From: Sphingomonas flavescens | GTDB lineage: Bacteria; Pseudomonadota; Alphaproteobacteria; Sphingomonadales; Sphingomonadaceae | Assembly (NCBI RefSeq): GCF_030866745.1 | Contig: NZ_CP133016.1 | Location: forward strand, 2,032,001 to 2,096,000 | Reading direction: 5' to 3' | DNA: 64,000 bases | The notes under the pieces: generated by a model | Databases searched by the model: none | What the model saw: only the letters and a program-made list of their open reading frames with translations | What the model was told of the DNA's origin: nothing | Part shown: piece by piece, positions 1 to 64,000 of the stretch | How the letters are laid out: each line of letters opens with the position of its first letter | Numbering within the stretch: position 1 is the first letter of the stretch | Made by a program: the position numbers and the translations under genes

Positions 1-435
1 GTTGATCGTGCCCGACGTAATCGGGTTGGGGTCGTAATAGAGGTTGTAGCCGTTGGCTTGCGAGATGCCGAAATAGTGGATTACGGGGTCGCCCGCGCCG
101 GGCGTGTAGAGAAACGACAAGCTGTTGTTCGCCGCATTGTAGGTGATTGCAAAATCGGACCCCGTCACGGTCGAGAAGAGCGTCGAGACCTCGGTCCCGC
201 CCTGTCCGAAGTTGGCGTTGGAATCGATGCGCGCGATGAGCGGCGAAGAGCCCGCGGTTCCCGGATTGCCCTGCACGACCGTTCCGCTGGTGGTGGCGAA
301 GCAGTTGTTGATGCCGCCGGCCCCGCCGCAGACGTTTCCTGTGAAGCTTCCAATCAACGTGGGTGCGGCAAGCGCGGGCGCGGCCCCAACCATGGTGGCG
401 ACGGCCGCGGCACCCAATAGGGCGGAATTACGCAT
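1..435 (-). CDS. Exported protein, N-terminal part (cut by window edge)
   Basis: Reads without a stop from an ATG at 435 to the window edge, giving 145 residues. Residues 1-23 form a clear Sec signal peptide ending ALA, before a mature part starting APTLIGSF. The mature region is rich in Gly, Asn, Ser and Thr, with two Cys near residue 38 and a beta-rich look, as in secreted proteins carrying a C-terminal sorting signal such as PEP-CTERM. The C terminus lies outside the window, so the anchor type is only a guess. No enzyme motif is seen. Confidence 0.7.
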   Translation of the reverse strand, partial: MRNSALLGAAAVATMVGAAPALAAPTLIGSFTGNVCGGAGGINNCFATTSGTVVQGNPGTAGSSPLIARIDSNANFGQGGTEVSTLFSTVTGSDFAITYNAANNSLSFLYTPGAGDPVIHYFGISQANGYNLYYDPNPITSGTIN

Positions 436-592
436 GATACCTCCGAGTCCCCGACCGGCGAAGTTCCGGCTGGAACATGGTTAACTCTTTGTAAATTGGC
501 TTGTTCCAGCGGTCGGATTAAATTTGTTGAGCGCGCTTATTTAGCCGGGGCGGAGGTTGCGCGGCTCGGCCGAAGGTGAGACGAAGCCGCGG

Positions 593-1048
593 ATGCCCGC
601 CGATTTCGAAGGCCGTATTCTCAGTGCGTGGCCGCTGCACGAGCGGCAACGAGTCTTCGAAATGGGCTGCATCATCCAGTCGCCGGCGATTGGCCTCGCC
701 GAATTGGCGGCGCGGCAGGCGCTCGGGCAAAGATCCGCTGGTTGGTGGGAATGCGAGCTTGCCGATGATCGGCTGACGTGGACAGCGGGCATCTACCGGA
801 TTTTCGGTTTTCAGGACGGTGCTCGGGTGGCCCGCAGCGATACCGTCGCCTGTTACGTTGAAGATTCGCGGGTGAAGATGGAACGGCTGCGGTCCATCGC
901 CGTCAGCGCCGGCTCCGCATTCGTGCTCGATGCCCAGATCCGGCCCGCCGACGGGGAAGCGGACCGATGGATGCGCCTAATGGGTACGGCGGTCCGCGGA
1001 GAAGACGGGCTCGTAACCCATCTTCAGGGCCTGAAATTCCAGATCTGA
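593..1048 (+). CDS. PAS-domain protein, single domain
   Basis: A 151-residue protein with one PAS fold. The stretch WWECELADDRLTWTAGIYRIFGF is the typical PAS_3 entry, and the ending on 'RLMGTAVRGEDG..THLQG' is the usual last strand. There is no kinase, GGDEF or DNA-binding domain, so it may be a free sensory module or a partner of a separate kinase. The start is uncertain: TTG 557, ATG 593 and ATG 662 are in frame, and only a weak GGTGAG lies upstream of 593. The PAS core begins after 720 in every case. Confidence 0.65.
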   Translation: MPADFEGRILSAWPLHERQRVFEMGCIIQSPAIGLAELAARQALGQRSAGWWECELADDRLTWTAGIYRIFGFQDGARVARSDTVACYVEDSRVKMERLRSIAVSAGSAFVLDAQIRPADGEADRWMRLMGTAVRGEDGLVTHLQGLKFQI

Positions 1049-1051
1049 AGC

Positions 1052-1738
1052 TTACGCCAGCTTCTCGGCGTAGATCATCCGCCCACCGGCCAAACGGCGC
1101 ATCACATCATACTGGCTCTGGCGGCTCATCGCGAAGCAGCCCTCCGAGCGGCCGAGCTTGCCATGCAACGGGATCATGTCGTCCTCGGCATACCAGGCAT
1201 TGTGGATGACGATCGCGCGCGGCTCAGCATTGTAATTGCTCATGTCGAGCCCGCGGACTTTCATCGAAAGCCCGTACTTGCCGTTGTAATAGTCGCCGGT
1301 GAGATAGGCGCCGTTGGAGCTCGCGTAGGAGCCGAAGTCGTTCGAGAAGCGCTCGACGAAGCCCGAATGATCGGGATCCGACCCGCGGCCGTGCGCGACG
1401 CGGTGACTTTCGACTTCACCGCTCAGGAGGTTTACGACGTAAAAGCGCTCTTCGCTGGACGGACGATTGAAGTCGACAACGCCGATGGAATCGCGCGGAT
1501 AGACGCGATGGGCATCGAGCGCGGCCTTGGCCTTGGCGAACAGCTGCGGGTCGATTCCGCCCGGAGCGGAGGGCGTCAGCACCTGGGCGGCCGGCGGCGG
1601 CGCGAGCGGTGCGAGGGGGTCGGGAGTCGTCGGCAGGACCAGCGACGGCAGGACGCTCGAACTTGCGGCAGTAGAGATGATCGCCCCGGCAGCGCCATAA
1701 GCGCCCAGACGCAACATTTCCCTACGGTTGAACGACAT
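1052..1738 (-). CDS. Murein L,D-transpeptidase catalytic domain protein (YkuD_2-like)
   Basis: A 228-residue exported protein. The N terminus MSFNRREMLRLG has a twin-arginine pattern (Arg5-Arg6) followed by an Ala-rich hydrophobic segment. A Pro-rich linker (about 35-60) leads to the catalytic domain. The signature HGKLGRSEGCFAM (His192, Cys201) matches the variant L,D-transpeptidase family in which SEGCF replaces the classical SHGC motif. It probably cross-links or modifies peptidoglycan stems in the periplasm. It ends four bases from the convergent PAS gene. Confidence 0.85.
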   Translation of the reverse strand: MSFNRREMLRLGAYGAAGAIISTAASSSVLPSLVLPTTPDPLAPLAPPPAAQVLTPSAPGGIDPQLFAKAKAALDAHRVYPRDSIGVVDFNRPSSEERFYVVNLLSGEVESHRVAHGRGSDPDHSGFVERFSNDFGSYASSNGAYLTGDYYNGKYGLSMKVRGLDMSNYNAEPRAIVIHNAWYAEDDMIPLHGKLGRSEGCFAMSRQSQYDVMRRLAGGRMIYAEKLA

Positions 1739-2026
1739 CCGTTACCCTCCCGGTGAAACGGAGGGTTTATCAGTGAAAGGGTTAACTGCGCATAACCCAA
1801 AGCTTGCGGTTTCCGCTTCTATCGTGCTGAGCCAACGGTTCGCCGCAAGTTACGCGATTGATTCAAGAATTCGGCACGGGTTGAACGGCTTGGATGCGGC
1901 TGCTACAGGGCCCCCGCCGCCGAGGTCAGCCTCTGGAGGCCGATAGCTATTGCATGAGCCGCCGCTACGGGTGTTCGTCCGCCGGGGTGAAGCGGTTCTC
2001 TACAGAAGGGATTGTGACGGGTTTTT

Positions 2027-2233
2027 ATGCAGATCATCGTTCGCGACAATAACGTCGAGCAGGCGCTGCGCGCGCTCAAGAAGAAGCTGCAGCGCGAGGG
2101 CGTCTACCGCGAGATGAAGCTGCGCCGTCATTACGAAAAGCCGTCGGAAAAGCGTGCGCGCGAGCGTGCTGCCGCCATCCGCCGCGCCCGCAAGCTCGAG
2201 CGCAAGCGCGCCGAGCGCGAAGGTTCGCGCTAA
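2027..2233 (+). CDS. rpsU: 30S ribosomal protein S21
   Basis: A 68-residue, very basic protein starting [19 protein letters not shown], the diagnostic S21 beginning, and ending in an Arg/Lys/Glu-rich helix. S21 joins the small ribosomal subunit near the 3' end of 16S rRNA and helps initiation. Length is as expected for alphaproteobacteria. A 288-bp gene-free region precedes it and presumably holds its promoter, but I could not place clear -35/-10 boxes. A membrane FKBP gene follows after 16 bp. Confidence 0.97.
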
Positions 2234-2249
2234 GCCTTAGCGCCGACCC

Positions 2250-2780
2250 GTGTCCGTCGCCGAAGCCGCTGATCGTCCCGCTCATCGCGGCCGGGCTGCC
2301 GCGTTGTGGATCGGGTTTCTCCTCGTCATTGCCGCCGGCATCGGGCTGGCCTGGATCGGTGCCGGCTCCCTTCGGCCGGTAGTCACCGAAAGCGGGCTCC
2401 AGTTCCGCACCGTGAAGGCGGGCAAGGGTGAGCCGATCGGCCGCGCCGACGCGGCGCTGATGGATTATGTGCTGACCGCCGACGACGGCACGGTGATCGA
2501 CAGCAGCGAATCGCACCAGGGCCCGCAGCCGTTCACCATGGATCAGGTCTTCCCCGGCTTTGCCGAGGCGATGACGCGGATGAGCGAAGGCGGCGAGTAT
2601 CGCTTCACCATGCCGCAGAAGCTGGCGTTTGGCGCGGGTCCGCCGCCGCCTGGCTTCCCCAAGGACAGCAAGCTTACGTTCGACGTTCGGGTCCGGAAGA
2701 TCGTCCGCGGCGGCGCCGCGATGATGCAGCAGATGCAGGCACAGCAGGGGCAGGGTCAGCAGGGGCAGCCCCAGCAATAG
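2250..2780 (+). CDS. Membrane-anchored FKBP-type peptidyl-prolyl isomerase
   Basis: A 176-residue protein from GTG 2250. Residues 20-38 form one transmembrane anchor with a short cytoplasmic N terminus. Residues 45-155 form an FKBP domain (SGLQFRTVKAGKGE, TADDGTVIDSS, FPGFAEAMTRMSEGGEYRF). A Gln/Gly/Met-rich tail follows (about 158-176). It should catalyse prolyl cis-trans isomerisation in the periplasm. It follows rpsU closely. Its last 107 bp overlap the 3' end of the convergent AI-2E permease gene. Confidence 0.88.
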   Translation: MSVAEAADRPAHRGRAAALWIGFLLVIAAGIGLAWIGAGSLRPVVTESGLQFRTVKAGKGEPIGRADAALMDYVLTADDGTVIDSSESHQGPQPFTMDQVFPGFAEAMTRMSEGGEYRFTMPQKLAFGAGPPPPGFPKDSKLTFDVRVRKIVRGGAAMMQQMQAQQGQGQQGQPQQ

Positions 2781-3876
2781 GCTCGCGTGCCGGATCGACG
2801 ACCGCTGAGTCGTGATCCTCTCGTTCGGCCTGCTGCTTGCTGAGATCGACCAGCACGACCTTCAACGTCGCCAGGATCGGATCCGCGAAGAGCAGGCCGA
2901 GAATCCCGAATAGCGCGCCCATGAGCAACTGCATTGCCAGCACCAGCGCGGGCGGCAGATCCACTGTCTTGCGGGCGATGTAGGGCAGGACGAGATAGCC
3001 ATCGATGTTCTGCACCAGGAAATAGACGACGATCGCGTAGATGCCCTGATGCGTGCCGGCGCTGAAGCCGACGGCAACCATCAGCAAGCCGCTGGTGATC
3101 GCGCCAATGTTGGGAATGAAGGCGAGCACGCCGGTGACGAGCCCGAGCAAGGCGGCCATTGGCACCCCGCCAAGCGTCAACATGATCCAGGTGAAGACGC
3201 CTTCAAATACCATTCCGACGAGGCGGCCGAACAGAAGGCGGCGAAGCGTGAAACCGACATGTTCGGCAATGCGATAGAAGCCGGCGCGGGCGCGCAGCGG
3301 CAACATCCAGGCGATGCCGCGGTCGTAGATGCGCGGCTCGGCGGCGATGAAGATGCCGATGACGAGCATGGCGATGGCACTGGCGACGGCGCCGAGCACG
3401 CTGCCCACTGCTGTAGTCAGACGGCCGACGGAACCGAGCAGCTGACTGCCGAGATCGGTCGGCGGCCCCTTAGGGATCAGGCCGAGCGATCCGGCGAATT
3501 CCATGAGGCGGTTGAATTGCTGCGTGACGACGGCGCGGAGCGTCTCGAACTGGGCGCCGATGGTCGTGCCGGCGAAGTAGATTACCCAGCCAAGAAATCC
3601 GAAACCGAGCAGCAGGACGAGCAGAAGCCGCCACCCGCGGGCGATCGGCAGGACGCGGCCGAGCAAGCGGACCCCGCCGTCGAGCAGCACGGCGAAAATT
3701 GCGCCGCCGATGATCAGCAGCAGCGGCTGGCCGAGGACAATGACCCCGGCGATCGCCAATGCCATGCCCAGCCAGACGGCCGCCTTGGCCAGCTCACGCC
3801 GGACAAAGGGATCGCGGAACTCCGCCGGGCCGGGCCGCTCGACGTGCGGCTCAACGGTCAGCGGAGACTTGGCCAT
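2674..3876 (-). CDS. AI-2E family transporter / permease
   Basis: A 400-residue polytopic membrane protein with about seven to eight hydrophobic segments and a charged central loop, as in the AI-2E/PerM family. The family core (GVPMAALLGLVTGVLAFIPNIG and PALVLAMQLLMGALFGILGLLFADPI) is present. Members export varied substrates, and the real one cannot be read here. The C-terminal ~45 residues are Pro/Ala and then Arg-rich, and their codons overlap the convergent FKBP gene by 107 bp. Its ATG shares one base with the lepB stop (TGATG), so it is translationally coupled to lepB. Confidence 0.85.
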   Translation of the reverse strand: MAKSPLTVEPHVERPGPAEFRDPFVRRELAKAAVWLGMALAIAGVIVLGQPLLLIIGGAIFAVLLDGGVRLLGRVLPIARGWRLLLVLLLGFGFLGWVIYFAGTTIGAQFETLRAVVTQQFNRLMEFAGSLGLIPKGPPTDLGSQLLGSVGRLTTAVGSVLGAVASAIAMLVIGIFIAAEPRIYDRGIAWMLPLRARAGFYRIAEHVGFTLRRLLFGRLVGMVFEGVFTWIMLTLGGVPMAALLGLVTGVLAFIPNIGAITSGLLMVAVGFSAGTHQGIYAIVVYFLVQNIDGYLVLPYIARKTVDLPPALVLAMQLLMGALFGILGLLFADPILATLKVVLVDLSKQQAEREDHDSAVVDPAREPIAGAAPADPAPAVPASAASSRRRRGRSSGPERRT

Positions 3877-4754
3877 CAGCTATTCCGGAGAGAGGTTCCG
3901 GCCCGTCCGTGACGCAGCGCCTTGAACCAGGTCAACGGGTTCCACCACACGGTCGAGCCGTCGAGCGAGAAGGTGATGAACTCGGCGCGGCCGCCGATAT
4001 TTTCGAGCGGGACCGGACCGCCGAGGCCGCCCTGCCATTCGGGAACGCGGCTGTCGGCGGAATCGTCGCGGTTGTCGCCCATCAGCCAGACGTGGCCCGC
4101 GGGGATGGTCACCGGTCCGAAATTGTCCTCGGCGGACTGGCCGAGTTCGACCGTCTCATAGGTGCGGCCGTTGGGCAGCGTCTCACGCACGACCGGCACG
4201 CGGCAATAGGGCTTTCCGTCCGGTCCCTGGACGCGGAAGTCGTAGAGCGCGGGGTCGCTGCTGGAACCGCACGGAGAGTTGATGTCGATCGGCACCATGT
4301 CCGGCGCCAGCGGCTCGCGCTTCACCAGCTGGTCGTTGATGATCAGGCGGCCGTCGATCATGCGCACCGTGTCTCCGGGCAAGCCGATGACGCGCTTGAT
4401 GTAGTCGCTGCGCTGGCCCGGCGGGGTGACGATGACGATGTCGCCACGCTCGGGCGTGCGGCCGAACAGCCGGCCCTTTATCGGCGGCAGAACGTGAAAG
4501 CTCGGAGAGACCCAGGACCAGCCATAGGGATATTTGCTGACCACCAGCCGGTCGCCGGTGAGCAGGCCCGGCATCATCGATTCCGATGGGATGTAGAACG
4601 GCTTGGCGATGAAGCTGTGGAAGGCCAGCACGGCCAGCAAGACCCAGAGCAGGCCCTTGATCTCGCGCCACAGAGCGGCGCCTTTGCTTTCCGGCTGGGC
4701 TGGAGCGGCGGCGGCCGGTTGTTCCGTGGTCGCCTCGGGGGTCGTGTCGCTCAA
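3876..4754 (-). CDS. lepB: Signal peptidase I
   Basis: A 292-residue inner-membrane serine protease that cleaves Sec signal peptides. One transmembrane segment (about 34-50) precedes the catalytic box PSESMMPG with nucleophile Ser59. The general base is Lys120 in DYIKRVIGLPGD, and the GDNRDDSADSR box is also present. The start is a TTG that directly follows the acpS stop (TAATTG); no ATG occurs before the catalytic Ser. It sits in a pyrE-pdxJ-acpS-lepB operon like those of other sphingomonads, but the AI-2E gene follows where rnc is often found. Confidence 0.95.
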   Translation of the reverse strand: MSDTTPEATTEQPAAAAPAQPESKGAALWREIKGLLWVLLAVLAFHSFIAKPFYIPSESMMPGLLTGDRLVVSKYPYGWSWVSPSFHVLPPIKGRLFGRTPERGDIVIVTPPGQRSDYIKRVIGLPGDTVRMIDGRLIINDQLVKREPLAPDMVPIDINSPCGSSSDPALYDFRVQGPDGKPYCRVPVVRETLPNGRTYETVELGQSAEDNFGPVTIPAGHVWLMGDNRDDSADSRVPEWQGGLGGPVPLENIGGRAEFITFSLDGSTVWWNPLTWFKALRHGRAGTSLRNS

Positions 4755-5162
4755 TTACAGCTCCAGCTTGCGGGCAGTCAGGATAACGAAGGCCTGGGCC
4801 CAAGGGTGATCGTCGGTCATCGTCAGATGTATGTCGATGGCGTGGCCCGCCGGCGCAAGGGCGTCAAGCCGCGCGGCTGCCCCGCCGGTGACGATGATGG
4901 TGGGCGCTCCAGAGGGCGCGTTGACCACGCCGATGTCCTTCATGAAGACACCGCGCTTGAAGCCGGTGCCGACGGCCTTGGAGAACGCCTCCTTGGCGGC
5001 AAAGCGCTTGGCGAGCGTCCCCGCCGCGGTGAACGGGCGGCGCGCGGCCTTGGCCTGCTCGACGTCGGTGAAGACGCGGTTGAGGAAGCGGTCGCCGAAG
5101 CGGTCGAGCGAATTCTGGATCCGCTCGATGTTGCACAGGTCCGAGCCGATGCCGACGATCAC
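4755..5162 (-). CDS. acpS: Holo-[acyl-carrier-protein] synthase
   Basis: Transfers 4'-phosphopantetheine from CoA to apo-ACP. The N-terminal signature [14 protein letters not shown] with the metal-binding Asp, and the [14 protein letters not shown] helix carrying the second acidic ligand, are both present. Start choice: an upstream in-frame ATG at 5189 would lie inside the preceding gene. GTG 5162 overlaps the TGA of the small membrane gene as GTGA and gives a family-length 135-residue protein starting (V)IVGIGSDL. Confidence 0.93.
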
Positions 5163-5353
5163 CGCGCCGCCATCTTCGTAAAAGCCCAAGTCGCTAAGCG
5201 TGCAACAATCACGATCCCCAGCAAAAGTGTCGCAGCACTGACGATTGCGGCATTCCGCCAGCCTGTAGCCGCTTGCCAGCCGACCAATCCAAGAATCGTC
5301 AGCGTAAGCAGAACGACCGCCGGCCGCAGGGCTCGCGAGAGGCGACTGATCAT
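5159..5353 (-). CDS. Small two-helix membrane protein
   Basis: A 64-residue protein with two hydrophobic segments (about 10-27 and 35-52) separated by WQAATGWRN. No motif gives a function. It overlaps pdxJ upstream (ATGA) and acpS downstream (GTGA) by four bases each, so it is almost certainly translated as part of this operon. I do not recognise the family. Confidence 0.75.
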
Positions 5354-6078
5354 CGCGCCTGATCCATCAGTTCGCGCATGCGGCGGACGCTGGCGTCGAG
5401 GCCGGTGAAGATCGCCTCGCCGATCAGGAAATGGCCGATGTTGAGCTCGGCGATTTGCGGGATGGCAGCGACGGGGATGACGTTGTCGAACGTCAGGCCG
5501 TGGCCGGCGTGCGGCTCGATACCGTTCTTGACGGCTAGCGCGGCGCAGTCCGCGATGCGTTTAAGTTCCTCGGTGCGGGCTTCGCCGCCGCGGTGGGCAT
5601 AGCGGCCGGTGTGGAATTCGACGACGGGAGCGTTGAGGTGGATCGCGGCGTCGATCTGGCGTTCTGACGGCTCGATGAACAGGCTGACGCGGACGCCCGC
5701 GTCGGACAGGCGCGCGACCATCGGCGCCAGCGTCTCCCGATGGCCATCGGCATCGAGCCCGCCTTCAGTCGTCCGCTCCTCGCGGCGTTCCGGCACGATG
5801 CAGGCGGCGTGCGGGCGGTGGCGAAGAGCGATCGCCAGCATTTCCTCCGTCGCCGCCATCTCGAGATTCAGCGGAAGGTCAATCTCCGCCATGAGGCGGT
5901 CGATGTCCCTGTCGGTGATGTGGCGGCGGTCTTCGCGAAGGTGGGCGGTGATGCCGTCGGCTCCGGCTTCCGCTGCGAGGATTGCAGCGCGGACCGGGTC
6001 AGGGTGATCGCCACCCCGCGCGTTCCGGATGGTCGCGACATGGTCGATATTGACGCCGAGGCGAAGCTTCCGGGTCAA
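5350..6078 (-). CDS. pdxJ: Pyridoxine 5'-phosphate synthase
   Basis: A 242-residue enzyme that condenses 1-deoxy-D-xylulose 5-phosphate with 3-amino-2-oxopropyl phosphate to make pyridoxine 5'-phosphate, the last ring-forming step of the DXP-dependent vitamin B6 route. It begins [22 protein letters not shown] and has the conserved [16 protein letters not shown] loop, EFHTGRYA, and a C-terminal GHGLTFDNV. The start is TTG 6078, which overlaps the pyrE stop as TTGA. The length is normal for the family. Confidence 0.97.
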
Positions 6079-6671
6079 GCGGCTGCGCGGCTTCCGGGTT
6101 TGATGGCGGGGATGGCGGCGAGGTCGTCAGGGACGGCGTCGGCTTCGTAGGTTGGCACGTCGATGCGGATCAGCGGGACAAACGGCACGCCGAGATCGGC
6201 CTTGCCGGAGGAGCGGTCGACGAGTGAAGCTTCGGCGACCACTTCGCCGCCCGCGCGGCGGACGGCGTCGATCGCTTCGCGGGAGGAGAGACCGGTCGTG
6301 ACGACGTCCTCGACCATCAGCGCGCGGGAGCCCGGATCGATCGTGAAGCCGCGGCGGAGTTCGAAAGTGCCATGCGGCCGTTCGAGGAAAATCGCGGGCT
6401 TGCCGAGCGCACGGCCCATTTCATGGCCGATGATGACGCCGCCCATGGCCGGCGACACGACCACATCGATTTGTTCGCGAATGTCCGCCGGGATCCTGGC
6501 GGCAAGCGCGCGTGCCAGCCGCTCGGCGCGGGCGCCATCCATCAGTACGCGCGCGCACTGCAGATATTTCGGACTGCGCAATCCCGACGAGAGAATGAAA
6601 TGCCCTTCGAGCAAGGCGTCGGCGGCGCGGAATTCCGCGAGAACGTCTTCATCGGTCATCATCGCGGGCAT
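6075..6671 (-). CDS. pyrE: Orotate phosphoribosyltransferase
   Basis: Converts orotate and PRPP to OMP in pyrimidine synthesis. The PRPP-binding motif [14 protein letters not shown] and the conserved [16 protein letters not shown] and [17 protein letters not shown] stretches are present. The longest frame starts at 6710, but homologous sequence begins at [19 protein letters not shown] 6671, 6662 and 6659 all fit, and 6671 (198 residues) is chosen. It is first gene of the pyrE-pdxJ-acpS-lepB operon and is divergent from coxB. Confidence 0.93.
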
Positions 6672-6811
6672 GGCGTTTAAGCCGCCCTGTGCACGCCAGC
6701 AACACCTCACCCTAAGTCGCGCTTGAGGCTCCAGAAACCCGCGCCTATAGAGCCTGCCAAATCCGGGTTCGCGTTCGCGTTCCCAGTTCCAGACACTGTC
6801 ACGGGGTACAG

Positions 6812-7902
6812 ATGAAACTGATTGGATGGGCGATCGCCTTGGCCGCGGCCGGGCTCACACCTGCAGCCGCGGTGGCGCAGGCACCAGCGCCCAGTCCCGC
6901 GGCCACGACGGCTGCAGCCCCAGCGACCGCGACGCCGCCCGCCGGCACTGCTCAAGACCCGACCAAGGCCGATGCGGCACAGCCGGCAATCGTGCCTGGC
7001 AGCGTCGGCCACATGATCCCGACGCCGGGCGTCGGCGAACCGGATGGCCGCAAGGGCATCCAGATGCAGGTCACGCCGATCGGCGAAGAGGCGTCGAGCT
7101 TCCACAATTACTGGCTGCTGCCGCTGTGCGCGATCATCTCCGTGTTCGTGCTGGCGCTGCTGGTCTACGCGATCCTGCGCTTCCGCCGCGGCGCTAACCC
7201 GACGCCGTCGCGCAACTCGCACAACACCACGCTGGAAGTGGTGTGGACGCTCCTGCCGGTGTTGATCCTGGTCGCGATCGCGATTCCGTCGATCCGCTTG
7301 CTGCGTCACCAGTACACGCCGCCCGCGGCCGATCTGACCGTCAAGGTGATCGGTCACCAATGGTATTGGTCGTACGAGTTGCCGGACCACGGCGTGACCT
7401 TCGACAGCTATATGCTGAAGGAAGCCAACGACCCGACGCGCCAGCCGAACCAGCGCGCCCGCACCGACAATGACGGTCCGCCGCTGCTCGCGGTCGACAC
7501 CGCCTGGTCATTCCGGCGGGTAAGGTCGTGAAGTTCATCGTCACCGCCGACGACGTCATCCATAGCTTCGCGATGCCGGCGTTCTGGATCAAGCAGGACG
7601 CCAACCCCGGCCAGCTGCACGAGACTTGGGCGAAAGTCGACCGGCCGGGCGTGTACTTCGGCCAGTGCTCCGAACTTTGCGGCGCGCGCCATGGTTTCAT
7701 GCCGATCGCCATCGAAGTCGTCCCCGAAGCGCAGTTCGCGCAGTGGGTCGCGCAGAACGGCGGCAAGATGCCGGGCGCCAAGGCCGCTGTCGTTCCGGCC
7801 GCGGCGTCGACCGCCACGCCGGCCGCAGCCGCACCCAATGCGGCCCCGGCTCCCGCAGCCCCTCAGCCCGCGTCCAATCAGGCCGCGACCGCACAGAATT
7901 AA
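6812..7902 (+). CDS. ctaC: Cytochrome c oxidase subunit II, frameshifted in this sequence
   Basis: CuA-bearing subunit of the aa3-type oxidase. The first part (6812-7531) has a signal peptide, an Ala/Pro-rich linker, two transmembrane helices and the VIGHQWYWSYELP aromatic box, then goes out of frame after PPLLAVD. The second part (usable from 7528) continues VKFIVTADDVIHSFAMPAF with the CuA ligands CSELCGARHGFM and an Ala/Pro-rich tail. One missing base near 7498-7501 (gacac where gacaac would restore the frame) explains the break; with it the protein would be about 363 residues. It could be a sequencing error or a true mutation. Confidence 0.9.
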
Positions 7903-7917
7903 GCGAAGAGAGTTCCC

Positions 7918-9591
<1,674 letters not shown>

Positions 9592-9618
9592 TCCGCCGCA
9601 CGAGAGACAAACCGGAAA

Positions 9619-9645
9619 GGCCTCGGGGAAACCCGGGGCCTTTTC
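9619..9645 (+). terminator. Rho-independent terminator after ctaD
   Basis: A nine-base-pair stem (GGCCTCGGG paired with CCCGGGGCC, one T-G pair) closes a GAAA tetraloop and is followed directly by TTTTC. It lies 28 bp after the ctaD stop and should end the ctaC-ctaD transcript. Confidence 0.85.
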
Positions 9646-9709
9646 TTAACCTGCCGCATGAAGCGTGATATGAGCGTTTCACGCACGGTTAACGGCGGGA
9701 GGTGTGTCG

Positions 9710-9982
9710 ATGCCCCAGTTCGTCATTGAGCGGGAAATGCCGGGAGCGGGGCAACTCGGGCCCGAGGACCTTAAGATGGCCTCGCAGACGTCCTGCTCGG
9801 TGCTGCGCGATCTTGGGCCGCAAATCCAGTGGGTGCACAGTTACGTCACCGACAACAAGATCTACTGCCTCTACCGCGCGCCGAACGAGGAGATGATCCG
9901 CGAGCATGCGCAGCGCGGCGGCTTCCCTGCGAACAAGATCGCCCAGGTGCGAACCACGATCGACCCGACCACGGCAGAGTGA
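9710..9982 (+). CDS. DUF4242 protein
   Basis: A 90-residue protein: MPQFVIEREMPGAG at the start and VHSYVTDNKIYCLYRAPNEEMIREHAQRGGFPANKI are the DUF4242 hallmarks. The family is a small ferredoxin-like fold; I recall a member described as nickel-binding, but the role here is unknown. ATG 9710 is preferred over GTG 9704 because GGGAGG (9697-9702) is well spaced from it. It overlaps the TIR-TPR gene by GTGA, so the two are likely co-translated. Confidence 0.82.
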   Translation: MPQFVIEREMPGAGQLGPEDLKMASQTSCSVLRDLGPQIQWVHSYVTDNKIYCLYRAPNEEMIREHAQRGGFPANKIAQVRTTIDPTTAE

Positions 9983-11736
9983 CGGGCAACCACGTCTTCA
10001 TCTCCTACGCGCGAGCCGACGAGCCGCTCGCAAGCCGGATCGCCGACCAGTTGCGAAGCCATGAATTCGAGGTCTGGCGAGACGACGAGCTTCCCGTGCA
10101 CCGCGCCTATGCCGAAGTGATCGAAGAACGAATCGTCGGCGCCAAGGCCGTACTGGTCTTGTGGTCGGCGGAGGCTGCGAAGTCGCAGTGGGTGCGCGCG
10201 GAGGCGGATTCGGCGCGCAGCCGGCTGACCCTGGTGCAGGCGACGCTCGACGGCACCATCCCGCCACTGCCATTCAACCAGATCCAGTGCGCCGACCTCA
10301 AAGGCTGGGACGGCGAACCCACGGCGCCGGGCTGGCGCAAGCTGGTTGGCAGCGTGTCGGAACTCGCGGGAACGCCAGCCACGACCGCGAGCAAGCGAAG
10401 CGCCGCGCGTGAGCTGTCGGTTTGCGTGCTCCCGTTCCAGAACATGAGCGGCGACCCGGAGCAGGAATATTTCAGCGACGGCATTAGCGAGGACATTACG
10501 ACCGATCTTTCGCAAGTCTCGGCGCTGGAGGTCATCGCCCGCAACACCGCTTTCACTTTCAAGGGCCGCTCGGTCAACGTGTGCGAGGTCGCGCGCGAAC
10601 TGGAGGTAACCCATGTCCTCGAGGGCAGCGTGCGGAAAGTCGGCGACCGCGTGCGGATCAATGCCCAACTCATCGACGGCCGCACTGGCGGGCACGTGTG
10701 GGCGGAGCGCTACGATCGCGACCTCACCGACATCTTCACCATCCAGGACGAGATTTCCGAAGCCATCGTCAAAGCGCTGAAGCTAAAGCTGCTGCCTCAA
10801 GAGAAGAAGGCCATCGAGCAACGGCGGACTAGCAGTCCCGAAGCGTACAACCTGTACCTGCTGGCGCGGCAATATTGGGTGACGGGCAATCATGGGGACG
10901 TCCGCCGTGAAGAACGCGTGATGCGGATTTGCAGCCGGGCGGTGGAAATCGATCCTTACTACGCGGACGCTTGGGCGCTGCTGGCAATCGCCCAGTCCAG
11001 CCTTTGCTACCAATACGGTCGCGAGATGGACGACGGATTCGCCGCCGCCAATGCGGCTCTGTCGATCGACCCCTCAATCCCGCAGGCACGGCTGCCGATC
11101 GTGCGGCGGCTTCTCCATCGCGGTGAAGATGAAAAGGCCGCAGCCGAAATGGAGGCGGCGATTCGCAACGGCGAGGATTCGTGGGAGGTGAACCGCGAAG
11201 CTGGCCGGTTCTTCCTTAACCGCCGAGAAGTGGAGCGCGCCACGCACCATTACGAGCGGGCGGTGGAATTGGTCGATGACGACTTCCACACCTGGGCGAT
11301 GCTTTCGACCTGTTATCGGGCACAGGGCGATACCGCGAAGCTGCGGCACGCCGGCACGAAAATGATCTCAGAAGCCCGCCGCGCGGTGCAGCAGGACCCG
11401 AGCAACGGCGCGGCGCTCGGCATCCTTGCGGGCGGTCACGCTCTCCTAGGCGAGAAGGAGCGGACGCGCGAGTGGATCGAGCGGGCGATGCTGGTCGATC
11501 CCGATAACCTCAACATGCGCTACAATTTCGCCTGCGTGCTTGCCGGCTACGTCGGCGACAAGGATGCCGCGATCAAAATGCTGGCGAGCACTTTGCCACT
11601 AGCGCCCGCGCATGTCGCAAAGATTGCAGCAACCGACCCCGATCTCGATCCCCTGCGCGATGATCCAAGGTTCGCGGCGCTGCTGGAGCAGTCATCGCAG
11701 CGGCACGAGATCGACCAGCCGCAGCGCGTTAGCTGA
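9979..11736 (+). CDS. TIR domain - FlgO/TolB-like domain - TPR protein
   Basis: About 585 residues from GTG 9979. Residues 1-130 are a TIR domain: HVFISYARADE at strand A, and SQWVRAE with Trp71 and Glu75, where Glu75 matches the catalytic Glu of NAD-cleaving TIRs. Residues 140-270 match the domain next to TPRs in CadC/adenylate-cyclase-like proteins (VCVLPFQNMSGDPEQEYFSDGISEDI; VLEGSVRKVGDRVRINAQLIDG). The rest is TPR-like helices. It has no transmembrane helix. The longer frame opening at 9829 lies inside DUF4242 and is not used. It may be a signalling or defence-type NADase; the role is inferred only. Confidence 0.85.
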   Translation: MTGNHVFISYARADEPLASRIADQLRSHEFEVWRDDELPVHRAYAEVIEERIVGAKAVLVLWSAEAAKSQWVRAEADSARSRLTLVQATLDGTIPPLPFNQIQCADLKGWDGEPTAPGWRKLVGSVSELAGTPATTASKRSAARELSVCVLPFQNMSGDPEQEYFSDGISEDITTDLSQVSALEVIARNTAFTFKGRSVNVCEVARELEVTHVLEGSVRKVGDRVRINAQLIDGRTGGHVWAERYDRDLTDIFTIQDEISEAIVKALKLKLLPQEKKAIEQRRTSSPEAYNLYLLARQYWVTGNHGDVRREERVMRICSRAVEIDPYYADAWALLAIAQSSLCYQYGREMDDGFAAANAALSIDPSIPQARLPIVRRLLHRGEDEKAAAEMEAAIRNGEDSWEVNREAGRFFLNRREVERATHHYERAVELVDDDFHTWAMLSTCYRAQGDTAKLRHAGTKMISEARRAVQQDPSNGAALGILAGGHALLGEKERTREWIERAMLVDPDNLNMRYNFACVLAGYVGDKDAAIKMLASTLPLAPAHVAKIAATDPDLDPLRDDPRFAALLEQSSQRHEIDQPQRVS

Positions 11737-11745
11737 TGATGGCGC

Positions 11746-12312
11746 TCAACTCGCTCGATCAGTCGGCGGCGTGCCGACGGAAATCAGTTTAAGGCGGAAG
11801 CGCAGAACGCTGTTGCCGGGGATCGGTCCCGTGTCTTCGGGGCCGTAACCGAGCTCCGGCGGAATCCAGACGATCCAATCGTCGCCTGGGCGCATGAGCT
11901 TCAGCGCTTCGGTAAAGCCGGGCACGAAGCGGCCGACATCGCCCGTGATCGGCTCGCCGCGATCGAAGCTGCTGTCGAACTTCTCGCCCGTCGTCAGCGT
12001 ACCTTCGTAATCAAACGTCACCTGATCGCCGTCGACGGGGTGCGCACCCTTCTTCGGACCCGATTTGACCACATAATATTGAAGGCCACTTTTGGTGGTG
12101 ACGACCCCGCGCGCCTTGCCGTTGCGAACCAGGAAATCGGGGCCGGGCTTGGTCGTCGGGGGCTTTGCCGTGGCGGATGCGGTAGATCGCTTTGCTTTGG
12201 ATGAACGTAACTTCGGCGGCTTATCCTTCACCGTCGAAGCTGGCGCTGGCGCGGTGATCGCGAGCGAGGCCAACACCGTAACGGCAGTGCGGAGCATGGA
12301 ACGCGGCATCAT
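11746..12312 (-). CDS. Exported FKBP-type peptidyl-prolyl isomerase
   Basis: A 188-residue protein with a signal peptide (about 1-25), a Lys/Ser/Pro-rich linker, and an FKBP domain from about residue 75 (TTKSGLQYYVVKSG, VTFDYEGTLTTGEKFDSSFDRGEP, IPPELGYG). It would act on proline bonds in the periplasm. The ATG overlaps the stop of the upstream cyclophilin gene (ATGA), which makes a two-isomerase operon. Confidence 0.92.
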   Translation of the reverse strand: MMPRSMLRTAVTVLASLAITAPAPASTVKDKPPKLRSSKAKRSTASATAKPPTTKPGPDFLVRNGKARGVVTTKSGLQYYVVKSGPKKGAHPVDGDQVTFDYEGTLTTGEKFDSSFDRGEPITGDVGRFVPGFTEALKLMRPGDDWIVWIPPELGYGPEDTGPIPGNSVLRFRLKLISVGTPPTDRAS

Positions 12313-12947
12313 TTGACGCGCGTCGCCTTCAGAATTTTCACCTGCGGTTCGAGCATCTGCCCTTTCATGACGCCGGCGCCCTTCGTCGGGGAGGTCGGCG
12401 CGTTCCAGATCTGCTTCACCACATCCATGCCTTCGATCACATGACCAAAGGCGGCAAAGCCGTTGGCGTCCCCGCCTGGGCCCCCGGCGTCGAGCCCCGG
12501 CATATCGGAGAGCAGAATGAAGAAGTCGGACTTCGCGGTTCCCGGACCGGCATTGGCCATGGAGATGGCGCCCGCGGTGTTCTTGATCCCGGTCTGGCTC
12601 GTGGGCTCGTGCGCGATCCCCGAAAATAGCTTGCGGGCGTCGGTGGTAATGCCGCCCTGGATCAGGCCGCCGTCGCCGCCCTTGCCGTCGGCGACGTGCA
12701 TCGCGCGGTAGAAGTTCTGGCCATCGAAGCGGTGGCTGTCGACGTACCGGAGGAAGTTCGCCGTGGTGATCGGCGCGCGGCCCCGATCGAGTGCGATGAC
12801 GATCCGGCCAAGGCTGGTTTCAAGGGCCACTGGAACGAGATCTTCGGCCGGCGCTGGTGACGCCGCAGGTGATGGCGGGGACACTTGGGCGAGAGCTTGC
12901 GCCGGGAGCGCAGCGGCCAGAAGTGATGCAAGGATGAGCCGTTTCAT
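12309..12947 (-). CDS. Exported cyclophilin-type peptidyl-prolyl isomerase
   Basis: A 212-residue protein with signal peptide MKRLILASLLAAALPAQALA and a cyclophilin domain: ETSLGRIVIALD, TTANFLRYVDSHRFDGQNFYRAM, IQGGITTDA, GAISMANAGPGTAKSDFFILL, FAAFGHVIEGMDVV. The open frame extends upstream to 13391, but that part lies in ctaB on the other strand; ATG 12947 gives the signal peptide and normal length. It is translationally coupled to the following FKBP gene and divergent from ctaB. Confidence 0.93.
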   Translation of the reverse strand: MKRLILASLLAAALPAQALAQVSPPSPAASPAPAEDLVPVALETSLGRIVIALDRGRAPITTANFLRYVDSHRFDGQNFYRAMHVADGKGGDGGLIQGGITTDARKLFSGIAHEPTSQTGIKNTAGAISMANAGPGTAKSDFFILLSDMPGLDAGGPGGDANGFAAFGHVIEGMDVVKQIWNAPTSPTKGAGVMKGQMLEPQVKILKATRVK

Positions 12948-13038
12948 GTGAGCGGCATAGCAAAGCCAAGATGAACATCGCCAGCCTTCCGCTGGGACGG
13001 GCTTTTCCTCTTCCGGCCAACGCCTTATAGGCGCCGGC

Positions 13039-13947
13039 ATGCCAACCCTGGAGATGTCGAATCCAGCCGCGCTGCCGGCCGACTGGCGCGATTTCGTCGC
13101 GCTGACGAAGCCGCGCGTGATGTACCTGGTTGTCTTCACCGGATTGTGCGGTTTGCTGGCCGCGCCGGCCATGCCGCCGCTGGTACTAGGCTTTACTGCG
13201 ATCCTGTGCATCGCGCTTGGCGCGGGCGCCTGCGGGGCGCTCAACCAATGGTACGAGGCTGACATTGACGCCAAGATGCGGCGGACCGCCAACCGCCCGC
13301 TTCCCGCCGGCCGGATGGACCGCGAAGCCGCGCTGCATTTCGGCGTTGGGCTGGGCGCGTTCTCGGTGCTGCTGATGGGCCTCGCGACCAACTGGCTGGC
13401 GGCCGCGCTGCTCGCCGCGTCGATCCTTTTCTACGTGCTAATTTACACCGTGTGGCTGAAGCCGCGCACGGCGCAGAATATCGTCATCGGGGGCGCCGCG
13501 GGTGCCTTTCCGCCGCTGATTGGCTGGGTCGCCGCCACCGGGCAAGTGGCGACGCTGCCGGTGCTGCTGTTCGCCATCATTTTCCTGTGGACGCCGCCGC
13601 ACTTCTGGGCGCTGAGCCTGTTCGTCCGGTCGGACTATGCGGCGGCGGGCATTCCGATGCTGCCAGTGGTGTCGGGACCCGAGACCACGCGTCGCCAGAT
13701 CTTCATCTACACGCTGCCGATGGTGGCTGCCGCGATTGCGCCGTGGCCGCTGGCCCTGACGGGCGCCGTTTACGGAATTAGCGCCGCCGTGCTCAGCTTC
13801 GTATTCCTCGTGCTGGCGGGGCGGGTCGCCGCCAACCGCGCGACAGAGCCCGCCGACATGGGTCCGGAAAAGCATCTGTTCGCTTATTCGGTATTTTATC
13901 TCTTCGCCTTGTTTGCGGTGCTGGTGGCGGACCGGTGGCTGGCGTGA
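13039..13947 (+). CDS. ctaB: Haem o synthase (protohaem IX farnesyltransferase)
   Basis: A 302-residue UbiA-family prenyltransferase with about nine membrane helices, which adds a farnesyl group to haem b for haem o and then haem a of the oxidase. The prenyl-diphosphate motif runs from Asn69 to Asp77 (NQWYEADID), followed by [12 protein letters not shown]. It ends in a GTGA overlap with the next small gene, which starts a long coupled series of oxidase assembly genes. Confidence 0.97.
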
Positions 13948-14075
13948 CGCAAGCCGAGGACGAGGTTATCCGTCAGCGCCAGCGCAGCCGCGCGCGCGTT
14001 ACGGCCTTGCTGCTGGGCGCGTTCGTCGTGCTGCTTTTCTTCATCACCATCGCGAAGACGGGGATGAATTGGTGA
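13944..14075 (+). CDS. Small membrane protein between ctaB and ctaG (CoxF-like)
   Basis: A 43-residue protein (GTG 13944 to TGA 14075), too short for most gene callers. A charged N terminus ([14 protein letters not shown]) is followed by one transmembrane helix ([18 protein letters not shown]) and ends KTGMNW. It overlaps ctaB and ctaG by GTGA on both sides. This place in alphaproteobacterial oxidase clusters is often held by a short single-helix protein called CoxF or 'oxidase assembly'. A role in assembly is inferred from context. Confidence 0.8.
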
Positions 14076-14623
14076 ACACGGTCGTGGCGCCGCAGAACCA
14101 TAAGAAGGTCCTGCTGATTTTGCTCTCTATCATTGGCGCGATGGTCTTGCTGACGGCCTTCACGCCTCGACTTTATCAGGCTTTTTGCGAAGCGACGGGA
14201 TTCGGCGGCACACCCCTGCGGGCCGAGCGCGCGCCTGGCGCGGTAGCGGGCAAGATCAGCATCCGTTTCGATGCCAACATTCACCCCGGACTGCCGTGGC
14301 GCTTTGAACCCGAACAGACGACGGTGCAGATTAAGCCCGGTGCGAAGACGCAGATCTTCTACCGCGCGCAAAACCTCAGCGCGCGCCCGTGGACCGGGCA
14401 GGCCGTGTTCAACGTCACGCCTGACCAGGCCGGCAAATATTTCAACAAGATCCAGTGCTTCTGCTTTTCCGAGCAGACGCTGAAACCGGGTGAGAAGGTC
14501 GACATGCCCGTGCTGTTCTTCGTCGACCCGAAGATCCTCAAGGATCCGGACACCAAGGACATCAGCGAGATCACGCTGAGCTACACATTTTACCCAGTGG
14601 AAACAGGCACCGCTGCCCGCTAG
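14072..14623 (+). CDS. ctaG: Cytochrome c oxidase assembly protein CtaG/Cox11
   Basis: A 183-residue copper chaperone that delivers copper to the CuB site of subunit I. One N-terminal transmembrane helix (about 11-30), Cys39 in the FCEATGFGG stretch, and the copper motif Cys129-Phe-Cys131 in KIQCFCFSEQTL are present. The periplasmic beta domain contains the usual RFDANIHPGLPWRFEP. The start is GTG 14072 by GTGA overlap with the small gene before it. Confidence 0.96.
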   Translation: MNTVVAPQNHKKVLLILLSIIGAMVLLTAFTPRLYQAFCEATGFGGTPLRAERAPGAVAGKISIRFDANIHPGLPWRFEPEQTTVQIKPGAKTQIFYRAQNLSARPWTGQAVFNVTPDQAGKYFNKIQCFCFSEQTLKPGEKVDMPVLFFVDPKILKDPDTKDISEITLSYTFYPVETGTAAR

Positions 14624-14660
14624 AGGCGGAGCAAAGCGAACTTAGGGGAAGCTCAACAAT

Positions 14661-15479
14661 ATGGCCGCCACGAAGAACCATGATTATCACCTGGTCGAGC
14701 CGGATCCCTGGCCGCTGATCGGCGCCATGACCGCCGGCATCATGTTCGGCGGCCTGGTGATGTGGTTCCACGCCAACGAATACGGCAAGTTCATCTTCGG
14801 CCTCGGCCTGCTCGGCGTGCTCGTCACCATGTACAATTGGTGGGGCAACACGATCCGTGAGGCGCACGGCGGCTATCACACTCCCGTCGTCCAGCTTCAC
14901 CTGCGCTACGGCATGATCATGTTCATCGCCTCCGAGGTGATGTTCTTCCTAGCCTGGTTCTGGGCCTTCTTCGATGCGTCGCTGTTCCCATCCGCGGTGG
15001 ACGCAGTGGGCGGTCACTGGCCGCCAAAGGGCATCGAGGTGCTCAATCCGTGGGGTTTCCCGCTGCTCAATACGATGATCCTGCTGTGCTCCGGCACGAC
15101 GGTCACCTGGGCGCACCATTCCCTGATCCACGGCAATCGCGACGGGCTAAAGCTCGGCCTGCTGCTGACGATCCTGCTCGGCGCGACCTTCACGTTCGTG
15201 CAGGGCTGGGAATATGCGCATGCGCCGTTCGCCTTCAAAGGCAGCATCTACGGCTCGACCTTCTTCATGGCGACGGGCTTCCACGGTTTCCACGTGCTGG
15301 TCGGCACGATCTTCCTGATCGTTTGCCTGATCCGCGCCAACCGCGGCGACTTCACGCCCAAGCAGCATTTCGGCTTCGAAGCCGCCGCCTGGTACTGGCA
15401 CTTCGTCGACGTCGTGTGGCTGTTCCTGTTCACCGTCATCTACGTGTGGGGCGGTTGGGGCGCGCCGCACGCGGGGTGA
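14661..15479 (+). CDS. ctaE: Cytochrome c oxidase subunit III
   Basis: A 272-residue polytopic subunit with seven predicted helices. Typical stretches are seen: HDYHLVEPDPWPLIGA at the N terminus, GMIMFIASEVMFFLAWFWAFF, TVTWAHHSLIHG, YGSTFFMATGFHGFHVLVGTIFL, and EAAAWYWHFVDVVWLFLF near the end. It supports the core subunits I and II in the inner membrane. GGGGAAG lies upstream of the ATG. It overlaps the DUF983 gene by GTGA. Confidence 0.97.
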   Translation: MAATKNHDYHLVEPDPWPLIGAMTAGIMFGGLVMWFHANEYGKFIFGLGLLGVLVTMYNWWGNTIREAHGGYHTPVVQLHLRYGMIMFIASEVMFFLAWFWAFFDASLFPSAVDAVGGHWPPKGIEVLNPWGFPLLNTMILLCSGTTVTWAHHSLIHGNRDGLKLGLLLTILLGATFTFVQGWEYAHAPFAFKGSIYGSTFFMATGFHGFHVLVGTIFLIVCLIRANRGDFTPKQHFGFEAAAWYWHFVDVVWLFLFTVIYVWGGWGAPHAG

Positions 15480-15847
15480 TTTCAAAGGACAAGCCTGCCG
15501 TTTCCTCCGCTCGCGCGGCGCTCCAGGGCCTGTGCCCGCGCTGTGGCGAGCGGACCTTGTTTGCCGGCCTGGCGAGTTTCGCGGACCGCTGCCGCGCCTG
15601 CGGGCTCGATTTCGCCAGCTTCAACGTCGGCGACGGCCCTGCAGCGTTCCTGATCTTCATCGTCGGGACGATCACCGTGGTCGGAGCACTGGTGCTGGAC
15701 GGCGCGGCGTCGCCGCCCTGGTGGGTTCACCTGATCTGGATCCCGATCGCAACAGCGCTGACGATCGGCGGTCTGCGCGTTTCCAAGGGATGGCTACTCG
15801 CACAGGAGTATAAGCACCGCGCGCGTGAAGGACGGATCGCGGAATGA
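15476..15847 (+). CDS. DUF983 membrane protein
   Basis: A 123-residue protein from GTG 15476 (GTGA overlap with ctaE). It has a zinc ribbon, Cys20-x2-Cys23 and Cys39-x2-Cys42, followed by NVGDGPAAFLIFIVGTITV and two membrane helices. DUF983 genes are regularly found between ctaE and surf1, so an oxidase-assembly function is likely but unproven. Confidence 0.9.
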   Translation: MISKDKPAVSSARAALQGLCPRCGERTLFAGLASFADRCRACGLDFASFNVGDGPAAFLIFIVGTITVVGALVLDGAASPPWWVHLIWIPIATALTIGGLRVSKGWLLAQEYKHRAREGRIAE

Positions 15848-16440
15848 TACGGCGGTTGCCCATCATCCCGACGATCCTCGTGCTCGCCGCCGTCGCCACC
15901 ATGATCGGCCTGGGCTTCTGGCAGCTGCAACGGGCGCGGTGGAAGGACGGCCTGATCGCGCGCTATGCGCAGGCGGAGAAGCTCCCCCCAGTTGAATTTC
16001 CGACCGTGCCGACCCCCGATGCGCAGCTTCCGCTTTTTCGTCACGCGACGGGCATGTGCTTTCGCACCATCGGCGAGCGGACGGCCGCGGGGGAAAACCA
16101 AGGCGGCGAGCCCGGCTTCGTCCACATCGTGGATTGTGCGACCGGCGCCGAAGGGCCTGGCATGAGCGTAGAGCTCGGCTGGTCGAAGAATCCCAATGCG
16201 CGCGCGCAGTGGCGCGGCGGGCTGGTCAGCGGCGTCATCGCGCCTGACAGCAAGACGCGGCTGCGGCTGGTCGCCGCCAGTGCACCGCCAGGCCTCGAGC
16301 CTAGCGCGCCACCGTCGCTGGACGCCATCCCGAACAACCACCGTTCCTACGCGCTGCAATGGTTCGCTTTCGCGCTCACGGCACTGATCATTTACGGATT
16401 GGCGGTCCGCAAGCGGCTGGCGGGAGGTGCGTCGCGATGA
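15844..16440 (+). CDS. SURF1 family oxidase assembly protein
   Basis: A 198-residue protein with two terminal transmembrane helices (about 7-24 and 172-190) around a periplasmic domain. The hallmarks GLGFWQLQRARWKDGLI near the N terminus and NNHRSYALQWFAFA near the C terminus are present. SURF1 helps insert haem a into subunit I. It is coupled by ATGA to DUF983 and to the M16 peptidase. It is a little shorter than typical members (about 230). Confidence 0.93.
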   Translation: MIRRLPIIPTILVLAAVATMIGLGFWQLQRARWKDGLIARYAQAEKLPPVEFPTVPTPDAQLPLFRHATGMCFRTIGERTAAGENQGGEPGFVHIVDCATGAEGPGMSVELGWSKNPNARAQWRGGLVSGVIAPDSKTRLRLVAASAPPGLEPSAPPSLDAIPNNHRSYALQWFAFALTALIIYGLAVRKRLAGGASR

Positions 16441-17657
16441 TGCAGCTCAGTACCCTTGCCAATGGGCTGCGCGTTGCGACCCGGCCGATGCAAAGCGTCG
16501 AGACGATCGCGGTTGGGCTGTACGCGGCAACTGGCTCGCGAAACGAGCCGGCGCACCTCAATGGCGTTGCACACCTGTTCGAGCACATGGTGTTCAAGGG
16601 CGCAGGCGGGAAGTCGGCGCGCGAGATCAGCGAACTGGTCGAGGATGTCGGCGGCGACTTCAACGCGTCGACCGATCGCGAGCTGACTGCCTTTTACCTA
16701 AGCCTATTGGCACCCGACCTGGACCTCGGCGTGAACCTGCTGGCTGACCTGATCCGCCGTCCGCACTTCGACCCGCAGCACCTAGAGCTGGAGAAGAAGG
16801 TGGTGCTGCAGGAGCTGGCCGAGGCGAACGACACGGCGTCGGACCTAGTGTTCGATCTGCTGCAGGAAGCGAGCTTCGCCGACCAGGCGATCGGGCGATC
16901 GGTGCTTGGCGATCAGCGGACCATCGGCGCGGTGACGCCGGACGACCTGCAGGACTGGCTGCGGACGCAGTATGTGCCAGGGTCGCTGGTCCTCGTCGGC
17001 GCCGGCAAGCTGGAGCATGCGCGCCTAGTGGACTTGGCGGAGAAAGCGTTCGGCTCAATGCCGGAGGGTATAGCCCTTGCCGAGGATCGCGCCCGCTTCA
17101 CCGGCGGCCGGCGCAACGGTCGTCGCAAGAGCGCGCAGGCCCATGTCGCTCTCGCAATGGCGGCGCCGGAGTGGAGCGCCGCCGACGCTTACGCCTCGCA
17201 ATTGTTCGCGGACGTTGTTGGTGCGGGCTCGTCGTCCTGGCTGTTCCAGCAGCTGCGCGAAGATCAGGGGCTCGCTTATTCCGTAGCGGGCGGGACGCAG
17301 AACTACGCCGATACGGGCATGTTCTGGTGTTATGCCGCCAGCGATCGCGACAATGCGGCTCATGTCCACGCGGAGATCGAGCGCGTGCTCGCGGATGCGG
17401 CAGCGGGTCTCGGGCAGCGCGACCTCGAACGGGCGCGGGCCTTGGCCAAGGCGGGCATGATGATGAGCCTGGAAAGCTGCTGGGGGCAGGCGAGCTATCT
17501 GGCCACCCGCTTGCTGCGGGACCGGGAACTGATCGAACCGGCCGAGATCGTTGCGCGACTTGATGCGGTCACACTTGATGAGGTGCGAGCGGTAGGTGAG
17601 CGCATGATCGCCGGGCCACGCGCGTTGGCGAGCGTCGGCGCCAAGCTGGCCGCGTGA
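16437..17657 (+). CDS. M16 family zinc peptidase (processing-protease-like)
   Basis: A 406-residue single-unit M16 peptidase. The inverted zinc motif is His46-x-x-Glu49-His50 (AHLFEHMVFKG), with the further acidic ligand in the VVLQELAEANDTASD helix and a C-terminal R/Y region (SSSWLFQQLREDQGLAYSV). ATG 16437 overlaps the SURF1 stop, and GGGAGG lies ten bases before it; the frame opening at 16359 lies inside SURF1. The substrate is unknown. Confidence 0.93.
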   Translation: MMQLSTLANGLRVATRPMQSVETIAVGLYAATGSRNEPAHLNGVAHLFEHMVFKGAGGKSAREISELVEDVGGDFNASTDRELTAFYLSLLAPDLDLGVNLLADLIRRPHFDPQHLELEKKVVLQELAEANDTASDLVFDLLQEASFADQAIGRSVLGDQRTIGAVTPDDLQDWLRTQYVPGSLVLVGAGKLEHARLVDLAEKAFGSMPEGIALAEDRARFTGGRRNGRRKSAQAHVALAMAAPEWSAADAYASQLFADVVGAGSSSWLFQQLREDQGLAYSVAGGTQNYADTGMFWCYAASDRDNAAHVHAEIERVLADAAAGLGQRDLERARALAKAGMMMSLESCWGQASYLATRLLRDRELIEPAEIVARLDAVTLDEVRAVGERMIAGPRALASVGAKLAA

Positions 17658-18517
17658 GCGATCTGCTCACGATCGTCGCCGAACCGTGGGCCGACTGGGG
17701 CCTGATCGATTCGGGACATGGCGAGAAGTTCGAGCGCTATGGGCGATACAAGGTCGTCCGGCCGGAGCCGCAGGCGATGTGGGCGCCGGCGCTGCCGGAA
17801 TGGGATGCCGATGCGACCTTCATGCCGGGATCGGATGAGGAAGGCGGTGGGCGCTGGGTCGAGCAGCGTCCGGTCGAGCGCCAATGGCCTCTCGCCCGCG
17901 ACGGCGTGAAATTTCAGGCGTCGCTGACGCCGTTTCGGCACCTTGGATTCTTCCCGGACATGGCCCCGCAGTGGGATTGGATGCGCGAGCGCGCGGCCGA
18001 CGCCGACGTGCTCAACCTGTTCGGATATACCGGCGTCGGCAGTCTCCTGCTGAGTGAGGCGGGCGGCCGGCTGGTGCATGTCGACGCGTCGAAGAAGTCG
18101 GTCGAGCAGGGCAAGGAAAATGCTGCGCTGTCGGGAATGGCCGACCGGCCGATCCGCTGGATCGTCGACGACGCCAGCAAGTTCACCGCGCGCGAGGTGC
18201 GCCGCGAGCGGCGCTACGATGGTATATTGCTGGATCCCCCGAAGTTTGGGCGCGGGCCGACGGGCGAGGTGTGGCGACTCGAGGAAAATCTCGCGCCGCT
18301 GCTGGCGGACTGCCGGCGGTTGCTCGATGCCGACAGCCGTTTCCTCGTGCTGACCGTCTACGCGGTTCGCATGTCGGCGCTGGCCATCGGCGAACTGGTC
18401 AAGCAGACGTTTAGCGACCTCGGCGGCGAGGTGGTGTGCGGCGAGATGGCCGTGCGCGAAGAGGCTCGCGGTCTGCTGCTCCCGACTGCGATCTTCGCCC
18501 GGTGGAGTCGCGACTAG
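17654..18517 (+). CDS. Class I SAM-dependent RNA methyltransferase (RlmI-like)
   Basis: A 287-residue Rossmann methyltransferase. VLNLFGYTGVGSLLLSEAGG is the SAM-binding loop, and HVDASKKSVEQGKENA and DGILLDPPKFGRGP (DPPKF catalytic box) are typical of the RlmI/RlmK group that makes 5-methylcytosine in 23S rRNA. No PUA domain is present, so the target may differ. GTG start by GTGA overlap with the M16 gene; convergent with ccmB by four bases. Confidence 0.88.
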   Translation: MSDLLTIVAEPWADWGLIDSGHGEKFERYGRYKVVRPEPQAMWAPALPEWDADATFMPGSDEEGGGRWVEQRPVERQWPLARDGVKFQASLTPFRHLGFFPDMAPQWDWMRERAADADVLNLFGYTGVGSLLLSEAGGRLVHVDASKKSVEQGKENAALSGMADRPIRWIVDDASKFTAREVRRERRYDGILLDPPKFGRGPTGEVWRLEENLAPLLADCRRLLDADSRFLVLTVYAVRMSALAIGELVKQTFSDLGGEVVCGEMAVREEARGLLLPTAIFARWSRD

Positions 18518-19131
18518 GTTCGACCAGCGCGGATCGCCGCGCCCGCGACGAACGGCGCCCCTGCTGTAAGCAGTAGCGCTACTGCGGTTTCGAGCAGCAA
18601 TGCGTCGGCTACGCCAAAGATCAGCAGCGGGACGGTGAGCGGAAGCAGCAGGAGCCCGGCAAGCGCGCCTGCCCGTGGGAGTCCCGCGATGACCGTCGCG
18701 ACGGCGACCGCGAGCGCAGCTAGTGCGACGGTCCCAACTGCCAAGGCGGCTTCAGCACGAAGGAGTGCCGATCCATCCATGCCGAGCAAGGCAGCCCCGG
18801 GCAGCGCGGCGAGCAGTAACAGCGGCCCGAAAGTGAGCCAGTGAGCGGTGATCTTGGCAACCGCGATGCTCTCGTCGGTGAGTCCGCAGATCGTCAGCTG
18901 ATCGAGGACGCCGTCGGCACGGTCAGGTTCGATCAATCGTTCTATGGGAAGCAAAGCGGCGGTCAGCGCGGCGATCCACAGGACACCGGGACCGATGCGG
19001 GCAAGGATGCGTGCGTCCGGCCCCACGGCGAACGGCATCAGTGCAATCACCAGAACGAAGAAGGCGATGGGCAGCCAGGCCTGGCCCTGCAGCGCTCGTC
19101 GAACATCCCTCGCGATCAGGGCGCCGATCAT
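18514..19131 (-). CDS. ccmB: Haem exporter protein CcmB
   Basis: A 205-residue permease with six hydrophobic segments; the stretch IEPDRADGVLDQLTICGLTDESIAVAKITAHWL is characteristic of CcmB. It works with CcmA in cytochrome c maturation, in the ABC complex that releases haem-loaded CcmE. ATG 19131 overlaps the ccmA stop (ATGA); the longer frame to 19425 lies in ccmA. ccmC is not adjacent here. Confidence 0.93.
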   Translation of the reverse strand: MIGALIARDVRRALQGQAWLPIAFFVLVIALMPFAVGPDARILARIGPGVLWIAALTAALLPIERLIEPDRADGVLDQLTICGLTDESIAVAKITAHWLTFGPLLLLAALPGAALLGMDGSALLRAEAALAVGTVALAALAVAVATVIAGLPRAGALAGLLLLPLTVPLLIFGVADALLLETAVALLLTAGAPFVAGAAIRAGRT

Positions 19132-19685
19132 GGCTGGTGCTCCAAATCGATCGTGCGCCATTGGCCCGGCAGCTGCTGGTGGGACGCTGCGAGTACCGCG
19201 CCTCCGCTCGCAAGGTGCGTGATGATAGCACTGTCGAGTTCTGCGATGCCGTCCGCGTCCAGCGCGTTGAGCGGTTCGTCGAGGAGCCAGAGGGGCGCCG
19301 CCGAAGCGTGAACCCGCGCCAGCGTCGCGCGCTTGAGCTGGCCCGAGGACAGCAGGCGCACCGGGACAGCGGCCAAATGGCTGAGCCGGTATGTTTCCAA
19401 CGCCTGGTCGATATTGCCGCCCCATAGCGAGAGTGACGCGCGTAGGGAGCGCTCGCGATCGAGGGCGACATGATCGTCGGCAAGCGCGAGGGTGGAGCGC
19501 TCTACCTTCCCATGTTCCTGCTCGAGCAACCCGGCTGCGAGACGGATCAGGCTGGACTTGCCGCTCCCGTTGCGGCCCCGGACCTGCAGCGCGTCCCCCG
19601 GCCGCAGATCGAAGCTCAGGCCATCGAACAGCAGGCGGCCGCCGCGTCGCAGAATTACGTCACTGAAGCGGAGCAATGCGGTCAA
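19128..19685 (-). CDS. ccmA: Haem ABC exporter ATP-binding protein CcmA
   Basis: A 185-residue ABC ATPase, small as usual for CcmA. Walker A is GRNGSGKS (37-44), the signature loop is LLSSGQLKRATLARV, and Walker B is PLWLLDEP. The start is TTG 19685, which overlaps the stop of the metallopeptidase gene as TTGA; the frame that opens upstream lies within that gene. Pairs with CcmB. Confidence 0.93.
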   Translation of the reverse strand: MTALLRFSDVILRRGGRLLFDGLSFDLRPGDALQVRGRNGSGKSSLIRLAAGLLEQEHGKVERSTLALADDHVALDRERSLRASLSLWGGNIDQALETYRLSHLAAVPVRLLSSGQLKRATLARVHASAAPLWLLDEPLNALDADGIAELDSAIITHLASGGAVLAASHQQLPGQWRTIDLEHQP

Positions 19686-20092
19686 GGCACGCTCGCTTCG
19701 AGCGCATGGATGTCCTCGTCGCTGAGGCCGAAGTGATGGCCGACCTCGTGCACGACGATGTGCCCGACCAGTTGCTCGAGGCTGACGTCGCGGCTCGCCC
19801 ATTCGTCGAGGATCGCGCCGCGAAACAGGCGGATGCGTTCCGGGAGCGTGCCCGACTGCTCGACGCTTTGCTGCGGCAGCGGGATGCCCTCGTAGAGGCC
19901 GCTCAGCTCGAACGGATCCTCGATACCGAGCGAGCGCAGCGTCGCATCATCGGCGAATTCCTCGACCTGCAAAACGACGGCGCCCAAACTATCCGCAAAT
20001 GGCGAGGGCAGTGCGCGCATCGCAGCCCGGGCGATGTCCTCGATCTCGTCGAGCGTAGGTGAAGCCCCGAAGCTGCGCATCGGTCGCGGCAT
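19682..20092 (-). CDS. Metallopeptidase family protein (minimal zincin)
   Basis: A 136-residue protein with the zinc motif His115-Glu116-Val-Gly-His119 in VVHEVGHHFGLSDEDIH at the C terminus, and the earlier stretches PFELSGLYEGIPLPQQS and PERIRLFRGAILDEW. This matches the small DUF1025-type metallopeptidase family found in many proteobacteria, with no known substrate. It is coupled to ccmA by TTGA. Confidence 0.9.
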   Translation of the reverse strand: MPRPMRSFGASPTLDEIEDIARAAMRALPSPFADSLGAVVLQVEEFADDATLRSLGIEDPFELSGLYEGIPLPQQSVEQSGTLPERIRLFRGAILDEWASRDVSLEQLVGHIVVHEVGHHFGLSDEDIHALEASVP

Positions 20093-20179
20093 AGGGGCTG
20101 GCGCGCAGGGCCTGCAAGGTTGCGCGGCGTGTTGCCCTTGCGCGGCGGCTTACCTAAGGAGCGCCCTTCCAGCGAATGC

Positions 20180-20270
20180 GGAGCGGTGGCCGAGTGGTCG
20201 AAGGCGCTCGCCTGGAAAGTGAGTATACGGCAAAACCGTATCGAGGGTTCGAATCCCTCCCGCTCCGCCA
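20180..20270 (+). tRNA. tRNA-Ser (anticodon GGA)
   Basis: A 91-nt class II tRNA. The acceptor stem GGAGCGG pairs with CCGCTCC, with G discriminator and encoded CCA. The anticodon loop is CTGGAAA with GGA, which reads UCC/UCU. A long variable arm (about TACGGCAAAACCGTA) and the T-loop GGTTCGAATCC are present. Its 3' end lies ten bases from the convergent ruvC stop. Confidence 0.97.
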
Positions 20271-20280
20271 TTTCGGGAAA

Positions 20281-20769
20281 TTAGCGCTTGAGAGCGCGGT
20301 GGGTTGCCAGATGGTGCGCGTGGGTGATCGCCACCGCCAGCGCATCGGCCGCGTCCGCGCCCGCGATCTTGGCCCCGGGGAGCAGGCGAGAGACCATGGC
20401 GTGCACCTGGGGCTTCTCCGCGCCGCCTGTGCCGACCACGGCTTTCTTGACCAACGCGGGCGCATATTCTCCGACGTCGATCCCCGCACGGGCGGCGCAC
20501 ATCAGGATGACGCCCCGCGCCTGGCCAAGCTTTAGCGTCGATTGCGCGTTCTTGTTGACGAACACTTCCTCGACGGCCGCGCCGGCGGGCGCGTGGTCGG
20601 CGATCAGCGCTTCGAGTTGGTCGGCCAGCGCACACAATCGACGCGGCAGGGGCGCCGCAGTGTCGGTCTTGATCTGGCCATTGGCGATGTGGCTAAGCCG
20701 GTTGCCGTTCGCCTCGATCAGACCCCAGCCGGTGGTGCCGAGGCCCGGATCGAGACCGAGGATCTTCAG
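20281..20769 (-). CDS. ruvC: Holliday junction resolvase RuvC
   Basis: A 162-residue endonuclease that resolves Holliday junctions with RuvAB. Catalytic acidic residues are visible: Asp7 in [15 protein letters not shown], Glu67 in VEEVFVN, and Asp residues in [11 protein letters not shown]. No ATG, GTG or TTG precedes Asp7 in frame; a TGA lies six codons upstream. The only plausible start is CTG 20769, which overlaps the yebC stop as CTGA. Callers limited to standard starts would truncate it to 118 residues from TTG 20637 and lose the first catalytic Asp. Confidence 0.9.
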
Positions 20770-21509
20770 GCCAGCTTCTCCAGTTCATCCTCGGGCACAT
20801 CGTAATTGCCCCACACGGTCTGGACGTCGTCGTCCTCTTCCAGCGTGTCGATCAGCTTCATCAGCGTCGCCGCGTCGTCGCCGCGGACTTCGACTTCGGT
20901 CGTCGGCTTCCACGCGAGCTTGGCGCCTTCGCCTTCGCCAAGCAAGCCTTCCAGCGCGCGCGCGACTTCATGCAGGCTTTCGACGCTCGTCCAGATGCGA
21001 TGACCGTCCTCGTCGCTCTGCACGTCTTCGGCCCCCGCTTCGATCGCCGCTTCCAGCACCTTGTCGGCGTCACCGGCGCTGGCCGGGTATTCGATCAGGC
21101 CAAGCCGTTCGAAGCCGTGGCTGACGCTGCCGCTGGCGCCGAGGTTGCCGCCATTCTTCGAAAAGGCCGTGCGGACGTTGGTGGCGGTACGGTTGCGGTT
21201 GTCGCTCAGCGCCTCGACGATGATCGCGACGCCGCCGGGACCGAAGCCTTCGTAGCGGATCTCTTCATAATTATCCGCATCGCTGCCCGCAGCCTTGTCG
21301 ATCGAGCGCTGGATATTGTCCTTGGGCATCGATTGTGCGCGGGCCGCGATCACCGCGGCGCGAAGACGCGCGTTGGCGTCAGGGTCGGGCAGCCCCATTT
21401 TTGCCGCGACGGTGATTTCGCGGCTGAGCTTGGAAAAGAGCGCCGAGCGCTTTTTGTCCTGCGCGCCCTTGCGGTACATGATGTTCTTGAATTTACTGTG
21501 GCCTGCCAT
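20766..21509 (-). CDS. yebC: YebC/TACO1 family protein
   Basis: A 247-residue protein starting [21 protein letters not shown], the invariant YebC start, with [15 protein letters not shown] and [16 protein letters not shown] in the middle. Members act as transcription regulators or as aids to translation of proline-rich stretches. The ATG is at 21509, although the frame opens at 21569. It is directly upstream of ruvC, a common arrangement. Confidence 0.96.
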
Positions 21510-21552
21510 CTCGTCTGCTCGGAACGGGTGAATTTGACAGTGCACTAGACGG

Positions 21553-22287
21553 GTGAGCGAGATCAGCACAAGCCAGACAGCATTTCCGGCCTTACGCGAG
21601 GTGTGGCGCGACTATATCCAGTTCGTCCGGCGGCCTCGCTTGCCGGAGGCTCCGACCGGCTTTGGCGCGGCGGCTTCCCGAGCAACCTTGGCGCTGTTCG
21701 CGCTCGACCTTTTGGTGATGCTGGTTCTGGCGGGAATTGCCCTGCTGGTCGTCAATCTCGGCGCGGAAATGCCGCACCACGCGCTCGACGGCCTGAAAAT
21801 CACCGGCACGCTTTGGCTGTTGATCGTCCTGATCGGTCCGGTGGTCGAGGAGGCCGCTTTTCGCGGATGGCTTTCCGGCACGCCGCGCGCGTTCGGCTTA
21901 TATGGGTCGCTCATCACCGTCGCCGGGGGCTTGATGCTGGTGCCGAGACTGAACTGGTCCGCGACGATCGCGCTCGGTGCGGCACTGATCGCCGGGCTGG
22001 CCGGTTCTCTGCTCTGGCTCCGCGGTGACCGGGCGAGCCACGGTTACCAGCGGCTCTTTCCCTACCTATACTGGATCAGCTGCCTGGCCTTCGGGCTCGT
22101 TCACCTCACCAATTTGACGATCGGTCAAAATCGGCTGGCCGTGCTGTGGGTGGCGCCGCAGCTCGTGCTCGGCACCATCCTCGGCTACGCCCGCGTAAAG
22201 CTGGGGATGTGGTCGAACATCCTCCTCCACATGCTCCACAACAGCATAATCATGGCCGTGGCGCTTGGGTCGGGAATGGGCAGCTAG
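21553..22287 (+). CDS. CPBP family intramembrane glutamic endopeptidase
   Basis: A 244-residue membrane protein of six to seven helices. The active-site motif VEEAAFRGW carries the Glu-Glu pair and Arg; later His residues appear in FGLVHLTN and HMLHNS, as in Rce1/CPBP proteases. It lacks a substrate clue. GTG start; it is divergent from yebC with a 43-bp gap. Confidence 0.87.
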
Positions 22288-22288
22288 C

Positions 22289-22531
22289 CTATTCGAGGCC
22301 GAGCGCCTGGCGATAGGTTTCGAGCAGCGCGTCGGCTTCCTGGCGCGCATGCGTCTCCATCTTCCGCAGGCGCACGATCGCGCGCATCGTCTTGGTGTCG
22401 TAGCCGTTCGACTTGGCCTCGGCGTAGACGTCCTTGACGTCGTCGGCGATGCCCTTCTTTTCCTCTTCGAGCCGCTCGATGCGCTCGATGAACAGCCGCA
22501 ACTGGTCGGCCGCGACGGTGCCTTCCGCCAT
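22289..22531 (-). CDS. gapR: GapR-like DNA-binding protein (DUF2312)
   Basis: An 80-residue helical protein: [52 protein letters not shown] is the family core. In Caulobacter GapR encircles overtwisted DNA and is essential for growth; it is a marker of Alphaproteobacteria. ATG 22531 gives the usual length; the frame opens at 22588 without homologous sequence. Convergent with the CPBP gene by two bases' gap. Confidence 0.94.
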
Positions 22532-22630
22532 GCTTCGTGAACTCCAATTTGACGTGGTCGCCGCGGCTCTAGCGGCTTGAACCATCATGGCAAGCGGCTA
22601 AGGCGGGCGCGCCCAGCCGAAGGAATTACC

Positions 22631-24091
22631 GTGACCGAATTGCTGCCGCCGCGAAGCCGCAAGGTGAAGATCCTGGCGACGCTGGGTCCGGCGTCCAGCA
22701 GTCCGGCGATGATCCGCTCGTTGATGATGGTTGGCGCCGACGCCTTCCGCATCAACATGAGCCACGGCGACCAGCAGCAGAAAGCCAAGCTGGTCGAGGC
22801 CATCCGTGCGCTCGAAAAGGAATTCGGGCGGCCCACGACGATCCTGTTCGACCTGCAGGGCCCGAAGCTTCGGGTCGGCCAGTTCAAGGACGGCAAGGCG
22901 ACGCTGGAAACCGGTGCGCGCTTTATCTTCGATCAGAAGGACGAACCGGGCGATGCCCAGCGCGTCCTCTTGCCGCACCCCGAGCTGTTCGATGCGGTTC
23001 GGCCGGCGACCAATATCCTGATCGACGACGGCAAGGTCCGCCTCAACGTCGTCAAGGTCGCCGACGGCGAGATCGTCTGCGAAGTGAAGGTCGGCGGGAC
23101 CGTGTCGGACAATAAGGGCGTCAACGTGCCAGACGTGCTGGTGCCGATCCCCGCGCTCACCGACAAGGATCGCGACGACCTCAAGTTTGCATTGGAGCAA
23201 CGGGCAGACTGGATCGCGTTGTCGTTCGTGCAGCGTCCTGAAGACGTTGCTGAGGCGCGGACGTTGATCGGCGATCGTGCCGCTTTGCTCGCGAAAATCG
23301 AGAAGCCGGCAGCGGTCGATCGGCTTAACGACATCGTCGCGCTGGCCGACGCGGTGATGGTCGCGCGCGGTGACCTCGGTGTCGAACTGCCGCCCGAGCA
23401 GGTTCCGCCGCTACAGAACAAGATCGTCGCGACGGCGCGGCAGTACGGCAAGCCCGTGGTGGTCGCGACGCAGATGCTGGAATCGATGATCACCTCGCCG
23501 ACGCCGACGCGAGCGGAAGTCAGCGACGTCGCCAAGGCCATCTACGACGGCGCCGATGCGGTGATGCTGTCGGCGGAAAGCGCGGCCGGTAAATACCCGT
23601 GTGAAGCGGTGCAAATGATGGACCGCATCGCGGTCAGCGTGGAACGCGACCCGAGTTACCAGGAGCGGGTTCACTTCACGCAGATCCGCCTTGAGGCGAC
23701 GACCGCCGACGCGCTGGCTGGATCCGCGCGGCAGATCGCCAGCACGATCTCCGCTACCGCAATGCTCTGCTACACAAGCTCCGGTTCGACCGCGCGGCGG
23801 ATCGCGCGCGAACGGCCGCCGGTACCGTTGCTGGCAATGAGCGCATCGCTCCACACGTCACGCCGCATGGGCCTCCTGTGGGGCGTCCACGCGGTCCACA
23901 CCCGCGACGTTTCGAATTTCGAGGAGATGGTGGAAAAGGCCAAGCGCATGGCGCTGCGCCACCAGATCGCCAAAGGCGGCGATCGCGTCATCGTCATGGC
24001 CGGTATCCCGTTCGGCAAGGCGGGATCAACCAACGTGCTGCACGTCGTCCGGCTAATCGGCGACGAGCTCGACCGCTACAGCGGCAATTAG
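22631..24091 (+). CDS. pyk: Pyruvate kinase
   Basis: A 486-residue glycolytic enzyme that makes ATP and pyruvate from phosphoenolpyruvate. N-terminal KVKILATLGPASSS, the DAFRINMSHG loop, ALLAKIEKPAAVDRL, the MVARGDLGVELPPEQVP catalytic region, VATQMLESMI and DAVMLSAESAAGKYP are all present, followed by a C-terminal regulatory domain. GTG 22631 has AAGGA seven bases before it. Convergent with nnrD by four bases. Confidence 0.97.
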   Translation: MTELLPPRSRKVKILATLGPASSSPAMIRSLMMVGADAFRINMSHGDQQQKAKLVEAIRALEKEFGRPTTILFDLQGPKLRVGQFKDGKATLETGARFIFDQKDEPGDAQRVLLPHPELFDAVRPATNILIDDGKVRLNVVKVADGEIVCEVKVGGTVSDNKGVNVPDVLVPIPALTDKDRDDLKFALEQRADWIALSFVQRPEDVAEARTLIGDRAALLAKIEKPAAVDRLNDIVALADAVMVARGDLGVELPPEQVPPLQNKIVATARQYGKPVVVATQMLESMITSPTPTRAEVSDVAKAIYDGADAVMLSAESAAGKYPCEAVQMMDRIAVSVERDPSYQERVHFTQIRLEATTADALAGSARQIASTISATAMLCYTSSGSTARRIARERPPVPLLAMSASLHTSRRMGLLWGVHAVHTRDVSNFEEMVEKAKRMALRHQIAKGGDRVIVMAGIPFGKAGSTNVLHVVRLIGDELDRYSGN

Positions 24092-24936
24092 CGCGGGAGC
24101 ACGGCCGGGATCGCGTCGGCGATCTCTCGCGCGAGAAAACCGATCGGTCCGACCGTTTTGCTCAGGTGAATGCCGGCCTGGCCGTGCAGCCAGACGGCCC
24201 AGAGCAGTGCCGTGAGCGGCTCTGCGCCACGGGCGAGCAGACCCCCGACGATGCCCGAAAGCACGTCCCCACTGCCCGATACGCCCAACCCTGTCGCCCC
24301 GGATTCGTGCGTCCAGACTTCGCCTTCGGGGCATACAACGTAACCAGTAGCGCCTTTGACGTGGACGATCGCCCGATAACGCGCAGCTGCGCGTTGTCCG
24401 CAGGCGACCGGATCGGCTTCGATCTCGGCCTCGTCGCAGTCCAGCAGCGATGCCAATTCGTCGTTGTCGGGCAAGAGAATGGCAGGCTTGGCCCTTGGCT
24501 GCCGCGGGGGCTGCAACGCCTTCAACATTGCGACGTCCAGCGCCAATGCTGCGTCGGTCGCCATCAGCGCCTCCGTGATTTTCGCACAGGCGGCACTCGG
24601 TCGAACGCCGGGCCCGGCGACGACCGCGTCAGCCTTTCCTGCCAGCGCTTTCAAATTTCCCACTGCCGCCGTGGCAAAGCCGCCGCCACGAACCTCAGGC
24701 AAGCCGGCCACCATCGCTTCCGGCATGGCGATCGCAAGGTGCTGCGCAGCGCTCTCGACCGTTGCGATGGCCAGCTGGCCGGCGCCGGTACGCATGGCCG
24801 CGGTCGCGGCAAGCAATGCCGCGCCCGGGACGTCTCGGCTGCCGCCGATAATCAGGATGCGGCCCTTGTCTTCCTTGCCGCCGTTGCCGGCTGGCGGCAG
24901 CGGATGAGCCTTAAGCGCGTGCCGGTCGAGCTTCAC
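24088..24936 (-). CDS. nnrD: ADP-dependent NAD(P)H-hydrate dehydratase
   Basis: A 282-residue ribokinase-like enzyme that repairs hydrated NAD(P)H. GRILIIGGSRDVPGAALLAATAAMRTGAGQL near the N terminus, and LGVSGSGDVLSGIVGGLLARG near the C terminus (GSGD catalytic Asp), are diagnostic. The epimerase half found in bifunctional YjeF proteins is absent. The start is GTG 24936, coupled by GTGA to the phosphatase gene. Confidence 0.92.
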   Translation of the reverse strand: MKLDRHALKAHPLPPAGNGGKEDKGRILIIGGSRDVPGAALLAATAAMRTGAGQLAIATVESAAQHLAIAMPEAMVAGLPEVRGGGFATAAVGNLKALAGKADAVVAGPGVRPSAACAKITEALMATDAALALDVAMLKALQPPRQPRAKPAILLPDNDELASLLDCDEAEIEADPVACGQRAAARYRAIVHVKGATGYVVCPEGEVWTHESGATGLGVSGSGDVLSGIVGGLLARGAEPLTALLWAVWLHGQAGIHLSKTVGPIGFLAREIADAIPAVLPR

Positions 24937-25697
24937 CGTGTTCCAGTCATGAGATCCGGAGCGGAGGTCTTCGACGCGCCCTCGGCCTCCAGCGGCGCCC
25001 CATAATTCCAGAGGTCCAACGTCGGCACGCAAAGTCCCTTGACGTCCGCATCGAACTCATAGGCGGCGATGCCGCAGTTCAGCACCTCGGCCTGCTTGTC
25101 GATGCCGAGGATCTGCGCCTCGTCCAACTCCTCGAGGATGTAGCGGAAGCAGAGGACGACCACCTGATGGCAAACGATCATCACCCGGCGGTCGCAATAA
25201 TGCAGGTTGATCGTGTTGAGCATCGACCGCAGGCGGAGAATGACGTCGGCCCAGCTCTCTCCGCCGGGCGGCCGGTGGTAGAATTTGCCAAGGCGTTTCC
25301 GGTGCGCGGCTTCCTCCGGGAATCGCTCGCGAATACCCAGCGTTGTTAGGCGGTCGAAGATGCCGAATTCACGCTCGCGCAAACGCTCATCGATGAGCGT
25401 TTTGGCCTTGCCGCCCGCAAGCGCGCCAGCCTGGCAAATGATCTCCGCGGTTTGCTTGGCACGGACATAAGGTGACGACAGGATGATCTCGGGCCGTTCC
25501 TCGCGCGGCATCGCGGCAAACCAGCGGCCGGCCGCCTTTGCCTGCTCGACGCCAAGGGCGGACAGCGGAACGTCGACATCGCGCATGTCGATGTCGATCT
25601 CATGCGCGTCCGCCTCTTCAGCGGCATCACGCGCGACATTTCCCTGGCTCTGCCCGTGTCGCACCAGCCACAATCGCTGAGGCCAATTTTGCGCCAT
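24933..25697 (-). CDS. Histidine phosphatase family protein
   Basis: A 254-residue phosphoglycerate-mutase-type phosphatase. LWLVRHGQSQGNVA holds the phospho-accepting His, and REREFGIFDRLT and VMIVCHQVVVLCF supply the other catalytic residues. The substrate is not evident. It is coupled to nnrD (GTGA) and lies downstream of glf. Confidence 0.9.
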   Translation of the reverse strand: MAQNWPQRLWLVRHGQSQGNVARDAAEEADAHEIDIDMRDVDVPLSALGVEQAKAAGRWFAAMPREERPEIILSSPYVRAKQTAEIICQAGALAGGKAKTLIDERLREREFGIFDRLTTLGIRERFPEEAAHRKRLGKFYHRPPGGESWADVILRLRSMLNTINLHYCDRRVMIVCHQVVVLCFRYILEELDEAQILGIDKQAEVLNCGIAAYEFDADVKGLCVPTLDLWNYGAPLEAEGASKTSAPDLMTGTR

Positions 25698-25744
25698 CCG
25701 CGTTCCTCCTGACGCTCTAAAGCTTGAGCATCAGGTTGGTGCCG

Positions 25745-26911
25745 TCATTCCGCGGCAATTGCCTCCGGCGCACTCGCCCGCCGCTTTTCATCCATGCGCC
25801 GGAACGTCGCGAGCGCCTGACCGACGATCTGGTCCATGTTGTAATAGCGATAGGTGGCCAGTCGGCCGACGAAAGTCACGCCTTCGGTTGCGTCAGCCAG
25901 CGCTTCGTAGCGCTTGAACAGCTCCTGATTCTCCGGGCGCGGGATTGGGTAATAAGGATCGCCCTCGGCAGAAGGATATTCGTAGGTGACGGTCGTCACC
26001 GGCGACTCTTGTCCGGTCAGATATTTGTATTCGCTAATCCGCGTGTAGGGAACGTCGGGCGCCGGGTAGTTGACCGTCCCGGTTTCCTGGAAGCGATCCT
26101 GCTCCAGCGTCTGATGGTCGAACTTCAGGCTGCGATAGGGCAGCTTCCCGAAGCGGTGATCGAAATATTCGTCGATCGGACCGGTATAAACGACGTGGTC
26201 GGCGATTTCGTCGACGCGATCCTTGAGATCGCGGAAGTCGACGCCGGTACGCACTTCAATCAAGGGGTTGTCGAGGATGCGCGCGAACATGGCGGTGTAG
26301 CCGTCGCGCGGCATCGCCTGAAACGTGTCGGTGAAATAGCGGTCGTCCGTGTTCGTCCGCGTCGGAATCCTGGCGGTCACCGACTTGTCGAGCTCGCTCG
26401 GGTCTAGCCCCCATTGCTTGCGCGTGTAGCCCTGGAAGAACAACTCGTAGAGCTCGCGGCCGACGGCGTTGATCACGACGTCCTCGGACGTGCGAATGTT
26501 CTCAACCGGCTCGGCGCGCGAGGCGAGATAGTCGGCAGCTTCTTCGTCCGTCTTCAGGTCGAGGTCGAACAACTCGTTCAGGGTCTTCCGGTTGATCGGG
26601 ATTGGCACCAGCCTGTCCCGGACGCGCGCAAGAACGCGATGCTCGTACGGCCGCCACTCCGTGAACTGCGACAGGTAGTCGACAACCTGGTCGCTGTTGG
26701 TGTGGAAGATGTGCGGGCCGTACTTGTGATAGAGGATCCCGGCTTCGTTCGGCTCGTCGTAGGCATTGCCCGCAATGTGCGGGCGCTTGTCGATCACCAG
26801 TACGCGCGCGCCGTGCTGGCTCGCCAGACGTTCGGCTATGACGGAGCCGGCAAAGCCGGCCCCGACGACGAGATAGTCGTAGCGGCCTTCGCCGCTCTGA
26901 TCCGCGCTCAT
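25745..26911 (-). CDS. glf: UDP-galactopyranose mutase
   Basis: A 388-residue flavoenzyme that interconverts UDP-galactopyranose and UDP-galactofuranose. It has the FAD fold YLVVGAGFAGSVIAERLA, KRPHIAGNAYDE, YGPHIFHT, the GYTRKQWGLDPSEL loop, and ISEYKYLTGQ with the active-site region typical of Glf. The ATG overlaps the upstream glycosyltransferase stop (ATGA), which suggests a galactofuranose-containing surface glycan. Confidence 0.96.
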   Translation of the reverse strand: MSADQSGEGRYDYLVVGAGFAGSVIAERLASQHGARVLVIDKRPHIAGNAYDEPNEAGILYHKYGPHIFHTNSDQVVDYLSQFTEWRPYEHRVLARVRDRLVPIPINRKTLNELFDLDLKTDEEAADYLASRAEPVENIRTSEDVVINAVGRELYELFFQGYTRKQWGLDPSELDKSVTARIPTRTNTDDRYFTDTFQAMPRDGYTAMFARILDNPLIEVRTGVDFRDLKDRVDEIADHVVYTGPIDEYFDHRFGKLPYRSLKFDHQTLEQDRFQETGTVNYPAPDVPYTRISEYKYLTGQESPVTTVTYEYPSAEGDPYYPIPRPENQELFKRYEALADATEGVTFVGRLATYRYYNMDQIVGQALATFRRMDEKRRASAPEAIAAE

Positions 26912-28122
26912 TCCGCTGCTACGAGCAGCGCCGGATCAGCGCCTTGGCGAACGCCCAGAACGTCGCTGATGAGACCCATCATCCGCGCCTGGGTCGTGTC
27001 CCAACTGGCCGCCGAGAGCATCAGGTCGGCTTCCGCGAGCCATCCGCTTTCCGGATCGTGCGAAAGCTTTAGCGCTTCCTCGCAAGCCGCGACGAACTCG
27101 TTCGGCGTCGACGCGATCTTGACGCCTTCAAGATGACCGTACGTGCGGACAACGTCGCGGATCGGCGTCGAGACTACCGGCTTGCCGCCCGCCAGATATT
27201 CCGGCGTCTTCGTCGGCGAAATGAACTGCGTCGATTCGTTCATCGCAAACGGCATCAACGCTACGTCCCAACCCGATAGATAGGCCGGGAGCTGCTCATA
27301 GGTCTTGCCGCCGAGGTAGTGGATGTTGCTGCGCTTCGGGAGGTCTTCCGGCGCGATCTTAACGACAGGGCCGACCATGACAAACGACCAGTCCGGCCGC
27401 ATCTTCGCAACCGCATCGAGCAGGTCGATGTCGAACCGCTCGTCGAGCACGCCGTAGAAGCCAAGGCGCGGACGCGGCAAATCTTCCTGGTCGGCCGGAT
27501 CGAACAAATGGGCCCGAGCCTTGCAGAAGTGCGCGCGGTCGACCGACGAAGGGAAGCAATGCACGTTGGCGTGACGGTCCTTCTTGGCCTCGAACAGGCT
27601 TGCGCCGCCGGTGAAGACGACGTCCGCGCGGTCGATCACTTCCTGCTCGAGCTCCAGCAGCTTTGCCGGAGCGAACTTGAACTTGCTGAGCTCATCCATC
27701 GCGTCGAACACGACGACGTCAGCATCCAGGTGCCGCGAGAAAGGCAGCATCATCGGCGTGTAATACCAGGCAATCAGCGGTCCGCGGATCGAGGCAACAT
27801 GCGCGTCCAGCAGACGCTTCAGCGCGGCCTCCCGCGCATCCTCCGGCATGCCTTGCGGCAAGTGCGGGACGATCACGCGGACGTTCGCCGCATCTTCTGC
27901 CTCACGAACCTGCAGGAATGCGGTCTCCTTGGGACCGATATCGACCGGTTCTTCCCAATAGATGACCTGCATTTCCCGCGCGAAGCGGGTCATCAGGTGC
28001 TGAGGACGCTGAAATACAAAGTTCCACCGCAAGTGCGAAAAACACAGAAGCGTCGCAGCCTCCGGCGTTGGCGCCGAGGGCTCGGCTTGATGTGTTACGG
28101 GCACCCCGACGCGCGTCAGCAT
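26908..28122 (-). CDS. Glycosyltransferase (GT-B type, GT4-like)
   Basis: About 404 residues. It begins CFSHLRWNFVFQRPQHLMTRFA and carries RPRLGFYGVLDERFDIDLL, a donor-binding fold, and ISPTKTPEYLAGGKPVVSTPI with the E-x-L-A-x-G-KP-V signature. It may place galactofuranose or another sugar on a surface polymer with glf. ATG 28122 is preferred because GGAGG lies before it; an in-frame ATG at 28140 has no site upstream. Confidence 0.9.
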   Translation of the reverse strand: MLTRVGVPVTHQAEPSAPTPEAATLLCFSHLRWNFVFQRPQHLMTRFAREMQVIYWEEPVDIGPKETAFLQVREAEDAANVRVIVPHLPQGMPEDAREAALKRLLDAHVASIRGPLIAWYYTPMMLPFSRHLDADVVVFDAMDELSKFKFAPAKLLELEQEVIDRADVVFTGGASLFEAKKDRHANVHCFPSSVDRAHFCKARAHLFDPADQEDLPRPRLGFYGVLDERFDIDLLDAVAKMRPDWSFVMVGPVVKIAPEDLPKRSNIHYLGGKTYEQLPAYLSGWDVALMPFAMNESTQFISPTKTPEYLAGGKPVVSTPIRDVVRTYGHLEGVKIASTPNEFVAACEEALKLSHDPESGWLAEADLMLSAASWDTTQARMMGLISDVLGVRQGADPALLVAAE

Positions 28123-28372
28123 TTTCGCTCTTTCCTCCATGTTGTGGGAAAACCCAGAACAAGAACGGAACCGAGGCCCGGCAGTTCCTCGCGATTAACC
28201 AGAGTTAATACAAAAACCCGTATGCTGCACTGCAACGCGCGCCAGAACGTTTCGGACTCGCGCCAAACTCCGGCGCTAAGGAAAGTTACCCACCCGACAC
28301 TTCTCATGCGACGGCCATTCGGTTGACCCGCACCGCCTGCCGTGGAAGACGCGGCGGCCGAGGAGAGCACGC

Positions 28373-29905
28373 TTGGCCACCACCATCGAAGAACTCGAGC
28401 ATCGGCGTGAACTGGCGCGGCTTGGCGGCGGCGAAAAGCGCATTGCGGCGCAGCATGCAAAGGGCCGGCTGACCGCCCGCGAGCGGCTGTCGGTGCTGCT
28501 CGATCAGGGCAGCTTCGAAGAATATGACATGTTCGTCGAGCACAATTGCGCCGACTTCGGCATGGAGAGCCAGAAGTTCCCGGGCGACGGCGTCGTGACG
28601 GGGTCGGGCACGATCAACGGGCGACTGGTGTACGTGTTCGCGCAGGACTTCACGGTGTTCGGCGGCTCGCTCAGCGAGCGCCACGCGCAGAAGATCTGCA
28701 AGGTCATGGACATGGCGATGAAGGTCGGGGCGCCGGTCATCGGTCTCAACGACAGCGGCGGCGCGCGCATTCAGGAAGGCGTCGCGTCGCTCGGCGGCTA
28801 CGCCGAGGTGTTCCAGCGCAACGTGCTCGCCAGCGGCGTCATCCCGCAGATCAGCCTGATCATGGGCCCGTGCGCGGGCGGCGCTGTCTATTCGCCGGCG
28901 ATGACGGACTTCATCTTCATGGTGAAGGACAGCTCGTACATGTTCGTCACCGGCCCCGACGTGGTGAAGACGGTCACCAATGAGGTGGTGACGCAGGAGG
29001 AACTGGGCGGCGCGGTGACCCACACAACGAAGTCCGGCGTGGCCGACGTCGCCTTCGAGAACGACATCGATGCGCTCCTTGCGACCCGCGATTTCTTTGA
29101 CTTTCTGCCGCTATCCAATCGTCATGACGATCCGTCGCGGCCGTGCGCCGACCCCATCGACCGGCTCGAGGACAGCCTCGACACGCTGATCCCGCCGAGC
29201 GCGACGACGCCTTACGACATGCACGAGCTGATCCGGAAGGTCGCCGACGAGGGCGACTTCTTCGAACTCCAGCCAGCTCATGCAGGGAACATCATTATCG
29301 GCTTCATCCGCATTGAAGGGCGGACCGTCGGCGTGGTGGCCAATCAGCCGATGGTGCTGGCCGGGGTGCTTGACATCAACAGCGCCAAGAAGGGGGCGCG
29401 CTTCGTCCGCTTCTGCGACGCCTTCGACATCCCGATCCTGACCTTCGTCGACGTGCCCGGCTTCCTGCCTGGCACCGCGCAGGAGCATAACGGCATCATC
29501 AAGCATGGCGCCAAGCTGCTGTTCGCCTACGCCGAAGCGACGGTCCCGAAGATCACCGTCATCACCCGCAAGGCCTATGGCGGCGCCTATGACGTCATGG
29601 CCTCCAAGCATCTGCGCGGCGACCTCAATTACGCCTGGCCGACCGCCGAGATCGCGGTGATGGGCGCCAAGGGCGCGGTCGAGATCATCTTCCGCAAGGA
29701 CATCGGCGACCCGGAAAAGATCGCCGAACGCACCCGCGAGTACGAAGAGCGCTTCGCCAATCCCTTTGTGGCGGCGAGCAAGGGCTTCATCGACGAAGTG
29801 ATCATGCCGCACTCGACGCGGCGGCGGGTCGCGATGGGCTTGCGAAAGCTGCGCAACAAGCAGCTCGAAAACCCGTGGAAGAAGCACGACAACATACCGC
29901 TGTGA
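28373..29905 (+). CDS. pccB: Acyl-CoA carboxylase carboxyltransferase (propionyl-CoA carboxylase beta)
   Basis: A 510-residue carboxyltransferase subunit: [67 protein letters not shown], and the C-terminal ADFIFM / [10 protein letters not shown] region. It transfers carboxyl from biotin to propionyl- or other acyl-CoA. The start is TTG 28373 with GAGGAG eight bases before it. The biotin subunit gene is not here, but methylmalonyl-CoA epimerase is two genes on, which favours propionyl-CoA. Confidence 0.94.
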
Positions 29906-30360
29906 GCACCTATGTCGCCACGATACGCTGGACCCGCTCGGGCGACAGCGACTTCGCCAAGGGTCAATACAGCCGCGCGCATCAGTGGAGCTTCGACGGC
30001 GGGCTGACCGTCCCTGCCTCGCCCAGCCCGCACGTCGTGCCCGCGCCGTGGAACGACCCGGCTGGCATTGACCCGGAGGAGGCGTTCGTCGCCTCGCTCT
30101 CGTCCTGCCATATGCTGTTTTTCGTGGACTTCGCGCGGCGAGCCGGCCTGATCCCCGACAGCTATGTCGATGAGGCGGAAGGCGTGCTGGACAAGCGTGA
30201 AGACGGGCGCATCGCGATGACCCGCGTCACATTCCGCCCACAAGTCAACTGGAGCGGAGATGCGCCGGACGCCGCAGTGATCGCCGATCTGCACCACAAG
30301 GCGCACGAAGCCTGCTTCATCGCCAACAGCGTGACTACGGAAGTGACTATCGAGCCATGA
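29902..30360 (+). CDS. OsmC family peroxiredoxin-like protein
   Basis: A 152-residue OsmC-fold protein. The two Cys of the family sit in [18 protein letters not shown] and [14 protein letters not shown]. Members reduce organic hydroperoxides. GTG start by GTGA overlap with pccB; its stop overlaps mce by ATGA, which places a thiol peroxidase between two propionate-pathway genes. Confidence 0.92.
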
Positions 30361-30773
30361 AACTCGGCCGCCTGAACCATGTCGGCATTGCGACGCCGTC
30401 CATCGAGCAGAGCCTCGAAACCTACCGCAACCTGTTCGGCGCCGAGCCGCATGGCGCGCCGTTCGACCTGCCGGCGCAGGGCGTCCGTGTCTGCTTCGTC
30501 GACACGCCCAACAGCCAGATCGAGCTGATCGAGCCGTTGGGCGACAACTCGCCGATCGTGAAATTTCTCGAGCGCAATCCGCTCGGTGGCCAGCATCACG
30601 TTTGTTTCGAGGTGCCGGACATCCACGCTGCGAAAGCCGAGTTTGAGGCCAAGGGTGCCCGCGTGCTCGGCGAACCGCGCATCGGCGCGCACGGGACGCT
30701 CGTCTTCTTCGTCCATCCCAAGGACATGGGCGGCGTTCTGACCGAGATCATGGAAACGCCCGCCGCGCATTGA
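30357..30773 (+). CDS. mce: Methylmalonyl-CoA epimerase
   Basis: A 138-residue vicinal-oxygen-chelate enzyme that interconverts the 2S and 2R forms of methylmalonyl-CoA. GRLNHVGIATPSIEQSL, NSQIELIEPLGDNSPI, GGQHHVCFEVPDI and VFFVHPKDMGGVLTEIMET give the metal ligands. It lies downstream of pccB but the mutase gene is not in this window. Confidence 0.95.
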   Translation: MKLGRLNHVGIATPSIEQSLETYRNLFGAEPHGAPFDLPAQGVRVCFVDTPNSQIELIEPLGDNSPIVKFLERNPLGGQHHVCFEVPDIHAAKAEFEAKGARVLGEPRIGAHGTLVFFVHPKDMGGVLTEIMETPAAH

Positions 30774-30816
30774 TGCGGACACGAAACCGAATGCGCCGCC
30801 ATGCGCTTTTGGGGAC

Positions 30817-31620
30817 GTGATCCAGGTTAATCAGGAAACGCATCCGTGGTGGACGGTGCAATATGGCCCGGGGCCGGTGGTCGCGACGGCGATTCACGAC
30901 GGTCACGACCTGCGTCCGGACATCGCGGCGCGCATGGCGCTCGCCGAAGACGACCGCCTCCGCGAGGAGGATCCATTCACGGGCGAGGCGGTGCGCGGCG
31001 TTGCGGCGCACGTCATCGCGCATCGCTCGCGCTTCGAATTCGACCTGAACCGCGGCGCAGACAGCGCGATCTACCGCACGCCGGATCAGAGCTGGGGCCT
31101 CGATGTGTGGGGCAGCGACGGTTTGGACGACGCAATGGCCGCCCGTTCGCTCGAACTGCACGCCGCCTATTATGCGATGCTCGGCACATTGCTCGACGAT
31201 GTTGCCCGCCGACATCCCAAATTCCTCGTGCTCGACGTGCACAGTTACAACCACCGTCGCGACGGGGCCGACGCCGACCCGACGCCGCAAGCCGAAGCCC
31301 CCGACATCAACATCGGCACCTTCTCCATGCCGCGCGACGAGTGGACCTGGCTGGTCGATCCGCTGATGGAAGAAATGCGGGCGTTCGATTTCAACGGGCG
31401 CCAGTTGGACGTTCGTGAGAACGTCGCCTTTCAGGGCAAGGGCGAGCAGACGCGCTTCATTCACGAGCGCTATCCCGGGCGGGCCTGCGCGATCGCGCTT
31501 GAGTTCAAGAAATTCTACATGGACGAATGGACTGGCGAGCCGATCCCGTCCGAAGTTGCCGCGATGCGGCGCTTCATTCGCGCCATCGCGGAAACAGCGG
31601 AGGGACTGCTGAATCGATGA
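30817..31620 (+). CDS. N-formylglutamate amidohydrolase family protein
   Basis: A 267-residue zinc hydrolase of the N-formylglutamate amidohydrolase family. A His-Asp near the start (AIHDGHDLRPD), HRSRFEFDLNR, VLDVHSYNHRR and LEFKKFYMDEWTGEP match the fold. It starts a three-gene coupled unit with DUF1704 and an ATP-grasp ligase, so the natural substrate may be a modified peptide or amino acid rather than N-formylglutamate from histidine breakdown; no hut genes are near. GTG 30817 is the start with the family-like beginning. Confidence 0.85.
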   Translation: MIQVNQETHPWWTVQYGPGPVVATAIHDGHDLRPDIAARMALAEDDRLREEDPFTGEAVRGVAAHVIAHRSRFEFDLNRGADSAIYRTPDQSWGLDVWGSDGLDDAMAARSLELHAAYYAMLGTLLDDVARRHPKFLVLDVHSYNHRRDGADADPTPQAEAPDINIGTFSMPRDEWTWLVDPLMEEMRAFDFNGRQLDVRENVAFQGKGEQTRFIHERYPGRACAIALEFKKFYMDEWTGEPIPSEVAAMRRFIRAIAETAEGLLNR

Positions 31621-33458
31621 CGCAGCCGCGTCTGCAGGTCGTCGGCGAGGGGCTCGATTTCGGCAAACGTGGCGACTTGCGCCAGAACGTCGGGAAGACG
31701 GGCCGCATCCACCTCGATCGCTGGCAGCCGTTTCTGGTGCTGCATCGTGCCGTGGACCCCGCGCGGAGCATCGCCCGGCGGGTGGCGGTCAACAGCCCCG
31801 CATATCTCATTTGGTCGCCTGAGGACGATCAGGCAGCGGGGGTTGCCTTATCCACCTTGGCCGATGCGCTGCGCGACAGGTTCGGCAGCCTTCTGCTGCT
31901 GTCGGTCGAAGACGCACCGTGGAATCCGGTTCCTGAGGGATCCCAAAATCTGCATCCCTTCGATTTCCGCGTCTCTGCCGCCGGCAGCCCGGCCTCCGGC
32001 AAGGCGTTGGAATGCCTGGTCGAGGCGCTCGGCAAGATACGTATTGATCTTCGCAAGCCTGACGTCTCGATCGGCGATGCTGACGGAGCGCTTGCCGGGA
32101 TTGCAACCGATGCCGCCACATACGACCGCGTTTCCCTGGTCGTCCCGCAGATCCACCGGCTGGATGAGCGAACCTTCTATCCGCAGGTCACGCGCGACCT
32201 CGCCGTCGCCGTCGGCGACGCGCTTCTCAAGACGGCCTGCGTTTACATGTCCCGCCAGGACGTCGGGGCACCGAGCCATTTCCGTTCCCTGGGACGAAGC
32301 GCCTTTCTGTCGGCGGCGCTGGATGCCGACCGGAAGCTCGACAAGGTCGCGCGCAGCTTCGATTTCCTGTTGTCGGTGTCGCCTATCAACAGCCGTGAGG
32401 CGATGGAGCGGTTCTTCGCCGATGGCGAGGCCGAACCGCCAAAGTTTCGCTATCGCCCGCTGACCATCGATCCGGCGGTCGGCAAGCGCGGCCTCTACGC
32501 GGTGGACCTGTCGATCGTGGAAGATCCGCTGCTCGAACGGCTGTTGTCGGAGAAACGGCAGGAGATTGATCACCAGCTGACGATGCTGGCGACGCGAAAT
32601 ACCAGCGCGTTCAAGGCGGCCTCGCTGCTGCAATATGGGACCGTCAGCAACAGCTTGTTGGCCGACGCCCAAGCCATCCTGGCGCGGCCGAAGCAGGCGA
32701 AGGCCAGCGGCGAGGTCGTTGGCGCGATCGATGTCGCGGCAGCGGCGCACAAGCTGGTCGAACATTATCGGGCAATCGACGATCGCTTCGACGCCGCGAT
32801 CGAGGTTCGTGACGACGTCGGCAGCCTGCTGGTGTCGGGCGGTAAGCTGATGATCGCGGGCAATACGGCCATGCTGCAGTCGCGCGTGGACGCATTGCTG
32901 GCGCACGAGATCAGCGTCCATCTGCTGACCTATTTCAACGGGGCCTCACAGGGGCTGACTGCGTTTCGCACCGGTCTCGCCAATTACGAAGGCGTGCAGG
33001 AAGGTCTTGGCGTCTTTGCGGAATGGGCCGTCGGCGGCTTGTCCGAGCCGCGGATGCGGTTGCTCGCCGGGCGTGTCGTGGCGGTCGCGGCGATGGTCGA
33101 CGGCGCGGAGTTCCTCGAGGTCTATCGCGATCTCGTCGACCGCTACCGACTGCGACGAAAGGCGGCCTTCGATATCACAACCCGCGTTTTCCGGTCAGGC
33201 GGCTTCGCCAAGGACCTAATCTACCTCAAGGGCTTCCAGGACGTGATGGGCCTGGTGGCGCGCGGTGCCGCGCTCGACCCCTTCTGGATCGGCAAGATCG
33301 CCGTCGATCACGTCGACGAGATCGAGGAGTTGATGCAGCGGAACCTCGTCCGCCCACCGCTGTTTCAACCGGAATTCCTTGGGCGCGCCGACGTCCAGCG
33401 TCGGATTGCCGCCGTTCGCGGCCAGTCTTCCCTTTCGGCTTTACTCGACGTGGAGTGA
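31617..33458 (+). CDS. DUF1704 metallopeptidase-like protein (QEGLA motif family)
   Basis: A 613-residue protein of the 'flavohemoglobin expression-modulating QEGLA motif' family (DUF1704). It has His430-Glu431-x3-His435 (LLAHEISVHLL) and, 26 residues later, QEGLG (461-465), whose Glu462 could be the third zinc ligand. The HExxxH arrangement is shared with eukaryotic MATCAP, a tubulin tyrosine carboxypeptidase of the same domain family. The ATG overlaps the upstream amidohydrolase stop (ATGA). A carboxypeptidase role is inferred. Confidence 0.85.
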   Translation: MTQPRLQVVGEGLDFGKRGDLRQNVGKTGRIHLDRWQPFLVLHRAVDPARSIARRVAVNSPAYLIWSPEDDQAAGVALSTLADALRDRFGSLLLLSVEDAPWNPVPEGSQNLHPFDFRVSAAGSPASGKALECLVEALGKIRIDLRKPDVSIGDADGALAGIATDAATYDRVSLVVPQIHRLDERTFYPQVTRDLAVAVGDALLKTACVYMSRQDVGAPSHFRSLGRSAFLSAALDADRKLDKVARSFDFLLSVSPINSREAMERFFADGEAEPPKFRYRPLTIDPAVGKRGLYAVDLSIVEDPLLERLLSEKRQEIDHQLTMLATRNTSAFKAASLLQYGTVSNSLLADAQAILARPKQAKASGEVVGAIDVAAAAHKLVEHYRAIDDRFDAAIEVRDDVGSLLVSGGKLMIAGNTAMLQSRVDALLAHEISVHLLTYFNGASQGLTAFRTGLANYEGVQEGLGVFAEWAVGGLSEPRMRLLAGRVVAVAAMVDGAEFLEVYRDLVDRYRLRRKAAFDITTRVFRSGGFAKDLIYLKGFQDVMGLVARGAALDPFWIGKIAVDHVDEIEELMQRNLVRPPLFQPEFLGRADVQRRIAAVRGQSSLSALLDVE

Positions 33459-33466
33459 CCCCGCGC

Positions 33467-34513
33467 ATGCAGATCGGTTTTTTCGTCAACGACCTCGAAC
33501 GCGAATATGAGAATTACGCGACGACGGTGCTTGCACATATGGCCGCGAGCCGAGGGCATCGCGTCTGCTACATCACGCCGTCCGATTTCGCGCTCAATCC
33601 GGACGACACGCTCTCGGTGCACGGCCGTTTCCTGCCCGAACGCAAGTTCAAGGACCGCAAGGCGTTCTTCGAGGCGCTGAGGGATCCGAAGGTCACGAAG
33701 GTCGAGCGGATGGACGTCACCGCGCTCGACGTACTGATGCTGCGCAACGACCCGTCGATCGATTTCCAGACGCCCTGGGCGATGGAGGCCGGCATCCTGT
33801 TCGGCCGCGAGGCGGTGAAGCGCGGGGTCATCGTGCTCAACGATCCGGACAGCCTCGGTCGTGCGATCAACAAGTTGTATTTCCAGAGCTTCCCGCCCGA
33901 AGCGCGCGCCGAAACTTTGATCACGCGGCACGCCTCCGACATCAAAGCGTTCGCCAAGGATCACGGCAACAACATCATCCTGAAGCCGCTGCAGGGCTCG
34001 GGCGGATCGGGCGTCTTCAAGCTCGATCCCGAGAACGCCTCGAACCTCAATCAGATGATCGAGGCCATCAGCCGCGACGGCTACATCATCGCCCAGGCCT
34101 ATGTGCCGGCGGCGAAGAAGGGCGACATCCGCCTGTTCATGATGAACGGCCGGCCGCTGGAGATCGACGGCAAATATGCCGCGCTCCGCCGGGTGCAGGC
34201 GAAGGACGATATCCGCTCCAACATCCATGCCGGCGGCAAGGCGGAGAAGGTTGAGATCGGCAAGGTCGAGCTGGCCGTCGCCGAGATCATCCGGCCCAAG
34301 CTGCTCGCCGACGGCATGTTCCTGATCGGCATCGACATCGTCGGTGACAAGATCCTGGAAGTGAATGTGTTCTCGCCCGGCAACCTGCACAGCTGCTCCA
34401 ACCTAGCGGGCGTCGATTTCTCGGTGCCGATCCTGGAATCGATCGAGCGCAAGGTGTTGATCCAGGATGAGTATGCCGGTGCTTTCGACAACCGGCATCT
34501 GGCAATCCTCTAG
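33467..34513 (+). CDS. ATP-grasp ligase (glutathione-synthetase-like)
   Basis: A 348-residue ATP-grasp protein. LRNDPSIDFQTPWAMEAG and the ATP-binding lid IILKPLQGSGGSGVFKL resemble glutathione synthetase, and the end of the active site is EVNVFSPGNLHS. It would join an amino group to a carboxylate using ATP. The frame also offers GTG 33455, overlapping the DUF1704 stop; ATG 33467 is chosen with GGAG before it. It sits directly after the DUF1704 peptidase. Confidence 0.86.
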   Translation: MQIGFFVNDLEREYENYATTVLAHMAASRGHRVCYITPSDFALNPDDTLSVHGRFLPERKFKDRKAFFEALRDPKVTKVERMDVTALDVLMLRNDPSIDFQTPWAMEAGILFGREAVKRGVIVLNDPDSLGRAINKLYFQSFPPEARAETLITRHASDIKAFAKDHGNNIILKPLQGSGGSGVFKLDPENASNLNQMIEAISRDGYIIAQAYVPAAKKGDIRLFMMNGRPLEIDGKYAALRRVQAKDDIRSNIHAGGKAEKVEIGKVELAVAEIIRPKLLADGMFLIGIDIVGDKILEVNVFSPGNLHSCSNLAGVDFSVPILESIERKVLIQDEYAGAFDNRHLAIL

Positions 34514-35373
34514 GCGGCAGCCTGCATTGCGAGCGCGATGGCGCCGAGCGGACCCGCGTCGTCGCCGAGTTCGGGCGCGCAGACATATCCTCTGGCGAGT
34601 GGCAGTTCGACGTAACCGTTGAGGCTCTCGACCAGCTTGGCCTCGATCCTTTCCAGCAGATGCGGCTGGCGTGCCGGGACGCCGCCACCGATGGCGATCC
34701 GCCGCGGCGCGGCCGTCAGGACGATCGCGTGGCAGAGCTGGGCCAGCGTCCAGATGACCGTCTCCCAAGCGGTGTGATCGCGTGGGGTGTCGGCCAATCC
34801 CTTTCCCAGCCGGGCGCTGAGCGCCGTTCCCGACGCGAGGCCCTCGACGCAATCACCGTGGAAGGGGCACGAACCCGGCCAATCGTCGCCGGCGAGCCGC
34901 GCGACCCTGAGGTGCCCCAGCTCAGAATGACCGAAGCCGCGCGTCGGCTGGCCGTTGACGATCAGGCCGACGCCGATGCCAGTGCCCACCGTGATGTAGG
35001 CGAAATCCTGCATGCCGCGCCCGCTGCCCCAGCGCATCTCGGCAAAGGCGGCACCGTTGACGTCGGTGTCGAGCTGCGCGGGCGCCCTGGCGGCATCGGC
35101 CAACGGCGCGAGAATATCGGCGTGCGCCCAGCCCGGCTTCGGTGTCGCCCGCATCCGGCCGTAGGTGGGCGAGGCGGGGTCGATATCGATCGGACCGAAG
35201 CTGGCAACTCCCAGCGCATCGCAGTGCCAGCCCGCTAGAATCTCGCCCAACGCATTCAATGTTTCTCGCGGCGCCGTGGTTGGAACGCTTTCGCGAGCCA
35301 CGATCTGTCCCGGCCCGTCGGCCAGGATAGCGATGCACTTGGTGCCGCCCAGCTCGACCCCCGCGTAAGTCAT
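34510..35373 (-). CDS. ROK family sugar kinase
   Basis: A 287-residue ROK kinase. The phosphate loop GVELGGTKCIAIL, the VGTGIGVGLIVNG loop, ELGHLRVAR, and the Cys/His cluster CPFHGDCVEGLASG are present. The last suggests a fructokinase-type ROK, but the sugar cannot be fixed. ATG 35373 is used; the frame opens further up, in sequence without similarity. Convergent with the ATP-grasp gene. Confidence 0.91.
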   Translation of the reverse strand: MTYAGVELGGTKCIAILADGPGQIVARESVPTTAPRETLNALGEILAGWHCDALGVASFGPIDIDPASPTYGRMRATPKPGWAHADILAPLADAARAPAQLDTDVNGAAFAEMRWGSGRGMQDFAYITVGTGIGVGLIVNGQPTRGFGHSELGHLRVARLAGDDWPGSCPFHGDCVEGLASGTALSARLGKGLADTPRDHTAWETVIWTLAQLCHAIVLTAAPRRIAIGGGVPARQPHLLERIEAKLVESLNGYVELPLARGYVCAPELGDDAGPLGAIALAMQAAA

Positions 35374-35498
35374 TTGCCGTCCGTTCGCCACGACGGGTTT
35401 AATCTTGCCTGCGCCAGTCCGCGCGTCGCCCGCGCCAGCCTGAACTTCCGCTTCGTGATCATCGGCGTATCTTTTGCGCAAGGTTCAGGAGACGAAGA

Positions 35499-35777
35499 AT
35501 GGCATGGTGTATCGGGCGCAGCGAAGCGATGAACGATCCGGTCGCGGCGCGACGCAAGGCGCTGGGCAAGCTGCGCGGACTGGAGAGCGTCGACGATCCC
35601 GAAAGCCTGGTGGTGCCGATCCTCATCGACGCGATCCTGATGGCGGAGAGCTATCGCGGGGCGCGGCATCAGATCACCTTCCTCGACGAAATGACACGCA
35701 ACGTGGATGCGCTCATCCGCGAACTCAACGCCGTCGAAAAAGCGCGCGAATGGGCGGAGCCCGTCACCGGCGCCTGA
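35499..35777 (+). CDS. Small helical protein of unknown function
   Basis: A 92-residue acidic, mainly helical protein with no motif I recognise. AGGAGA seven bases before ATG 35499 supports this start over ATG 35529. An overlapping frame (35474-35836) lacks such a signal. It is divergent from the ROK gene. Confidence 0.65.
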   Translation: MAWCIGRSEAMNDPVAARRKALGKLRGLESVDDPESLVVPILIDAILMAESYRGARHQITFLDEMTRNVDALIRELNAVEKAREWAEPVTGA

Positions 35778-35921
35778 TCGTCTGCGCCAAACAGGGTAAA
35801 CGATTTCGCAACCCGTTTCCTTCACACGCCGCTTAAGCATGTTGCGTCAAATTGCTGCAGTGGAACCGATGCGCGCACCGGAGTGGACGCCGGCGCATGC
35901 GCGAAGTGAAGTGGACGTGGC

Positions 35922-36200
35922 ATGAAACATGAAGCGATTCTTTCGGGCACCGAATGGCCGCCGCGCGACCCGCGCGTCGACGTCGATTTCGACGTGCGCG
36001 TGCTTTGCGAAACGGGCGAGGTCGATGCCCAGATCGTCAACCTGTCGAGCGACGGCTTCCGGCTGCTGTCGGCCAACCCGCTGGAAGTGGGCTGGGAAGT
36101 GACCCTGGAGGCAGCAAAGCAATTCCCGGTCAAGGCGCTCATCTGCTGGGCCTGCGGCAACGAGTCCGGCGGCGTGTTCGCGGAGCCGGTCGCACTTTAA
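35922..36200 (+). CDS. PilZ domain protein
   Basis: A 92-residue single PilZ domain: [43 protein letters not shown]. The family binds cyclic di-GMP, but the usual RxxxR motif is degenerate here (PPRDPRVDV), so binding is uncertain. Convergent with the next gene by four bases. Confidence 0.8.
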
Positions 36201-38500
36201 ACCTTCAGCGCCGCCGCGGCTTCGGCGTCGCGTTTCATGTTACGCGCGAGCTGGCTGAGGCCGTTGAGATATTGTGGCGGGCAGGCGACGTCGCGGTAGT
36301 CGAGCTGCGCTGCCGCGCGCAGAGTCCAGAACGGATCGACGAGGTGCGGTCGGGCAAGCGCGACGAGATCGGCACGGCCGGCGGCGAGGATCGAATTGGC
36401 GTGGTCGGGCTCGTAGATGTTGCCGACCGCCATGGTCGCCAGCTTGCCCTCATTGCGGATGCGGTCGCTGAATGGGGTCTGGAACATGCGGCCATAGACC
36501 GGTTGCTGGTCGGCCCAGGTCTGGCCGGCCGACACATCGATTAAGTCGGCCCCTTCGCGTGCGAAGGCTTCGCCGATCTCGACGGCTTCGTCGGGCGTGA
36601 TGCCGCCACCGCCGGCCCAGTCCGTCGCCGAGATTCGCACGGACATTGGGTGATCCTGCGGCCAGGCCGCGCGCATCGCGGCGAAAACTTCGAGCGGGAA
36701 GCGCAGCCTGTTCTCGAGCGAACCGCCATATTCGTCGGTGCGCTTGTTCTGCAGCGGCGTGATGAAGCCCGACAGCAGATATCCGTGCGCGGCGTGTAGT
36801 TCGATCATGTCGAACCCGGCGTCGAGCCCCATGCGCACGGCCGTCACGAACTCGTCGCGGACACGATCCATGTCGGCGCGGGTCATTGGCGCCGGCACCT
36901 GGTTAACGGGCGACCATGGCACGTCGCTCGCGGCCATCACCGGCCAGTTGCCGTCGGTGAGCGGCACGTCATTGCCGTCCCAGCCGAGACACGTCGAACC
37001 CTTGGCGCCGGAATGGCCGAGTTGCAGGCAGATCTTCGCCCTCGACTGGGCGTGCACGAAGTCGACGATGCGCTTCCACGCGGCGACGTGGTCGTCGTTC
37101 CACATACCGGTGCAGCCCGGCGTGATGCGGCCTTCAGGCGAGACGCAGGTCATCTCGGTAAACAGCAGGCCGGCGCCGCCGAGCGCGCGTTCGCCGTAAT
37201 GCACGAAGTGGAAGTCGTTCGGCGTGCCGTCGACCGCTGAATACATCGCCATCGGCGACACGGTGACGCGGTTCTCCACAATCATTTGGCGCAGTCTGAA
37301 AGGCGCGAACATCGGCGGCGCGGCCTTGTCGGACTTGCCGTCCGTCGCGCGGTTCCAGAACCAGCGTTCGACCTCGGACAGCCAGGCGGCATCGCGCACG
37401 CGCAGATTTTCGTGGCTGATACGCTGGCTGCGCGTCAGCAGCGAGTAGGCGAACTGCAGCGGCTCGAAATGCGTGTAGCGCTCCAGCGTCTCGAACCATT
37501 CGGTCGAGTTGCGCGCGCTGTTCTGCAGCTTGAGCACTTCAAGGTTCCGCTCGGCAACATATTCGTCGAGGCCCGCCGCGAGGCTGATGTTCGGGCGATT
37601 GAGCACCTCGGCCAGCTTGATCGCGTCTTCGAGCGCCAGCTTGGTGCCGCTGCCGATTGAGAAATGCGCGGTATGGGCGGCGTCGCCGAGCAGGATGACG
37701 TTGCCGCTCGACCAGCGCTCGCACTTGATGCGGCGGAAGTTGAGCCAGGCCGCCGAGCCGACGAGGTGCGTCGCATTCGACTGCAGCGAATGGCCGTCGC
37801 GATACTTCGCAAACACTTTCTCACAGGCCTCAATGCTTTCGTCCTGCGACATGCGGTCGAAGCCGAGGCCGCGCCACGTGCTTTCCGAACATTCGACGAT
37901 GAAGGTCGAGCAGTCGGGCGCGAACTTGTAGGCGTGCGCCCAGACCCAACCGTGTTCTGTCTCCTCGAACGCGAAGGTGAAGGCGTCGAATACTTTCGAC
38001 GTGCCGAGCCAGACGAACTTGTTCGCGCGCACATCGATGTCGACGCCGAAGGCCTGCGGCGTGGCGTCACGGAAGCGGGAGTTGGCGCCATCAGCGGCGA
38101 TGACGAGATCATAATCACGCCAGCGCGGGTGCGCGGGGTCGCACTCGGCCTCGAAGTGCAGCCTGACGCCGAGCTCCTCCGCGCGGGCGCACAGGATCTC
38201 CAACAGACGCTTGCGGCCGATGCCGATGAAGCCGTGGCCGCCCGAGGTGATCGTCTGGCCGTGGATGTGGACGTCAATGTCGTCCCAGTGCGCGAACTCG
38301 CCGGTGATGATCGCCGCCGAAACCGGATCGTTACGCGTAATATTGTCGACGGTGAGGTCCGAGAAGACGACGCCCCAGCCGAAAGTGACGCCGCGCGCAT
38401 TGCGCTCAAACACGGTTATTTCATGGCTGGGATCACGCAATTTCATCGAAATTGCGAAATAAAGGCCCGCCGGACCCGCCCCGACGCAGGCGATCTTCAC
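36197..38500 (-). CDS. Bifunctional salicylyl-CoA 5-hydroxylase / oxidoreductase
   Basis: A 767-residue fusion. Residues 1-390 are an FAD monooxygenase: [17 protein letters not shown] (FAD), [20 protein letters not shown] (GD motif). Residues from about 395 form an old-yellow-enzyme-like barrel: [61 protein letters not shown]. This pairing is the salicylyl-CoA 5-hydroxylase type of CoA-linked aromatic hydroxylase. GTG start; no other aromatic-degradation gene of that route is adjacent, though a hydrolase follows upstream. Confidence 0.9.
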
Positions 38501-38524
38501 AGGGGAAGCTTGCTTAGGTTCACA

Positions 38525-38559
38525 AAGTTCACGCCGGGCAGCGCGTTTTCGGTGAACTT
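38525..38559. promoter_or_regulatory. Inverted repeat upstream of the salicylyl-CoA hydroxylase gene, possible operator
   Basis: A perfect eight-base inverted repeat (AAGTTCAC ... GTGAACTT) with a 19-base spacer lies 25 bases upstream of the start codon, with another GTTCAC just beside it. This looks like a regulator-binding site, but no regulator gene is adjacent and nothing identifies the protein. Confidence 0.35.
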
Positions 38560-38656
38560 AGCGGCGCCGCTTGCTGCGCGCGATCGAGGTTCAGGTGAAG
38601 CGCGGAACCGCATCGCCGCAGCATGGCACAAGGCGCGCCTCATAGGACAGATTCTT

Positions 38657-39442
38657 TCATTCCTTCTCGTGTGCGGCGATGAAGTCTTCGATTATTCGAT
38701 TGAACACGTCGGGCTTCTCAAGATTGCCAAGATGTCCGGCGCCCTCGATCATCGCCACCGTACTGCCCGAGATCAGCGAGCCGAGTTCGTAGGAAAGGTC
38801 CGGCGGCGTGACGGTGTCGCGGTCGCCGCAGAGGACTAGGGTCGGCACGCCGATGGCTGTGGCCCGGTCGCGCTGTTCGGCGAGCCACACAGCTTCGGCG
38901 CCAATGCGGAACGCGGCGGGATCGATTCGCGCCATCGTATCGACGACTTCGGCGCGGACCGCCGCATCGGCTGGAGCGGCGAGCAGGGCATCGACGCGGC
39001 CGCGGGCGAGGGCCGGCATGTCCCTGCTGGCGGCGCAGGATCGTTCGTAGATCGCCTGGCCGTCCGGATGGGCAGCGAAGGTGTCGGCGAGGATCAGCGA
39101 AGCACATGCCGCCGGCGCCGCATGGTGAAGCGCGATCGCGATGACGCCGCCCAGCGACAGACCGCAAACATGCGCACGGTCGATCCCGAGCGCGCGCATC
39201 GCCGACAAGATCGCCGCCGCATAATCGTCGCGGGTAGTACCCGCGGGGGCGGGGTCGCTGTCGCCGTAGCCTGGATAGTCGAAGGCGATCGTCCGGCGGC
39301 TCTTGCCGAAGTGGTCAAGCTGCGGGCGCCAGACGGACTTGTCAGAACCGACGCCGTGCAGGAATACGAGCGGGATGGCGTCGCCGCCGCCTGCCTCGTC
39401 ATATCCGAGAGATGTGCCGAACTGGGTTGCGGTCCTGGACAT
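38657..39442 (-). CDS. Alpha/beta hydrolase (enol-lactonase-like)
   Basis: A 261-residue hydrolase: FLHGVGSDKSVWRPQLDHF, the nucleophile elbow CGLSLGGVIAIAL, an Asp in VLCGDRDTVTPP, and the catalytic His in IEGAGHLGNLEKPDVFN. The closest family type is 3-oxoadipate enol-lactonase (PcaD-like), but it is not certain. It lies upstream of the salicylyl-CoA hydroxylase on the same strand, so may act in the same aromatic route. ATG 39442 is used; the frame opens at 39508. Confidence 0.87.
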   Translation of the reverse strand: MSRTATQFGTSLGYDEAGGGDAIPLVFLHGVGSDKSVWRPQLDHFGKSRRTIAFDYPGYGDSDPAPAGTTRDDYAAAILSAMRALGIDRAHVCGLSLGGVIAIALHHAAPAACASLILADTFAAHPDGQAIYERSCAASRDMPALARGRVDALLAAPADAAVRAEVVDTMARIDPAAFRIGAEAVWLAEQRDRATAIGVPTLVLCGDRDTVTPPDLSYELGSLISGSTVAMIEGAGHLGNLEKPDVFNRIIEDFIAAHEKE

Positions 39443-39488
39443 GGCCGTCTCTTGGCAGGGTGGCGCCGCCCGCGCTAGCACCCGCGCG

Positions 39489-39986
39489 ATGGCGCGGATG
39501 ACGGTCAATGGCGAGGGCGTGAACTATCGGCTCGATCCGGCGACGCCCTTGCTGTGGGCGCTGCGCGATGCATCGAACCTGACCGGCACTAAATATGGCT
39601 GCGACAGCCGTGATTGCGGGGCATGCACGGTCATCATCGACGGTCAGGCCGTGACAAGCTGCAGCGTTGCGATCGGCGCGCTGGAAGGAGCGACGGTGAC
39701 GACCATCGAAGGGCTCGGCGGGTCACATCCGGTGCAGCAAGCCTGGCTTGCCGAGCAGGTGACGATGTGCGGCTATTGCGAGCCGGGTTTCATCATGGCC
39801 ATCGCCGCCATGCTGGACGCGACTCCGGGGCCGTCGGACGAGCAGATCAATGCCCTGCCGAATATCTGCCGCTGTGGCGCTTACCTTCGTATTCGCAAGG
39901 CGATCGCGCGTGCTGTCCAGGCCGCGGCGCCCAAGGAACCGGAAGTTTCTACGCACACCGCAACCGTGCCTCAGAAGGCTGAATAA
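39489..39986 (+). CDS. 2Fe-2S subunit of a xanthine-oxidase-family enzyme (IorA-like)
   Basis: A 165-residue protein with two [2Fe-2S] clusters. The first uses Cys38, 43, 46 and 58 (YGCDSRDCGACTV...SCS); the second uses MCGYCEPGF and NICRCGAYLRI. It matches the small subunit of isoquinoline 1-oxidoreductase and related molybdenum hydroxylases, which pass electrons from the molybdenum subunit. That large subunit is absent downstream, where a RcnB gene follows. ATG 39489 or 39498 are possible. Confidence 0.9.
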   Translation: MARMTVNGEGVNYRLDPATPLLWALRDASNLTGTKYGCDSRDCGACTVIIDGQAVTSCSVAIGALEGATVTTIEGLGGSHPVQQAWLAEQVTMCGYCEPGFIMAIAAMLDATPGPSDEQINALPNICRCGAYLRIRKAIARAVQAAAPKEPEVSTHTATVPQKAE

Positions 39987-40064
39987 ACGCTTCCGAAACG
40001 GTTAAGCCGCCGCTCATGGACTCAGGCGCAATTCACTCCTCAGGAACTTGAGAGAGTCACGATC

Positions 40065-40910
40065 ATGCGTAAGTTTATCATTTCGCTGTTGCTGGCCGGC
40101 GTCGCGGTGTCGCCTGCCATGGCGCGTCCCCAAGACGCCGACCAGAACGAACAGCGTGCCCGCCCGGACCGCGCCGAAGCCCGCGAGCAATTCCGTGCAC
40201 AGCGGGATGCCCAGCGTGCCGACAATGGCGGCCGCCCCGAACGCCCGCAGTTCAGCGGCAACCGTCCCGACCGTCCGCAGTTCGACGGAAACCGCGGTGA
40301 CCGTCCGCGCTATGACGGCAACCGGCCTTCGTTCGATGGGCAGCGCCCAAGCCCTGAGCAGATCCAGGCGTATCGCCAGCAGCGGGGCGACGGAACCGCG
40401 CGGTGGAACCGCGATAACGTCCAGCGTTCGGGCGAAACATCGCACTGGACCCGCCAGCCCGATCAGCGTGCGGGTGAGACCCAGCGCTGGACGCGCGACC
40501 GCAACGGCGGCTGGAACCGGCCGGGCGGCGAGGTCAACCAGGACTGGCAACAGCGTCAGGCGTGGCAGAATCGCCAGCCGACGGTCGATGGCCGCCGCTG
40601 GACCGGGACCTGGAACCGCGACTGGCGCAACGACCGCCGCTACGACTGGCGGCGCTACCGCGACCAGCACCGCTCGACGTTCCGCCTCGGCATCTACTTC
40701 GATCCGTTCGGTTATAATTATCGCCGCTACGACATCGGGTACCGGTTGAGCCCGGCCTATTACGGGCAGAACTACTGGTTCGATCCGGCCATGTACGGCC
40801 TGCCGTACCCGCCGCCGGGCACGCAGTGGATCCGCTACTGGAACGATGCGCTGCTGGTGGACATCTATTCGGGACAGGTGATCGACGCGATCCCAAACTT
40901 CTTCTGGTAG
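40065..40910 (+). CDS. RcnB-like periplasmic protein
   Basis: A 281-residue exported protein: signal peptide of 21 residues ending AMA, then a low-complexity Arg/Asp/Gln-rich part with short imperfect repeats of the type RPxxPQFxGNR, and the C-terminal RcnB core (DIGYRLSPAYYGQNYWFDPAMYGLPYPPPGTQWIRYWNDALLVDIYSGQVIDAIPNFFW). RcnB limits nickel/cobalt efflux in E. coli; the role of the sphingomonad version is not known. Confidence 0.87.
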   Translation: MRKFIISLLLAGVAVSPAMARPQDADQNEQRARPDRAEAREQFRAQRDAQRADNGGRPERPQFSGNRPDRPQFDGNRGDRPRYDGNRPSFDGQRPSPEQIQAYRQQRGDGTARWNRDNVQRSGETSHWTRQPDQRAGETQRWTRDRNGGWNRPGGEVNQDWQQRQAWQNRQPTVDGRRWTGTWNRDWRNDRRYDWRRYRDQHRSTFRLGIYFDPFGYNYRRYDIGYRLSPAYYGQNYWFDPAMYGLPYPPPGTQWIRYWNDALLVDIYSGQVIDAIPNFFW

Positions 40911-40930
40911 AACCTACCAACCATTGATCG

Positions 40931-40972
40931 AAGGGGCGTTGCGGGCATACCTGCAGCGCCCCTTTCTTTTTC
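40931..40972 (+). terminator. Rho-independent terminator after the RcnB gene
   Basis: A 12-bp stem (AAGGGGCGTTGC with GCAGCGCCCCTT, one T-G pair) and a ten-base loop, followed by TTTCTTTTT. It lies about 20 bp past the stop. Confidence 0.85.
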
Positions 40973-41004
40973 CGCGCCCGATCCGGGTCTTGCGAGGTTT
41001 CCGA

Positions 41005-42864
41005 ATGACGATTGCCGGACGTTTGATCTTGTCTTGCTCGATGCTTGCGCTCGGCGCATGCGCGACGACTGCGCCGGGTCCGTTGACGGCGAGCGGGCCG
41101 CCTATTGTCACTTCCCCGACGGTGGTGACGGCAACGCCGCAAGCCAGTGCGCATGACCGCTTGTTCAAGCTGTTCAAGGACAGCGACGAGGCGAGCCTGA
41201 AGCGCAACCCGCTGCAGGCGCTTTATCGGGGCGACATGCGGTTCGCCGACCGGCTCGGCGATCTCTATAGCGACGCGCATTACCAGGCGGAGAAGGCCGC
41301 CGCGGAGCTGGACCTTGCCGCGCTTCGCGCCATCCCGCGCGGCGAGCTGAACCAAACCGACCAGATCGCCTACGACGTGTTCGAGTTCCAGACGAAGGAC
41401 GATCTGCGCGGCCTGCAGCCGGACCTCCTGCCGTTGTTCGAAGCGCGGCCAATGAACCACTTCTATGGCCTGCACACCGAATATCCGACACTGGCGAGCG
41501 GGCAGGGTAGCGCACCGTTCAAGACGGTCGCGGATTATGAGAACAGCCTGAAGCGTAATCGCGATTTTGCGGCCAACATCGATGAGGCGATCGCGCAGTG
41601 GCGCAAGGGCGAAGCGGAAGGCGTCTTCGACACCAAGCTCACCGTCCGCAACATGATCGAGCAGCTGAATGACCAGCTGAAGCTCAAGCCCGAGGCGTCG
41701 CCTTATTGGGGACCGATCAAGGACTTCCCGGCGAGCATCGGCGCGGCCGACCGCGCGCGGCTAACCAGCGAATTCCGTCAGTCGCTGACGACGACGGTCT
41801 ATCCGGCGCTGACACGGCTGCGGGATTTCCTGAAGAACGAATATCTGCCCAAGGCGCGTGAGGGCGTTGGCCTCAGCACCATGAAGGGTGGCGATGCGCT
41901 TTATCGCTACCAGGTGCAGTCGACGACCACGCTGCCGATGACGCCGGACGAAATCCATAACCTCGGCCTCAGCGAGGTCGCGCGGATTACGAAGGAATTC
42001 GAAGGCGTCCGCGACGAGCTTGGCTTCAAGGGCGATCTGCACGCCTTCTTCGACTACATGCGGACCAGCCCAAAGTTTCAGCCCAAGAGCCGGGCATCGC
42101 TGACGCAGGATTATTACGACCTCAAGCAGAAGGTCGACGCGCAGATTCCGAAATACTTCTCGCTGGTGCCGAAGACCCCGCTGGTGATCCGGCCCTATCC
42201 CGAATTCCGCGAGAAGTTCGAGGCAGGCGGCAGCTACGACAGCGGAACGCCGGATGGGTCGCGGCCGGGCACCTTTTACTTCAACGCCTATGATCTGCCG
42301 TCACGCATGACGTGGGGCGAGACCACGCTCTTCCTGCACGAAGGCGAGCCAGGGCATCACTTCCAGATCAGCCTGGCGCAGGAGGACCCGAACCTGCCCA
42401 ACTTCATGCGGTTCGGCGGCAACACGGCCTACGTCGAAGGCTGGGCGCTCTATGCGGAGACGCTCGGTTACGACATGGGTTTCTACAAGGACCCGCTGGC
42501 GCGGTTCGGGACGCTCAATGACGAAATGCTGCGCGCGATGCGCTTGGTCGTCGACACCGGGCTGCACACCAAGGGTTGGACCCGCGATCAGGCGATCGGA
42601 TACATGCTGTCGAATTCAGGCATGGGGAAGACCGACGCGACGGCCGAGGTCGAACGCTACATCGCGATCCCGAGCCAGGCGACCGCGTACAAGATCGGTG
42701 CGCTGACGATCCAGCGGCTGCGCAAGAAGGCGGAGACTGAGCTTGGACCAAAGTTCGACATCCGCGATTTCCACGCGCAGATCCTGAATACGGGCGGGCT
42801 GCCGCTGTCGATCCTGGAAGCCAAGATCGACCGCTGGATCGCGGAGCGGAAGGCAGCGGCCTAG
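41005..42864 (+). CDS. DUF885 lipoprotein, probable metallopeptidase
   Basis: A 619-residue protein with a lipoprotein signal (LALGAC, Cys19) and a DUF885 body. Near the middle HEGEPGHHFQ (445-454) gives the zinc-binding motif, followed by NTAYVEGWALYAE; this fold is related to zincins. It is probably lipid-anchored to a cell-envelope membrane; the substrate is not known. ATG 41005 is chosen, as the upstream frame lies over the terminator. Confidence 0.9.
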   Translation: MTIAGRLILSCSMLALGACATTAPGPLTASGPPIVTSPTVVTATPQASAHDRLFKLFKDSDEASLKRNPLQALYRGDMRFADRLGDLYSDAHYQAEKAAAELDLAALRAIPRGELNQTDQIAYDVFEFQTKDDLRGLQPDLLPLFEARPMNHFYGLHTEYPTLASGQGSAPFKTVADYENSLKRNRDFAANIDEAIAQWRKGEAEGVFDTKLTVRNMIEQLNDQLKLKPEASPYWGPIKDFPASIGAADRARLTSEFRQSLTTTVYPALTRLRDFLKNEYLPKAREGVGLSTMKGGDALYRYQVQSTTTLPMTPDEIHNLGLSEVARITKEFEGVRDELGFKGDLHAFFDYMRTSPKFQPKSRASLTQDYYDLKQKVDAQIPKYFSLVPKTPLVIRPYPEFREKFEAGGSYDSGTPDGSRPGTFYFNAYDLPSRMTWGETTLFLHEGEPGHHFQISLAQEDPNLPNFMRFGGNTAYVEGWALYAETLGYDMGFYKDPLARFGTLNDEMLRAMRLVVDTGLHTKGWTRDQAIGYMLSNSGMGKTDATAEVERYIAIPSQATAYKIGALTIQRLRKKAETELGPKFDIRDFHAQILNTGGLPLSILEAKIDRWIAERKAAA

Positions 42865-43328
42865 GCCGACGCGAGCTTGATGAACGGCTGAAACTTGATC
42901 TCGCGCTTGACGAAGCTGGTCTCGTAACGGCGGACGGTCGGATCGGCGACGAGCACTTGGTCGCAGAAGCGGTTGAACTCCAGCATGTTGGTGCAGTCGA
43001 CCAGCAGCAGGAGGTCGCTGTCGCCAGTGACCTCGTAGCAAAACTGCACCTGGTCCACGGCGCGCAGGCGTTCCTCGACGGCCATCTTGCCCTTGAGGTC
43101 GGCGTGCTCGGCCAGCTCGACGAAGACGAGCGCGCGGAGCCGCTGGTCGGTGAAGCGATTGGATAGGAGCGCAATGGTGCGGCCGATCCAACCCTCCCCA
43201 CGAAGACGGCGAAGTCGGCGCGCTATCGCCGAGGGCGAAAGGGCGACTTGTGTCGCCAACTGGTCGGCAGTCTGCGAATCATCGCGCTGAATGATGTTCA
43301 GAAGCGCGACGTCGAATGGATCGAGCAT
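42861..43328 (-). CDS. Lrp/AsnC family transcriptional regulator
   Basis: A 155-residue regulator: an N-terminal helix-turn-helix (NIIQRDDSQTADQLATQVALSPSAIARRLRRLR), then an AsnC ligand-binding domain (DQVQFCYEVTGDSDLLLLVD...ETSFVKREIKF). It is convergent with DUF885 and divergent from the S41 peptidase, so the 145-bp gap on its 5' side may be its own target. Confidence 0.93.
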   Translation of the reverse strand: MLDPFDVALLNIIQRDDSQTADQLATQVALSPSAIARRLRRLRGEGWIGRTIALLSNRFTDQRLRALVFVELAEHADLKGKMAVEERLRAVDQVQFCYEVTGDSDLLLLVDCTNMLEFNRFCDQVLVADPTVRRYETSFVKREIKFQPFIKLASA

Positions 43329-43473
43329 GCCTGCTCATGCCAAAATTTGGCACGGGCCGCACGGATTTTGCGCGCGCTTGGCAAAGTGTCGTTCCACCAC
43401 CGGTCTGTTCATCTGGCGGACAGCGGATCGGGTAGGATTGGGCGAACGACGCAAACCACAAGGGGATTATTTT

Positions 43474-44607
43474 GTGCGTATCACCATGCTCATTCCGGCA
43501 ACCTTCGGGCTCATCCTTGCGGCCAGCCAGGCTTCGCCAGTGACGGCGCAAGCGGCGCCGGCGGCGAAACCTGTGCCGGCAGATCCGGCCGCAGCCTTGG
43601 CGGTCGAGCAAGGCGAGGGCCGCGCCGTCGCCAACAAGCTCGCCGACGATCTGGTCAGCTCCTTCGTCTATCGCGACCAGGCCAAGGCCTATGCGGCAAT
43701 GCTCCGCAAGAATGCCGCCGCGGGTCGCTACGACAGCGGCACGCGCGGCGAGCTCGCCAAGCTGCTGACGGACGATCTTCAGTCAGTGCACAAGGACGGC
43801 CACTTGCACGTCATGTTGGCGCCGCCCGTGGGCGAGCGCGAGCGCGGTGGCGGCGGCGGACGGCCGAAGAACTGGCCGGCGCTGATCCAGTCCGCGAAGA
43901 CAATTGCGCCGGGCATCGGATACATTCGCTTCACCGCCTTCATGGGCCGTGACGAGGAAATGGCAGCGCTGCGCAAGTGGCTCGCCGACAATCGCGATGC
44001 GAAGACGCTGATCTTCGATCTGCGCAACCACCATGGCGGTGGGCTCGATGAGCAGGATGCAATCTTCTCCTACGTCTACGGGAGCAAGACGCCACTGGTG
44101 AAAATGGCGATCTCCAAGGACATTTATGATCGCCGCGGGTCGCCGGTGGAAGCAGGCCCCACGCTGGTCTACGCGGCGGTCGGTGATCAAATGGTCGCGA
44201 CGCATAGCGCGATCCCGGGCGAAGATACGGCGCTGCGCAAGGCCAAGATCTACTTGCTGACATCCAACCGTAGCGCTTCGGCGGCGGAGCATTTCGCGCT
44301 GGCGCTGAAGTCGACCGGACGCGCCACCCTGATTGGCGAAGCCACAGCGGGTGCGAACCACTTCGGCGGCGGACAGCCGATCAATGAGCATTTTGCGGTG
44401 TGGATGCCGATCGGCCGGACCTACGACATCAAGACCGGCAAGGATTGGGAAGGCGACGGCATCGCGCCCGACATTGCGGTCGATCCGAAGCTGGCACTGG
44501 TAACCGCGCTCGAGAGAGCGGGGCTGAGCCACGAGGAGGCCGTGCGGCTGGACGCGCTTGAGGTTCCGGCGGAACCGGTCCATTCTGACAAGCTGAAGGC
44601 GCGATAG
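43474..44607 (+). CDS. S41 family peptidase
   Basis: About 377 residues with a signal peptide at the start (LIPATFGLILAASQASPVTAQA). The active-site Ser region TSNRSASAAEHFA matches the S41 tail-specific protease fold, with RNHHGGGLDEQDA upstream. It resembles periplasmic S41 proteases that lack a PDZ domain. GTG 43474 is used because AGGGG lies eight bases before; ATG 43486 is an alternative. Confidence 0.88.
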   Translation: MRITMLIPATFGLILAASQASPVTAQAAPAAKPVPADPAAALAVEQGEGRAVANKLADDLVSSFVYRDQAKAYAAMLRKNAAAGRYDSGTRGELAKLLTDDLQSVHKDGHLHVMLAPPVGERERGGGGGRPKNWPALIQSAKTIAPGIGYIRFTAFMGRDEEMAALRKWLADNRDAKTLIFDLRNHHGGGLDEQDAIFSYVYGSKTPLVKMAISKDIYDRRGSPVEAGPTLVYAAVGDQMVATHSAIPGEDTALRKAKIYLLTSNRSASAAEHFALALKSTGRATLIGEATAGANHFGGGQPINEHFAVWMPIGRTYDIKTGKDWEGDGIAPDIAVDPKLALVTALERAGLSHEEAVRLDALEVPAEPVHSDKLKAR

Positions 44608-44626
44608 GGCGCAGGGGCAACAGACG

Positions 44627-44833
44627 ATGCGCGCGCAACATTGGTTTAAGCTGCTGGCCGTGGTGGCGATTGCCGCCATGGGACCGGCTGGGGCTAGCGA
44701 ATTGCAGAAGCGCGCATCGTCGGCCGACTGTCCGGAACAGAACGGATCGATGCTCGGCAGCGCCGTGGCCGACTGGCCGGGCGACGGCTCGTTCTTCGAC
44801 CTCGGCCGGCGTTCGCCGCTGCTAATGCCTTAG
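44627..44833 (+). CDS. Small exported protein
   Basis: A 68-residue protein with a possible signal peptide (KLLAVVAIAAMGPAGA) and a short tail without motifs. AGGGG precedes the ATG at some distance. It lies 19 bp after the S41 gene and overlaps the convergent lysS 3' end by four bases. I cannot assign a function. Confidence 0.4.
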   Translation: MRAQHWFKLLAVVAIAAMGPAGASELQKRASSADCPEQNGSMLGSAVADWPGDGSFFDLGRRSPLLMP

Positions 44834-46368
44834 GCGAGCGCCTCGGCGATCAGCCGGCGGCTATTGTCGATGCCGTAGAGCGCGATGAAGCTGCCCATGC
44901 GCGGCCCCTGGCTTGAACCGAGCAGGGTTTCGTAAAGCGCCTGGAACCAGCCGCGCAGATTGTCGAACGGGTGGCGCTTGCCGACTTCGAAGACCTGGGT
45001 CTGGATGTCCTCGGCGGAGGCGTCAGTCGGCAGTTTGGCGAGCTCGGCATCGAGGTCGCGCAGCGCAGCAGCCTCCATTTCAGTCGGTGCGCGGCGCTGC
45101 AGCGTCGGCACGACGAAATCGCGGGCGTAATTGACCGCGAGCCCGATCAGTTCGTCGAGCTCGGGGTCCGTTTCGGGCGAAGTCCCGGGCGCATATCGCT
45201 GCACAAACCTCCAAGCGGTGTCCTTGTCGGCGACACCGGGCAGGCTGACGAGGTTGAGCAGCAGGCCATAGGTCAGCGGGAGCGATTTATTCGGGACGCG
45301 GCCGCCGTGAATATGATGCACGGGGTTGCCGAGCTGCTGCTCGACCGGCTGAGACGGATAATTGCCGCGGAACTGCCAATATTCGTCGACCGCGCGCGGG
45401 ATAACGCCGATGTGCAGGCTCTTCGCGCGCTTCGGCTCGCGGTAGATGTAGAAGGACAGGCTCGGGCCGCTGCCGTAACGCAGCCACTCTTCGAGACTGA
45501 GGCCGTTGCCCTTTGACTTCGAGATCTTCTCGCCCTTTTCGTCGAGAAACATTTCATAGTTGAAGCCCTCGGGGGGGCGGCCGCCGAGCACGCGCGCGAT
45601 CTTCGACGATTGAGTAACGCTGTCGATCAGGTCCTTGCCGGCCATTTCGTAGTCGACGCCGAGCGCGACCCAGCGCGCGGCCCAGTCGACCTTCCACTGC
45701 AGCTTCGCAAGGCCGCCCAGGGCGGACTGCTCGACGCGGCCTTCCTCATCTTCAAAGGCAATCAGGCCAGCCTCGGCGTCGATGACTTCGACCTGCACCT
45801 GCAGCACACGGCCGCTGGTCGGCGAGATCGGCAACACTGGCGAATAGGTCTGGCGGCGCTCCTCGCGCAGCGTCGGCAGCATCACGCCCATCACGCCGTC
45901 CCAGTTGCGCAGCACTTGGCGGATGATTTCGTCAAAGCGCCCCGACTTGTAGCAGTCGGTCGCCGACAGGAATTCATAGTCGAAGCCGTAGCGGTCAAGG
46001 AAATGCCTGAGCATCGTGTTGTTGTGATGCGCGAAGCTCTCGTACTTCCCGAACGGGTCGGGGATTTGTGTCAGCGGCTTGCCGAGGTTGGCGGTGAGCA
46101 GTTCCTGGTTGGGGACATTGTCCGGCACCTTGCGAAGCCCGTCCATGTCGTCGCTGAAGGCGATCAGCCGCGTCGGCCTGCCGGTCAGCTCCTCGTAAGC
46201 CTGACGAACGAATGTCGTGCGCGCGACTTCGTTGAAGGTGCCGATGTGCGGCAGGCCCGACGGACCATAACCGGTTTCGAAGATGATCGGCGCGCCGTCT
46301 GGCTTGCCGTCGGGCCAGCGCTTCAGCAGCTTGCGTGCTTCCTCGTACGGCCAGGCCTTGGATGCCAT
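44830..46368 (-). CDS. lysS: Lysyl-tRNA synthetase, class I
   Basis: A 512-residue class I lysyl-tRNA synthetase, the archaeal/alphaproteobacterial form that replaces the usual class II enzyme. The HIGH-type motif HIGTFNE and the KMSKS-type motif KISKSKGNG are seen. ATG 46368 (MASKAWPYEEARKLLKRW) gives the normal length; the longer frame overlaps the divergent helicase gene. Confidence 0.96.
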   Translation of the reverse strand: MASKAWPYEEARKLLKRWPDGKPDGAPIIFETGYGPSGLPHIGTFNEVARTTFVRQAYEELTGRPTRLIAFSDDMDGLRKVPDNVPNQELLTANLGKPLTQIPDPFGKYESFAHHNNTMLRHFLDRYGFDYEFLSATDCYKSGRFDEIIRQVLRNWDGVMGVMLPTLREERRQTYSPVLPISPTSGRVLQVQVEVIDAEAGLIAFEDEEGRVEQSALGGLAKLQWKVDWAARWVALGVDYEMAGKDLIDSVTQSSKIARVLGGRPPEGFNYEMFLDEKGEKISKSKGNGLSLEEWLRYGSGPSLSFYIYREPKRAKSLHIGVIPRAVDEYWQFRGNYPSQPVEQQLGNPVHHIHGGRVPNKSLPLTYGLLLNLVSLPGVADKDTAWRFVQRYAPGTSPETDPELDELIGLAVNYARDFVVPTLQRRAPTEMEAAALRDLDAELAKLPTDASAEDIQTQVFEVGKRHPFDNLRGWFQALYETLLGSSQGPRMGSFIALYGIDNSRRLIAEALA

Positions 46369-46439
46369 CGCGGCGGATCGAAGCGTTTCGGCGTCCAAAT
46401 TCGTTGCTCTTCTGTTCTCGGGGCGGCAGGGTTGCGCGG

Positions 46440-49175
46440 ATGCCTTTGCCTCTTCCCGCGCTGCACGCAACCCATGCGGGCATCTGGATCGCCGGCGCGG
46501 ACGGCGAAGTGCGCGAGGCGAGCCGTGGCGAGGCGATCGCGCGAGCTGCGGAAACGCCGCACATAATCCTCAACGCCCCCTTGGTCGGACAGCGTCTCGG
46601 CTATCCGGAGCTGAGTGGGCTCGACCTGCTGGAGCTGTTCGCTTTCGTTCACCCGGCGCGCTTCGCGGTGCCGACGGTTGCGGGGTTGAGCCGGACGCTT
46701 GGGCTGGAGCCGCCCGGGTCGGAAGCGGAGGCGGCGCGCGGTTTGCAGGCGATCGCCGCGCGGTTGCTCGCGGTGCTGGCCGATCCCGACTGGAGCCAGC
46801 GCGAGGGGGCGTGGACGTCCAACGCGACGCTGCACCGGCTGGGCTGGAGCTGGGCGCCGCTGATCGGCGCGCGGCTCGAGCGTCCGGAGCGTGGCGAGCG
46901 GATGCTGTTCGCGCGGCTCAAGTCGTGGGAGGAAGGTGCCGTTCGCCCGCCGCCACGACCGGTGCAGGTGTCGGCAGGCGAAGCGCGCGCGGAACTCGAC
47001 CGTCTTACGGGCCGCGCCGAGGCTCGCGAAGGCCAGCGGGCGATGGCCGAGGCGGTGACTGGCGTGTTTGCAGCCAAGCGCGCCAAGGAATCGCCGAACC
47101 TGTTGCTCGCGGAGGCGGGGACGGGCATCGGCAAGACTCTCGCCTATCTGGCGCCGGCATCGCTGTGGGCCGAGCGCGCGGGTGGCGCCGTGTGGGTGTC
47201 GACCTTCACCAAGGCACTGCAGCGCCAATTGGATGCAGAAGGACCCAAGCTGTTCGCCGACCCGGCGGAACGGGCGCGACGCATCGTCGTTCGCAAGGGG
47301 AGGGAGAATTACCTTTGCCTGCTGAACCTGGAGGATGCGCTGCAGGGCGCGTTCGCGGGACGGGCAGCGATTCTGGCGCAACTGGTCGGGCGCTGGGCGG
47401 CCTACACCAAGGATGGCGACATGGTTGGCGGCGACCTGCCTGGCTGGTTGCCGAGCCTATTCCGGCGGGCGGGCGCGACCGCGCTGACTGACCGGCGCGG
47501 GGAGTGCGTCTATGCCGGCTGCCCGCACTACCGCCGCTGCTTCATCGAACGCGCCGAACGCGCCAGCCACGACGCCGACATCGTCATCGCCAACCACGCG
47601 CTGGTGATGGTCAATGCGGCGCGGGCGCGGGAGGACGCGCCGGCCCGTATCCTCTTCGACGAGGGTCATCATCTGTTCGATGCGGCCGACTCTACGTTTG
47701 CCGTAGCGTTCGGCGGACAGGAAGCGATCGAGATGCGGCGCTGGATCGTCGGTCCTGAGGGGCGTTCGCGCGGACGCCGGCGTGGGCTTGCGGCGCGGTT
47801 GATGGATGTCGCGTCCTACGACGACGAGGGTGCGCGGGCGCTGGATTCCGCGGTCGAGGCGGCGCGGGCGCTGCCGTCCGACGGGTGGCTGCAGCGGCTG
47901 GTCGAGGGCGCGGCTTTCGGGCCGATCGAGACGCTACTCGCGGAGGTGCGCGGGACGGTGTACGCGCGGTCGAAGGCGCAGGAGGCAGGCTACGGGCTGG
48001 AGACTGAACTCGCTGAGCCTGATGGCGCGTTGGTCTCTGCGGCCCTCGCGGCTGCCGAGATACTGGAAAGCCTGAACAAGCCGCTCGCTGCATTGTCGCG
48101 ACGCCTTGAGGCGGTCCTCGAAGATGCGCCCGACTGGCTCGATACACAGGCGCGAGCGCGGGTGGACGGGGCCATTCGCGGTCTCACCTGGCGACGTGAG
48201 ACGCTGGCGGCGTGGATTGCCCTGCTTGGCCGTATAGGCGGTGAGGCGGATCCGGCATTTGTCGACTGGCTCGCCGTCGAACGCGTCGATGGGCGCGAGT
48301 ATGACGTGGCGATCCACCGCCGGTGGCTTGATCCGACCCGTCCATTGGCCACGGCGGTCCTGGCGCCTGCCGACGGCGTTCTCGTGACTTCGGCGACGCT
48401 TAGGGGCGGCGAGGAATGGGCGGCGGCGGACGCTCGCACTGGTGCCCTCCACTTGCCTTTGCCTGCGATGCACTTCGAGGCGCAGAGCCCGTTCGACTAT
48501 GCGGGCTGCTCGGAGGTGCTGATCGTCACCGACGTTCGGCAGGGGGATATTGCGTCGCTCGCGGGCGCTTATGCGCGCCTGATCGAAACGGCGAAGGGTG
48601 GAACGCTCGGACTGTTCACGGCGGTGCAGCGACTGAAGGCGGTGCATGCGCGCATCGCCGACCGGCTGGCGCGCGAGGGGCTGCCGCTGCTCGCGCAACA
48701 TGTTGATCCGATCGATGCCGGGACCTTGGTCGACATTTTCCGCGACGATCCGCGCGCATCGCTGCTGGGCACCGACGCCCTGCGCGACGGGGTGGACGTG
48801 CCTGGCGATTCGCTGCGGCTGGTGGTGATGGAGCGCGTGCCCTGGCCCCGCCCGACGGTGCTGCACGCGGCCCGGCGCATGGCGGGCGGTGGCAGTGCCT
48901 ATGACGACCGCGTGGTGCGCGCGCGGCTGGCGCAGGCGTTCGGACGGCTGATCCGGCGGCAGGGCGATTGCGGGCTGTTCGTGATCCTGTCGGCAGCGAT
49001 GCCGTCGCGGTTGCTGGCGGCGTTCCCACCGGGGGTTCAGGTCAGCCGCGTGCCGCTGGAGCAGGCGATCGCGCGCGTCGAAGCGCGGCTGAATTCAGGC
49101 GTCGAGCGCGTCGGCCAGCCGGTTGCGGAGCTGGATCAAGCGGAAGACATCGACGCCGGCGGGCACATCGTCTGA
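46440..49175 (+). CDS. ATP-dependent DNA helicase of the DinG/XPD type
   Basis: A 911-residue superfamily 2 helicase. Walker A is GTGIGKT (227-233), the DEAH-type box is DEGH (407-410), and between them a Cys group (CVYAGCPHYRRCF) may hold an Fe-S cluster as in XPD and DinG. Other helicase motifs include SATLRGGEEW and RLIRRQGDCG. ATG 46440 is used. Its last 81 bp overlap the convergent merR gene. Confidence 0.9.
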   Translation: MPLPLPALHATHAGIWIAGADGEVREASRGEAIARAAETPHIILNAPLVGQRLGYPELSGLDLLELFAFVHPARFAVPTVAGLSRTLGLEPPGSEAEAARGLQAIAARLLAVLADPDWSQREGAWTSNATLHRLGWSWAPLIGARLERPERGERMLFARLKSWEEGAVRPPPRPVQVSAGEARAELDRLTGRAEAREGQRAMAEAVTGVFAAKRAKESPNLLLAEAGTGIGKTLAYLAPASLWAERAGGAVWVSTFTKALQRQLDAEGPKLFADPAERARRIVVRKGRENYLCLLNLEDALQGAFAGRAAILAQLVGRWAAYTKDGDMVGGDLPGWLPSLFRRAGATALTDRRGECVYAGCPHYRRCFIERAERASHDADIVIANHALVMVNAARAREDAPARILFDEGHHLFDAADSTFAVAFGGQEAIEMRRWIVGPEGRSRGRRRGLAARLMDVASYDDEGARALDSAVEAARALPSDGWLQRLVEGAAFGPIETLLAEVRGTVYARSKAQEAGYGLETELAEPDGALVSAALAAAEILESLNKPLAALSRRLEAVLEDAPDWLDTQARARVDGAIRGLTWRRETLAAWIALLGRIGGEADPAFVDWLAVERVDGREYDVAIHRRWLDPTRPLATAVLAPADGVLVTSATLRGGEEWAAADARTGALHLPLPAMHFEAQSPFDYAGCSEVLIVTDVRQGDIASLAGAYARLIETAKGGTLGLFTAVQRLKAVHARIADRLAREGLPLLAQHVDPIDAGTLVDIFRDDPRASLLGTDALRDGVDVPGDSLRLVVMERVPWPRPTVLHAARRMAGGGSAYDDRVVRARLAQAFGRLIRRQGDCGLFVILSAAMPSRLLAAFPPGVQVSRVPLEQAIARVEARLNSGVERVGQPVAELDQAEDIDAGGHIV

Positions 49176-49484
49176 AGCATCAAATGCCGGCGTAGGCGCA
49201 GGCATCACCGGCGCAGCGGGTTCGGTCGGCGCGTCGCGGTCGCGCAGCACCTTCTGGACACCCCGGACCGTATAGCCTTCCTGATTGAGCAGACGGTGGA
49301 TGCGACGGACGAGCTCGACATCGGCCGGCCGGTAATAGCGCCGGTTCCCCGCGCGCTGCATCGGCTTGAGCTGCGGAAAGCGCGTTTCCCAATAGCGCAG
49401 GATGTGCTGGGCGACGCCCAGTTCCTGCGACAGTTCCCCAATCGTCAGTAAGGCGCCGGGGTCCTTTTGGCCGGCGGTTGCCAC
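49095..49484 (-). CDS. MerR family transcriptional regulator
   Basis: About 129 residues with a MerR DNA-binding domain: LLTIGELSQELGVAQHILRYWETRFPQLKPMQRAGNRRYYRPADVELVRRIHRLLNQEGYTVRGVQKVL. A variable tail follows with no sensor Cys. It sits after ihfA in the standard alphaproteobacterial order. GTG 49484 is the first usual start; a CTG at 49499 would overlap ihfA as CTGA. The 3' end overlaps the helicase gene by 81 bp. Confidence 0.9.
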   Translation of the reverse strand: MATAGQKDPGALLTIGELSQELGVAQHILRYWETRFPQLKPMQRAGNRRYYRPADVELVRRIHRLLNQEGYTVRGVQKVLRDRDAPTEPAAPVMPAPTPAFDASDDVPAGVDVFRLIQLRNRLADALDA

Positions 49485-49495
49485 GGGCGCTGCCG

Positions 49496-49825
49496 TCAGC
49501 CTTTCGCGATCTGGTCGCGCATGATCTGGCTGGCGCGGAAGGTCATGACTCGCCGCGGCGCGATAGGCACTTCCACGCCGGTCTTCGGATTCCGGCCGAC
49601 GCGCTGGCCCTTGTCGCGGAGGATGAAGGTGCCGAAGCTGGAGATCTTCACGTTGTGCCCTTCGGAAAGCGCGTGGCACATGTGATACAGCACGCGCTCG
49701 ACGACGCCCGCCGACTCCGCGCGAGAAAGGCCGAGGCGGCGATGCACGGTATCCGCGAGGTCGGCCCGCGTCAGTGTCTGTGCATCGGCTTCGTTATTGA
49801 CCCGCGCGATCCCGAGATCGGCCAT
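49496..49825 (-). CDS. ihfA: Integration host factor subunit alpha
   Basis: A 109-residue HU/IHF protein that bends DNA together with Ihf[58 protein letters not shown] and [15 protein letters not shown] are the family signature. ATG 49825 has GGGGAGA seven bases before it; the frame from 49909 adds no homologous sequence. Confidence 0.95.
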
Positions 49826-49930
49826 GATATTCTCCCCGCTGAACGGCGCGCCCCTCGCCGCTTCAATACGCTTTCGTAACGGAATTCCGTCCTGTCGGCA
49901 AATCGACAATCGGCTGAAATTCCAAAGATT

Positions 49931-50890
49931 TCAATAGCGGAGCGCGGCCGCGCCCCAAGTAAAGCCACCGCCCATCGCTTCGAGGACGATCAGATCGCCG
50001 CGCTTGATTCGCCCATCCTTGACCGCGGTATCGAGCGCGAGCGGCACCGAGGCTGCCGAGGTGTTCGCATGCCGGTCGACGGTGACTACCACCTTCTCCG
50101 CCGGAAGCCCGAGCTTCCGCGCCGTGGCATCAAGGATGCGGGCGTTCGCCTGGTGCGGCACTACCCAGTCGACGTCCGCGGCGGTCAAGCCCGCGTCGGT
50201 GAGCACTTCGTTCAGCACGTCGGCGAGATTGACGACCGCGTGGCGAAAGACTTCGCGGCCTTTCATCCGCAGCTTGCCGACCGTCTGGGTGGTCGAGGGT
50301 CCGCCATCGACGAAGAGCAGGTCATTGTGACGGCCATCAGCGTGGAGCTTGGTGGCGAGGATGCCGCTCTCGGTCTCCTCGGCGCTCAGCACCAAAGCGC
50401 CGGCGCCGTCGCCGAACAGGACGCAGGTGGTGCGATCCTCCCAGTCGAGAATGCGGCTGAACGTCTCGGCGCCGATGACAAGTGCCTTGTTCGCGCTGCC
50501 CGAGCGAACCATCGAATCGGCGACTGACAGCGCGTAGAGAAAGCCGGTGCACACGGCATGCACGTCGAAGGCGATGCAGTCGTTGATGCCCAGCGCCGCC
50601 TGAACCTTGGTCGCGGTCGACGGAAAGGTTTGATCGGGCGTCGCGGTGGCGAGCACGATAAGGTCGATGTCCGCTGCCTGGAGGCCGGCATGAGCAAGCG
50701 CCGCGCGGGCGGCGTCGGTCGCGAGCGTGCCGGTCGTCTCGCCCTCACCAGCGAGGTAGCGATTGCGGATGCCGGTGCGCTCGACGATCCATTCGTCGGT
50801 GGTGTCGACTTGGCTTGCCAGTTCAGCGTTGGTGACCTGACGCTTGGGCAGTGCGCTGCCGACGCCAGCGATAACGGAACGGCGCGTCAC
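49931..50890 (-). CDS. fabH: 3-oxoacyl-[ACP] synthase III
   Basis: A 319-residue thiolase-fold enzyme that starts fatty-acid synthesis by joining acetyl-CoA to malonyl-ACP. The active Cys is in [14 protein letters not shown], the His in VPHQANARI, and the Asn in [13 protein letters not shown] start coupled to plsX (GTGA). Order rpmF-plsX-fabH-ihfA is as in related genomes. Confidence 0.97.
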
Positions 50891-51933
50891 TTAGCGCTCT
50901 CGGCGGCGAAAGCGTGGGCGCGGAAATTGTCGAGATCGTCGCCGATTTTCCGGGTGATGTCGTTGCGGACCATGCTGGCGGCGACGCGGATGGCGTTGGA
51001 CACGCCCTTTGGATTCGCGCTGCCGTGGCTCTTCACCACCAGGCCGTTGAGGCCGAGGAAAACGGCGCCGTTGTGATTGTTGGGATCGAGGTGGACCTTG
51101 AGCAGCTCCAGCGCCGGCTTGGACAGCGCGAAGCCGGCTTTCGAGCGCAGCGAGCTGGTGAAGGCGCGGCGGAGGAGGTCGGTCACGAAGCGCGCGGTGC
51201 CCTCGGCGGTCTTGAGCGCGATGTTGCCGGAGAAGCCGTCGGTGACGACGACGTCGACCTCGCCGCGCGAGAGCTGGTCGCCTTCGGTGAAGCCGTCGAA
51301 CTTGAACGCAAGGTAATCGGCTTCGCGCAGGAGCGCCGCCGCATCCTTGAGCTCGTCGGTGCCCTTGAGCTCTTCCGTGCCGATGTTGAGCAGCTTCACG
51401 CGCGGCGTGGCGAGGCCGAGTCCGGTGCGCGCATAGGCAGCGCCCATCACCGCGAACTGGACGAGGTTCTGCGCATCGCACTCGGTGTTGGCCCCGAGAT
51501 CGAGCATGATCACGTCGTTGTCGCCGAGTGTCGGGAGCAGTGCGGCCAGCGCGGGCCGGTCGATGCCGGGCATGGTCCGCAGCGCGAGCTTGGACATGGC
51601 CATCAGCGCGCCGGTGTTGCCGCCGGACAAGGCCGCGTCCGCGCGATGTTCCTTCACTGCATTGATCGCCATGCCCATCGACGTGGTGCGGGCGCGGCGG
51701 ATCGCCTGGCTCGGCTTCTCGCTGCCGCCGATCGATTCGGGCGAGTGGCAGATCGTCGCCGATTTCAGGCTCGGATGGCGCGCGACTTCGGCCGCGACGA
51801 GTGCCTCGTCGCCGTAGAAGGTGAATTGAAGCGAGGCGTCCTTGCGCAGCGCGCGCGCGGCACCGCCGATCATCGCCGCCGGGCCGCTGTCGCCGCCCAT
51901 GGCGTCGATTGCAATTCGCGGGCCGTCAGACAT
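50887..51933 (-). CDS. plsX: Phosphate acyltransferase PlsX
   Basis: A 348-residue enzyme that makes acyl-phosphate from acyl-ACP for phospholipid synthesis. [18 protein letters not shown] at the start, [29 protein letters not shown], and [17 protein letters not shown] are typical. Followed by fabH. Confidence 0.97.
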
Positions 51934-51962
51934 TGACGAGCGCCCCTGCTTGCTTGACGGTC

Positions 51963-52142
51963 TCAGGCCTCGGTCGAGACGATTTCGCGGCCGTTATAAT
52001 GGCCGCAGGCGGCGCACAGATTGTGCGGCAGCTTCAGCTCGCCACAGTTTGGGCATTCCTGATAGGTCGTCGGCTTCAGCGCATGGTGGCTGCGGCGCAT
52101 GTTGCGCTTCGACGGCGAGGTTTTTCTCTTGGGGACAGCCAT
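51963..52142 (-). CDS. rpmF: 50S ribosomal protein L32
   Basis: A 59-residue ribosomal protein starting [22 protein letters not shown], with a Cys pair at each side of the zinc site (CPNCGE, CAACG). The frame opens at 52166; ATG 52142 is the family start and has AAGGTG before it. It leads the plsX operon. Confidence 0.97.
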
Positions 52143-52477
52143 TGCGGCACCTTCAAATGCTAACAATAAAAATTGCGACGATCTGCGCCCAGTCTCAGCA
52201 GGTTACCCCACCGGCGGCGCCCGGATCGTCGCGAACCGCGGCTCCTATAGCGAAACGCGGCGGGAAGGCAAGGCGGGGTGGCGGTGCCCCCAGCCGATCG
52301 CGAATGTTCCGAATGTTCACAGTGACGGGCGGGTTTTTGGGCTCGGGCTTCTCCAAATGTTTCCGTTCAACGCTGCTGAACCGCGATGGGCGCTGTAGGA
52401 CAGCAAAAACGAGCTTCCGCTTAGTGTCCGCTTTCGACCCATTGCGGACATTAGCGTGATTGGAGAAGAAGGGGGCG
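52143..52477. other. Gene-free region between rpmF and the repeat array
   Basis: 335 bp without a gene I can support. It must contain the rpmF promoter on the minus strand, has a small direct repeat (GAATGTTCCGAATGTTC near 52304-52320), and holds the first palindromic repeat of the array (52422-52454). No clear -35/-10 pair is seen. Confidence 0.5.
52422..52454 (+). repeat. Palindromic array repeat, copy 1
   Basis: Arms AGTGTCCGC and GCGGACATT flank the 12-base loop TTTCGACCCATT. It is the first of 14 copies that share this loop and orientation between here and 60.6 kb, and it lies just upstream of the LprI-like gene. Confidence 0.9.
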
Positions 52478-52858
52478 ATGCACTACCCCAGCGCGTTTCT
52501 GTGGATTGCCTTGCAAGCTTCAGCGGCAACGCCTGACACGTATTCGCGATGTGAGAACCCGGCTGCTGACGACGCTCGGCCATACATTCTTTGTGTAACG
52601 GAGACTGACTTCGATAGGGCCGATGTTCGACTAAAAGCGCAGTGGCACAGGAGTCTCGATTACATAGGTCGGAGTAGGGGCGCCAAGGCAAGGAAGCACT
52701 TAATTGCCGATCAGCGAAAGTGGCTACGAAAGCGAGATCGCGCCTGCGATGCGGTCGCTGCTTCGTCTCCCAGCACGCAATCTGGTCGTAACCAGATGTC
52801 GTGTCTCGTCCAGAAGACCAAAGCCCGCATCTCCAAGTTGAAAGCGATGATGCATTAA
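52478..52858 (+). CDS. Exported LprI-like protein (DUF1311)
   Basis: A 126-residue protein with a short signal peptide (MHYPSAFLWIALQASAATP) and a DUF1311 domain: CVTETDFDRADVRLKAQWHRSLDYIGR...HLIADQRKWLRKRDRACD, with Cys residues as in lysozyme inhibitor LprI. It may guard against lysozyme or act in the periplasm. ATG 52478 has GAAGGGGG upstream. Confidence 0.75.
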   Translation: MHYPSAFLWIALQASAATPDTYSRCENPAADDARPYILCVTETDFDRADVRLKAQWHRSLDYIGRSRGAKARKHLIADQRKWLRKRDRACDAVAASSPSTQSGRNQMSCLVQKTKARISKLKAMMH

Positions 52859-52868
52859 ACCGCACATC

Positions 52869-52903
52869 TGTGATGCCGGGTTATGATCCGTTGCGGACAC
52901 TCC
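52869..52903 (+). repeat. Palindromic array repeat, copy 2 (degenerate)
   Basis: Only the right half is well kept (GATCCGTTGCGGACAC); the left arm is worn. It lies ten bases after the stop of the LprI-like gene, the same place as the other copies. Confidence 0.55.
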
Positions 52904-52926
52904 AAGTCAATGCGATCAACTGCTCA

Positions 52927-53292
52927 ATGATCCATTTACTTGCGCTCCTAATGTTGGAACCGGCAGCACCAGTGATAGCTGATGACGCGGCGTCGGCGGT
53001 CGTGGACCCTGCGCAGGTTAGAGAGCGGATAGCTGCGTTCGACAGGGATGTTCGTGACAGCGGTATTCCGGGTCGCGTGAGAAGCTGCCGATTGATCACG
53101 GAAGTTTCGCTCGGGCGCGATCAGAGCAATCAGAGCTACGGCGGGATTTGTTCGATCGAGTTCGGCAAGCGCAGGCGAGAGTATCTGCTCTGCAATGACA
53201 GGCTCGTCGGCCACTTTGCCTTGGCGGCTGACTTTGTTGTCAGTGGTGAGTGGGTCGAAAGGTTCGTGAAGTCCAACTGCGTTGGAGGCTAG
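52927..53292 (+). CDS. Small exported protein of unknown function
   Basis: A 121-residue protein with a short hydrophobic start (MIHLLALLMLEPAAPVIA) that may be a signal peptide, then a soluble part with three Cys. The frame runs further upstream through repeat copy 2, where DPLRTL is repeat-derived. No family recognised. Confidence 0.5.
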   Translation: MIHLLALLMLEPAAPVIADDAASAVVDPAQVRERIAAFDRDVRDSGIPGRVRSCRLITEVSLGRDQSNQSYGGICSIEFGKRRREYLLCNDRLVGHFALAADFVVSGEWVERFVKSNCVGG

Positions 53293-53303
53293 AACTCTCC
53301 GGC

Positions 53304-53335
53304 GAGTGACTGCTTTCCACCCAAAGCGGACACTC
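53304..53335 (+). repeat. Palindromic array repeat, copy 3
   Basis: Loop TTTCCACCCAAA with right arm GCGGACACTC; the left arm GAGTGACTGC has two mismatches to it. It lies 12 bases past the preceding stop. Confidence 0.75.
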
Positions 53336-53393
53336 CGCGGCATGCGGCGCATAGGTTAGCTCAGTCGTAATCTATCTGGCCTAATGCATCGCG

Positions 53394-53693
53394 GTGACAA
53401 AACGTCTCTTGATCATCGCCGTGGCGACGCTGAGTTTGTCGCCAGTCATTTGGATCATGTGGAGCCTTGGCTGGACCGCTGGCTCATTGGTCCTCGCATT
53501 CTTGTGCGCGGGCGGACTCTTCATCGGAGCATCGAACGCTCTTTTGCTCTTCGCTCGGGAGCCCGTGCTCGTCCAAGTCTACCAAGGTGCTGAGGGTGAC
53601 TCTACGCGACCGCAAGGACCACTAGGCAACGTAGTAGGGCCGTTGACGTTCGGGCTCTTCGCCTTGTTGATGCTCTGGGTAGCATCACAGTAA
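53394..53693 (+). CDS. Small membrane protein
   Basis: A 99-residue protein with three hydrophobic segments (about 4-20, 28-50, 82-97) and GTG start. Between them is a polar loop (REPVLVQVYQGAEGDSTRPQG). No motif gives a function. Confidence 0.55.
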   Translation: MTKRLLIIAVATLSLSPVIWIMWSLGWTAGSLVLAFLCAGGLFIGASNALLLFAREPVLVQVYQGAEGDSTRPQGPLGNVVGPLTFGLFALLMLWVASQ

Positions 53694-53703
53694 TTGAAGC
53701 AGC

Positions 53704-53736
53704 GAATGTCTGATACCGACCCATTGCGGACGCTAG
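53704..53736 (+). repeat. Palindromic array repeat, copy 4
   Basis: GAATGTCTG ... ACCGACCCATT GCGGACGCTAGAG. The left arm is partly changed; the loop and right arm keep the consensus. It starts ten bases after a stop codon. Confidence 0.75.
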
Positions 53737-53759
53737 AGTCAGTTGGCACTTACACGGCG

Positions 53760-53939
53760 ATGTCGCGGACAGAACGACTTGCTCGGATCATTGCCTCGGC
53801 TGCGATACTCGGCGGTGTCGGAGTATGGGTTACTGTGCGCCAGACTGGTGCTGGCCAAGTCCTCTTTTTGTTCGTCTGGATTGTTGGGCTAACCGCAATA
53901 ATAACCGCAAAGCTCAGCAAATCGCGTCCAGATCCCTAA
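53760..53939 (+). CDS. Small membrane protein
   Basis: A 59-residue protein with two hydrophobic segments (about 10-25 and 32-48) and a short basic tail. ATG 53760 is used; the frame opens at 53694 and would include repeat sequence. Unknown function. Confidence 0.45.
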   Translation: MSRTERLARIIASAAILGGVGVWVTVRQTGAGQVLFLFVWIVGLTAIITAKLSKSRPDP

Positions 53940-53968
53940 GTCCGATTGCGACCCATTGCGGATATTAG
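53937..53968 (+). repeat. Palindromic array repeat, copy 5
   Basis: TAAGTCCGA..TTGCGACCCATTGCGGATATTAGCG. The stop codon TAA of the preceding small gene is the first three bases of the repeat. Confidence 0.75.
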
Positions 53969-53978
53969 CGAAAGCTGA

Positions 53979-54281
53979 TTGTCTACGGAGGTGAGCCAGG
54001 TTGATCGAGCGCCTGACCGGCGGATGCTGGTCGTTTTGGTCGCAGCGGTAGTCGTGTGGGGTGCGCTTGGGCTTTACCTCTCCATCAGACTTGGCTGGCC
54101 AGCCCGCTATGGAGTGCGTTGCGGTGGATTTTGCTTCCCTAACGAACTCGCGAAAAGCGGCCTATTGCTACCCCGCAGAAGTCCGGATGAAGTGACTCTG
54201 TTCGTGTGGCTATGGTCTTGGCCCGCCATCGCTGTCTTTGAAATCATCTATTGGATCGCGGGCAAATCGGTCCGAAGCTAA
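53979..54281 (+). CDS. Small membrane protein with two helices
   Basis: About 100 residues with helices at about 17-36 and 74-94. Starts at TTG 53979, GTG 53991 or ATG 54024 are all possible. Its TAA stop is supplied by the next repeat. No family recognised. Confidence 0.5.
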   Translation: MSTEVSQVDRAPDRRMLVVLVAAVVVWGALGLYLSIRLGWPARYGVRCGGFCFPNELAKSGLLLPRRSPDEVTLFVWLWSWPAIAVFEIIYWIAGKSVRS

Positions 54282-54310
54282 TGTCCGCTTTCGACCCATT
54301 GCGGACATTA
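54279..54310 (+). repeat. Palindromic array repeat, copy 6
   Basis: The cleanest copy: TAATGTCCGC and GCGGACATTA form a perfect ten-base inverted repeat around TTTCGACCCATT. The first three bases are the stop codon of the gene before. Confidence 0.92.
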
Positions 54311-54339
54311 CCAGCATCGTCAGATATGGCCGCCTGATT

Positions 54340-54582
54340 ATGGTTTTGGCCAAATTGATGCAGGCTGTCAGCATCCTCGCCTTGATCGTTGGAACTGCGG
54401 CTTGGTTTTACCACGCCCGGTATTTCATGCCGATTTGGCGGGTAGGTTTTCGTCCGCGTGACGAGCACCGAGGCTATGGACGGAAGGCAATGATTGGGGC
54501 GGCGACGTTTATCGTTGCATGCGTAGTCGGCCTAGCCGCTGGATGGCTTTCCGCGAAGATGGGAGGTGACCTGCTTCACTAA
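54340..54582 (+). CDS. Small membrane protein
   Basis: An 80-residue protein with two hydrophobic helices (about 6-24 and 52-70) separated by FMPIWRVGFRPRDEHRGYGRK. ATG 54340; the frame upstream is repeat-derived (RPIADI). Its stop TAA lies in the next repeat. Unknown function. Confidence 0.5.
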   Translation: MVLAKLMQAVSILALIVGTAAWFYHARYFMPIWRVGFRPRDEHRGYGRKAMIGAATFIVACVVGLAAGWLSAKMGGDLLH

Positions 54583-54612
54583 TGTCCGCTTTCCACCCAT
54601 TGCAGACATTAG
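54579..54612 (+). repeat. Palindromic array repeat, copy 7 (left edge of duplicated unit)
   Basis: CTAATGTCCGC and GCAGACATTAG around TTTCCACCCATT; one arm base is changed (GCAGAC). Left boundary of the first 754-bp duplicate lies within its left arm at 54583. Confidence 0.9.
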
Positions 54613-55336
54613 CGGCGCTCGTCAGATAACCGTAGGCCATGACCGACGAGCAAATCCTGAGGTGGATGCCTTATGTCTTCCCAATCTTCTTCGTGGGAAT
54701 GTGGCTGCTCATCTCGACATTGCTCGGGGTAATGTCGGGCTGGTTCAACCTCCAGCAGTGGTACGCCGACGACAATAGCGAGGAGCCGCTGCTGAAGCTC
54801 GGCTGGCAATCCGGGGTGATGGGGGTCGGCGTCAATCTCAACGGGATCTTGACGCTCGCTGCGAAACGGTCGGGCCTCTCGATCCGCATCTGGCGCATAT
54901 TTGGCCCCTTCCAGAAGCCCCTCCTTGTGCCATGGAGCGAGATCAGTGCGGAGCCTGCGCGGAGCTTCTTCACTCAGATGGTCAAGCTCGGTCTCGGCAA
55001 TCCGCCCAACGGTAGGCTGAAGATTAATGCGGCGACCTGGTCCAAATTGGTGGCCGTCGCTGGTCCAATCGCCAAAGTTCCTTTGCCGCTAGCCACGGCG
55101 GTCTCGCGCAAGTCAATGGCGTTGCGCATGTTTCTCGAGTGGGTCGTGATCACCGCAGGAGCTGCGACGTTCTTTTGGTTCGCTCCGTATTTCATCAGCC
55201 CTCCGGGCGAGAGAGTCGGTTTGCCGATCGTCATCTGCATTTTATTCCCGGCGATTGTATTCGGGTTAGGGCAATTGATCCGCTACGCCCGCGAAAGCTG
55301 ATCGATCCTAATGTCCGCTTTCCACCCATTGCGGAC
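54583..55336 (+). repeat. Duplicated 754-bp repeat-bounded unit, first copy
   Basis: Matches 55954-56707 with four differences (54648, 54913, 55090, 55312), an offset of 1371 bp. Both ends of identity fall inside the palindromic repeats, so the repeat-gene-repeat unit was copied as one block. Confidence 0.95.
54639..55301 (+). CDS. Membrane protein of unknown function, duplicate copy 1
   Basis: A 220-residue protein with N-terminal helix (about 11-31), a central soluble part, and C-terminal helices (about 162-182 and 192-212). The centre (LVPWSEISAEPARSFFTQMVKLGLGNPPNGRLKINAATWSKL) may be a PH-like fold, but this is a guess. An almost identical copy lies at 56010, differing at Glu4, Gln92 and Leu151. 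Confidence 0.75.
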   Translation: MTDEQILRWMPYVFPIFFVGMWLLISTLLGVMSGWFNLQQWYADDNSEEPLLKLGWQSGVMGVGVNLNGILTLAAKRSGLSIRIWRIFGPFQKPLLVPWSEISAEPARSFFTQMVKLGLGNPPNGRLKINAATWSKLVAVAGPIAKVPLPLATAVSRKSMALRMFLEWVVITAGAATFFWFAPYFISPPGERVGLPIVICILFPAIVFGLGQLIRYARES

Positions 55337-55341
55337 GTTAG
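55309..55341 (+). repeat. Palindromic array repeat, copy 8 (right edge of first duplicate)
   Basis: TAATGTCCGC and GCGGACGTTAG around TTTCCACCCATT, seven bases after the stop of the 220-residue gene. Identity with the second duplicate ends within its right arm. Confidence 0.9.
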
Positions 55342-55363
55342 AGTTGGGAAGCATCATCTCCTC

Positions 55364-55945
55364 ATGAACAACGACGCGGACTTCCGAGCCGGAGATGTCC
55401 TTCGAATTGATTGGGACGAGCGGCCCATTCGCGTGATGATGGCTGACAATGTTGAAGTGTTTTACGACGCGCTGTTTCCAGAAGTCGGCTGGAACTTGGC
55501 CCGCGCGCGAACTGCCATTTATTACAGAAGTTCGACGAGCTTCCTTCGGTCGACTGCGCAATGCATCAGAACCGAACCGCTCACCGACAAGGAGCTTGCA
55601 AGGCATCGACCTGACCTTCCCATACGCATCCTGCGGAGTGGGGAGGCAGATTGGCGTAATCCATTAGTGGATTGGCCGAAGATCAACACTAATATCGAGG
55701 TCAAAACCAATCGGCTCGCGCTAGTCCCTTTTGGCCCGAACGGCGCACCACAGAGAGCCGTCGTCGTCGAAGCGGATGATGGCAAGACATTCAGAGGAAA
55801 CGAGCTGCTGGAATTGGCGCATAGCGTCCAAACAGCCAAGTGCTCGGATGTGCGCGGCGTCGGGTTGTATCGGAGCGGCATCTCGGCTGGCATTCCGTCA
55901 TACTATCTATGGGGAGCGGTCGACAAAGCTGGTCACGCTGCCTGA
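55364..55945 (+). CDS. Protein of unknown function between the duplicates
   Basis: A 193-residue soluble protein (MNNDADFRAGDVLRIDWDERPIRVMMADN...). The first part looks like an all-beta fold; YRSSTSFLRSTAQCIRTE and a later KTNRLALVPFGPNG are conserved-looking but I do not recognise a family. GGGAAG lies 11 bases before the ATG. Only this gene separates the two 754-bp duplicates. Confidence 0.6.
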   Translation: MNNDADFRAGDVLRIDWDERPIRVMMADNVEVFYDALFPEVGWNLARARTAIYYRSSTSFLRSTAQCIRTEPLTDKELARHRPDLPIRILRSGEADWRNPLVDWPKINTNIEVKTNRLALVPFGPNGAPQRAVVVEADDGKTFRGNELLELAHSVQTAKCSDVRGVGLYRSGISAGIPSYYLWGAVDKAGHAA

Positions 55946-55951
55946 CGTCGG

Positions 55952-55983
55952 AGTGTCCGCTTTCCACCCATTGCAGACATTAG
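55952..55983 (+). repeat. Palindromic array repeat, copy 9 (left edge of second duplicate)
   Basis: AGTGTCCGC and GCAGACATTAG around TTTCCACCCATT. From TGTCCGC (55954) rightward it is the same as copy 7; leftward the sequence differs. Confidence 0.9.
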
Positions 55984-56707
55984 CGGCGCTCGTCAGATAA
56001 CCGTAGGCCATGACCGACCAGCAAATCCTGAGGTGGATGCCTTATGTCTTCCCAATCTTCTTCGTGGGAATGTGGCTGCTCATCTCGACATTGCTCGGGG
56101 TAATGTCGGGCTGGTTCAACCTCCAGCAGTGGTACGCCGACGACAATAGCGAGGAGCCGCTGCTGAAGCTCGGCTGGCAATCCGGGGTGATGGGGGTCGG
56201 CGTCAATCTCAACGGGATCTTGACGCTCGCTGCGAAACGGTCGGGCCTCTCGATCCGCATCTGGCGCATATTTGGCCCCTTCCGGAAGCCCCTCCTTGTG
56301 CCATGGAGCGAGATCAGTGCGGAGCCTGCGCGGAGCTTCTTCACTCAGATGGTCAAGCTCGGTCTCGGCAATCCGCCCAACGGTAGGCTGAAGATTAATG
56401 CGGCGACCTGGTCCAAATTGGTGGCCGTCGCTGGTCCAATCGCCAAAGTTCCTTTGCCGCCAGCCACGGCGGTCTCGCGCAAGTCAATGGCGTTGCGCAT
56501 GTTTCTCGAGTGGGTCGTGATCACCGCAGGAGCTGCGACGTTCTTTTGGTTCGCTCCGTATTTCATCAGCCCTCCGGGCGAGAGAGTCGGTTTGCCGATC
56601 GTCATCTGCATTTTATTCCCGGCGATTGTATTCGGGTTAGGGCAATTGATCCGCTACGCCCGCGAAAGCTGATCGATCCTAACGTCCGCTTTCCACCCAT
56701 TGCGGAC
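55954..56707 (+). repeat. Duplicated 754-bp repeat-bounded unit, second copy
   Basis: About 99.5% identical to 54583-55336, with both ends inside palindromic repeats. Confidence 0.95.
56010..56672 (+). CDS. Membrane protein of unknown function, duplicate copy 2
   Basis: A 220-residue protein as at 54639, with Glu4Gln, Gln92Arg and Leu151Pro. All three coding differences change the amino acid. Same three-helix layout and spacing from the repeat upstream. Confidence 0.75.
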   Translation: MTDQQILRWMPYVFPIFFVGMWLLISTLLGVMSGWFNLQQWYADDNSEEPLLKLGWQSGVMGVGVNLNGILTLAAKRSGLSIRIWRIFGPFRKPLLVPWSEISAEPARSFFTQMVKLGLGNPPNGRLKINAATWSKLVAVAGPIAKVPLPPATAVSRKSMALRMFLEWVVITAGAATFFWFAPYFISPPGERVGLPIVICILFPAIVFGLGQLIRYARES

Positions 56708-56712
56708 ACTAG
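56680..56712 (+). repeat. Palindromic array repeat, copy 10
   Basis: TAACGTCCGC and GCGGACACTAG around TTTCCACCCATT, seven bases past the stop of the second 220-residue gene. Confidence 0.88.
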
Positions 56713-56734
56713 CGATGCTGCGCAGAATAGCTCG

Positions 56735-56890
56735 ATGTTCCGCACATCAAGTCTGGTCATGACCCTTCTGCTATTGTGCGCATGCGCACGCTCGACCACA
56801 GTGCGGTGCGCTCGGTCGCTTGCCGATAGCATTGTCGACACGAATGATTACATGTCGGTAAGAACGGAGATAATCCAATGCGGTCGGTGA
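56735..56890 (+). CDS. Very small lipoprotein-like protein
   Basis: A 51-residue frame from ATG 56735: MFRTSSLVMTLLLLCACARS could be a lipoprotein signal (LLCA). The short rest has no motif. The upstream frame is repeat-derived. It is followed closely by the next gene. Weak call. Confidence 0.35.
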   Translation: MFRTSSLVMTLLLLCACARSTTVRCARSLADSIVDTNDYMSVRTEIIQCGR

Positions 56891-57060
56891 AGACGGACGC
56901 CGCGCTCGACGCGTTGAACGATGAGCGCGACCATCTCGCAATCCAGATCAACCTTGCTGCCGATAGCGAAGGGCTCGATATGACGAGGCTCTCGGCGCTG
57001 CGTCAGAAGCTGGCGAGGCTCGAACTCAAAATCCAAAACTACCGGCCCGCGACCGCCTGA
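56878..57060 (+). CDS. Small coiled-coil protein
   Basis: A 60-residue helical protein (DAALDALNDERDHLAIQINLAADSEG..RLSALRQKLARLELKIQ). GGAGA seven bases before ATG 56878 supports translation. It has no repeat between it and the preceding frame and overlaps it by 13 bp. Confidence 0.6.
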   Translation: MRSVKTDAALDALNDERDHLAIQINLAADSEGLDMTRLSALRQKLARLELKIQNYRPATA

Positions 57061-57199
57061 TACCGAGCGCCTGCCAAAGCACTTGATGATTAGGTGGCGC
57101 CGTCAGTCCGTGCTAGAAGGGGTCATCGCACGGAACCTATTGTAAGCCTGTGCGGCTGAGAGACCCATCGCGCTCCCGCTTACTGTCGGGAGATATTCC

Positions 57200-57358
57200 G
57201 TGGACCTCAATTATTTTTACGCGCGCCATCAGGTGTCGCTCTTCATGGCCGATCATGCGGCTTGCGATCGCTCGCGGGCCGTTCACCGCGAATTTGCCGA
57301 TGGCTATGCCGCCCGCATCGCCAGCGAGCGTTTCGACCGGCGGGCGATTGCGTCGTGA
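57200..57358 (+). CDS. Small protein of the DxxxxYxRHQxSLF family, member 1
   Basis: A 52-residue protein below common length cut-offs: it starts VDLNYFYARHQVSLFMADHA and ends IASERFDRRAIAS. GGGAGA lies seven bases before the GTG. A related protein is encoded on the minus strand at 59147-59308, sharing Y.RHQ.SLF.AD and HRE.A.GYA.RI, which supports both as real. GTGA overlap with the next gene. Confidence 0.75.
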   Translation: MDLNYFYARHQVSLFMADHAACDRSRAVHREFADGYAARIASERFDRRAIAS

Positions 57359-57504
57359 GCGGCAACGATAATGGCGTCGACGAGACAGAGCTCAAGCGCC
57401 TAGGCATTCAACGCGTGCCCACGGAAGTATTTCTGTGGGGCGGCTACCGATACAGCAATGCGCGAGACGCCATCGCCGCTGCTCGGCGGGCGGACGCCAA
57501 GTGA
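57355..57504 (+). CDS. Small protein of unknown function
   Basis: A 49-residue frame (VSGNDNGVDETELKRLGIQRVPTEVFLWGGYRYSNARDAIAAARRADAK) that overlaps both neighbours by GTGA. The two four-base overlaps and a sensible composition support translation. No known family. Confidence 0.65.
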   Translation: MSGNDNGVDETELKRLGIQRVPTEVFLWGGYRYSNARDAIAAARRADAK

Positions 57505-57725
57505 GCCGCGAGATATTCGTTAGGCTCGATGAGAAAAAGGTGATCGCAGACTGCGCAGCGGCCGGATTCACCATCTCGACCATCGAGCGCATCCCCAGTG
57601 GCGGCGTTCGACTAGTCCTCAGCAGCAGTTTCGGGGCGCATCAGATGCGGCAGAAGTACAAGTCTCAGCTCATCGAAGAGACCGTCACGCGCGAACGCAT
57701 CCGTCCGCGCAAACCCAGTTGGTAA
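57501..57725 (+). CDS. Small basic protein of unknown function
   Basis: A 74-residue protein starting VSREIFVRLDEKKVIADCAAAGFTISTIERIPSGGVRLVL and ending basic (RERIRPRKPSW). GTG start by GTGA overlap. Third gene of a coupled micro-operon. Confidence 0.65.
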   Translation: MSREIFVRLDEKKVIADCAAAGFTISTIERIPSGGVRLVLSSSFGAHQMRQKYKSQLIEETVTRERIRPRKPSW

Positions 57726-57737
57726 GGAAGCTTTCAG

Positions 57738-57866
57738 ATGGCCAAGAGTCAGCAGAAGTCGAACAAGGAAATTCGAAAGCCGAAGAAGGCCAAGGTCAAG
57801 ACAATCGCGGCCAATCCCTCGCAGAAGGGCGGAGCGCGCGGGCTCGAAAACCTGAAGAACGACTAG
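57738..57866 (+). CDS. Small Lys-rich conserved protein
   Basis: A 42-residue protein MAKSQQKSNKEIRKPKKAKVK..., a type I recall as a short conserved protein in alphaproteobacteria. AGGAAG seven bases before ATG supports the start. Twelve bases after the preceding stop. Role unknown. Confidence 0.7.
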   Translation: MAKSQQKSNKEIRKPKKAKVKTIAANPSQKGGARGLENLKND

Positions 57867-57881
57867 GTGCGGAACGATTAT

Positions 57882-58058
57882 ATGCGATCGCGAGATCCCG
57901 CCGGACAATATAGAACGGATCCTGGTGCCGGGCGCAGCCCGATGGTTTACGTTATTGGCGGTGCGTCACCCAGTTACATGACGGAAGCGATGTACCGGGC
58001 GCGGGGGGTCAAGCCGCCTTTTGAGGAACTGCCGACCGAGGCTGAATACGACGCCTAA
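57882..58058 (+). CDS. Small protein of unknown function
   Basis: A 58-residue frame MRSRDPAGQYRTDPGAGRSP...ARGVKPPFEELPTEAEYDA. GGAA lies seven bases before ATG 57882; GTG 57867 directly after the prior stop is the alternative. No motif. Confidence 0.5.
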   Translation: MRSRDPAGQYRTDPGAGRSPMVYVIGGASPSYMTEAMYRARGVKPPFEELPTEAEYDA

Positions 58059-58112
58059 CTGAAACACTCCCGCTCGTGCCTGCGCACGCGGCTGGACCGG
58101 TGTGATTTCAGA

Positions 58113-58289
58113 CTAACCCAAACGCCGGTTCAATTCGGCAACCCGTGTTTCGATGCGCTCGATGGCTTCCGGCGTAGTGGCCTGCAACTCTCGCAGGCCT
58201 TCCGCGTCAACGTGAGTAATTCGTCCGCTGCGCATGCCGCGTAAGAGTTTGACCAGCCGATCGCGTTCTTCGTGCCAACTTTCACTCAT
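58113..58289 (-). CDS. Small helical protein
   Basis: A 58-residue protein MSESWHEERDRLVKLLRGMRSGRITHVDAEGLRELQ..., charged and helical. It is below usual length limits. The family is not known to me with a function, but the composition and its GAGG before ATG make translation likely. Confidence 0.6.
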   Translation of the reverse strand: MSESWHEERDRLVKLLRGMRSGRITHVDAEGLRELQATTPEAIERIETRVAELNRRLG

Positions 58290-58346
58290 GGCCTCAACCG
58301 TAATTCTTGAAGAGCGGCGTCAGATGTCATCTGGCGCAACCTGCGT

Positions 58347-58553
58347 TCAGACATTGCCAAGTCTCACGGCCTGTCGCTCGCCTCGAACGGCCCCAAGCTC
58401 ATAGGTAAGGCGCTGCCCCACCAAAGGCCGGATTTGCGGATTAAAGTAAATGCCGCTGCGCTCGAATACCAAATATTCGCCGCCACTGTCGGCTTCGATC
58501 AGGCCGCGTCCAAGAAGAGGGTTGAACGACTTCACCGTTCCGCAGAGCCTCAT
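58347..58553 (-). CDS. Cold-shock-domain-like protein, divergent
   Basis: A 68-residue protein: LCGTVKSFNPLLGRGLIEADSGGEYLVF resembles a cold-shock domain, with the RNP-1 motif altered (GRGLIEA instead of GFGFI). It overlaps the upstream cold-shock gene by ATGA. RNA binding may be reduced. Confidence 0.75.
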   Translation of the reverse strand: MRLCGTVKSFNPLLGRGLIEADSGGEYLVFERSGIYFNPQIRPLVGQRLTYELGAVRGERQAVRLGNV

Positions 58554-58861
58554 GTCGGCCGTTCTTCCGCGACAACCGCAACTTCGCTTTTCTCAGCTGG
58601 CGGCAGAGGAGACGCTAACGGTTCGCCTATGCGGGCTGTCGACACGTCGACGTGCAATATTTCAACCACACGATGCTTGCCTCGATCCGGTGTGATTAAC
58701 ACTTGCAGCGTGGTGCCCCGCGGAAGAGCCTCAAACCCTGCAGCTTGAAGCGCATCCCGGTGCAGGAAGGCGTCTCCCAGGCGATCGGCCAACTTGACGA
58801 AGCCGAACCGTTTCTCGCGGTTGAACCAACTAAGTTGACCAGCACAGACGGACTTCACCAT
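58550..58861 (-). CDS. Cold-shock-domain protein
   Basis: A 103-residue protein with one cold-shock domain (AGQLSWFNREKRFGFVKLADRLGDAFLHRDALQAAG) holding RNP-1 (KRFGFV), then an acidic-Pro tail. It is first of a pair with the divergent member downstream on the same strand. Confidence 0.85.
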   Translation of the reverse strand: MVKSVCAGQLSWFNREKRFGFVKLADRLGDAFLHRDALQAAGFEALPRGTTLQVLITPDRGKHRVVEILHVDVSTARIGEPLASPLPPAEKSEVAVVAEERPT

Positions 58862-59146
58862 TCGGATTTGCCCGCAAACTCCCCCGATCCGCGCAGATAT
58901 GCCCGGCGCGGACCGGAGGTCCTCCCTAATGGGAGGGAACGGTCGGAACGGCGGAACTCGGATGCCAAGCGCCTCACCGCTTCAAGCTTGCTGAGTCGAT
59001 ACGGCGGGCGTCGTCGTCAAACTGATCGGCAACAGACCTTAAAGCCTGAAAGCCGCCTGACGTTCGTGCCCTCGATGCCAGTCGACGGCATGAGGCCGCT
59101 TGCTCGCGAAGCGAGTCAGCCGCCTCGCCTCGTGAAAGCGGCTCCA
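58862..59146. other. Gene-free region upstream of the cold-shock genes
   Basis: 285 bp without a supported gene. It should hold the promoter of the cold-shock pair on the minus strand. A CCTCCC/GGGAGG hairpin with TAAT loop lies near 58921-58936. Confidence 0.4.
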
Positions 59147-59308
59147 TTAGGCTGCCGCTAATTTGAACGAAGACTTCGTGGCCGAGATGCGTGAAGCATA
59201 GCCCTCAGCAAGCTCGCGGTGGATGCGCCGCAACTCTTCTGAACTTGCAATCTGATCGGCCCTGAACAGCGAAATCTGGTGGCGTTGGTAATGGTCGCTG
59301 GGATCCAC
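59147..59308 (-). CDS. Small protein of the DxxxxYxRHQxSLF family, member 2
   Basis: A 53-residue protein (VDPSDHYQRHQISLFRADQIASSEEL..) related to the product of 57200-57358 on the opposite strand. GGAGAG lies six bases before the GTG. The shared positions in two divergent copies support translation. Confidence 0.75.
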   Translation of the reverse strand: MDPSDHYQRHQISLFRADQIASSEELRRIHRELAEGYASRISATKSSFKLAAA

Positions 59309-59599
59309 GTCGTGCTCTCCTCTGCGTAAGCGGGAGCACGGTTCGTCTCTCAGGCGCGCGGGCCTACGGTGAGATATTCCGCGCGATGATGGTTACTTAA
59401 CACACCCCGTCCAATCTACCTAACGCGTTCTCACGCTGACGTATGTTTCGATCCGTCGCAGACCTGCCTTGGGGAACTGCCTCAATCATCGGATCCTCTC
59501 TCAGCAGACACGGGTGAGAAGCGCTGGGAACAGAGGGTAAAGAAGGTCGCGAAGAAACAGCTTTCGGAACGTTACTGCTGGCCCAATGATTGGACTTTC

Positions 59600-59797
59600 A
59601 TGTCAGATGCGGCGAACCGCTTTCGGGATCGCGCGCGCGATTGCCTCAACCTAGCAAAAGGTGCTCGCTATGTTGGCGACCGCATCATGCTGGAAGAGAT
59701 CGCGGCCGACCTAGAGGATGAAGCTAAGCGGATTGATTCGGAAGCACGGTCCAAGTCGTCGAAGCGTCCACCCGCTCAAGACGACCATCCGGATTAA
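59600..59797 (+). CDS. Small helical protein
   Basis: A 65-residue protein MSDAANRFRDRARDCLNLAKGARYVGDRIMLEEIAADLEDEAKRIDSEARSK. Similar short proteins with a RYRxxAxxCLxLA pattern are common in alphaproteobacteria; function unknown. Confidence 0.7.
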   Translation: MSDAANRFRDRARDCLNLAKGARYVGDRIMLEEIAADLEDEAKRIDSEARSKSSKRPPAQDDHPD

Positions 59798-59920
59798 GCC
59801 GTGCTACCAGGCGATCTCGTAGCCATATCTCGCAGCGCTTAGCGTCCGGCTTTAGCTCGCGCACTTTCTATCCACGGCGCAAAGCTACCGCACCGAGGCC
59901 ATGCGCTTTGCCAGTCTGCG

Positions 59921-59953
59921 GAATGTCCACGTTCCACCCAATGCAGACATTAG
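59921..59953 (+). repeat. Palindromic array repeat, copy 11
   Basis: GAATGTCCAC and GCAGACATTAG around GTTCCACCCAAT, with some arm changes. It is followed by copy 12 within five bases. Confidence 0.8.
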
Positions 59954-59957
59954 CGCA

Positions 59958-59987
59958 GTGGCTGCTTCCGACCCATTGCGGACATTA
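59958..59987 (+). repeat. Palindromic array repeat, copy 12
   Basis: Loop and right arm are intact (TTCCGACCCATTGCGGACATTAA) but the left arm is only GTGGCTGC. Copies 11 and 12 stand in tandem with no gene between. Confidence 0.75.
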
Positions 59988-60025
59988 AGAACCATTGCCA
60001 CGATGCAGCCGATGGAGATGGCGCA

Positions 60026-60214
60026 ATGATACTCTTTGCTGTTGTCGGCTTACTGGCTGCTGCCTTCTGCATTTGCCGCAGCATCGCGGATTTTCGCGCC
60101 AAGCGTTACGTCTGGGCAGCTGCTGGCATGCTCAGCGGCGCGGCTCTTTTGGTTACCCCAATGCAGACCCACGCTGTGAAGTTCGAGAAGTCCATACTGA
60201 CCCAGCCAAAGTAA
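60026..60214 (+). CDS. Small membrane protein
   Basis: A 62-residue protein with two hydrophobic helices (about 2-19 and 28-45). GGAG eight bases before ATG 60026. Unknown function; sits between repeats 12 and 13. Confidence 0.55.
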   Translation: MILFAVVGLLAAAFCICRSIADFRAKRYVWAAAGMLSGAALLVTPMQTHAVKFEKSILTQPK

Positions 60215-60222
60215 GCGCTGCC

Positions 60223-60255
60223 AAATGTCCGCTTACCACCCATTGCGGACATTAG
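60223..60255 (+). repeat. Palindromic array repeat, copy 13
   Basis: AAATGTCCGC and GCGGACATTAG around TTACCACCCATT, eight bases after a stop codon. Confidence 0.88.
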
Positions 60256-60278
60256 GGTCGGCTGACATTCTGAAATGC

Positions 60279-60593
60279 ATGAGATGGGCTGTGTTGTTGA
60301 TGGCATCCGCACTTGCGGGCTGTGCTGGCCCGAAGAACTCATTCGTGGTCGACGATCCGCAAAGGCTCGTCCGGACCGCCACGCTTAGGCTGTGCGGTTC
60401 AGAGACTCCGCTGCTGCGGCAGGGTCAGCGCTTCTCGCTGTCAGCCCCAGTCAGGTGCGAAGGCGATGGAGAAATCAGGCTCGTCTATGCAGATCGCAGG
60501 TCGGAGCACTGCGTGGTCGGCTACGTCACGCCCCAAGCGCAGCAGGAATTCCGGTTCCGTGCGGAGCAGTCCTCCTGCAAGCCAATCAGCTAG
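60279..60593 (+). CDS. Small lipoprotein
   Basis: A 104-residue protein with lipoprotein signal (MRWAVLLMASALAGC, Cys15) and a soluble part with three further Cys (LRLCGSETPLL, VRCEGDGE, HCVVGYV...SSCKPIS). The frame upstream of ATG 60279 is repeat-derived (HPLRTLG). Its stop TAG lies in the next repeat. Confidence 0.6.
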   Translation: MRWAVLLMASALAGCAGPKNSFVVDDPQRLVRTATLRLCGSETPLLRQGQRFSLSAPVRCEGDGEIRLVYADRRSEHCVVGYVTPQAQQEFRFRAEQSSCKPIS

Positions 60594-60623
60594 CGTCCGT
60601 TTTCCACCCAAAGCAGACATTAG
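60590..60623 (+). repeat. Palindromic array repeat, copy 14
   Basis: CTAGCGTCCGT and GCAGACATTAG around TTTCCACCCAAA. It supplies the stop codon of the lipoprotein gene and marks the end of the array. Confidence 0.85.
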
Positions 60624-60625
60624 CC

Positions 60626-61303
60626 TCAGGCCGTCGCTAGCGCGGCGTCACTCACATAGGGGTTGGTCGCGCGTTCGTAGCCGAAGGTGGACATCTGGCC
60701 GTGGCCGGGGACGAAGGCGGTTTCGTCGCCCATCGGCCACAGGCGGGTGGTGATCGAGCGGAGCAGGTCCTGCTGATTGCCGTGGGGAAAGTCCCAGCGG
60801 CCGACCGAGCCCTTGAACAGGACGTCGCCGACCAATGCGAGGTTCGATTCGGGGTGGTGGAAGACGACGTGGCCGGGCGTGTGGCCGGGGCAGTGACGGA
60901 CGTCGAGGGTCAGATTGCCAACGGTCACCTGGTCGCCGTCCGCCAGCCAGCGGTTGGACTCGAACGGACGGCCGGGGACGCCGTACTTGGCGCCGTCCTC
61001 GGCGAGGCGGTCGATCCAGTAACGGTCGCCCTCGTGCGGGCCTTCAATCTCGACGCCAAGCTCTTCGGCGAGGATGCCGGCGCTGCCGCAATGGTCGATG
61101 TGGCCGTGGGTCAGCAGGATCTTCTCGACCGTCACGCCGTGCTGCTGCGCTGCCGCCTTGAGGAGGTGCAGGTCGCCGCCCGGATCGCAGAAGGCGCCGC
61201 GCATTGTCGCGGTGCACCACAGCAGGGTGCAATTCTGCTGCAGCGGCGTGACCGGGATGATGGTCGCCTTCAGCGGGCGGTCGTTCGCTCCCTCAGCGCT
61301 CAT
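60626..61303 (-). CDS. MBL fold metallo-hydrolase (glyoxalase II-like)
   Basis: A 225-residue enzyme with the metallo-beta-lactamase metal motif [14 protein letters not shown], plus [24 protein letters not shown] and [15 protein letters not shown]. It is like the YcbL group of glyoxalase II-type hydrolases. ATG 61303 overlaps the stop of the dipeptidase (ATGA); the frame to 61708 lies within it. It is just outside the array. Confidence 0.92.
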
Positions 61304-62556
61304 TTGCCCTTGTCGAGGTCCGACAGCGCGGCAGGCTCGTTCTTCATCGACGCCGCGACCTTCTCCGCGCCGCGCAAGGCCCGCAGCACGTTGCCGCCGG
61401 CGAGCTTGGCAAGGTTGGCATCTGACCAGCCACGCTTGATCAGCTCGGCGAACACCAAGGGATAGGTCTCGACGCCGCCGAGGCCCGTCGGCGCGTAGGG
61501 GATCCCGTCGAGGTCGGCGCCGATGCCGACATGGTCGTAGCCCGCGACCTTGGCGACATGCTCGATATGGTCGGCGACGATGCGGACGTCGGTGTCCGGA
61601 CGCGGGTGGGCAGCCTCCCAGGCCTTGAGGCCGGCGGCGACAGCGTCCTTGCTGGCGCGATTGAGCGATTTGAGGCGTGCTTCCTCGGCGCTCTGGTCGG
61701 CCCCCCATTTGTAGACCGCGTCGGAAATGAAGCCGGGGACCCAGTTGACCATGACCACGCCGCCATTGGCGGGCAGCAGCTTCAGCACGTCGTCGGGCAC
61801 GTTGCGCGGGTGATCGACCAAGGCGCGTGCGGAGGAGTGGGAGAAGATGACCGGCGCCTTGCTGGCGGCTATCGCGTCCTTCATCGTCGCGGGCGCGACG
61901 TGGCTGAGGTCGACCAGCATGCCGATGCGGTTCATCTCATGCACCACCTCGACGCCGAACGGGCTGAGCCCGTCGTACTTGGGCTCGTCGGTCGCGGCGT
62001 CTGCCCATTCGGTGGTCTGGTTGTGGGTCAGCGTCATGTAGCGCGCGCCGAGGTTGTAGAACTGTCGCAGCGCGGCGAGCGAGCCGCCGATCTGGCGCCC
62101 GCCCTCGATGCCGATCAGCGAGGCGACCTTGCCCTTCTTGTGAATGCGGATGACGTCGTCGGCGGTGTAGGCCTGCTCGAGATCGTTGGGGTAAGCGGCG
62201 ATCATCCGCTTGACGATGTCGATCTCCTGCAGCGTCTCGCGAATCGCGGCATCGCCAGTGATCGAGCCATCGATGTACACCGACCAGAACTGGCCGCCGA
62301 CACGGCCGGCGTGAAGGCGCGCCATGTCGGTCATCAGCGCGCGCGGCTTCCGCTGGTCGGTTCCACTGGCGAGGCCCGTGATGTCGCGCTGGTAATTTTC
62401 GGCCAGTTGCTCGGCGATGTCGTTGTGACCGTCGATGAGCGGCGTCGTCTTGAGGATACGGTCGATCCGCGCCTGAACCTTGGGATCGATGGACTGAGCG
62501 GAAGCGGGCGCGGCAATGGCGGCGATCGCGGCGGCGACGAGCAGGGCTTTCTTCAT
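61300..62556 (-). CDS. Exported M19 membrane dipeptidase
   Basis: A 418-residue protein with signal peptide ([21 protein letters not shown]) and an M19 fold: [11 protein letters not shown] with the metal Hx[42 protein letters not shown], and GIGADLDGI near the end. It cleaves dipeptides in the periplasm. ATG 62556 is used; the frame opens at 62808. Confidence 0.94.
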
Positions 62557-62650
62557 GCATCGAGGTGTAGGAAGCGCGGCGGCGGCGCGCAATGCGGCGC
62601 GTGGAATCGGGGCTTGCCGTTTGTCCGTCCGCCGACGATGGAGGCGCGCA

Positions 62651-62881
62651 ATGCACGATCTTGAAGAAACGATGCGCTTCGACCCCGACGACGGGATCGC
62701 CGATCTCGACACGCATCTCGACCGGTTGAAGCAGGCCGCGGAAGCGCAGGGCTTCAAGTTCGACCGGCACGCCGCGCGCAACGAGCTGCAGGCGGCGACG
62801 TTCGGCAAGCGGCGGCTATCGACGGCGCGGCTGGTGCTGTCGCCGACAGGAGCGATGGCGATCGAGGTTCGTCCGCTCTAG
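62651..62881 (+). CDS. Small protein of unknown function
   Basis: A 76-residue protein [43 protein letters not shown]... with GGAGG six bases before ATG. It is divergent from the dipeptidase and convergent with pdeM by four bases. No family known to me. Confidence 0.65.
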
Positions 62882-63540
62882 GCGGCGAGCGGAAAATGCA
62901 GCAGCCGGTCGGACACCGGCACAAGCGCCGCCGCGTTGCCGCCGACCGATTTCATGATTTCCGGATGGTGGGCATCGAGCCCGCCGGTCAGCGAACCAAA
63001 GGCCGGCATGATGATCTTTGTCGCCGAGCGCACGAAGCAGCGGCGCGAGACGCGGCGTCCGCGCAATTGTAGCCGCAGCTTGGGATGGAAATGGCCGGAC
63101 AGTTCGGGCCGTGTTTCGTCCAGCACCGCTTCGTGGCGAAGGATGACGCCGCAAATCTCGACCTCGTCCGCAATCCGACCACCGCAGTGGTCGGCGAAGC
63201 CGGGATCGTGGTTGCCGACGATCCAGCTCCAATCAAGGCGCGCAGTCAGGCCCGTCAGCAGCGCGCGCGCATCGTCAGGCAGGCGGGCGCACCCGAAGCG
63301 ATCATGAAAACTGTCGCCGAGGCAATAGAGCCGCGTCGCGCCGGTCTGATCGACTTCGGCGGCGAGTGCGGTCAGCGTCGCGTGCGAATCATAGGGCGGC
63401 AGGAACTGCCCGAACCGCGCGAACCAGCTCGCCTTTTCGAGGTGCAGGTCGGCGACCAGCAACGCCTGTTGCGACGGCCAGAAGAGCGCGCCAGATGGCG
63501 TCGCCTGAAACGTTTCGCCTGCGAACGAAAGGGGAACCAT
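62878..63540 (-). CDS. pdeM: Ligase-associated DNA damage response endonuclease PdeM
   Basis: A 220-residue calcineurin-type phosphoesterase: LLVADLHLEKASWFARFG, CLGDSFHDRFG, WIVGNHDPGFADH, and SGHFHPKLRLQLRGRRVSRRCFV. This is the PdeM family, commonly linked to LigD-type/Lhr repair genes, which are not adjacent here. Metal motifs DxH, GDxxHD, GNHD and GHxH are all seen. Confidence 0.93.
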   Translation of the reverse strand: MVPLSFAGETFQATPSGALFWPSQQALLVADLHLEKASWFARFGQFLPPYDSHATLTALAAEVDQTGATRLYCLGDSFHDRFGCARLPDDARALLTGLTARLDWSWIVGNHDPGFADHCGGRIADEVEICGVILRHEAVLDETRPELSGHFHPKLRLQLRGRRVSRRCFVRSATKIIMPAFGSLTGGLDAHHPEIMKSVGGNAAALVPVSDRLLHFPLAA

Positions 63541-63583
63541 ACGGCCGGTCTAACTGCCGGCCGGCGGTCACGCCAGCCCGAAA

Positions 63584-63925
63584 TTATTCGTAGTCGTTGC
63601 CCGACGGGCTCGGACGCGGCGGGGCGGCCGCGGTCAGGCGCAGCGCCTCGGCGGCCTCGCTCAGCGACGCCAGCTCTTCCGTTTCGTCCTCTTCGTCGAT
63701 CCGCACCTTCTGCAGGTTGGTGACGACCGCTTCCTGGAGGTCGCGCGGCTTGACGGTGACTTCCGCGATTTCGCGCAAGGCGACGACCGGGTTCTTGTCG
63801 CGGTCGCGATCGATGGTCAGGTCGGCACCGCCCGAGATCTGGCGCGCGCGCTGGGCGGCCAGCAGGACAAGATCGAACCGGTTGGGGATCTTGTCGACAC
63901 AATCTTCAACGGTAACGCGCGCCAT
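63584..63925 (-). CDS. rpoZ: RNA polymerase omega subunit
   Basis: A 113-residue omega subunit: [55 protein letters not shown] is diagnostic. It helps assemble RNA polymerase and binds ppGpp in proteobacteria. GGAGCGATGA precedes the ATG. The acidic-Pro tail is longer than in E. coli, as in other sphingomonads. Confidence 0.97.
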
Positions 63926-64000
63926 TCATCGCTCCGGGACTTAACGGACTTTCGGGAAGAGCGGCGAGATAGGGAAGACGGCCCGTTTCGTCAAGGAAAC

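Follow-up and report, generated by a model that had tools for sequence, protein, structure and literature searches.

A 34-bp repeat recurs fourteen times in the Sphingomonas flavescens window, by which we mean the whole stretch of 64,000 nucleotides analysed here, and the array that it forms is very probably a mobile gene-cassette block in which the repeat acts as the recombination core site and which a dedicated recombinase is likely to serve. Judged from sequence, the system would resemble an integron while having a site and, most likely, a recombinase of its own. The sequence-only reading had likened the layout to a gene-cassette array distinct from integrons, a view now supported by the recurrence of single units, by the varied filling of the insertion slot in relatives and by a tyrosine recombinase found where arrays converge.

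The array in the window

All 14 copies of the site lie on the + strand within 52421-60623 of the window, which confirms the same-direction repeats described earlier and sets their length at 34 bp. A consensus 30-mer with at most 3 mismatches has 7 copies in the array and 0 in 100 dinucleotide shuffles, and a 32-mer scan (at least 22 matches) of the window outside the array gave zero copies, upholding the claim that the rest of the window is free of them. The insertion slot is bordered on the left by rpmF (51963-52166, - strand; PF01783, E 1.5e-27) and on the right by the gene of a metallo-β-lactamase (MBL)-fold hydrolase (60626-61303, - strand; PF00753, E 2.5e-29).

All sites and cassette genes read on the + strand. 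Site 1 (52421-52454; arm-CTTTCGACCCATTG-arm) is followed by gene 1, which is LprI-like (52478-52858; PF07007, E 4.9e-10), and the degenerate site 2 (52870-52903) by gene 2 (52927-53292), with zero Pfam matches at E 1. Sites 3 (53303-53336), 4 (53703-53736) and 6 (54278-54311) precede genes for small hydrophobic proteins with no Pfam match over cut-off (gene 3, 53394-53693; gene 4, 53760-53939; gene 6, 54340-54582), while site 5 (53935-53968) precedes gene 5 (53979-54281; 100 aa), for which an identical protein is encoded in an array ∼234 kb away (L023:15018-15320, - strand), again with boundaries in sites. Sites 7 (54579-54612) and 9 (55950-55983) open the two copies of a duplicated unit (54579-55308 and 55950-56679; 99.5% over 754 bp), which hold gene 7 (54639-55301; 220 aa) and gene 9 (56010-56672); site 8 (55308-55341) and gene 8 (55364-55945) lie between them. 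Site 10 (56679-56712) is followed by gene 10 (56735-56890), lipoprotein-like by eye. Beyond a site-free gap of 3.2 kb (56713-59919), site 11 (59920-59953) adjoins site 12 (59955-59988) with no gene in between, and there follow gene 11 (60026-60214; 62 aa), which has a second copy in an array at ∼1.465 Mb (L018), site 13 (60222-60255), gene 12 (60279-60593), also lipoprotein-like by eye, and site 14 (60590-60623), which abuts the 3′ end of the MBL-fold gene.

The start codons of all 12 genes lie 11-58 bp past the preceding site, and 11 of the 12 genes end at most 12 bp from the next site or overlap it, in keeping with the earlier placing of the repeats after a stop and before a start. The genes had been called unrelated, which holds for the array in general and fails for the one duplicated unit. 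No recombinase gene was found in the window array. Among the window ORFs, the repeat is itself translated as protein by ORF callers.

Sites and units across the genome and in relatives

In the organism's own genome, a loose pattern retrieves 71 copies of the site, and the closest copies amount to 52 matches in 2.66 Mb, with 0 for the reversed pattern. An even scatter had been named as an observation that would count against a cassette array; instead, 47 of the 52 lie within 5 kb of another copy, and 33 of 36 neighbouring sites (at most 5 kb apart) share their direction. Of 209 units taken from many arrays, 156 have their longest ORF in sense, in a search where sense ORFs could extend 20 nt into the next site and antisense ORFs could not; these 156 ORFs start a median of 36 bp past the site, stop a median of 14.5 bp short of the following one and take up a median of 86% of the unit. 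By crude tests, 16 of 36 own-genome cassette ORFs contain a strong hydrophobic 19-mer and 4 of 36 a lipobox-like motif, and the description of the products as mostly exported, lipoprotein or membrane proteins is about half right genome-wide.

Among relatives, the orthologous slot ranges from short through partly filled to full. The rpmF-MBL gap is at most 209 bp and has no site in 13 of 20 of them; in 7 it is wide, and because five of these hold 0.6-4.9 kb of DNA without sites, the slot is a general insertion spot too. The second counter-observation named earlier, relatives with the same genes in the same order, is not borne out either, as the gene content of the slot is not kept among the 20 relatives examined.

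Anatomy of the site

In the site, which resembles a lox/dif-type core, two similar arms enclose the asymmetric spacer CSACCC. The half-site consensus is CTAATGTCCGCTTT, the other side, read inward, is CTAATGTCCGCAAT, and the two have 12 of 14 consensus bases in common; the consensus ends are CTAAT/ATTAG. The most conserved part is the centre, not the stem: of 385 sites, 200 have the spacer CCACCC and 169 have CGACCC. We infer the exact spacer limits and the cleavage positions, the limits of the 6-bp spacer being taken from arm symmetry.

In six genomes, linkage between positions, tested with the doublet 22/23 left out, is strong within a half (mean z ∼2.6) but vanishes across the centre, where it stays at 0.12-0.14 wherever the cut is placed from 10 to 21; at matched distances, the across-centre linkage is 0.9-1.3 vs 2.2-2.3, lower but not nil. 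Position 22 is linked to positions 26, 28, 30, 31 and 32 (z 3.3-6.1) and to no left position above 1.6. Position 16 shows linkage with either half. A site's own arms pair no better than arms taken from different sites in that genome (6.57 vs 6.57 in G000, 7.01 vs 6.98 in G043). Of seven partner pairs examined for covariation, one genome gives z 3.6 for (7,28), and the remaining six pairs range from -1.2 to 1.6. The left and right halves thus assort independently, and hairpin pairing is therefore not maintained. As read from these sequence patterns, the arms behave as exchangeable half-sites rather than a hairpin and the crossover appears to lie inside the loop, neither of which the sequence-only reading had foreseen.

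Movement of single units

Units made of a half-site, a gene and a half-site are found again elsewhere in the genome and in further species, the change from one sequence to another falling within the site; in G000, three cassettes are present twice, with their boundaries in sites. Across 81 stretches with 418 sites, 15 of 49 similar-segment pairs have a site no more than 40 bp from at least two of their four ends, one orthologous flank and two recombinase units being among the 15. On the upstream side, 7 of 12 pairs have zero mismatches past site position 16, another 3 show a lone mismatch at 31-34 and 2 (J and K) are mismatched at 22-26; if lone mismatches at 31-34 are tolerated, the boundary is consistent in 10 of 12. 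The downstream switch is blurred, the first mismatch in seven pairs falling at 5, 5, 9, 11, 17, 22 and 26. Three units shared by G013 and G034, which are different species, have identities of 96.7, 92.5 and 91.1%, above the 83.5% of the plsX region, taken as a core region. The comparison of relatives for unit-wise gain or loss that had been proposed thus bears out units that recur singly, with boundaries inside the repeat, and a slot whose filling varies.

A minimal tyrosine recombinase at the convergence of arrays

The search proposed earlier, for a recombinase gene bordered by the repeat, led to a tyrosine recombinase at the centre of convergent arrays, with two copies in the own genome, at 1.39 and 2.31 Mb. 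It is minimal (∼200 aa, catalytic domain only), of the PF00589 domain, with the RKHRHY residues present; across 16 sequences R54, K82, H151, R154 and Y186 are invariant and H177 nearly so, these being the positions to which we assign the six roles. It passes no NCBIfam cut-off, with 8 sub-threshold matches (XerC, NF040815, XerD, XerS, invertases), among them NF040815 (XerA, “tyrosine recombinase/integron integrase”) at 55-57 bits for a cut-off of 220, and two “tyrosine-type DNA invertase” models show weak similarity (E 0.003-0.008). A PDB profile search returned XerD and XerC-like proteins and XerH only, and an AlphaFold2 model had too low a confidence to support a fold search (mean pLDDT 47.4, pTM 0.39).

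The recombinase gene is flanked by two facing sites, copies of the same 34-bp repeat. Around 19 recombinase genes, 108 of 119 sites point at the recombinase, as do 33 of the 34 nearest ones (left +, 18/18; right -, 15/16). A recombinase gene or remnant occupies 18 of 33 convergent, 0 of 18 divergent and 3 of 323 same-direction intervals (Fisher p 5.8e-19), in loci chosen partly for their recombinase and not for orientation; 15 of the 33 convergent intervals are without one. A site lies within ∼1.5 kb in 2 of 45 other tyrosine-recombinase loci vs 22 of 24 clade rows, the latter representing 20 distinct loci, 18 of them with a site. Of the four genes in the G000 recombinase unit, the recombinase alone recurs throughout 25 other loci. 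The array-associated recombinases fall mostly into one clade and are not confined to it, the tree needing 7 label changes.

At E 1e-20, no recombinase was detected in G009 (70 sites, 99% complete), G012 (66 sites, 100%) and G038 (45 sites, 99%), nor in the less complete G042 (84 sites) and G061 (106 sites). Recombinase and sites thus do not strictly co-occur; in such genomes the enzyme would have to be lost, diverged or provided in trans. Among ten further loci, four with broken recombinase copies (G004, G018, G049, G051) have no site in the stretch.

Proposed mechanism

In the mechanism that we propose, the asymmetric spacer would give the site its direction, and a cassette would run from mid-site to mid-site, comprising a right half-site, usually one sense gene and a left half-site. 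The recombinase most likely joins directly repeated sites, so that a cassette would be excised as a circle, and it may then insert such circles at other sites; the array in the window would be an orphan block, served in trans by the copies at 1.39 and 2.31 Mb. We infer recombinase catalysis, circular intermediates, a double-stranded substrate and current activity. As the sites flanking the recombinase are inverted and most sites on both sides point at it, no direct pair brackets it in the standard layout, and cassettes could be lost, while the recombinase could only be inverted; this layout yields a clear, testable claim on why the recombinase is kept.

Alternative explanations and comparison with known systems

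That the repeats are passive homology, with RecA-dependent exchange between them shuffling genes and the recombinase a passenger, is unlikely. In its favour, the repeats are numerous and similar to one another, no recombinase was detected in several complete genomes that are rich in sites, and the across-centre linkage is not nil at matched distances; however, 34 bp is short for homologous exchange, linkage falls at the centre and not by distance alone, as position 22 illustrates, and 18 of the 21 intervals that hold the recombinase are convergent, unlike what a passenger would show, with the clusters aimed at it left unexplained. It is exceedingly improbable that XerCD moves the cassettes at dif-like sites, as in Acinetobacter dif modules, the array recombinase being irrelevant. 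The repeat consensus appears unlike that of dif, and the recombinase is placed at the convergence point, although the two arms and short conserved spacer are of dif type and arrays without a recombinase would be explained. Work on dif/pdif modules describes a 6-bp spacer, crossover inside the site and half-site exchange (PMC13141974), resembling what is proposed here, and linear multi-module arrays, also on a chromosome (PMC12907356); yet dif has unlike XerC and XerD arms (PMC13141974) whereas both of ours are alike, its standard modules have inverted flanking sites alternating C and D where our cassettes lie between direct sites, and XerCD is encoded in the chromosome away from the modules, in contrast to a recombinase inside the array with a nearly fixed spacer.

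FimB/FimE-type invertases, with inverted sites around a potentially flippable segment, are short tyrosine recombinases without a separate core-binding domain, as here, but in our case the flanked segment holds the recombinase itself, within arrays, and the similarity to invertase models is weak. A REP/BIME-like palindrome, whether a transposable hairpin mobilised by a RAYT-type transposase or an element that terminates or stabilises RNA, with the gene units incidental, is very unlikely: the repeat is a short imperfect palindrome of high copy, mostly intergenic, and REPtrons likewise have an enzyme gene flanked by short palindromic repeats (PMC3733652), but our consensus does not end in GTAG or CGTC, the copies are clustered, the centre is more conserved than a stem that neither covaries nor pairs preferentially, gene units move, and a PF01797 (Y1/RAYT) search gave 0 matches in G000 while 5 of 14 control genomes match. 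A divergent true integron or CALIN, its attC folded single-stranded and recombined by an IntI relative, is extremely unlikely. Mostly one-gene cassettes of accessory genes, one-direction sites, orphan arrays, a nearby tyrosine recombinase and the sub-threshold NF040815 match all recall integrons; but attC has RYYYAAC and GTTRRRY boxes and spans 57-141 bp (PMC3053210), whereas our site is a two-armed core of 34 bp in which GTTRRRY occurs in 1 and RYYYAAC in 0 of 385 copies (34-bp window). Exchange here appears to fall in the centre rather than at the edge, so that cassettes would carry half-sites, the arms do not covary, there is no sign of folded single-strand recognition, and arrays on both sides are aimed at a recombinase that passes no integron-integrase cut-off. 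As the cassette genes mostly read toward the recombinase, a promoter of the integron kind would not be expected.

Significance and distribution

Integrons are the textbook example of single-gene capture. As judged from its sequence, the present system falls within the definition of no known family tested here, and it is reasonably probable that it constitutes a third, independent bacterial gene-capture platform besides integrons and dif modules, with a two-armed cassette array, double-stranded half-site exchange, a minimal tyrosine recombinase at the convergence point and inverted flanking sites that guard against self-excision. A search of the full-text literature, with preprints and most subscription journals outside it, found no description of such a system. 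If separate, it would have reached the integron layout by another chemistry, with the passage of single genes from species to species discernible in sequence, and would broaden what is known of gene exchange in Alphaproteobacteria, a class with few complete integrons (6, in Sphingobium and Agrobacterium, reported by IntegronFinder 2.0; PMC9024848). A small recombinase and its interchangeable 34-bp site would become available as well, and a repeat that ORF callers read through as protein gains a meaning.

The proposed system is frequent within a single sphingomonad genus; a betaproteobacterium and another proteobacterial genome carry related versions, some of which have other spacers (TGACCC, TGGCTA).

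Sites and the genes between them

The 34-bp site, in which two like arms surround an asymmetric 6-bp spacer, occurs in 14 copies on one strand of the window, between positions 52421 and 60623; a scan found no further copy in the remainder of the window and none in its shuffled sequence, and the sequence-only reading, which had counted fourteen same-direction copies and none elsewhere in the window, is thereby borne out. When up to 3 mismatches are allowed, a 26-mer core of the site has 52 matches (36 forward, 16 reverse) across the 2.66-Mb genome (G000), the reversed 26-mer pattern has 0, and a looser site pattern yields 71. Nor are the sites evenly scattered, the arrangement which that reading had held to speak against its cassette array: 47 of the 52 lie within 5 kb of another site, and neighbours at this distance share their direction in 33 of 36 cases.

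Each of the twelve genes of the array starts 11–58 bp downstream of a site and, among 209 units drawn from many arrays, the longest open reading frame (ORF) is in the sense direction in 156. LprI is a Pfam-recognised cassette product of the window; a Pfam scan (E 0.001) of 34 ORFs of G000 arrays, which left out this gene, returned single HD, TIR and TPR proteins, most of the products having no match.

Within the array, the region 57142–59367 lies in a site-free stretch and carries two divergent small homologous genes (57199, forward strand, and about 59309, reverse strand), both preceded by leaders that resemble each other and carry GTAAGC/GCTCCCGC stems, with inverted pairs that are 42 and 57 nt long (81 and 72%). 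These leaders, for which Rfam gives no match at gathering score, are possibly a shared regulatory leader.

Unit-wise movement and the rpmF–MBL slot

Three G000 cassettes are present twice. The copies formed by window genes 7 and 9, which a further cassette separates, are 99.5% identical over 754 bp; a second copy of gene 5 lies in the array at 2.32 Mb, and one of gene 11 at 1.465 Mb. In all of them the similarity starts and ends inside sites; for gene 5, its limits are CGACCC in the upstream site and TTTCG in the downstream one.

In a comparison of 81 stretches from G000 and its relatives (960 kb, 418 sites), 49 segment pairs are at least 82% alike over at least 150 bp. Fifteen of these have at least two of their four ends within 40 bp of a site, among them one orthologous flank and two recombinase units; the other 34, not sorted further, include orthologous rpmF-slot flanks, recombinase genes, internal repeats and partial matches. 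Twelve pairs are readable on the upstream side: seven show no mismatch beyond position 16 of 34, three (pairs D, G and I) have one isolated mismatch at 31–34, and two (J and the recombinase unit K) are mismatched at 22–26. The downstream side is less sharp, with the first mismatch at 5, 5, 9, 11, 17, 22 and 26 in seven pairs, and alone does not fix the cut position; the 0.3–10% divergence of the unit bodies may explain the blurred boundaries. Between species, three single units shared by G013 and G034 are 96.7, 92.5 and 91.1% identical, as compared to 83.5% for plsX and its neighbourhood, and a unit common to G046 and G043 is 87.8% identical, as compared to 80.1% for the comparison region, for which a transfer of single units between species would be the simplest reading.

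The window array lies in the interval between rpmF and the MBL-fold hydrolase gene. Both genes, identified with Pfam, keep their order and lie within 5 kb of each other in all 20 relatives examined. The slot measures at most 209 bp and has no site in 13 of them; in G025 it is 1,250 bp long, with one clear site, an amidohydrolase-like gene (read from sequence) and a degenerate site at its end; in G056 it carries four sites by scan and different genes; and in G000 it carries fourteen. Five further relatives hold 0.6–4.9 kb without sites, so the slot also accepts other DNA. The comparison that had been proposed for the array, of this locus in close relatives for gain or loss of units, came out in its favour: the slot is short, partly filled or full, and single units recur elsewhere with their boundaries inside sites. 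In G056 (L070), DNA to the left of the first site, at the left slot border, resembles by eye the 3′ end of the MBL gene, which would fit an array that inserted into the gene end and rebuilt it.

A tyrosine recombinase between facing sites

The sequence-only reading had suggested looking for a recombinase with the repeat at its own ends, and G000 encodes one in two copies. Of its six PF00589 genes, two sit in site clusters, at 1.39 and 2.31 Mb, each in a 2.35-kb segment whose two sites face each other and which is 91% identical from site to site between the two places. This unit (L017:3534–5759 and L023:8625–10849) also encodes an SRAP protein, a 97-aa protein and an SNase-like protein, which we dropped as candidate machinery, as they are nearly always absent from 25 other recombinase loci (SRAP once, inside the unit of L167; an SNase relative once, 3 kb away, in L163). 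The predicted structure model of the recombinase is of low confidence. A third G000 recombinase of the same family, 61% identical (G000:C1:1990435–1990983), has no site within about 1.5 kb.

Of 71 genus members searched at E 1e-20, 37 contain a relative of the recombinase. At 19 loci chosen for the closer recombinase type, with sites counted within about 10 kb or less at contig ends, 108 of 119 sites point toward the recombinase gene and 11 depart from this convergent layout. The nearest left site is in plus orientation in 18 of 18 loci and the nearest right site in minus orientation in 15 of 16, where only the most diverged member (L177) differs; the gene itself may lie on either strand. When neighbouring site pairs up to 6.5 kb apart were counted in 93 stretches, a recombinase or its remnant was present in 18 of 33 convergent intervals, 0 of 18 divergent ones and 3 of 323 same-direction ones. 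Convergent turning points without it, as in L016:3682–4100 and L214:3793–5066, are perhaps decayed platforms.

Ten further recombinase loci, several with broken copies, were added. Six have fittingly placed sites (G211, G259, G030, G083, G019 and G013) and the stretches of G004, G018, G049 and G051 have none; around the 62-aa remnant in G013, the nearest left site is in plus and all seven right sites in minus orientation, although two of the five sites on its left face the other way. In a tree of 137 rows, one clade (support 100/99) has a site within 1.5 kb in 22 of 24 rows (18 of 20 distinct loci) and within 2.6 kb in the remaining two. Five rows outside it are also site-associated, including G211 and G259 of other genera (58–59% identity), and the label requires 7 changes on the tree; site association was therefore gained or lost more than once. 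As a control, a site lies near 2 of 45 other tyrosine-recombinase loci.

Point of exchange within the site

The two-armed pattern reads AATGTCCGCTTT-N6-AAAGCGGACATT, and the half-sites, read inward, have 12 of 14 consensus bases in common. In 385 sites selected by core sequence alone (at most 1 mismatch in 14), positions 12–15 and 17–21 are almost invariant, partly as a consequence of that selection, and position 16 is either C or G; for the spacer (15–20), 200 sites read CCACCC and 169 read CGACCC.

Despite their variable arms, sites do not pair better internally than across different sites of the same genome: the scores are 6.57 and 6.57 in G000, 6.37 and 6.44 in G034, 7.01 and 6.98 in G043, 6.87 and 6.72 in G022, 5.09 and 5.41 in G013, and 6.75 and 6.98 in G009, respectively, and in G000 the left arm GTCCG is combined with CGGAC 16 times and with CAGAC 15 times. 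Linkage of variable positions is strong inside a half and nil across, whatever the cut between 10 and 21. At matched distances of 4–14 bp it is 2.2–2.3 within a half and 0.9–1.3 across, and position 16 is linked to both halves, so the exact exchange point is not fixed. The pattern fits a central exchange in a double-stranded two-armed site, not a selected hairpin. A signature of circular intermediates, the pairing of a downstream site's left half with the right half of the same unit's upstream site against random, gave no consistent result in six genomes (6.48/6.57, 6.67/6.44, 6.93/6.98, 6.79/6.72, 6.24/5.41 and 6.95/6.98).

Proposed mechanism and alternatives

In the simplest reading, the tyrosine recombinase would recombine direct sites by conservative site-specific recombination, releasing circles that could re-enter at other sites. 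The recombinase itself could flip and not leave, since its sites face each other and, in the standard layout, it is not enclosed by any direct pair; its retention would follow from this orientation, by logic and not by observation. The main point against this mechanism is that complete, site-rich genomes exist in which we detected no recombinase (G009, with 70 sites; G012, with 66; G038, with 45), and the strict co-occurrence of recombinase and sites that we expected was not found in the genomes surveyed. Remnants of the recombinase exist, yet decay is visible in few genomes only. A parallel is offered by CALINs, described as integron arrays without integrase (PMC9024848).

We rejected an integron or CALIN proper for the absence of attC boxes from the 34-bp sites, and REP/BIME elements for the lack of a RAYT and of arm covariation, G000 having no Y1 transposase. 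An Rfam RNA element was likewise rejected, as no family reaches its gathering score between window positions 50000 and 64000, and so was a tRNA-targeted island, the single window tRNA (20180–20270) lying far from the array. The array system works similarly to integrons and dif modules but, as far as tested, falls outside the definition of either, and would probably represent a third kind of gene-capture platform. No title or abstract describing the repeat or system was returned by a full-text literature search, with preprints and most subscription journals outside its scope.

Distribution beyond close relatives

At least one site is present in 44 of 249 genomes of a family sample and in 31 of 398, G000 included, of a phylum-wide one, in the latter mostly as one or two copies. 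Six viral contig stretches have one exact site each; querying plasmids with 4.5 kb of array sequence (52400–56900) gave no match. The recombinase query matches 24 phage records and 431 plasmid records, with a best identity of 60–80% in 145 and below 60% in 286.

Most distant recombinases (60–69% identity) have no such sites within their stretches. A pattern that leaves the spacer open matches 16 sites in 77 distant loci (1.23 Mb), half of which fall in L091, and has no match in the mononucleotide-shuffled sequence. A hairpin-family search around 80 recombinases from named genomes found L091 alone, and L110 was added by a k-mer search, which is not sensitive, as one of five positive controls (L160) escaped it. 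In the latter, from the betaproteobacterium Massilia aurea, three plus sites left and two minus sites right of the recombinase repeat the convergent layout. In L091, from a proteobacterial MAG, the recombinase is enclosed by facing sites whose arms are the same and whose spacer is TGGCTA, the class that flanks it, and TGACCC-spacer sites are also present. At two places in L091:6601–7184 the classes alternate at a distance of 57 bp, as if these boundaries were composites of both.
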